Shown: positions 1 through 64,000 of the stretch, in pieces
How positions within the stretch are numbered: the stretch's first letter is position 1
How the letters are laid out: each line of letters starts with the position of its first letter
Origin: Tubulanus polymorphus
Lineage: Eukaryota; Nemertea; Palaeonemertea; Tubulaniformes; Tubulanidae
NCBI RefSeq assembly: GCF_964204645.1
Contig: NC_134029.1
Location: 7,988,850 to 8,052,849 of the forward strand
Length of the DNA: 64,000 nt
Reading direction: 5' to 3'
The notes under the pieces: generated by a model
What the model saw: the letters and a program-made list of their open reading frames with translations, nothing else
Databases searched by the model: none
Told to the model about the DNA's origin: nothing
Position numbers and translations under genes: made by a program

Positions 1-1343
1 GATTTGTCCTAAAATGAATACGTAAAATATCAATATGCGTCGAAATAGAGACCAAATGAGTCTGCATTAAGATTTATCGAAATATAAATTTGAAATGTCA
101 CTGAGCGAATTATCCTGAATGAGGGCTTCCAGATCCCCCTTTCGTAACTCGAGGATAGTACCCCTTTTTAGCGATCATTGCCCCTTATTTCGGGTGCTAC
201 CCTTCAAGCTCTGGATCCGCCCTTGTGGAGGGAGACTATAAAATACCTCTTATTTGCAATCAACAGAAAATACAAACTTGGCTGAATGAAATATAACAAA
301 GTTACTAACAATACATATATGTACACTATTTACCACATACTAATTATTGGAGGTATATATACATCTAAACCTTTCTTTATGAATTTTGCAAAGTGGATTG
401 TAGGATTTTTCAGAATATCATTAATTAGATTGTAATTAAAAATAAAATGTAATTCATCGCCTAAAACATCACAAGCGGAACATAATCTTTCATTTCTATT
501 TAACTGAAAGTGTGATAATTCATTTACAGGCAAAAGGTACCCAATTCTGAATTCGAATAAGTTTATTACTAACCTGCATGATGTGACGTTCCCATCGACG
601 GTCGTTTGGCGAATCTTCAAAAACAAATTCGCCTATTATATAGTTGTTTGAATCAGATAAAAAAATACGATATGATAAACAGCTACGAAACACAACTGGT
701 TATCAACTTCCCATCTTGCGAGTCTATCCGCCTCAGAAGATTTGTATTCAGCGATATTCAAATATGGCGATACCGATATTTGAATATCATCACCATCGAG
801 AATCTATTGGAATATATAAATGTAAAACAGGATTCTGAAGACTTGAAATATATTTGAAGTGTCTGTGTTGTCACGATATTCGGCTTTTTTCAAAGAATCG
901 ACTAAACTTGCAAAAAACTAAGATAATTTCAGCCTTCGGCAATTATCGGCAATAGGCACCTAAAGAACGCCTTTTCCTAAATGTTCACGGAACTACAAAA
1001 AAAGGACACCGTCCATTCCAAGACAACAAAGGCAAAAAATAAAAAATATACAAATAAACGGAATATTTTATCAAGACAGAATATAATAGACCTTATTCAC
1101 TGATATCATGAGTACTATTCACATGCGTCATATTGGCCGTCAACTGCGACTTCTATACTTCAGATAGTTGCTTGCGCTTGGCAGCCAGTATGACGCGATG
1201 TGACTTCAGACGAACAGGGTTTATTATATATATGCGACACATAAACATATCATAAACATATATAGGTCAATATCAGCGCAGCGTCAACGTGTACATTGCC
1301 CATTACTGTTATATTGATCAACACTGAATCATATATATCAAAC
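1..1343. other. Upstream flank of acetyltransferase copy 1
   Basis: No gene recognised. Positions 1-118 resemble 10086-10203, the flank of copy 3 (shared words such as TCTGCATTA and TTTGAAATGTCACT), so the duplicated unit begins at or before the window edge. Positions 121-224 are a degenerate piece of the GGATCCGCCCCT-ended repeat seen complete at 36914-37758. About 1.1 kb present here is missing from the copy 3 flank. Short open frames at 330-626 (minus) and 606-857 (plus) have no recognisable domain and are treated as chance. Confidence 0.5.
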
Positions 1344-2529
1344 ATGTCTGAGTATAAGATACGAAAAGCGGTAAAAGAGGACTGCAAATGTATCCTCGGT
1401 TACATTAAGGTAAGGAAACGATAACCTTCGACAAGAGATTCAGATAAGGTACTTGCACCTTAGTGATTGAACGCGTCAATTCTGTCGTATGATTCAATTT
1501 TCATTCAATGATTATACGTTCCGTTTGTTATGTGTTGGATTATTTGCAGGAATTAGCAGAATTTGAAAAAATGTTGGACGATGTGAAGATATCGTCTGAA
1601 GGTATGTTTTTATGATATATTATACAATATCACATTTTTGTTTCTCGCTTGATAGATATATAGACCTTTAAATGCATGAAAAACGGTATTCATAGCACTT
1701 GACGTGCATCAGCCCAGCTATACATGCAGATTCGTTTATATTTCAATTCAGATTTAGAGCGAGATGGATTCGGTGATAAACCGCTTTACCAATGCCTAGT
1801 GGCGGAGGAAAATACAGGTAAAATACAACATCTAATGAACTATAGAGTGGAACCTCGTTACAACGAACTTCACCGGACCAGAAAATATGTTCGTTAGAAA
1901 CGATAGTTCGTTAAAATCAGTGTGAAATTGATTACATTTTCTTACTTGAGATGAAATTTTATAATTGTTATATCCGATGAATCGTTGTATTCGAGTTCTT
2001 TATAATGGGGTTTCACCGCAAATACTAACATTGAATATACACACAGTTCTACGTGTACTAATTTTTTGATAACCGTATGGTAATTAATTGTAGGCAATAA
2101 AGTAGTGGCTTACTGCTTTTACTATCCCATGTATTCGACATTTGCGGGACGGTCGATTTACTTAGAAGATTTATACGTAACGCCCGAGCATAGGGGGTTT
2201 CGTTTAGCTTCTAGTCTAATCCGTCATTTGAGCAAGGTAAGAATTAAGCCATTTGACGCTGGTTCCAAGATCGTTGACTCTATCTAACCTGACTCTAACC
2301 TAACCAAAAGACCAACCAATCCTTGTAGATCGAGCTGGAAAAAGGGTGCGCAAAAATCAGATTCGCCGTACTGGAATGGAATGAAAGAGCGTATGAAATT
2401 TACAAATATCTGGAAGCGGATGATCTCACGGAAGCGGAACGATGGCGTTTCATGACGTGGAATCAGGAGGCAGTCAAAAAATTGGCGTCTGTCGAACTTC
2501 CTCCAAATATACACGTCGACATGCAATAA
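1344..2529 (+). CDS. SAT1-like: Diamine N-acetyltransferase (SSAT-like), intact five-exon copy 1
   Basis: A GNAT-fold acetyltransferase of the spermidine/spermine (or thialysine) N-acetyltransferase family, expected to move acetyl groups from acetyl-CoA to polyamines or similar amines in the cytosol. Exons are 1344-1409, 1550-1601, 1752-1817, 2094-2236 and 2329-2529. All junctions are GT-AG, phases match, and the product is 175 residues (family about 170). Family landmarks are the start MSEYKIRKAVKEDC, YIKELAEFE across the first junction, DGFGDKPLYQCLVAEE, IYLEDLYVTPEHRGF (acetyl-CoA strand and loop) and VLEWNERAYEIYKYLEADDL near the end. The start is the first ATG, with the family's usual N-terminus. 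The acetyl-CoA loop reads RGFRLA where SSATs have RGFGIG, so one glycine is replaced. Intron 3 carries a pogo-like MITE and the 3' flank a long hairpin. Family is secure; exact substrate is not. Confidence 0.9.
1845..2020. mobile_element. Tigger/pogo-like MITE in intron 3 of copy 1
   Basis: Starts GAGTGGAACCTCGTTACAAC and ends with the degenerate complement GGGGTTTCACCGC. Internal GTTCGTTAGAAACGA/TTCGTT motifs match the copies at 3484-3664 and 5468-5618. CAGTGGAACC-type ends next to TA are typical of non-autonomous pogo/Tigger elements. No transposase. Confidence 0.6.
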
Positions 2530-2537
2530 TCTACGCC

Positions 2538-2662
2538 TTTATTAAAACATATAAGGGATATTTCGGGTGGTTACTACCACCCTTCTTCAGTCTAAAAATG
2601 ATTTTTAGACTGAAGAAGGGTGGTAGTAACCACCCGAAATAGCCCTTATATGTTTTAATAAA
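2538..2662. repeat. Near-perfect 62-bp inverted repeat (hairpin) in 3' flank of copy 1
   Basis: Arms 2538-2599 and 2601-2662 are reverse complements with one mismatch and a single-base centre (G2600). The right arm ends in AATAAA. The hairpin starts 9 bp after the stop codon and is absent from copies 2 and 3, so it was inserted or arose after duplication. Such near identity implies recent origin or gene conversion. Confidence 0.9.
2657..2662 (+). terminator. Candidate poly(A) signal AATAAA for copy 1
   Basis: AATAAA 128 bp after the stop codon, formed by the last six bases of the hairpin right arm. If used, the whole hairpin would lie in the mRNA 3' UTR. Inference from position only. Confidence 0.45.
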
Positions 2663-3483
2663 CATTTTATCATCTAATTCTTTTATTGTGGGATTTTACT
2701 CGTATCGTTTTATCACGGATATTGTGATATACCATTGATTAATCTACGTCTATTGTGATTAATATTTTGCAATAAACGTTTCTTTTTTTCGTGAATCTCA
2801 ATCTTCTTATCATTACCTATTAAGGACGTACGTATAAGTATTACAAGGTTTAGATAATCTAGCCATGATCTGTTAGTCGAAACTGGACGCTGGGCCAGAC
2901 CCAAGATACCATATGATATAATAATCGTATTTGCAGATGTTGTGATCTGATTGAAGTTGAGGACGAGTACCATTTTGCCTTAATATCTTCTGCATACTCT
3001 GGCTTAAGACTAAGTTATATACCGAGAACGTACTGGACAAACCCGAAGAAAGAAAATTCATCCACTTAATTTCCAGTACAAGTAAATCATACAATCTTTC
3101 CACTTTTCCTAGGAAAGCCTTTGATATACATCTCCAACTAATGAAGGGGTAATCTAATTATGTGCTGTGTGACCACATAGATGCACATCATGTATTCAAT
3201 GCATTTATATACTTGAATTATCTTCATGTATCCGCCATACAGTATTACGTAATTGTGTTGTATCATAGAAAAATTTGTTTTTTGATATATTAAACTTATA
3301 ATGATAATAATATATTTCATTATGACATCTTATATACCTATAAGTACCTTTTAAATGACGCTTACGGATGCACGCGTGTCTCACAATTCGCTGCCAGCCT
3401 ATGGGGGTGTCAAATTTTTGACTTGTTTTAAAAAAACGTCTTGTTTGAGATATGATTTACCATCTACAACTTCCTTACAATTA
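2663..3483. other. Spacer between copy 1 and the transposon cluster
   Basis: No gene. The piece around 2780-2810 and the piece 3325-3460 both match the 3' flank of copy 2 (8140-8330: TTCTTCTTAT, GCCAGCCTATG, CTTGTTTGAGATAT). About 500 bp between them is extra in copy 1, so this is an interrupted part of the duplicated unit. Confidence 0.5.
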
Positions 3484-3664
3484 CGGTGGAACCTCGTTAC
3501 AACGAACTTCACGGGACCAAAAAATATGTTCGTTGTAACCAATATTTCGTTTCATCCAGTATGAAAATGATTAAATTTTCTTACTTGGAATGAAAATCAT
3601 AATCTATATTTGTTATATCCGGATGAATCGTTGTATCCGAATTCGTTATAACGAGGTTGCACTG
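3484..3664. mobile_element. Tigger/pogo-like MITE with TA duplication
   Basis: Begins CGGTGGAACCTCGTTACAAC and ends TTATAACGAGGTTGCACTG, flanked on both sides by TA. Internally similar to 1845-2020 and, reversed, to 5468-5618. Short and without coding capacity. Confidence 0.7.
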
Positions 3665-3764
3665 TAATTCCAACGCAAAATAAAATACATTGTTGTCTCC
3701 AGCTCCCATATCAGCGGTAACTCTGTTGGGCGATAACCACCAAAATATAGCATTACTTCGAAAG

Positions 3765-3915
3765 ATGGTGAAAAGATGATGAAAAGATAGTGAAATGATG
3801 ATAAAAAGATAGTGAAATGATGATAAAAAGATAGTGAAATGATGATGAAAAGATGAAACGATGGAAAGGTGAAACAATGAAAAGGTAAAACGATAGTAAG
3901 GTGAAACGATGAACA
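3765..3915. repeat. Degenerate GATGAAAAGATAGTGAAAT tandem repeat
   Basis: Irregular tandem copies of a GATGATGAAAAGATAGTGAAA-type unit. The reverse complement lies at 5275-5437, so together with the neighbouring MITEs the two blocks form a large inverted repeat. Confidence 0.75.
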
Positions 3916-4090
3916 AGCGAAACGATGGAAAGACGTTGGAAGATGATAATTAAAAAGGTTATTATGTACCAGCTATAGTAATTTAATGTGGTGTTAGAGA
4001 CACAGCCGTTCAAGTTGAAGTTCAAATTTATTTCACAGAAAGCATGACAGGCTATGTACACAGGTTGAGAGAAAACAAACAATAAAATTT

Positions 4091-4581
4091 GGGTGTCACT
4101 AAACCTAAGACCCCCTAAACCTAAGACCTAAGACCCGTTAGGTCTTATGTTTAGGGGGTCTTAAACAAAAAATAGATAAACGGTGGCCAAACATAACCTC
4201 TTTGCGATACGGCATGAAGTAGCAGCTCAGATAGTTCGAAGACGAGATATTTGGGGGTCTTAGGTTTAGTATATTATATATAGGTGTCACTAAACCTAAG
4301 ACCCATAAACCTAAGACCCGACTCTAAATCATTATTTGTGTACGTAAGACTATTCAAAATGGTTCTAATATATAGATATTAGTTAAAATGATCCATCGAT
4401 GGCCTATTTAAATTTGGTTCATTTATCAGAGACGAGATATTTGGGGGTCTTAGGTTTATGGGTCTTAGGTTTAGTATATCATATATAGGTGTCACTAAAC
4501 CTAAGACCCCCTAATCATAAGACCTAACGGGTCTTAGGTCTTAGGTCTTAGGTTTAGGGGGTCTTAGGTTTAGTGACACCC
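4091..4581. mobile_element. Foldback MITE with GGGTGTCACTAAACC ends and 10-bp target duplication
   Basis: Terminal inverted repeats GGGTGTCACTAAACCTAAGA (4091) and the complement ending GGTTTAGTGACACCC (4581). The exact 10-bp repeat AATAAAATTT lies on both sides (4081-4090 and 4582-4591). Inside, CCTAAGACC/GGTCTTAGG units recur in both orientations, and further copies of the terminal motif at 4283 and 4488 suggest nested or rearranged copies. A 9-10 bp duplication is known from Mutator-like elements, but no transposase is present to confirm the class. Confidence 0.8.
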
Positions 4582-5274
4582 AATAAAATTTAAAATTGTT
4601 TTAAACAAAGCTCAATTATAAAGAGAGAGAGAGAGAGAACAGTAGCTTTCAGTGTGGGCCAAGCAAAGCCTTTAGGCCGCTGTCGCAAGCACCCAGGGAA
4701 CAAACGAAAGGGAAATGAAGAAACAAAGGGGAAGGAAATGAGAGTTGATGATTTTTGATAATTCGTTAAGTTTCCCAAGTCTCTGTTTATAACGCATGCG
4801 CATTAGTAAGTGTTGGAAGTTCAGAAATTGTTATCGTGCGCATGCGTCACTACGTATGTATTTTTTTCTAAACTGGGTCATGTCAGTACGGTGAAATGAA
4901 CCTGCGTGAACTTTTGCAACGCGAAGTGGCAGTTTGTTTGGTCACTTAAGAGGATCATTTGTATTTTTAGCCATAACAAGTGTTCAAATGATCTTGCTGT
5001 AAGCTGAAAATCTAAGATATATATCGGTATATTAAAATAAATGAATGTATTTTTCTATTACATATTCGGGATTCGAACCTAGCGCATACAAGTAAATCCT
5101 AGGGCTATTAAAGTTCATCATTTCATACTCGGGATGCTATATAACTTTTTTACACGGCAAACTATAAACCAGCGTCATTAAAATTCATGTCGTAACGCTT
5201 GAAATACAATCAGTTATTAATCACCTACAGTGACTTGTATAACTCATCAAAGTTCACATGTAGTGCCGCATTGT

Positions 5275-5437
5275 TTCACCTTTCCATCGTTTCATCTTTT
5301 CATCACCGTGTATCTTTAGTCTTTTTATCATCATTTTACTATCTTTTCATTATTTCACTATCTTTTATCATCATTCTACTATCTTTTCATCATCTTTTCA
5401 CTATCTTTTCATCATCTTTTTGTTATCTTTCAAATTA
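5275..5437. repeat. Tandem repeat, inverted partner of 3765-3915
   Basis: CATCATTTTACTATCTTTTC-type units. TTTCACCTTTCCATCG here is the complement of CGATGGAAAGGTGAAA near 3858, and the following GGTGGTTATCGCCC complements GGGCGATAACCACC near 3728. Confidence 0.75.
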
Positions 5438-5467
5438 ATGCTATATTTTGGTGGTTATCGCCCGCTA

Positions 5468-5618
5468 TAGTGGAACCTCGGTAAAAAGAACTCGGATACA
5501 ACGATTCATCGGATACATGTATATAACAATTATGTATTTTCATACTGGATATAACGAACTATCGGTTATAACGTACAGATTTCCTGGTTCCGTGAAGTTC
5601 GTTGTAACGGTTCCGCTG
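5468..5618. mobile_element. Tigger/pogo-like MITE, inverted relative to 3484-3664
   Basis: Begins TAGTGGAACCTCGGT and ends AACGGTTCCGCTG, flanked by TA on each side. Internal GGTTCCGTGAAGTTCGTTGT is the complement of the start of the 3484-3664 copy. Confidence 0.65.
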
Positions 5619-5774
5619 TAACTATTTCTTCTCTCATTAGTTATCGCTTAATCTCGAAGCCTCCTATTCGTTTTCATAGTCTTTTCTACTCGTTTTTCAT
5701 TAGAAAGCACATTCCCTTCTCAATTTTGTCCTATGGTCATAGTTTTTGTTTTGTTCGCCAATATTTTGAAACCA

Positions 5775-5945
5775 TGGAGTGGCGGAGTGGCGCACTTGGT
5801 ATGGTCAATCCAGGGTTTATGGGTTCAAACCCTGGTGGCGACAGAGTTTCTTGGACGAATCTCTCTTGGGAAAAACAATTGGGAAAAAGAAACATCGAAC
5901 CCGCGTGGCGCTTAGCAGGTTTAGCCGTAATCACTGCGAGCACAT
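5775..5945 (+). mobile_element. tRNA-derived SINE-like fragment
   Basis: Contains a polymerase III A-box-like GTGGCGCACTTGGT (about 5790) and a B-box-like GGGTTCAAACCCTGG (about 5823), spaced as in a tRNA, followed by a non-tRNA tail. It ends just before the acceptor of exon 3 of acetyltransferase copy 2, exactly where exons 1-2 and introns 1-2 are lost. It does not fold as a full tRNA, so a SINE is more likely than a tRNA gene. Confidence 0.45.
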
Positions 5946-6266
5946 TTCAGATTTAGAGCGAGATGGATTCGGCGATAAACCGCTTTACCAATGCCCGTAT
6001 GAACTGTACACTAAAATAAGACATATAGTTCATGCATACTTATTCTTTGATAACCGTATCGTCATACATTGCAGGCAATAAAGTAGTGGCTTACTGTTTT
6101 TATTATCCCGTGTATTCGTCATTTGCGGGACGGTCGGTTTACCTAGAAGATATATACGTAACGCCAGTGCATAGGGGATTTCACTTAGCTTCTAGTCTGA
6201 TCCGTCAGTTGAGTAAGGTAAGCGTTGTAAATGGTCATATGACGCTCTGTTCGCAAGATCTATTAA

Positions 6267-7703
6267 AGGGTAACTGACACTTTTTAAAAGATTTTCTACT
6301 TTTTACACTAAACGATATATTATAGTATACAATAAGGCTAGGTGATTTCATAATTGGACAAATCTTTTCAATCTAGTCAGAATTGATGATTTTGATGTTC
6401 GCGCACCTGTTCAGTGTATACATTGCTTCTGCTGAACGCGTGGTACTGTGTCTATTAATAGAACTACGTCACTAAAGTAACGGCTCGGAAATGATGTCTA
6501 TAGAAATGAATAGGAAATAAGCTACAAGAGCAATTCAACTTAATTTTATACCTATTTGGCATTCGAATTGAGACAAAATGCCTCTTGATTTTGAAAGTCT
6601 ACATATTAATGATTATACTTAACTGTTGAATGGACCATATCCGTTCCAACTAAGCGCAAAAATAGGATTTGAATAGCAATCCATGGCATTTTCTAGTAGA
6701 CAGCAGGGAACACGGATGTTTAAATCATCGTTTTGTAATATCATTTAGTGATAGTAAGTAAGATCATGGTTAGATCTAAGAATATTTTGACTAATGAACT
6801 GATGATGAAACTTAGACAGAATTAGCTGCAAGAATAATTTCAATTCTTTTCTTGAAATATACCTCGTATTGGTAGCGGCTTTGGTCACAAAATAAGAATA
6901 TTTCCTCATCCATCCTATTTTAAAACTTAGAAATAACATTTGTGAAAGATTTGTGATGTAATCTATCAAAACTCTTCTGCAGCGTGAAACTTTAATCGAA
7001 AAACATTATTCCTTTGAATATTTGTTGTAAAGCTGTAGAAATTTATGAAAGTTTTTGTAGAGTTTTGAAGTGTTAGTTTTAAAACTAGGCCTACTTAGTC
7101 TTAAATGACTTTGAAAAATAGTAAACGAATATGAATCTATTTATTCTTTAGCGAGATCGAAATCTGTGATTACATAAGACATTGTAGTATGCTTGTGGTG
7201 CTGAACTATAGGTGAACTATGGAGCAGCAGTAACAGTGCTGAGAGCTTAGCATAGTGTACTTTAAAATAGCTTCATAGCAGCGGATTGAAATCTGCATCT
7301 TCAATTTGATCGATTTAGCCTATTCAAATTACTCATTGATTCTTTGAAATAGGTTTATGCAATAGACAATAGATCCTTTTAACTCCCTGGCCAGTTTCAA
7401 AGCTGTAAAACAATCTGGCATTGAGATATAACAGAAAATACACGCAGTTTCCTCAAAATTCAACACATTTCTATAGACGCTATTTCTCAGCTCTGCCTGT
7501 AATGACGTTGCAGCGCGCACCTGCTGATTTAGCCGACGCTGAACAGTAAGCGATGTAAACAACGAAATGAGGTCAAAAATCTTGTTACAAAATCACAAAT
7601 TGCGCGTTAACTAAACATTTTGGAACAGAACGGTTGAAGATGAGTGTATAGATCAATAGAATACATCATATTTTGAAATAAAAAAAAAAGTGTCAGTTAC
7701 CCT
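6267..7703. mobile_element. Non-autonomous 1.44-kb DNA transposon with TTAA duplication
   Basis: Ends AGGGTAACTGACACTTTTT (6267) and AAAAAGTGTCAGTTACCCT (7703) are inverted repeats, flanked by TTAA at 6263-6266 and 7704-7707. Copy 3 lacks the block at the same point of its short intron, so this is an insertion. TTAA duplication is used by piggyBac and Kolobok elements. No transposase ORF is present inside. The longest frames (for example 6745-6969 and 7329-7562, minus) show no known domain. Confidence 0.85.
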
Positions 7704-7735
7704 TTAATATATAACCGGATGACCTAGTCAGTAAC

Positions 7736-7787
7736 CTGACTGTGGTTTAGTTTCCGGATCGGATATTTTCCCAAACCACAGTCAGGA
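7736..7787. repeat. Small hairpin near end of intron 4, copy 2
   Basis: CCTGACTGTGGTTT (about 7736) and AAACCACAGTCAGG (about 7774) are perfect complements separated by about 24 bases. Absent from copy 3. Probably a short inverted-repeat insertion. Confidence 0.6.
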
Positions 7788-8108
7788 ATGGGAAGGTCAT
7801 TTTTGTATGCAATCATTGGTATAAGCCCATCCGATTATAAAAAGCTTACCACCTACGATTAGGTAACTAACTACGGATGACCAAGACCATTATTGTATTA
7901 CTTGTAGATGGAGCTGGAAAATGGGTGCGCGGTTATAAGATGCACCGTACTGGAGTGGAATAAAAGAGCGTATGAAATGTATAAACTTCTGGAAGCGGAC
8001 GATCTCACGCAAACAATACAAAGGCGTTGCATGTCGTGGAATCGGGAAGCAATCCGAAAATTGGCGTCTGCCGAACTTCACCCGAATATACACGTCGACA
8101 TACAATAA

Positions 8109-8612
8109 CCTATAAGATTTTTTATCGGGAGTAAACGATTTTTTTTCGTGAATTTTATTCTTCTTATGACATCTGCGACACATGCGAACTGCATGCCACG
8201 TGTCATACAAATTTATTGTCATAATTCGCCAGCCTATGGTGGTATGAAACGTCCAACTTGTTTACAACTTGAATTACTCGTTAAGTTTACGGAAATGCCT
8301 TGTTTGAGATATCTAGAATTTGTGTTTTTGTAAGAATATCTTCACAGATAGTGATATCACCCTCAGGTATTCGCCATTCCTAGAGAATCATTAAAGTTTG
8401 AAGAGTCAATTCTTTAGCGCGATCTTTTTGTCGGTATCTTCCTCCACTTCATTCACGTCCAAGTAGATTCCTATACATTTGTGGCCTTGGCCATCATCAG
8501 ACGAATGCGGTGATGTGTCGAATGTCCTTTCGCTCCTCGAAATAAAAAGTCGATATTTTTCCATTAAAAGATCAGTTATGATTCTATTTCCGCTTTTCAA
8601 GTCTGTCTGTGT
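8109..8612. other. 3' flank of acetyltransferase copy 2
   Basis: No gene. Largely collinear with 11366-11837 behind copy 3 (for example ATCTTTTTGTCGGTATCTTC at 8420 and 11654), so it belongs to the duplicated unit. Confidence 0.6.
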
Positions 8613-8903
8613 TACGGAAGCCTCTAGGTGACATACAAGATAATTTTTTCACGATTTCGACTTACTATGTCGAATTCGATATTCGACTTATTATGTCGAA
8701 TTTCGAGTTTTCTTTTTATGTCGAATTTCGACTTAATTGTGACGAATTTTGTTATTTTCATGTAGACTTTCTATCTCGAAATTCGACATAAAAATAAGTC
8801 GAATTTCGACAAAATTAACTCGAATTTCGACTTATTATGTCGAATTTCGAGATAATAAGCCGAAATTGTGAAAAATATCTCGTATGTCACCTAGGCTACC
8901 GTA
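8613..8903. mobile_element. AATTTCGAC foldback element 1
   Basis: Inverted ends TACGGAAGCCTCTAGGTGAC and GTCACCTAGGCTACCGTA. The interior is built from AATTTCGACTTATTA/TAATAAGTCGAAATT palindromic units. Flanks are CTGTGT (8607-8612) and TTGTGT (8904-8909). The unfilled CTGTGT site is at 11838-11843 behind copy 3, so the element was inserted with a 6-bp duplication. No coding capacity. Confidence 0.85.
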
Positions 8904-8974
8904 TTGTGTCGACCAAAAAGCACGATAGAGGTTTGTAGTACACAATTGTTTTTAGGCTAGCAGAGACCAAATAC

Positions 8975-9455
8975 TACGGAAGCCCCTAGGTGACATATGA
9001 GATAATTTTTTTCATAATTTCGACTTATTAAGTCGAATTTCGACATAATAAGTCGAATTTCGACTTAATAAGTCGAATTTCGAGTTAATTAAGTTGAATT
9101 TCGAGTTTTATTTTCATGTCGAATTTCGACTTATTAAGTCGAAATTCGACTTGTTAAGTCGAAATTCGACTTAATAAGTCGAATTTCGACATAATAAGTC
9201 GAATTTCGTGTTAATTAAGTCGAAATTCGACATGAAAATGAAACTCGAAATTCGACTTAATTAACTCGAAATTCGACTTAATTAACACGAAATTCGACTT
9301 ATTATGTCAAATTTCAACTTAATTAACACGAAATTCGACTTATTGTGTCGAAATTTGACTTATTAAGTCGAAATTCGACTTATTATGTCGAAATTCGACT
9401 TAATAAGTCGAAATTGTGAAAAAACTTTCTCGTATGTCACCTAGGGGCTTCCGTA
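8975..9455. mobile_element. AATTTCGAC foldback element 2
   Basis: Ends TACGGAAGCCCCTAGGTGAC and GTCACCTAGGGGCTTCCGTA are perfect inverted repeats. The exact 6-bp duplication AAATAC lies at 8969-8974 and 9456-9461. The paralogous flank behind copy 3 has one AAATAC (11903-11908) followed by the same ATTGCAGGATATAC, i.e. the empty site. The interior is dense in GTCGAAATTCGAC/AATAAGTCG palindromes. Non-coding. Confidence 0.92.
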
Positions 9456-9461
9456 AAATAC

Positions 9462-10371
9462 ATTGCAGGATATACATTAATCTCAGAAAATAATGATAAT
9501 CATTGTATGTTTACTTTACACAGTATTTTAATATTCATATTATATTGGCATTTTGTAGTTGTGAAAAAATCTATCGGTCACCGACTTATTGTTGGAGTTT
9601 TTGAATCTTTTCCTTACTCTCAGGTACGGCAATTTAACGGTTTCATTTTGACAGTTGAATTGAATTTATCCGAGTTCTGATATTCGCCGATTCAAGAAAT
9701 AAATAAAACGAACTTCTATTTTTCATTTTCATTTCTTCGTTGGTTCTCTGGCATTGTCGGCATACAATCCTCCCCACGCTCGTTAAAATAGTGTTCCTTG
9801 TTGGTGCACCATTCTTCACGCGTGATACCTGGCCCGATGTTACCCAGGGCCCAGTTTTATTGACTTGTATTATCTTTAACCCAGGGGCCAACTCAATTCA
9901 TTTTGAATTGAGTTAACCCCTGGGTTAAAGTTACAACCAGTCTATAAAACTGGCCAATGATTGATGCATATGTAACAATCGTAATTCTCGGCCGAGTTCG
10001 AGTTTGAGCAGCTTTGGACTTCAGCAGCAATGATCTGCAACGCAATTAGCAAAACCATTTATTGCTTGAATCCTATGTTGAAATATGATTTGTTCTAAAA
10101 TGAATATGCAAAGTACTGAGATCCGCATTGAAATTGAAACCAAATTAGTCTGCATTACGATCTTATTAGATTATAATTTTGAAATGTCACTCCGAGCGAG
10201 GTATACACATTCATCATTTTCTATGCAAGACAATATATTCGAACTAGATATATAATTCGAATAAGTAACGACGTCACATGAATCGGGTTAATATATGTGC
10301 GAGACAAATCATCAGTTGACAAATGTGTCAAAATATCATCACTGATCAACACTGGATCATATATATCAGAC
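9462..10371. other. Spacer between copies 2 and 3
   Basis: No gene recognised. 9462-9570 is duplicated at 11909-12270. 9847-9954 is an inverted-repeat element. 10086-10203 matches the window start. The minus frame at 9643-9891 has no recognisable domain. Confidence 0.5.
9847..9954. mobile_element. Short foldback MITE
   Basis: Arms GGGCCCAGTTTTATTGACTT...TTTAACCCAGGGG and CCCCTGGGTTAAAG...TAAAACTGG face each other around a CAACTCAATTCA/TGAATTGAGTT centre. Resembles in style the GGGGCCAGTTGCTCAAA elements at 19532 and 34522. Confidence 0.6.
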
Positions 10372-11365
10372 ATGTCTGGATATAAAATACGAAAAGCAGT
10401 CAAAGAAGACTGCAAATGTATCATCAGTTACATCAAGGTTAGGACACTAACCTTACTAGCAAAGAATCCGTCCAGGACGCCATTTGGTACCAAAGACCTG
10501 TTAACCCAAAGCGCACCAGTCCGCGCCAACCCGTGACAAAAATTCGCGGAGAGATTCAGACGTGCACCATGAGTAGCGATTGAACGCGTCGATCAATATT
10601 CCGAATGTTTGAATTTCCATTCAACGATTACATTCCGTTGGGAATTTGTTGGATTCTTTTCAGGAATTAGCAGAATTTGAAGGAATGTTGGACGATGTGA
10701 AGATATCATCTGAAGGCAAGATTTATCCGTTTCTCGCTTAATCATATTCATATCACTAGATATGCGCATCAATCAACCCTTTTATAGATCCATTTTAATT
10801 TCATTTCAGATTTAGAGCGAGAAAGATTCGGCGATAAACCGCTTTACAAATGCCTAGTGGCAGAAGAAATTACAAGTATAAAACATCTACGTACACGTAT
10901 ACATATTCTTTGATACCGTATCGTCATTAATTGCAGGCAATAAAGAAGTGGCTTGTTGTTTTTATTATCCCGTGTATTCGACATATGCGAGACGGTCGAT
11001 TTACCTAGAAAATATATACGTAACGCCCGAGCATAGGGGATTTCATTTAGCTTCTAGTTTGATCCGTCAGTTGAGTAAGGTAAGCGTTGTAAATGGCCAT
11101 TTGACGCCTTTTACTCTATAACCGGATGACCAAGACCAATCAATCTTATTGTATTATTCGTAGATGGAGCTGGAAAATGGGTGCGCGAAAATAAGATTCG
11201 TTGTACTGAAGTGGAGTAAAAGAGCGTATGAAATTTATAAACATCAGGAAGCGGACGATCTCACGCAAACAAAAAAAAATGTGTTGCATGTCGTGGAATC
11301 GGGAAGCAATCCGAAAGTTGGCGTCTGCCGAACTTCACCCGAATATACACGTCGACACGCAATAA
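10372..11365 (+). pseudogene. SAT1-like: Acetyltransferase copy 3, complete exon set with frameshift in exon 5
   Basis: Third SSAT-like unit. Exons are 10372-10437, 10664-10715, 10810-10875, 10937-11079 and 11164-11365, with the same lengths and phases as copy 1 except exon 5, which is 202 rather than 201 nt. The extra base lies in an A run near 11269-11277 (CAAACAAAAAAAAATG; copy 2 has CAAACAATACAAAGG). After it the conserved tail is read out of frame, giving a different C-terminus ending near 11397. The donor of exon 2 is GC (GAAG then GCAAGA), the known minor GC-AG type, and the exon 3 donor (CAA then GTATAA) is weak. Substitutions include Gly to Arg in YARRS and Asp to Asn in YLENIYV. It is either a young pseudogene or an expressed copy with an altered end; sequencing error in the homopolymer cannot be excluded. 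Confidence 0.85.
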
Positions 11366-11931
11366 CTTATACACGTGTGTATGGAATCTGTTCATAGTCC
11401 TTGAAGATTTTCTATCGAGAGTAAACGATTTTTTTCGTGAGTTTTATTCTTCTTATGACATCTTGTACCGAACTGCATGCGCACATGTCATACAAATATA
11501 TTGTCATAATTCACCAGCCTATGGTGGTATGAATGTTTAACTTTTTAACAGCTTCAATTGCTCGTTCAGTTTACAGAAACGCCTTGTTTGAGATATCTGG
11601 TTTTTGTATTTGTCACTGATAATAATATCATCCTATTCAATTCTTTAGCGTGATCTTTTTGTCGGTATCTTCCTCCACTTCATTCATATCCAAGAAGACT
11701 CCTGTACATGTGTGGCCTCGGCGGCTATCATTAGACGAATGCGGTGAAGTGTCGAATGTCCTTTCGCTCCTCGAAACAAAAAAGTCGATATTTTTTCCAT
11801 TAAGAATCAGTTATGATTTTATTTCCGCTTTTCAAGTCTGTGTCGACCAAAAAGCACAATAGAGGTTTGTAGTACACCATTGTTTTTAGGCTTGCAGAGA
11901 CCAAATACATTGCAGGATATACAATATTAAT
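11366..11931. other. 3' flank of acetyltransferase copy 3
   Basis: No gene. Collinear with the copy 2 flank and preserves the two unfilled insertion sites (CTGTGT at 11838-11843 and AAATAC at 11903-11908) of the foldback elements at 8613 and 8975. Confidence 0.7.
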
Positions 11932-12196
11932 TTCAAAGGGCAAGAGAGCTAGATAGGGAGGCGTTCCGCGGAAGAATTGTCACACAACTGGCATTGAAAT
12001 TTAAGTACGGCACTGAAGAGAGGTTCGTGGGTAATGCCTCTGCAAGAAAACGATGTCTTATCTTTTCCTATCGACGACAAAATATCAGAGCGCCCGCCAA
12101 ATAACTCCCTTGTTCTTTATCTATATATGCGTAATAAAACTAGTCGCTTTGTAGAAGACTCCGTTCGTTATTCGACGATAATCCATACAGACAGAG
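11932..12196. mobile_element. 265-bp insertion flanked by 9-bp duplication
   Basis: Flanked by AATATTAAT at 11923-11931 and 12197-12205. The corresponding stretch behind copy 2 (about 9475-9500) lacks it. No terminal inverted repeat or recognisable coding sequence was seen, so its class is unknown. Confidence 0.55.
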
Positions 12197-12205
12197 AATA
12201 TTAAT

Positions 12206-13949
12206 AATCATTACATGTTTACTTTATACAGTATTTTAATATTCATATTATATTGGCATTTTGTATTTGTTTTTTTTTTAAATCGTTAAATTCAAGAGTT
12301 CAATGTATCAAAGTAATCGTTATATAATCACAATCAACGTATCAAAAAGAAATAAACTTTCATAGATTTATCGTGATATATATAATCAAAACTTAAAACT
12401 ATAAAGCTACCCTACGGGAAAGCGAGAGAAATATAAATGACTAATTAATGCGAGCTTTTAGTAGTAACTGCGGTTTAACAGCGTGTAACAAAAAAGAAAT
12501 ATCATGATCATCATCATCATCATCGATTTTGTGTTGTCAATGGTCGTCGAGTAAAAAAAAAGACAAACGAATATACGCGGGTTTTCAGATAATTCAGGAT
12601 AACAGAATAATAATTACGCGCAGTAACCAAGGCCGACTCTGCCTTCGATCGATAATATGCTATATACCATAGTATACTTAATCGATATATGTAAATTGCC
12701 CGGATATAAAATGGATTGTGAATAAATATTGCATAACTAATTTTTATATTTAACTTTAAATAATTTCGCACCAAGTCCAGGGCAGCGGTATGACAATTTA
12801 GAAATCATAATCTATGATACAGTTTTGCAATTTAATTGTATTATAGTGTTGCATAATAAATCGAAAAGAACGTGTCTGCGCTAAACAACGTACACCGAAT
12901 TCGTTTTGGCATTTCGCGTGGACAGCCGACTAAGAAGCGTCAAGAAGAATATACATTCAACATTATACCCGATTACCACCACATCTTTAATAACCACTAA
13001 TTATTACGTTTAATTCGACCAACTCGTCGTCGTCCGATGACGGAAAATCCATTCGAACGCATCGAAACTAGCGAGACGCCGTCAGGTCGATACGGCGTTC
13101 AAATGTCGGCCATTATTTTTCGGTCGCCGGACGACGACGAGCCGGTCTGTGTCGACAAGCGTGGAAGGATCCGTTCAACAAGCTCCCTACTATACGTAAA
13201 CAAAGAAACGACCAAAATTACGGATACGCTTTCAAGAACTAAGATCATTATTAGCAGTCGAGAAAGATTATCAATATAATCATCTCAATATTATCATTAT
13301 CATATACATTTCGATATAAAGACACGAGTTTTACATGCCAGAAAAGACTCCGAATAGATTACTATAATAATTTTCACAATCGCATTTTAGGGATAAATAA
13401 AAAATAAAACTATCAATTTTTTTTCATATCTACAATTCGATTCGGAACTAAAGCTGTTGACATTGTGTTCGCGACTTCTCGTGTTCCGGCAATGGACAGC
13501 AGTTTACCACAAAAGATCGGTAAAAAAAAATTTATTTATCTGTATAAATATGTTTGAATTTTCGATGAACTATATCCGGCCGCCACGCCCGATTACGAGA
13601 TGTTGCCGCGCTGCTGCTAGCGAGATGTTCATCATTGCCGTTAGATGGCGCCACCACACAGTGCCAGAGCTTTAGACATTCCGAAGATGAAGCACACATA
13701 TTTCCAGGCAATCGAAGATTTATTTTCTCTTTTTTGATGAATAAATATTATACTTGTTGTAGTAGTAATAATAATAATAATAATAATAATCATAACATGC
13801 CCGCCCAGTTCAAAATTGTCGAATTAATTACGCTGATGACTAACATGTTATATCGTAATGACGTTTTGTACAAAAAGTGTTCTTTTTCGCGTTTGATGTT
13901 GTGTCGAGTATAAAAAGAACTACGAAACTTGTGTTGAAACGGGCAAAAT
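12206..13949. other. Region downstream of tropomyosin, including its probable 3' UTR
   Basis: 12206-12270 ends the duplicated unit. 12508-12525 is a CAT microsatellite and 13766-13790 an AAT microsatellite. The tropomyosin 3' UTR must lie just below 13950 on the minus strand. TTTATT (AATAAA on the minus strand) occurs near 13719 and 13531 and could end the transcript. No tropomyosin exon was found here. Confidence 0.45.
13037..13279 (+). CDS. Hypothetical 80-residue ORF
   Basis: Open frame opposite and downstream of tropomyosin, starting MTENPFERIETSETPSGRYG and containing an acidic RSPDDDEPVCVD stretch. Its codon use looks more coding-like than the surrounding AT-rich DNA. No domain, signal peptide or membrane segment is recognised, and no supporting splice structure was found. 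It may be chance or part of an untranslated region. Confidence 0.2.
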   Translation: MTENPFERIETSETPSGRYGVQMSAIIFRSPDDDEPVCVDKRGRIRSTSSLLYVNKETTKITDTLSRTKIIISSRERLSI

Positions 13950-14032
13950 TTAATAACCGGCCAACTCGGCGAAAGTGACGTCCAATTCGTCGCTGATGGC
14001 CTTGTACTTGAGTTTCTCCGCCAGAAGTTCGT
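13950..14032 (-). CDS. TPM: Tropomyosin exon 9 (C-terminus, constant)
   Basis: Two bases complete an Asp codon with exon 8, then 26 residues [20 protein letters not shown]...AELAGY and a TAA stop. This is the head-to-tail overlap end, and the ending LAGY is typical of invertebrate tropomyosins. Acceptor is AATTGCAG. No second, mutually exclusive last exon was recognised. Confidence 0.93.
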
Positions 14033-17000
14033 CTGCAATTGAAAAATAGGCGTTCGTTTTAGATAGAAGACAGCACGTCGCCTCAAACTAGTTTTAGACA
14101 TTGTAGAATCAAAGATCTTAAGGACATTAGTCTGTTTTATCGCATTTCATTTAGAAGTACGTGTAGCACAACGTTATTTCAATAAATTGGAATTGGCACG
14201 TATACTTTATAATACAGGGCTCGTCACGTTACAAACATATTAGTCGAAGTAGAAACCAAAATCAAATCCATTTTCATCGCATGTCCTTCGACAATGCATT
14301 TGATTTGTTTCATCACCCCGACTAACCTACATTTACTATCAGCGTAACAAGTTTCGTTTTTATGAAAGTCGTTTAAGAATTGACCGCCAAAAACTAAATA
14401 TATAATACAAATTCATGCTAGAATCAAATAAATTAAGTCCTGAAATGTTCGAAATTGTTTCGAAGTTTCAGAATGATCTTTTTTGGAATCTCTATATCAA
14501 TATCGTCATTAATCGATAAAATCATGAAAAAGCAGTCACATTGATAACAGAAAAAAGGCAGGCGTATTCTTACCCAACCCACCCGATCTCCCGAGTACGG
14601 ACGTGACAACATCAACCATAATATCAACATCGATTTCACACAAATTATCTCCAAAAACATTCATGCATTTTCCATCTTTTCCCACCCTCGTTATCGATGC
14701 CATTAACTGGCACGTAAACGCATCGAACTTTCAATCAACGGGTTGGTCGGAATGTAAGTAATGAACCGAAAAAATATTTCACAAAAAAAAATTCAAAAAT
14801 ATTTTCCAAATAGCCGAGTTCGAGCGACAAAAGAAGATTCCGTGATCATCAAGTTTGAAAGAACAACAAAGTGCGATACATTCAATAATTTGCCTCTCTC
14901 TATCACCAGATAGAGCGTCGTCGTACATCGGACAAACTGAATGAAAATTTCACCGAGACACACAGAATAAGACTCCATTTAGCGAGAACAAGAAGGAAAC
15001 ATTTTGTCGTATTGTTAGCCTCGCTTGGCATATTTCGACTCAAGAGAAATCAAAGATATAGAAATCAAAAATCCATTTTTCATATAAGTATATATATCAT
15101 GATAAGTCGAACATTTTCGTGTGGTTATCATAAACACATTCTGAAGACAAGTCACAAACAATGCAAAGCTACAGTACGTAAACTTGTATCTTAATGTACT
15201 GTAGTTTTGCAACATTTTTGTGACTTGTCTTAATAAGGGGTATATGTTAACTTGAAAACGTTCGACCTTTTTGATTTCAACATTATAAAAAACATTTCGT
15301 TCTTCTATGGATTTTTAATCATTTGAACTCTCTACCAAGGAGAAATCTATCAAAGAGTAAGAATAAGAAGTCGAGGCTATACATTGGTATACCAGATGAC
15401 TTCCTTTTTCTCGATTTCGTAATTCAAATCGTGACGAAACGTAACGTTCTCGTTCGTTATTGAAATGATACAATGAAAACTGGTCAATGGAAACCCGGTT
15501 CAGATACCACCTGCCTTTTAGTATATCATTGACTGAAATTGCGCGATACGCTCCTTCCAAGCGACGACCAAACCTGCGGTTTTTAGAAGTGACAAAACAA
15601 AGACACAAAATGGTGAGAAATTTCATCGAGGCGCGGGGAGTGCCATCATCGGCCTCACGAGAGGCTATCCGTAGTGGAACAAAATTCCAGTGGATAGATT
15701 ATAGGTCCGTTAACCGATGAGTCCGGACCAGTTGATTTGAATTCAATCCAAACTGAGCCATGTATGGAATTCTCTCATACGAGCATTTGGTCAGCAAAAT
15801 ATTTTTTCGATTCGAATAGAAGTGAAATTTACACTGGAATTTTGCGCAACTTCATCCGAACACAAGCTGTTAGTGGCATTGAACTTGTGCAGGTTCCGTC
15901 GTTTAGGGGGGGGGAGGGCGCAGGAGGGTGTCAAAAGGGGCCCCTCGTACTATGGAGAGCCATGGCTCCGCGTCCATTATGTACTTACTTACTTACTTGT
16001 TACACAAATCAGTCGCCGTTAATGTATTTATAGGTCGCTTAGATCATTCAGAGTAGATTGGAACTCATGTTGCAGTTGTTGGTAATTAGTTTGGGTATTA
16101 TGAAGATCATCTGTTCAAACAACATGCAAAAACAATGCGGATTAGTTCACATGAAAACTGGGGACATCGTTGCTGAATAGTTGGTGGTACCCGCTCCTGA
16201 GAGCTCTCTGTCGGCTCACAAGGCACGATCATTCGTCGAAATTAAACAACATAGGTAATCAATCCGATAAGAGTTGCCAACACAAGAATTTCTATAAATC
16301 CAAAAATCTATTTTACCAGTTTCTAATTGTCACCATAAATGATAGCACTGGCGTATATAGCTATTACTAAATACCAGAAATCTGATATGGTTGGAAATTT
16401 CTTTTTCAGATACATACTGGTAATGTATAAGGAGAATGGTATACATGGAATTTCGATCAAAATTTTTGTTTCAAATGAAATGTTCATCATCATGAACTAC
16501 GCAATGTAAATAGATGTTTTGCAGGAACTAGGAATTTGAATGGTTGGCAATTCCGATCAGAACATGCTACAGCGTGAAATCAAATAGTTGTGATGAGAAT
16601 GAAATCAATTAACTTAAAAGTTTTCCATCATGAAAACTATTTGATTTCACAAAATGAAACAAAACAAGACATGAAAAATTTCAATTGAAGTAATTCTAAT
16701 CTTAATTTCTTTTTCAAAGCAGTGTTTGTTAATGGGCAATAATAATACATGCATTATACTTCATCTGATTCCCTCACTGGGTCTTTGAAGTCAAGTTTTT
16801 CTCTCAAAATTTGTAAAATAAATTAAAATCCTTTTTCTCGAAGATAACTTTTTTCAATTCATAGATTTACTAGTTAGTAGTTTCTTTGACAACGCTCTTA
16901 AAGCCTATGAATCATTTTCATGCTTTTCGCGTTCAAATATTGAACTTTTTTTCTAACTACGGTAGTTCTACTTTGAAAACTTTTCTGCATGCTCTTTTCA

Positions 17001-20000
17001 GTCTGGAGACATTAAATCCCTACAACGTGCACTTCGAATCATAGCTTCATAACTAAACTGAACGTAATGGGGTTGTGAAAAAACAAATCTTCATGAGAAT
17101 TCCTTTAGGACAAAGAAATCTCCCATTTATTAGAATCAACGGTTCATGTAAGGCGTCCACTGTACCTTCAAGTCTGTCAACTTCCTTCTGTAATTTGGAC
17201 ACAGTTCTCTCAGCCTCTGTTGCCCTATGTTCAGCCTGAAAAACATTGCAGAAGTTTCGATCAAAATCAAAAACCAGACGAAAAATTAATCTACCATATT
17301 CTAACCGCATCAAGAAGATTCACAACGAAAACACAAGAACTTGATGATTAGATTTCTTTTTCAAATTTTTTCATTTATTCACACGACGAGGCTTACGGTA
17401 GGCTAAGCCAGCAAGTGCCTGTCATAGATTTTGTCACATCGAAAGAGGTTCGACAAAGTCTGCCTGCGTAAAAGAATCATAATCAGAACTCATAAATCCA
17501 AAATTCTTACCTCCTTCAACCTCTGCGTAAGATCACGGATAGTTTCTTCATACGTGTCTTCTCGGGCGGATGCCTGTAAGAAGATTTAAGACAATATATG
17601 AATAGCTGTGGCCAAATAGGGTAATACATTTTACAAACAGTATAACTACCATGAATATATTTACATTATCTCTTTATTTCAATGGCAAATCCTTTATGGT
17701 TTATGAACATTCAACACAGTAACCTTGCAATTCATCGAGCACCCTACCTACCATATTTCGGACTTCAGAGTGGGTGCTGAAGATTTGAAATCAATAAATT
17801 GCAATTTTCAAGAACTTTCTTAGATACATATTGTATCACTCTCTAGACAAAGTACTGCCTGCATATCCATCTATGGAATACATCTTCCATAGTAAACTGT
17901 ATTTCTAATGCTATGCCATGCTTTCCAAGTTTTTCAGAGCTTATAACCTTAGTATTGTTAGTAAGTTCAGTTGACAAGTTTAAATCAATTGCTTTGTCAT
18001 TGTTGTCCGATTCCCAAACACTGGATGGAATGATTAATAGTTAGTAGTTACATTAGTGTCAAAATCAGGGTCCCTACAGATCAGTCATCCTGGATATAAG
18101 GAGTTAATCTGGATATAATGAGTTTTCAAGGAGTTTTAAAAGGAAAAAATTTCAAATTTGGTTTCAAAAGAAGTGTTCGCATCTTTTTCATATCCAAATT
18201 ATTATAGACTCCTGCTAAATCGGTACCATCCATCTGAGTAAAACGTTAATTTGGTGGTTTTGTAAGCAAATTTTCTCAAGTAGCAAGTTTTAATCAATAA
18301 CTGCCTAATTTGGCAAAAGAAAAACCTGTTCCCAACAGTACCCATTTTACCTAGGCGTAGTATGCTGTACAACTACAAACTAACTAGACAAAAATTTCTA
18401 ATTGCCTATTTCTCAAAATTGAAGGCGCTTTTACGCGCGTTTTTAAGGAATCAAGGAGTTGTAACGACCCTGAATATACAAACCACGATCTATTCAACAA
18501 CAAGATAAGTAATATTCATCAATGAAATATTCAAGGAAGTACAGTAGACTCCATACACTTTGGCATATCAAAAACATTTGTAACCGATATTGGAAAGACC
18601 GACTTAGCTCCCAAATACTCATCGTAACATGCCTCTAAAAATATGGCCGAAATAAATGATATTTCGCTATGTTTCAAACATTTGCATCTAATTCGAAAAT
18701 CCCTAAAACATTAGAAAATAAATCTCTGCGTGCAGGTCATCGACCCAACTATGAGATGGCTGCTATTGTTAAGTCCCCTAGAACATCATCAATTACCGTA
18801 GTGACTTGTATTGATATTACCTTTGCATTCTGAGATTAAAGTGGTAATGAATTAAATCTTTTGGATGTATCAATTGTATCCAACTATGAGACAGCCATTG
18901 CGCAATATGCACAGGCTAAATCGACGAAGAACCGGGTTATTAATTTGTTTTGAAAATAATCTTTATCTCTCCCCGCAAATACGCTATATGAATTCAGGTA
19001 TTTCTCTCCCACCAGAAATATCCAAAATATACGATCGTCTAAAAAGTTGTTTGAAACAATAGCAAAACATTGAACGGACGGGCTGGACAACATGCCGAGT
19101 AACGTAACTGTCACGCCATGCACGCGGTCGGTCGATCGTTACCTCAGCTTCATTAATTTCAAGAGATTTCAAGTTGTTGCCAACAACTCTCAGTTCCTCC
19201 TCTAAATCGGTGATTTTGCTGAAAATTTAAGAACACCGCCGATATTTTAGACGATTGAAAAACACGATAAGGGGAGGGGATTGGGGAAGCAGTCGATCCA
19301 AGACACGTCCAACGTCGTCGAAATAGTGGGCTGGAAAAAAAATGATACTGAAGATTAAGATGAAATGATAAATGAGACAGAGCTTTATCAACCGTGGCTA
19401 ATGAACTGGTATTGCAAAGTAGCAATAGCAGAGAATTAAATGAAGTTCAATAATCATTATTACTACAAAAATATGTAGTAACAAAACCAAAAGTTTATAT
19501 TCTAACACACAGGGGCTGCAGTTGCATATCTGGGGCCAGTCGTTGCTCAACAGTTGGGGTTAAAGATAACTTGTGGATAAAAACCATAGTAACAATGAAC
19601 TTTCAATTGTGACTATGCCGACAATCAAACTGGTTAACTCTAACCAACCTTTGAGCAACTGGCCCCTGCCGGTTATCTTAAACCCACTTTTGAGCAACTG
19701 CCCCCGCCGGATAATATTTCTATGCAAGAAAAAAGTTATACACATTCAGGGCACGAGAAAACTCTGTCACAGATGATTAAGAAGCCAAGTGGAACATTAT
19801 TATAAATGTTCCATTTGCCCTCAAGGTGATGACGATGATAATGCGGATGGACAGATGTTAGTTTCGGATGCGGTTAATTTTACCTTATCTTCCAATTGTT
19901 GTAGATGTTTCAAATCGTTAGTAACCGTTTCCAATTGTCCTTCATAACTTCGGGCTTTTCTACAAGCAATCATAAAAGACAAACGTCATGCAACGGACAA

Positions 20001-22047
20001 CCGTAAATAAAGGTCAATCTTCGAGAAACTGGTCGAACATCGAGCAATTTAGTATTTTCATTCCGTAGACGATAACCTGTTAGTTAGTTAGCTTCGAGAT
20101 TTTTTTTTGAGAAACCACGGATTACTTTAACCAATGAATGCTACCCTTTTCATTGTAAATGACATCAAAACGAGGACTTATATTAGTATTCGGATTTCGG
20201 TAGAAAGTATCAAAGAAATTACAAAGGATATATATAATCAGCCAATTCATATTCATATTTGCATAATCAACGCAAATATAGATACAATCGGGTCTTTAAT
20301 TTACATTATTTATATCAATATTTTGATTGTACTGCTGCACAAACAATAGCCACAAATGCAAATCCAACAACAGCCATATTGTCCGAATGTTTTACACCTT
20401 TTGCTGGCGGAAAGCAAGATAGTTCTAAGAGAGCCAATTTTGAAGTATATTCTATGATGTATATACTATACAATGCATTTTCTAAATGGGCCAGTTCCCG
20501 AATGTATTCATACGAATTTATGCTGAATATTTGAAGTTTCATATCGTTATTTAGGAATCGCTCGATAATTATATTGTTAGGAAATAGGCTGGAATTTTGA
20601 AAACTGAAGAATGAAGTCACACATTTGAAAAAAGTAAAACCAAGACATTATCATTCAAGAAAATAATCACCAATGCAAGACAATTCAGATGCTGAACTTA
20701 TGCAAGGAGGCCATGCTGAAGAGCCTGTATTCGGAATACCACATCACATTGCCTAATGGTAGTACATACGGCGATGAAACCGGATATTTTCGAAATGATA
20801 ATGTTCTCGTTTGACTCCGAAAAAAATAAAATTTCATCCAAGCATTCTTTGAGACAAGAATCAGAAACTGTGACCATTTGCAAGTTGTAGTAGATTACGT
20901 ATATAAAATCGTTTCCATACGAACATAGCCAACAGAAAGTAGACTAAGTGCACGTATGATGAATTATATACCATAATCGCTATTCATATACAGGTAATCA
21001 GAGCGCAATTACGCCTAAAATCACAATATAGCGTTAAAATGAATGTGATCTCATTTCGTAATATCTGTATATTCATCGTCATTTAGTTCATGGTTCCCAT
21101 CTACGGCATAGCCAAAGCCAGCGTACCTTCATTGGCAGATTGATTTTGGTAGAAATATTTTCATCATTATTTTAATCATTCCAAAATATTGATCATGACA
21201 GTTATGTATTTCACGAAGATACACAGACTTCGTCGAGATGAAAACAAAACCCAACACCAAGCAGTAGTGTCTCGCGAAAAAGTTAGAAACGTCAAAATTC
21301 GAAGAAAATTAAGTTACGTTATCTTTTTCGCGAGACGCGAAAAATTCACACGATTCCTTCAAAAGGCTCAGGTCAAAACTAGCAACTAGTTTAAACATTC
21401 AATAAATGTAAATGTAAGAACTAATAGTACAGCACAGTATGCCAAGTCAGATCTACAAGAGTCAGTCCAACTCGTACCGAAAATATTCCGCAAGAACTTC
21501 AACAAGGCCCAGTGATGCAGTCTTTATTTCTTAAAGTGTTTTTAAATCTTAAGAATCATTCTCAAGTCGTTATATTGCCAGAAAAGCATTGACCAAGGCG
21601 AACAATTGGCCCCTAGGCATTTATCCTCTAAACCTGACTTGGACAGACCTGACATACTTTCACTACTAGTATTAAGGTTAAATCAGGGTGGCCACTTTCC
21701 TCCCATTTACTAAGACCCCAGTTTTCCCTGAGTTTCCAAGTTTAAAATATTGCTATTCATTCATTTTTCATTGAATCACGTACTGATAAGCACGCAGTCA
21801 ATGGGATTATCCGAATTCCCTGAGATTTCTAGGCTTTTGGTAAAATTTGTTGAGTTTTCCCTGATTTTACGATTCCCTGAGTATTCCAGGTCAGTGGCCA
21901 CCTTGTTACTCAATATCGCAAAGAGTTAAATATCAAATCGAACCCACAACACGTGAAGAAACAATGCTACGATGAGGATTAATAAGAGAGATAAGAAGTG
22001 ATATATAAACGAGATGAAATGAGGTGATGATGATAAAATATGACAGC

Positions 22048-22079
<32 letters not shown>

Positions 22080-25000
22080 GAACGTTGTAGTACTTGTTTA
22101 ATTCTATCGATCGCGTCTCGGTCGTATTTAGTTCACTCTCGAGCATTACGGATTTTCGGTTCATCTGAAACGAGAAAAATGTCGCGGACGCATGCAAAAT
22201 ATGTCAAAGATACATTTTTGGGGGGAGGGGATTGGGGTACCACGTGTCACTGGACGCGATAAAACAGCAGAATATTGGATGATGGCTATTAGTTTATAGC
22301 CGTAACGTTGCTCAAAATAATATAGGTACCGGTATACTCATTTACTCAAGAACTTTCCATCTTTTGCTGAAATTATCATGCGATTTCTTACGTATAATAA
22401 GAAGGAATTTCATTCTCCAAAGCACTTGAAGTAAATGGCATTTCACGAGTACGCTAGTAAATTTGGTCATTCACACCTGAAGATGCAACATTACATTAAT
22501 AATTTGAGTATTTCCTATGAATCGATAATCAAAAACTTGCTTATCGTATATGCTTAATTAAACGGCTGTTTTACCAACTAGATAAAATTCTGACCTGTCT
22601 CGTACATTTTCAAGTCAGAATTACGAGGTGTTGTTACGAAGTATGCCTTTCGTAGTCAGTCAATCGCGGAGAGTAGTACGATGGACGCCGAATCCAAAAT
22701 TTCAAACTTCGCAAAAGTAGAGATTTCGAACGGCACACTTCGCCAAGTCGTACGGGGCATCATGCGCAAATTCAAAGTACAGTTCGATACATACCCCTCA
22801 GCAGATTCCAACCTGGCTTCTGCACGCTCAAGATCAACCTCAGTAATAGCGAGCTTTCTTGCAGCCTGACAAACAATCGAGATCAATTTTCATATTAGTA
22901 CAAAATACGTATCACAGAAAAAAAATTATACGAGATATAGGTTTTAACGAGCGAGACAATTCGCAGCTCTAGTCGCCCTCCATTTTTGGAAAAGCGTTCG
23001 ACAAAAAAGCCATTAATTATACAAAATGAATAAGAGATTGCAAGATGGGTTTTTATGTCGATCAACATCCCAAATTTAGGGAAGTTGAAGGGTAATTTTG
23101 ATTGGAAACTATTTTACAAATCGAATAACATCATTAGTTTGTACGGAACACGTCCAATGCATCGAACTCTCTTCTATAATATAATTTCTCACTATCATCG
23201 GATTATAATAATATGCAAATCAATTAATCAATACATCTCCGAATAATCAATCAAAGTAAAATGGTCTGACAAGCAGACTGATAAGGTAAGCTTTCTCTGT
23301 ATTGCAGCACAAAATACAAAATGTCAATACGACATTTCTCCTGGTTAGTAAAGATACTACTCGACATTCTTAAATAATAATAACTGTTAGAAACTATCAG
23401 GCCTTTTAATCTTATATGTGTACATACAAGGTGCTACAAAGTGGATGGCTATACTGGCACCATTTTTTTCCGAGCCCTATGCAATGGCTCAATGGGACAA
23501 TACCAAAAAGGATCACAAAGGGGACTAGCTGTTATTTGAGGCCATATACTTCAAAACTAAACTGATCGTTAATTTCTCGTGCGATAACTATTTGGTTCAC
23601 CTGAAAAAAATAGCAATTCTTTTCCATGCAATGAGTTAATAACAATAACGATAAACCACGCACTTCTAATCGTCACGCTTCATTAATGGACACGCCGAAA
23701 GAAAACAAGAAATCATCCGAGGAACATTTGAAAAGATGAACACAAATGAAACATCGTATTTCAGTCGGAGAAAAGTCAACAACGAAATATGGGAACGGAA
23801 AATCGAAAAGAACGAAAAATACAATAATCGCGTTCGAATATCGTGTCAGGGGGAATGAATCAAGAAGAAAGAAGAAGATGAACTGATTCTAATCAATCAT
23901 AATCAAAAACGAACGGGGAGATGGTGACTGGCAGTCCCTGGCACTAGGACGGTCATGCTGTATTTTCACCTCGTCGTATTTGCGATCGCCGTCCTCTGCG
24001 ATATTTTTGGCCTCTTTTAATTGTTCCTCGAGGAAGTCAATGCGTTCATCGTCGCCCATGCTGCGTTTTTCGAGCACTTTGCGCATTCTGCATTGTAAAA
24101 CAAGCTACCGGTAACTAAAATCTATTGTTATTTTTTTAAAGCATCGCGAAGAAAGGACTTATATTGGATCATATTCCGCATCTGACCACATTTTCGCCCC
24201 CAAATTTTTTGGGTACAATTTCACAAAAAAAAATATCAAATGCGAAAAGAGTATCTATCTTCTTGTGAAACTCGAAATTGGAAATGTTTTCAAAAAACAC
24301 CGATTCAAAGCTGATAATTGAAACTTAAGTTGTGCTGAAATTGAAGACTCCAGGCTTTATACCATTCTGGAAAATTAGGACAAAAGGAATAAGATTATAT
24401 CCCCTCTAACAAATGAGGATGAGAAAAGTAATAAGTCACAATCGCTGTAAAAATTTTCATCGCAAGACTGAATATCTTTTTTTTTACCGACTTTCTATCA
24501 TAGGAAAGTTTGTGAAAGAATAATGTTACAACCAGTCACTTAAGAAAAATCGGATTCATATTTGTCAGATTTATATTTGTTCGGCTATAATTGACCCAGT
24601 TAATTCATACGAATACCACACAGTAAGCCAAGCTTACCAAACACTGAAACAATAGCGTCAAAACCGTATATCTATAGGCCAGCTATTCATTATTTCAAAT
24701 ATGCTGTCGGAAAATGTGTGTGGTGTGTGTGTGACTAGCAATACTAACAATCCCGATTATTCGAGGAATGCTTCTAGAAGGTCACCTAACGAAAGCCGAG
24801 GACTGGCTGGACAGTATAATACCGAAAGTATGCAGTTCGCATGCAGTACTTCATTTAGAACTAGCAGTACAGCTCGACGCGTTCATATACGGTACTTCGA
24901 AGGTATAAACCTAATTCTGCCGCGAAATACATAATCGACCTAGTATTCATCGAGATATTAAATACATAATTTATACGCTCTCAAGTTGATGGCCTTATAA

Positions 25001-28000
25001 TTAAACAACAGCGCTCTATACACAACTATGTAGTGTCACACAGATAGCGCGGATAATTTTCGGCCCGACTACAATTAACTCTCGCGGTGGCGAGAACGCG
25101 CATTATATAGGCCTAACAGCGCTATGGAAAAAACAATTGCGCCGAAAAATCTTATCAATCAAATATAAATCACAGTCTTGCGGCAAATTTATACAGCGGT
25201 GAACAATTTCCCAAGATTTTTTTCCATCAACAACAAAAATAGACCTCCCAAATTTCTTTAGTAGTAGTAGTAGTAGTACTAGACCGCTGCAAGAGATTTT
25301 CATGGTTAGATCGAGACGAGAAATATGCAAATACGTGAACAAATATAACAATTAGCATACGGTGAATACGATCTATAGATATATATATATATATACTGTA
25401 TATTACAACAACACATACGAAGCCATACATTTTGATCAGCGCCACTAATAACATGCATCGCGTCGGTCCAGTGTCCGAAAAGGTCTATATCAACGAACTA
25501 GTCGCTAAATATTCGCATTTTCGACGGGAATTTCGTTTCGAAAGTATTGTTGATATAGACCTCGACGATGGATTTTTCGCTTTTTTTTCTCGTTTGTTCG
25601 AACAGGCGTTGATTCACCTCGTCGTATTTGCGGTCGGCGTCTTCTGCAATGTATTTGGCTTCTTTAAGTTGACTCTCCAATGTGTCGATTCGCTCGTCGT
25701 CGGCCATACTGCGGCTTTCTAATACTTTTCGTACTCTGTCGGTTTACAGGAAAAAAAAAACGAGTCATGAAATGGACGAGTCAACGAACTAGAATATCCC
25801 GACACCACGCCAAACACCGGGTCGGAATGTTCATCTAACAAACACGTCCGAACAACCGTGCCGAATCGGCAGGCCTCTCTGAAACAAATTCTGCGACCTC
25901 ATTCGCGACAACCTGCCTTATAAGGGCGTAGACGATGACATGACGATACGCGGTGATTTCCAGTAATAACAGTTCGCCATCATTATCGCGTTAATTGGCA
26001 CCGTTTTCATAACTAAAGAATGAATGTCAATGAATGAATGAATCAATTAAGAGAAATATATACATCATTGAGTTACGCTTTGTAATGCATAAAACTCGTG
26101 TCAAATCGTATCTCCTGACTTTATATGGAATATACACGTCGAGTGGTAAACGCGTGTGACGTCTATCGAACGGCTCTTAGCTTAGTTCGCTTCGAGAGAT
26201 AACCGAGCATCTGTCCATGTATTACTAGTCTGCATCGTGAGGCCGATGACATATTGCAAATACCCCGTGAGTCATCATACACCTGACATTTGTTGTTGAG
26301 AAAACAAGGACGTTTCGCAAATTGCATACAGTACGACCCATTCACAAAATTCGACACTTCGCGAATAGTAGAGATCAGGTTCGCACACAATTGAATTAAG
26401 GCTACAATTTTATGTACTACCGGAGCCAATCGTTTGGTATTGAATGCGCAATGCAACACTAGTCACAACACTAGTCACGACTAAACGATTGACTACCTGC
26501 AGTCAAGCCTTAAGTTTTAAAAACGACTAGAGTTGTGCCAGATACTTGAACTCTTGCTCATTCATCGTACAGATGGCGGTGCAAAAATATTCCGATAAAA
26601 GGCAGCTGTTATTACTGGTGTAACCGTATTCGAACCATCGGTAAAAATATAATAATCAAGACACGTCCTGCAACACGATGAAGAAACACGACGATTAAAA
26701 AACGCCTGAAAATAACATTTTCAAAACAGCCGAACTACACGTCTTACGCTTACCCAGCCTCTGTCGGCAAAGCGCCCCCATTTCGGTGGACCATCGAACT
26801 TTCGATACATACCTCTTCGTACTTGTACTCCCATTCTAATGACTCTTGGTGGTACATTTTAACGGTGCGTTCTAGTTCTTCGACTCGTTCGTCGTCCATC
26901 GCGCTTTTCACTTCTAGAACTTTCCTCTGTCTACAAATGGTTAAAAAAACACAAACGCATGCGTGTTAATAGGGCGTATAGCATGTCTTCTGCTAAGGGG
27001 GCAATGCGTGGACAAAATCCACGGTTGAGACTTTAAAGTTACATAGATAATCTATCACCAACTTTATCAAGGATGTCCTTTAAATATATTAAATCGAGTC
27101 GATTTTTACCGGTCTTTGCCAAAATCGATGTTCCAATTTTAGATTTTGAGCATTTAGATGGACATTGGCTTTCGGGCAAGCCCAATTTTTGCGTTTGAAC
27201 ACCATGAAGATTTTAAGCTCATTTGTGGACAAAAGTCTCAACTGTGGAGGGATGGGTGGTGGATGTTAGTGAATTAATCAACAAGGCCACAGACTTAATC
27301 CAAACCTTTCTATCTTAAACATGAACTCACAATATGTTCTGAGAGCAGATATAAACAATACATTTCGCCGAATTTGAATCTCATGCTAAGGATTATTGCG
27401 AGCTATGGTAATATTATTCGCAATGTCCCAATAACTAGGTTGAACATTGAATTGAATTAACAACAATCAAATAGGCCCCATGATAAAATCGATAGTCAAC
27501 AGGTGGGTTTAAATCCACACAACTCTCACTAGATATTTCTATAAACAACCCGAGCCTAGATTTTGAAATAGTTTTATTTTGGTCCCTCTGTCTCAGGCAG
27601 ACAATGGAATACTTAAAATAAAAACATTGATAGCCCACCTGAAAACTCTAATATCTCGGTGTTATGTTGAAATCATTAAATTCTGATTTCTTGAGTCTGA
27701 AATTCATTATTTAAGGGCTAGTACTGCTCGGGTATTGGTGTCATACATGCTGTTATGTTTACCGGTCTAATGTCTAAAACCTAATACGTGTTAATGACAT
27801 GCAGAGCCTTGTGCATGCTGTATGCTGTACGCACCTACCAGAAATGATGAAAATACATAGGCCTACATGTTGCAACGCCATCATTCTTCGAGAAGGGGCT
27901 AAAATCGCTTACACACTAACCTTACTTACGAAATCGATTTTCTCACGAGAAAAATTCATTAACATCAATTTCCACTATAATCATTACACACACATGCAGT

Positions 28001-31000
28001 AGATTTTCATTAGGCCCATAGTTTAAGCCCACTTTTAAACAGACCAAAGCATTTAACTAAAACCAGTTCAGATGAAAGTATTTGATCGAAGAGGCCAATG
28101 TATGAAAATCAAAGCTGAAGCAACAACTTAAATCAACACTTTCATTTATACACAAACTTTCAATAACTGGCTGCCTGGTTTATGGAACAGCGGTGCAAGG
28201 CATTTGTCCGAATTATCCAAAAACGTGGATTGAAAAGGTAAGATTGACCATATTCTATTTTCTATAAATACAAAATGGCGTAGTTTTCCTAATTGACTTA
28301 ATTATTACTGCAGATTTGACAAACCTACCGTTCGCTCTCATCTGCAGCCTTGGATGCCTCCTCCAACATCGTTGTGGCCGTTTCAAGTCTGGAATTGGTG
28401 CTCTCGATATCATCTTCAAGAAGTTGTATCCTCCTGTTCAGGGCGGCTACTTCTGCTTCAGCCTGAAATTCAAACGCGAGAGAAAAGCTTACTCGCCGCA
28501 TCGCGAGGGAACAGTCGAAATTTACTGCAGGGAAGATTCCGTTTTTTTTTTAAATTCTATTGATATACGAAATAGTTCATTTTCAAAATCCAAGGAAAGG
28601 AAAATGCTATGATGAAAACGTCAATTACTATCAATTCAAATTCATTTCCACCAAAGTCGGGCCTATAAAATTTTAATTAATTTCAATTTTTCTACATTTC
28701 TTAACAGGGTAGGTTTGCCAAATCAAAAAATATATTCTCATAAAACATCAACAAAAAGAAGACAGAAAGCATAGAGGTATGTTACTGATATAGCCTAGTT
28801 TTTTAACACTAAACAACATTCTCATTCTCGAATTAGGCTAATTGAAAATGAGATTAAATCCCTTACAATCTTTGAGAAACTGAACGCGGTTGATGGAAGT
28901 GGCTTGTGACAGCAATGGCGTGAAATGGGATCACCTTCATTTCACAGTTTTGAACATGTTTTCGTATGCTAGCGTAAGAGTGTGTAGAAATATAGTAGGC
29001 CAGGCCTATTCAGGTTTGCAGACGTGCCGTATTTTCTATGAACCAAACCGACGCAACCATTGTACTAGACCATTACTAAATTGACTAACCAATGAAAGAC
29101 GCATTAATTATCCAAGGTCGTAGGTGTCTTGGAACGCATTACTTCGCAGCTACACCTCGTTTTAAAGGAAATATCACATTCCAAGATTCAATATTTTTCT
29201 TAACCCAGTATAGGTCTAACGAAAGATAAATCAATCGATATCAACATGACGAGAAACCTAATCCTAATAAAGATATTCCAACTAGCCTATTTTTCTTATA
29301 GAAGACCTAGTTCTTATCATTTATGGAGAAGAAATGCATAAGATATAAGATATGCAATTGAATAGACTAGCCTACCTATGCTTTTGAGCTTGCCTCTAAA
29401 CCCTTTGACAGTCACGTCATGTGCCTTAAGTGTAGCCTAACTCAAATATTCCCATTCTTAATTAGTAAACACAGTGAAAATTTGATCCTACCCATTTTAT
29501 CAGTATTGTCAGATATGTTTCATAAGCATACAGAATCCATATTCTCATGTTTTGCTCTTGTAGTTTCCTCTAGGAGGCTTTGATATGTTAGACTATATCT
29601 ATATAGCCTAGTAGGCCTACTTTATCAATAGGCCTGCCTGCACCCAGTCCGGGAGTCCCATGGCCACGAAGAACTATAGCCCTATGACAGTCAACTGGCC
29701 CATGCCCAGCATACAGCTGCTGCAAATTACAATTTTCTTATGATGCTATCAATATCATATTTAGTTTAAAATCTATCCTAAGAATTACTGCCCAAAATAC
29801 AACTAAATTCCAAGCAAATAATTGAGACCCAGATACGTATATGACTGACGGCCATTTTGATAACCGGCCTCAACTAAAAACGCCTGTTACGTTAGTATAT
29901 TACTGATCTACCGAGACATTCGAAAACTCCTGAAATATCTTTGGAACCCCGAAATCAGTATCAATATCAACACGTCTTGGAAATGCACCCGCGGGAAGAA
30001 TACGCGAAAAGCGGTGGATAGAAATTTTTTCAATAAATAACGAAAGGGCAACACCTACTGTCGACCGCAATTTCTCCTCTTCTTTTAATCCCCTTTGGAG
30101 CTCTTCGACGTCGTCGCATTTGATTTCTAATTCCTTTCGAATCTCGGCGAATTTAGCCTTTAGTTTATTCATATGTTCCGCTGCCATGATGTTCGCTAAT
30201 TAATTGGTTGGGCGTTAATTTTCCTTACTAAAATTCCTAAAAGAATTTCTGGTAGCTCGCGACCGAACAACACAACGAACTAGCATTCAGTTCAGACGCC
30301 ACCGCCGCCGGTACGTCATCGACAAATAGTGCCGTCATAAATCGTGTCGTTGACAAGTTTTGAGCGAGTGGCATTTATAAAATAATCTAAGAATCCCGTC
30401 GGATACTCGAATAATAGCAGTTGCAGTTTCAAAACAAACGAGATGCTGGTGAAATATCTAGATTTTAATGAAAATAGGTGTATCGTAAGCCACTAATATA
30501 TTGTCAACTACATAATCGATTTTCATATTCAAACGCTACAAGTAGTTCCATACCGTATGTCCCGAAGACTAGGTCAGAGTCCCGTCAAAAAACCTTCGTT
30601 TAATCGCGGTGACCTAATTTTTAGGGTCCTGTTTCAGCTAATCGGGATTGATTTAAATTGCCTATGTCACCAAAATAAGAAGATTGCAATAGCGGGTGCA
30701 CTCCAAAAAGTTCATTTAATGATTATTTTCGTTATGTACACCGTTATACTTTGTCTAATTCTGAGTAGATATGAAACACCCCACGAAACATGATCAAGAC
30801 TTTAATCAAAATATAATTTTATTCATACTAATGCGAAAAAAGTTTGTTAAGTAATTAAACCAATTTTAATTTTTTTCAGTAGCATCAAAATATATAAAGA
30901 TCCTCGAGTCTTTATGTATTTTCGATTTATTGTCAAACCCGATAATTGTTTATTTCTTGACTTGATAAATTCATATATTGATCTCATAGAATATTTTGAC

Positions 31001-34000
31001 GATGATGAATTAAGAAGTACCTTTTTTATTTCCGTACCGTATACATTAAGAAAACTGTCTAAATTATACGTAAAAATTTTGCCTAGATCTAAAATGTCAA
31101 GTATACCATAGATTTAGTTCCAGATATTATTCATAGGGGGCACCACAAGCTACGGTATCAGCGATAGACGCGTAAGTTGGTATGTTCTAATTTAATATAA
31201 TTGGGTCGTGATTATTAACATATTCAATTAGCAAACTATAAAAAGGTATCGTTGCCATTTTCAACAAGGTCTATACTTTTGTATACTAACATAAATCCGT
31301 ACATATTTCCTGTTCTTATAAACAAAACAAAATACCCTAATCCACACAGATATAAATCCGTCCGAAAATAAAGAGGAAAGGCTCAAATGAAACTCACGCA
31401 CACCAGAAAAAGCAGAAAAAATAAACAAAGCAATGAAATTCACTAGTATATATGCATATTTTACCCTTTTCATGGAAACATTTATTATATTGGAAAGTTC
31501 GGACGAAATTATGGCAAATCTAAGCCCCACCGGGGACGTTAGCGCTACCGGTAAAGTAGCGGGGAAAAGTCCATAGCTAGTAGTCCTTCGGATTGGTCGC
31601 GACGGTACAACGCGATTGGTGCTGTCGTCGGCATCGCTATCTGATCCGAGATCGGAAAATAATGGTTTATTGTTATAGATAATGTAATCGTAGTCGTCGT
31701 CTGGAATAAACGTGGCCCCTTCCGGTTCCGGTCGATTTGAAGTCGATGAAGTCAACGACTTCCTACTGCTGGAAGTTTTAGCTTCCGCAGATTTGGTTTT
31801 CTTTGTTTTCTTTTCTTTTTTCTCTTTCTTTTCTTCTTTAATTGACCCATCATCGGGATCCTTTTTCTTTTTCTTTTTTCTACGTTTCGTAGTTCCTGAA
31901 CATTCACTCCCAGTGTCCTCCTCCCCTCCGGGATTTTCCGAGTCTTTGTCTTTCTTTTTAACTTTCTTTTTCTTTTTCTTACCGGATTCGAGTTGAAGCT
32001 TTCGTTCTAGTAAAAGTGACGTCACACTGCAGTCACATTGCGTTTCCGGTAATGCCGAATCGCCGTCATTAGCGACGGAATGTCGTTTGAACTGATGTTG
32101 ACAACCGCATTTTAATCCATGAACGACACTAGTCCTATCACTGGGCAATATATCAGATTTAGAACTTTTAAAATCCGAATCGATGTCATTATCAACGGTA
32201 AGGATATCTGCCGCCATCTTGTTTCAGAATCTCAGTACTGTAATCCAGGTAGATCGTAGTGCGCAAAAAGTTTTCTGAAACTTGGCATTGCCGCGTGATA
32301 AATTCATCGATTAATCCGATTTATCATTACGTATTTTTCCAAGGTCGCATCAGATAAACATCAACAAAAGTTTCGTATCGGTGATTGCTATTATTCTGTT
32401 ACACAATAACGCTTATGATATCTATAAATATTCCGGAGGGGTGGAGCCCACTAACCAGCACCGGAGATACGCCGTCTCGCTTCCTTGCTTCTATACCGTA
32501 GCATTCCGAGCTAGCTGTATTTCCAAATTAGGGTTATGACGTCACCAGCTGCTAAAAATACGTCCACCACTCAGTACTCGGCTTACTGCAGTGAGCTAGG
32601 TTGGCGAACATTCCTCGTTCAGATGTATGATGCTAATTTTACACCCCTTCCCCGTACAGCTGCATATACGCGAAGTTTAAGTGAATGAAATGTAAAAATC
32701 CAGATATACGTATCTTCTCGACTGTACACGCCTTTGCCGTCTAGCCGGTAAAACCTTTTATTTTATGATGTTTTTATTCACTTTTAAGTGCGCTTTCCCG
32801 TGTTATTTTACTGGATATGTTTGAAATTTTACGTTTCTACACATCGAGATTTAAGTAGACCCATCCATGTATTTTTGAATTTTCTATACTTATTGGAATG
32901 AAGATAGATGAAAAGTGTATTTAATAACTTTTGCTTGCAACAGTGATGAAAATGATTGAGTATGATTATAGGCGTAATTTATACTAGATGGCGCATAGAG
33001 CGACCACGAAGTATTCTTACGGTATGTCAAAAAGCGTTCTACCAGTTCTTGATTTTGGTTTTAACCTATTAAATTGATTTGAATATTGGTTACTTAATTC
33101 ATTTGACATACGATTTTATGTTTCAAAATTGATTTTACAACTAAAATGACTTTGTGAACTATTTCATATATACTCAATATATCTATATATGGGGGACGTG
33201 GTTATGAATATAAATCTTACATCAGCCTGTGATTTCTCCGCAGCTTCCAATTTACCATTGGCATCTGAAAGTTGCTCTTGAGCTAAATCTAAATCACCTT
33301 CCAACTGCGAGACCTTCTTCTGGAGGTTGGTAAGGTCTTCTTCTGCCTGAAAAATACAAGGAAATACATGTTGGTAAATGTGTGGCTTTCTTTTGGATAG
33401 AAAACTTAGTTTAACTAAGTACCCAAACAGCCTGAATAACAAGTCGTCTCGAATATGCATTTCGGACATATTTGGCTAATTCATTCTCTCGATTGATGTG
33501 ATTTTTTGAATAACCAAGGTTCACCGCTGAATGCAATTTAGAATTTACTATACTCTTGGATTCAAATTCGATGTAATAAGGTAACATCATAAGGTATTCG
33601 GGTCTAATGTAAACCGATGATCTATGAATAATCTGTTCGGGGATTGAGTGGAAGAAGCTGAAAAATTGTCTATTCGTAGACCATCGGTATCTAAGTAAGT
33701 GCAAGGGAGCTAAATTTACCGCAACAGACTCAGGGAACGGTCGGTAGAGAGGGGTGTAGCATATGTTACAGCTAATGCAAGTAGCATCGACATATCTTAC
33801 TAAGAATAGCTCGATATATATGTATGAGCAACAGGTGTACTATATCCTATGTCAGAAGACGACCAGGTAATACTAACCCTCTTCTTATATATATATTTGA
33901 GACACATTGAAAAGGTGTAACGGAAATGGATTGAATTCTTCTGCTTTTGTGAAGGTCAAATTCGTACATAGTTTATGTGAAGATCATCCCTAATGTATAT

Positions 34001-35056
34001 ATAGGATTTATGGCGGATAGCGAAGATGGGATCCTATTTTGTATGGTGGATTTTTCCTTACATCTGCAATCTATTTTTATAGAAATGAAACATGACCAAC
34101 GTATTTCTTTGAACGTTAAGATTTATTCTAACGAGGTTTTAGCCTCATGTAGAAGATACGCGTATTTCCTTTTCTTTAGTGATGTTTGAATAATAATGCG
34201 GCATCTACATCGACGCTGAGACGTCAGTAGACGATGTACGTCAGTATAGACGATGTTTTTATGTTTTGCTCATATTCAACAGTAAGAACACAGTTCACGG
34301 GGAAATGATTTTTCAAAATATTTACATCAATTTCTAACGAGGTCGTCTACGCTTTAGTTAACGGATGTAAACGCTCAAAATAACCAGGCTTGTGGGTCAT
34401 AAGACAGTGGTGCCTTCATTCATGAATTCCTATGAAGCGACGCAATATGAATGTAATACTGGTAGTCATACAGCCGTTTTAATTTTGGACAAAACAAAAA
34501 TCTGAACTAATTGAACTATCTGGGGCCAGTTGCTCAAAAGTTGGTTAAAGATAACCGGCCGTTAAATACCATAGTAACAATGAAATTTCAATTGTCACCA
34601 TATCAACTATCTACTGGTTAACTCTAACCAACTTTTGAGCAACCGGCCCCTGAACATTTGAAGGAGTTATTCAGTATTAGGTATCATAAGTTATTGCTTT
34701 TGTTCGGTCTTTTAGTTACTAAGGAAACATTTCCGATTGTTATTTGTAACAACGATTTGACGGAAAAGTCCGTTATTAATTCATCGAATACTCGATTATT
34801 TTCGTTTTGACTCGCTTATCTGTCATTGAAACTTTGCAGATCGAATAGATATTAGTCATTATAGCTACTGTTGGTAACTGTTGATTACAGAATCCAAGAT
34901 GGTGGATCGTGTCGAGTTACTGAATGAGAAGCAAAATTTTACCTTGGCCGTTTTGTCTTGCTCTTCCTTGAATTTCTGCTCAATTTGATCGGCGTTATCC
35001 ACTGCAGCTTCTTTCTCCAGCTTCATAGCCAACATCTTTTTCTTGATGGCGTCCAT
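13950..35056 (-). CDS. TPM: Tropomyosin, with alternative first, fourth and sixth exons
   Basis: Two-stranded coiled coil that polymerises head to tail along actin and controls myosin access. Exons in transcription order: 1a 34943-35056, 2 33221-33346, 1b (alternative start) 30059-30187, 3 28329-28462, 4a 26813-26930, 4b 25618-25735, 4c 23970-24087, 5 22795-22865, 6b 19884-19959, 6a 19143-19218, 7 17511-17573, 8 17166-17235, 9 13950-14032. The path 1a-2-3-4-5-6-7-8-9 gives exactly 284 residues, from [20 protein letters not shown] to [10 protein letters not shown]. The path 1b-3-...-9 gives 247, as in short cytoskeletal tropomyosins. All junctions are GT-AG and in phase. Exon 5 ([19 protein letters not shown]) and exon 8 ([20 protein letters not shown]) are near-invariant in lophotrochozoans. 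Only one last exon was found. Six transcripts per promoter are possible (three exon 4 by two exon 6). Confidence 0.96.
15144..15231. repeat. Imperfect hairpin in tropomyosin intron 8
   Basis: Arms AAGACAAGTCACAAA...GCTACAGTAC (15144-15177) and GTACTGTAG...TTTGTGACTTGTCTT (15195-15231) pair over about 33 bp with a few bulges and a 17-base loop. The size and bulged stem are compatible with a pre-miRNA or a small foldback element. No known miRNA was recognised. Confidence 0.5.
16574..16650. repeat. Second hairpin in tropomyosin intron 8
   Basis: GTGAAATCAAATAGTT (16574) is perfectly complementary to AACTATTTGATTTCAC (ending 16650), with further partial pairing (GTGATGA/TCATGA) inside. 77 bases overall. 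Function unknown. Confidence 0.5.
17166..17235 (-). CDS. TPM: Tropomyosin exon 8 (constant)
   Basis: 70 nt encoding [20 protein letters not shown] and RLE plus the first base of the next codon. Donor GAAG then GTACAG, acceptor TTTTTCAG. Almost identical to the lophotrochozoan consensus. Confidence 0.93.
17511..17573 (-). CDS. TPM: Tropomyosin exon 7 (constant)
   Basis: 63 nt, phase 0, encoding [20 protein letters not shown] after one Ala. Matches the family segment before exon 8. Donor GAG then GTAAGA. Confidence 0.93.
18067..18474. mobile_element. MITE with CAGGGTCCCTACA / TGTAACGACCCTG ends
   Basis: Ends are imperfect inverted repeats (CAGGGTCCCTACAG near 18067, GTTGTAACGACCCTG near 18474). 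The interior repeats AAGGAGTT words in both orientations. Lies in intron 7 of tropomyosin. No coding capacity. Confidence 0.5.
19143..19218 (-). CDS. TPM: Tropomyosin alternative exon 6a
   Basis: 76 nt, one base then 25 codons: [20 protein letters not shown] then INEAE. Same length and phase as 19884-19959, so the two are mutually exclusive. This version matches the usual invertebrate segment ([16 protein letters not shown]). It sits in the troponin/actin-contacting part of the rod. Confidence 0.93.
19532..19667. mobile_element. MITE with GGGGCCAGT ends
   Basis: TGGGGCCAGTCGTTGCTCAA at the left and TTGAGCAACTGGCCCC at the right, with ACCATAGTAACAATGAA inside. The same family is at 34522-34651. 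A second partial terminus follows to about 19705. Lies between tropomyosin exons 6b and 6a. Confidence 0.7.
19884..19959 (-). CDS. TPM: Tropomyosin alternative exon 6b
   Basis: 76 nt, one base then 25 codons: [20 protein letters not shown] then QLEDK. Alignable to exon 6a and to the family pattern LKTVTNNLKSLE. Acceptor TGCTTGTAG, donor AAG then GTAAAA. The aromatic residue and the QQLEDK end make a local coiled coil different from 6a. Confidence 0.88.
21684..21898. mobile_element. MITE with CAGGGTGGCCACT ends
   Basis: CAGGGTGGCCACTTTCC at the left and GGTCAGTGGCCACCTTG at the right, with several TTCCCTGA words inside. Related to 61976-62265. Confidence 0.6.
22041..22079. repeat. GAT trinucleotide microsatellite
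   Basis: About ten GAT/ATG units in an intron of tropomyosin. Confidence 0.85.
22795..22865 (-). CDS. TPM: Tropomyosin exon 5 (constant)
   Basis: 71 nt encoding [20 protein letters not shown] then SAE plus two bases (GG) of a Gly codon completed by either exon 6. Donor GTATGT. Most conserved exon of the gene. Confidence 0.95.
23970..24087 (-). CDS. TPM: Tropomyosin alternative exon 4c
   Basis: 118 nt, one base then 39 codons: [20 protein letters not shown] then [19 protein letters not shown]. Same length and phase as 4a and 4b. Canonical heptads except for a Gly (EDGDRK) where Ala is usual. Acceptor AATGCAG, donor GAG then GTGAAA. Confidence 0.92.
25260..25282. repeat. GTA trinucleotide and nearby AT microsatellites
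   Basis: (GTA)n at 25260-25282, followed by an AT run at 25378-25396. Intron of tropomyosin. Confidence 0.8.
25618..25735 (-). CDS. TPM: Tropomyosin alternative exon 4b
   Basis: 118 nt, one base then 39 codons: [20 protein letters not shown] then [19 protein letters not shown]. The most canonical of the three fourth exons and probably the muscle-type version. Acceptor CCGACAG, donor GAG then GTGAAT. Confidence 0.94.
26813..26930 (-). CDS. TPM: Tropomyosin alternative exon 4a, divergent and Trp-containing
   Basis: 118 nt, one base then 39 codons: [20 protein letters not shown] then [19 protein letters not shown]. The first half aligns with 4b and 4c (RKVLE, DDER); the second half does not ([12 protein letters not shown] in place of [12 protein letters not shown]). 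It has good splice sites (TTTGTAG; GAG then GTATGT) and no stop. Trp is unusual in a tropomyosin rod. It would make a form with a changed middle segment. Confidence 0.88.
28329..28462 (-). CDS. TPM: Tropomyosin exon 3 (constant, joins either start)
   Basis: 134 nt encoding [20 protein letters not shown]...[11 protein letters not shown] plus two bases of an Arg codon. Accepts in phase 0 from both exon 2 and exon 1b, as in the vertebrate short and long forms. Confidence 0.95.
30059..30187 (-). CDS. TPM: Tropomyosin alternative first exon 1b (short isoform start)
   Basis: 129 nt, 43 residues: [20 protein letters not shown]...EEKLRST, then donor GTAGGT. Joins exon 3 in phase 0 (KLRST-AEAEV), the same junction as in low-molecular-weight vertebrate tropomyosins (KLRET-AEADV). 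An internal promoter is implied just upstream, at about 30.2-30.4 kb. The predicted isoform is 247 residues. Confidence 0.92.
31398..32217 (-). CDS. Lysine-rich protein of unknown function nested in tropomyosin intron
   Basis: Long open frame (318 codons to the stop at 31261) starting [20 protein letters not shown]. The N-terminal 75 residues have two Cys pairs (KCGCQ, QCDCS). A charged region (about 78-150) mixes poly-Lys with Asp/Glu ([23 protein letters not shown]), then a Ser-rich stretch, an acidic [11 protein letters not shown] segment and [12 protein letters not shown]. The frame is not AT-biased here and looks genuinely coding. Near the end [17 protein letters not shown] would be one membrane helix, but that part is AT-rich and may be intronic: possible donors are GTAAAA after SMKR (near 31470) and GTGAGT near 31398. 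Further exons were not found. Poly-Lys suggests a nuclear or nucleolar protein; the family is not recognised. Confidence 0.5.
33221..33346 (-). CDS. TPM: Tropomyosin exon 2 (long isoform)
   Basis: 126 nt, phase 0: [20 protein letters not shown]...[10 protein letters not shown]. Joins exon 1a (DKTAK) to exon 3 (AEAEV). Donor GAT then GTAAGA. Confidence 0.94.
34522..34651. mobile_element. MITE with GGGGCCAGTTGCTCAAAAG ends
   Basis: GGGGCCAGTTGCTCAAAAGT at the left and ACTTTTGAGCAACCGGCCCC-type complement at the right, with TTGGTTA/TAACCAA continuing the arms. Same family as 19532-19667. In the first intron of tropomyosin. Confidence 0.75.
34943..35056 (-). CDS. TPM: Tropomyosin exon 1a (long isoform start)
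   Basis: 114 nt, 38 residues: [20 protein letters not shown]...EEQDKTAK, the classic muscle-type N-terminus. The ATG context is CCAAAATGG. The 5' end and promoter would lie just above 35057. Confidence 0.96.
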
Positions 35057-36913
35057 TTTGGCGAATTTCGGAGGAGAGTAGACCTAACGCGAGCAAACTA
35101 AGAGCAAGAGTGTACTGGAAGATGAAGGCTCGTTGCCGGGCTGCTGAGAGAAACCTCGAAAGCTAAAGCTCAATGCTTTCAATGAAACAGTAAACGCCTC
35201 TGGAATGGCAACTTTTGGCCAATCAGAGACAGCGTTAGAAATGCGGTTTCAGTAGCTGCAGCGATCGTAGCGCCGTTTACTAGGTCGAGGATTAGGTTAC
35301 TCCCTTGTTAGGAAAAGATCCACCGTGTAGATGATCTCATCTTCATTATCCGTAGGGATGATCGCTTCTACAGTCTGTTCTACGCGGCGTCGAAAAGTTT
35401 CCACATGACAAACTTTCGGTGATCAGAACTTTCGAAGGAATACTTATTACAAATCAGAGTATTTCAGTGTGTTTTTATTGAGTTTATATATCAAAAACCC
35501 ATGTTGTAACCTTTCACCCCTACAGTATTTTCATAATTGAGCGGAAGTTGGGATAGCTGACTTACACTTGGTATATATCGTATAGTAACTCGAATCTTTA
35601 GATCGCATATATATGCTTAACTCATGGACCCTCTGTAATATATCATGCCTATGTGATTATCAGTCAGCTCAATCATCTCAACCTCTGCTTGAGCTCAGTT
35701 GCTACCGTGTATTGTTAAATCCGTTTTTAGATTTGAGTAGTGTTTTATAATTGAATAGCGCATTGCATTGATCTTACATTCGTTTCAAAAATGTCACGAT
35801 AGCCACACGGGTTCCACGGGTAAGAAATTGTTTCTGCTGAGCCGGCCGCCTATCCACCCTGTAAATTACTTTTTTTCAACCATGATCAAGATCGGCAGCT
35901 ACAGAAATAAACTGATTACACATTTTATTGCGGTTTACAAATTACCCGCCCGATTAGGAGAAACAAGGTATTATTTGAGTCTTGACAAAACCATATCGTG
36001 ATATAGATCATTATACGTAGATGACTAGTAGTTAAATGTTTTACATTTAGTCGTCGAATAACGGCGAGTTTGCCGGTGAGATGTGTGTATTTACCAATGA
36101 AATATGAGACATCGATCGGCCAGCATGATCTCGAAACAAATTTCAGAAAATTCGTTTCTTATCAGATATAGTCGTCAGGTGCAACTGGTTACTCCATCAA
36201 TCCAAGGTCTGCGCACTCGAATGCGCGAAATTCATAACTTTCATACAGTATTTATAAAACTTTACCGACAACTTAGGAACTGATCCTGTGTCTTCGGACG
36301 CAAACAATAAAGGCAGGATAAAAACGTAGAAATCAACCGATTATTTAGATTTATAACCAACCATAAGATGTGTCTCGTGTTAAAATCATTTTTATTTGAA
36401 ATAATGAAGAGACTGCGACCAATCGTAATCGATGTTTTAAAGAGAAAACCGCCCACGTACCGCACGCGCACGATCACACCTTGGAGTAATCAAATGATTA
36501 CTCCCAGCTCACACATACACATACATTTTCTCATGGACACAACTCAAAAGAATACTGCAAGACTATCGAAAGAAAAGCAAGGTGGTTGCTCAATCAAACT
36601 TTCACTATATTCCCTATAGAAAGTATTCGAATACAACTTTGAATAATATAATTTGATAATTGTAAATCTAATAATTTCTATGAATAAAGTCTTATGCCGG
36701 TGTATTTCGTTAATGTATAATTTTTCAGACCACGTCTGATTCTAGACATCCGTCATTCGACTATAGGCACTGGAAAATTAATGTACATACATTACGAAGA
36801 CACTGGTCGATAAAAACCATATAAGGATATTACATCGTGGGGCGCCATTTTCGCATTGTGCGGGTCAGACGATGGTATATATGACTGTTCATCAAAATAT
36901 ATCCTCAGTCGCC

Positions 36914-37758
36914 AGGGGCGGATCCAGGGAGATGGGTAGACAGTATTGGAAGGAAATTTAAGGGCACCTTTCTGATCTTAGGGCACACCCAGTATCCAGG
37001 TCAATGCGAGCGCCGAAGGCGCGAAGTCCTTAGAGGGAGGTCTGGGGGCCCACCCCCAAAAAATTTGAAAATATGGTACCATTTAAAGGCTTTTAGAGGG
37101 CTTCTAGAGGCTAGCAGAGCAATCCAGAATAAACGAATTCGAGACAAGATTTCAACACATGCGGATAAAAAATGAAGCTGGCGAACCCATGAAAGAATGG
37201 TTGTCGCCAACTTCGCCTAGTGTCCCTATAATCTTTAAAAGTGCCCCTTAACAATTATACAGAATACGGCTAAGTGCCCCTTCATTGTTAACAATCGGCA
37301 AAAATTGCCTCGTCTTCACATTTGTCCTTATGTCGTGTGCCATCTTCCAAACCAAAAGTGCCCCTAAAATTTTAAAAATTAGGCAAAAAAGTGCCCTTTT
37401 CTTCAACATTTTCCGCGTATAGTGCCCTCTTCTAAAGTACGAGTGCCCCTTTAGCCCTCCCTGAAAAGGCAAGGAAGGACAAGGTGCCCTCATCTAAAGC
37501 ATGAGTGCCCCTTGCAAAAGGAAAGTGCCCTTTTTAATTTATCATGATTAAAGGCTTTACAAATATGGTTATCTCTCCTCACTTTCTTGGCAGCAGTATA
37601 TACCGATTAATTTTATAATTATGCCCGGATTACGGACACGGAATTAACGGTTGCTGAAATAATGCCGTAAAAAATATTGCCGGTGAAATTTCGAAGGGCA
37701 CTTAAAAATTCTAGACCGTATTGGGCAATACGGCTAATACGGTCTGGATCCGCCCCTG
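36914..37758. mobile_element. MITE with AGGGGCGGATCCAG ends and 6-bp duplication
   Basis: AGGGGCGGATCCAG at 36914 and CTGGATCCGCCCCT ending 37757 are perfect inverted repeats. GTCGCC flanks both sides (36908-36913 and 37759-37764). The interior is rich in AGTGCCCCTT words. A decayed relative is at 121-224. No transposase. Confidence 0.8.
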
Positions 37759-37806
37759 GTCGCCACACGAGATTATCACGAAAAATTTCTAAGAATCTAT
37801 ATATGT

Positions 37807-37809
<3 letters not shown>

Positions 37810-37882
<73 letters not shown>
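37810..37882. repeat. AT dinucleotide microsatellite
   Basis: About 36 uninterrupted AT units. Confidence 0.95.
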
Positions 37883-37885
<3 letters not shown>

Positions 37886-38640
37886 AAGGCGCCGTGTTCT
37901 ATTCATTCAAAACGTTCAGTAATATATACAAGCTAATACTTCACTATAAGATGTTAGTAATCAACATCGTTGTTGGGAACCGGGGAGCGCTGCACGTGAA
38001 TTCGGACTATTTTCCTAAAATAGTCTCCATTTTCAAAAGACGTCTTCATACCGCTGTATCAACCGCTCGCGATCAATATTTTGGCTTGATATTTAGAGAA
38101 TTGAAAAGTATATATTACTTGCATCTTTCACTTTTTTGAGCTAAAGCCTCTCGTCTGCTGGTCCGAGTACGCATAATATACAATTTGCTTACACAGTATA
38201 ATTACTATTTATAGCACCGATGAATGACAGTTTCATTCGGCATACGTTTGGTATCGGAAAAAAATGAGACAACAGATCAATACAAAATCAACAGATTTTA
38301 TAAGATATCGGTAGAAAAGTATTAAATACATAGTTATTCGTCTGACGAAAATGTCAAATTCATTAGTATATATCAATTCAATTTACGTTCAAATTGATCA
38401 TACGCTATTCACGTTGAATAGGAACTGAAGATCGGTTTACAGTCAAATAATTGTGATATATAATCGCTTATACGCAAGTTACACTCATCCTTTAAGAGTA
38501 ATCATTCAGAATCATATCACAGACTTTTTATCGTTCACTGAAATATCACAATCCGAAAATAACCGTTTTAACCATGATCGGCTGCTCTAGAACGCCGCTT
38601 GTTTAGTAACGACGAAAGCGATTACGTCAGACCCGGTAGG

Positions 38641-63878
<25,238 letters not shown>

Positions 63879-64000
63879 GATACGCAAAAAGTCCTGTTCC
63901 CATGACGTGGTAGAACGTCGTCTTTGTAAAACAAGTCTATATATGCTTCCCACCTTGGTAACTCGCCGTTCAAAATGTTCGAATCGTCACCATCAATATC

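What the first reader, a model, noticed from the sequence alone, without database searches (positions are those of the whole stretch)
23970..26930. Three mutually exclusive fourth exons in one tropomyosin gene, one of them strongly divergent and containing Trp
Exons 4a, 4b and 4c are each 118 nt, start with one base of a split Arg codon and end in phase 0, so only one can be used at a time. 4b and 4c are similar. 4a keeps the first half (RKVLE, DDER) but its second half ([12 protein letters not shown]) is unlike other tropomyosins and contains Trp, normally absent from the rod. Vertebrate genes do not vary this exon. The changed segment lies in the central actin-binding periods, so isoforms could differ in actin affinity or partner choice.
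Basis: partly seen in the sequence, partly recalled or inferred. Interest (0 to 1): 0.75.

Follow-up and report, generated by a model that had tools for sequence, protein, structure and literature searches.

The report
Three alternative fourth exons of tropomyosin
This animal's tropomyosin gene carries three interchangeable copies of its fourth exon, one of which changes the inner seam of the protein rod, and the same gene also seems to hold a hidden first exon like that of the fruit fly's cargo-carrying tropomyosin.

Summary
On the minus strand, exons 4a (26930-26813), 4b (25735-25618) and 4c (24087-23970) are each 118 nt, flanked by AG/GT, in the same phase; skipping exon 4 or joining two or three copies gives early stops. 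4a does not look like a decayed relic: 0 of 20,000 neutral simulations from either sister exon kept its 12-of-20 match in the first half.

Positions usually named as actin contacts (within 125-142, recalled) keep their charge in 4a. What changes is the coiled-coil core: the Ala151-Ala155-Ala158 cluster, shared by exon 4b, fly and vertebrate, becomes Tyr-Ser-Trp. Exon 5b likewise keeps R167/K168 and lacks core alanines. Exons 4, 5, 6 and 9 all have alternative copies, and protein search found no other tropomyosin gene; this fits the known "internal paralog" pattern (recalled). So: a new member of a known kind, with a testable core switch.

More surprising, intron 2 holds a 251-codon first exon (32217-31465). 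Its last 20 residues plus exon 3 match Drosophila atypical tropomyosin Tm1-I/C, the kinesin-1/oskar adaptor, at the same junction.

There is no RNA evidence, no orthologue was available, and the species is unknown.

The parts
34943..35056 (-). exon 1a (long, muscle-type start; MDAIKKKM...)
33221..33346 (-). exon 2
31465..32217 (-). proposed first exon 1c, 251 codons, phase-0 donor GTAAAA; its end resembles Drosophila Tm1-I/C
30059..30187 (-). exon 1b (proposed short-form start; [13 protein letters not shown]...)
28329..28462 (-). exon 3 (single copy)
26813..26930 (-). exon 4a, divergent, Trp158 at a core d position
25618..25735 (-). exon 4b, canonical, Ala151/155/158
23970..24087 (-). exon 4c, canonical, Ala151/155, Gly158
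22795..22865 (-). exon 5a, canonical
22094..22164 (-). exon 5b, divergent alternative, no core Ala
19884..19959 (-). exon 6a, alternative
19143..19218 (-). exon 6b, alternative
17511..17573 (-). exon 7
17166..17235 (-). exon 8
16026..16110 (-). exon 9a, alternative C-terminal end (...STLNDLSDL)
13950..14032 (-). exon 9b, muscle-type C-terminal end (...AELAGY)

Best explanation
Exons 4a, 4b and 4c are tandem duplicates of tropomyosin exon 4, of which one is chosen per transcript; the other choices tested break the frame (shown from sequence; the mechanism of choice is not). From their divergence I infer that 4b and 4c duplicated later and that 4a is an older, specialised copy under protein-level constraint. 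It keeps the half whose charged surface positions are thought to face actin and replaces the alanine cluster of the rod core by Tyr-Ser-Trp (shown). Inferred: 4a belongs with exons 5b, 6a and 9a to a non-muscle set used from start 1b and/or 1c, so that one gene does the work of separate muscle and cytoskeletal tropomyosins, and the core change alters local flexibility, dimer pairing or partner fit on actin. That 4a is a real exon: about 0.9. That it belongs to a non-muscle set: about 0.5. That the core change is the functional difference: about 0.5.
For: Structure, phases and splice sites; 48 of 48 long and short combinations open to one terminal stop. Neutral null, to a DNA identity of 61 of 118: from 4b, 1,821 of 20,000 runs stayed open, 163 also kept AG/GT, 0 reached 12 of 20 first-half identities; from 4c 2,045, 155 and 0. 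Of the 16 residues that 4a shares with 4b, 8 use a different codon (same for 4c). The Ala cluster 151/155/158 is shared by 4b, the fly chain and the vertebrate chain, not by 4a; D137 is kept. 5b also lacks core Ala (0 against 3 in 5a) and keeps R167/K168. Identity of the alternative pairs: 5a/5b 6 of 23, 6a/6b 9 of 25, 9a/9b 6 of 27, 4a/4b 16 of 39. One tropomyosin gene by protein search with a 4b/5a/6b/9b form: 10 of 10 matches at E<=0.1 lie in it. PMC2710508 (passages): alanine-rich interfaces give flexibility needed for actin binding, and residues 130-190 are the least stable region; its mutants concerned periods 2, 3 and 5, not the cluster changed here.
Against: No RNA. No orthologue of 4a. 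The grouping 4a+5b+6a+9a rests on divergence alone, not on linked reads; 6a is only slightly less vertebrate-like than 6b (11 against 14 of 25), and 9a is about as near to a recalled vertebrate non-muscle end (8 of 27) as to the muscle end (7 of 27). The short 4a isoform is not nearer to the short tropomyosin chains in PDB (131.7 and 129.2 bits) than to full-length chains (up to 135.3). PMC7698929 (passages): stiffening the centre with A134L did not change primary actin binding, so a core change need not alter affinity. PF00261 also matches on three other contigs; one of them (C6) passes the cut-off, but only together with its neighbours in the frame; not followed up.
Confidence: 0.55

Rival explanations
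1. 4a is a muscle variant: it is joined to exons 1a/2 and 9b in one muscle type and tunes thin-filament regulation by troponin rather than marking a cytoskeletal form.
For: Exon phases allow any combination (48 of 48 open). One troponin-family match exists in the genome. In C. elegans, alternative exons 7a/7b are chosen differently in head and body muscle (PMC10512467 passages). The changed half lies near the region where the troponin core is thought to sit (recalled).
Against: 4a departs from known tropomyosins much more than 4c does: swapping 4a for 4b costs 30.8 bits against PF00261, 4c only 1.2 (286.6, 285.4, 255.8 bits). This does not bear directly on tissue.
Confidence: 0.25
2. 4a makes a poor actin binder with another job, as C. 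elegans exon 7c does in LEV-11U (this can be true together with the main explanation).
For: LEV-11U carries a third, strongly divergent alternative exon (17.0 and 19.2% identity), binds actin poorly, and worms mutant in that exon show reduced motility and brood size (PMC10512467, abstract and one section). The 4a core has Tyr, Ser and Trp at three successive core positions.
Against: Unlike exon 7c, which lost 13 conserved charges, 4a keeps the charge at the six first-half positions compared.
Confidence: 0.3
3. 4a is an unused or decaying duplicate.
For: Strong divergence in the second half; no RNA evidence here.
Against: Intact frame, splice sites and length; strong first-half constraint (0 of 20,000 neutral runs from each sister); a GTATGT donor and a T-rich acceptor.
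Confidence: 0.07

Closest known systems
Tandem alternative exon sets of metazoan tropomyosin genes ('internal paralogs', Irimia et al. 2010: content recalled, paper not held; cited in PMC9741552, passages)
   Same: Tandem duplicated exons, one used at a time; separate long and short starts; divergent copies inside one gene
   Different: Here exon 4 has three copies and 4a lacks the Ala cluster of the core; whether this exact state is in the 2010 survey could not be checked
C. elegans lev-11 exons 7a/7b/7c (LEV-11U)
   Same: Three alternative copies of one rod exon, two alike and one strongly divergent
   Different: Other part of the rod (residues 188-234); exon 7c also loses many conserved charges, 4a keeps those compared in its first half
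Drosophila atypical tropomyosin Tm1-I/C (SD21996p; PDB 7bjg, 7bjs, 7bjn)
   Same: Proposed first exon 1c: 251 residues, then 10 of 20 identical residues up to the same junction with exon 3
   Different: Only the last 20 residues of 1c could be compared; no kinesin or RNA binding tested; the exon-4 part of the fly chain is like 4b (23 of 37), not 4a (13 of 37)
Vertebrate tropomyosins in PDB
   Same: Length and heptad register; residues 1-278 of the 4b form align without gaps
   Different: That vertebrates do not vary exon 4 is recalled; the alignments shown hold nothing like 4a or 5b

Membership tests
Tropomyosin (Pfam PF00261) | Score above the family cut-off (38.6 bits) | tested here: met
   4b, 4c and 4a long forms 286.6, 285.4, 255.8 bits; short 4a form 194.1 bits
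Tropomyosin (Pfam PF00261) | 284 residues (long) or about 248 (short), same register as vertebrate chains | tested here: met
   284 and 247 residues; ungapped alignment to the vertebrate chains shown
Mutually exclusive tandem exon set | Homologous neighbouring exons of equal length and phase | tested here: met
Mutually exclusive tandem exon set | Joint inclusion or skipping disrupts the protein | tested here: met
   skip, 3 of 3 pairs and the triple all meet an early stop in the one background tried
Mutually exclusive tandem exon set | Exactly one copy per transcript in RNA | not testable with these tools
   no RNA data
Internal paralog (long- and short-form-specific exon sets) | Copies chosen in concert along the gene | not testable with these tools
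   no RNA data; only the divergence pattern
Atypical tropomyosin Tm1-I/C | Unique N-terminal exon joined to the rod at exon 3, with a similar junction segment | tested here: met
   Sequence only: 124.2 bits to 7bjg with the segment, 98.4 in the long-form search without it; 10 of 20 identical, 0 of 200,000 shuffles reach the score of 53, next best of 41,160 window stretches 25. That 1c is spliced to exon 3 is not shown.
Atypical tropomyosin Tm1-I/C | Binds the kinesin heavy chain tail and RNA | not testable with these tools
   needs protein work

The most novel reading that the evidence does not exclude
A single gene makes three classes of tropomyosin: muscle (1a), cytoskeletal (1b) and a kinesin/RNA adaptor (1c) homologous to Drosophila Tm1-I/C, so the adaptor is much older than oskar, and the choice of exon 4 (with or without the alanine cluster) switches the shared rod between actin cables and other partners.
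Probability: 0.2. Interest if true: 0.8.

Novelty: new member of a known kind. Interest (0 to 1): 0.5.

Why it matters
The alanine clusters are thought to give tropomyosin the flexibility it needs on actin, argued in PMC2710508 from engineered mutants (passages). A natural exon that swaps one such cluster while keeping the neighbouring charged face is a ready-made test of that idea. The accompanying Tm1-I/C-like first exon, if expressed, would mean that a tropomyosin-based kinesin adaptor known to me only from Drosophila exists in an animal whose tropomyosin is about as far from the fly's as from a vertebrate's (55 and 52 of 82 identical), and so probably did not arise for oskar.

Tried and rejected
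Rejected: a compensated frame shift as origin of the 4a second half; it scores about the same in its own frame (11 with 4b, 14 with 4c) as in the best other frame (13 with 4b frame 2; -4 and -12 with 4c). Rejected: further copies of exons 2 to 8 with the same lengths in the window (the known exons lead that list by matching themselves, so it only shows that no others stand out). Inconclusive: splicing-factor motifs between exon 3 and exon 5a: GCATG 11 against a Markov mean of 4.5 (3 of 300 runs reach it), TGCATG 5 against 1.7 (7 of 300), TGTGTG 6 against 1.8 (9 of 300), while CTAAC, TCTT and YGCY are not enriched (116, 246 and 289 of 300); six motifs were tried, so this is a hint of RBFOX/CELF control (names recalled), no more. 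Steric exclusion by very short introns does not fit: the introns between copies are 1,077 and 1,530 nt. Not done: structure prediction, since a single chain says nothing about the two-chain core. Kinesin motor genes are present in the genome (62 listed exon-level matches), which says nothing specific about kinesin-1. Papers: 10 of 10 searches used; in the titles and abstract starts listed there (capped lists) I saw none on alternative fourth exons of a tropomyosin gene or on Tm1-I/C outside Drosophila, but the 2010 survey and the 2021 Tm1-I/C structure paper are not held.
Full report
WHAT IS THERE. The window holds a complete-looking tropomyosin gene on the minus strand, from the exon 1a start codon at 35056 to the exon 9b stop at 13950. 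Its exon lengths are 114, 126, 134, 118, 71, 76, 63 and 70 nt plus the last exon. There are two ordinary starts (1a with 2, and 1b), three fourth exons, two fifth, two sixth and two last exons. All 48 combinations are open to a single terminal stop (an earlier count of 24 of 48 was due to my cutting exon 9b short). The proteins are 284 or 247 residues long.

THE THREE FOURTH EXONS. 4a is 26930-26813, 4b 25735-25618, 4c 24087-23970. Each starts with the third base of the Arg125 codon and ends in phase 0, with AG before and GT after. Leaving exon 4 out, joining any two copies (3 of 3 pairs) or all three gives an early stop in the one background tried, so frame alone could remove such transcripts. 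That the cell really uses one copy at a time is inferred.

IS 4a REAL? Against 4b and 4c it scores 69 and 70 where the best of 29 other open AG-118-GT pieces in the window scores -6. In simulations of neutral change from 4b to the observed DNA identity (61 of 118), 1,821 of 20,000 runs stayed open, 163 also kept both splice dinucleotides, and none kept 12 of 20 first-half residues; from 4c, to the same identity, the numbers are 2,045, 155 and 0. Of the 16 residues that 4a shares with 4b, 8 are written with a different codon. The second half is only weakly related (4 of 19 identical; 568 of 20,000 shuffles reach its score). The peptide matches once in the 267.8 Mb genome at E<=1, here.

WHAT 4a CHANGES. 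In tropomyosin numbering (a = 1, d = 4 of each heptad from residue 1), the core of 4b in this stretch is L148, A151, A155, A158, Y162; that of 4a is V148, Y151, S155, W158, Y162. The three alanines are the same in 4b, in the Drosophila chain and in the vertebrate chain. The charged residues at 125, 128, 133, 138, 139 and 142 keep their sign in 4a; that these include the actin-facing ones of period 4 is recalled, since the papers that define them are not held. So the difference is in large part a natural swap of one alanine cluster, although outer positions of the second half differ too. Exon 5b does something similar: it keeps R167 and K168 and has no core alanine where 5a has three. Passages of PMC2710508 say that alanine-rich interfaces supply flexibility needed for actin binding and that residues 130-190 are the least stable part; passages of PMC7698929 say that stiffening the centre (A134L) altered calcium sensitivity but not primary actin binding. 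The direction of any effect of Tyr-Ser-Trp cannot be told from sequence.

SETTING. By protein search with the 4b/5a/6b/9b form this is the only tropomyosin gene found: 10 of 10 matches at E<=0.1 lie in it. The family search gave 6 matches, 3 here and one each on contigs C6, C7 and C2; the C6 one passes the cut-off only with its neighbours in the frame, and was not followed up; the same family rang in 5 of 14 prokaryote control genomes (over the cut-off in none), so weak matches are to be expected from any coiled coil. One troponin-family match exists.

A SECOND, UNEXPECTED FEATURE. Between exons 2 and 1b lies an open frame whose first 251 codons (32217-31465) end at a phase-0 GT donor. Joined to exon 3, its last 20 residues continue the match to the Drosophila protein SD21996p (PDB 7bjg, 7bjs, 7bjn), which I take to be the atypical tropomyosin Tm1-I/C (the link of name to entry is recalled). 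The 7bjg score is 124.2 bits with that segment and 98.4 in the long-form search, which lacks it. Ten of 20 residues are identical and the match runs on without a gap into exon 3; 0 of 200,000 shuffles reach the score, and the next best of 41,160 stretches in the window scores 25 against 53. All 24 downstream combinations are open, giving 455 residues; the fly protein has 441 (PMC10948360 passages). About 0.0002 open runs this long would be expected by chance from base composition. The frame stays open for 67 further codons past the donor, so an unspliced reading is not excluded, and the Pfam scan of this frame gave only one weak match below cut-off (LTV). It occurs once in the genome. In flies this isoform ties kinesin-1 to oskar mRNA (PMC10948360, PMC8247605; passages).

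COMPARISON. Sets of tandem alternative exons in tropomyosin genes are known: passages of PMC9741552 count 13 events in 4 human genes, 7 in 2 fly genes and several in worm lev-11, and cite Irimia et al. 2010, whose argument (parallel growth of long- and short-form-specific exon sets, touching every exon in some lineage) I know only by recall. The nearest tested case is C. elegans exon 7c: a third, divergent copy that makes a poor actin binder (PMC10512467; abstract, one section and passages). The present trio is therefore a new member of a known kind; the core swap gives it interest.

VERDICT. Observation confirmed; interpretation partly supported. That 4a is a real exon is well supported; its grouping with other divergent exons and its mechanism are inferences, and RNA evidence is needed.

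Noticed in passing
31465-32217 (minus strand): A 251-codon lysine-rich open exon inside intron 2 whose end, joined to exon 3, matches the start of the rod of Drosophila atypical tropomyosin Tm1-I/C at the same junction.
   Followed up: partly
22094-22164 and 19884-19959 (minus strand): Divergent alternative exons 5b and 6a; 5b, like 4a, has no core alanines.
   Followed up: partly
16026-16110 and 13950-14032 (minus strand): Two alternative last exons, one of muscle type (9b).
   Followed up: partly
39237-39964 (minus strand): Open frame with a weak death-domain match (PF00531, 19.7 bits, below the 22.6 cut-off).
   Followed up: no
51762-52390 (minus strand): Open frame for a Ras-family GTPase (PF00071, 80 bits).
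   Followed up: no
about 34518-34646 and 19530-19665 (minus strand): Two copies of a short element with inverted ends (ggccagttgctcaaa...), seen by eye, perhaps a small non-autonomous transposon.
   Followed up: no
G000 contig C6 20121773-20122264: A long open frame elsewhere in the genome that passes the tropomyosin family cut-off only together with its neighbours.
   Followed up: no
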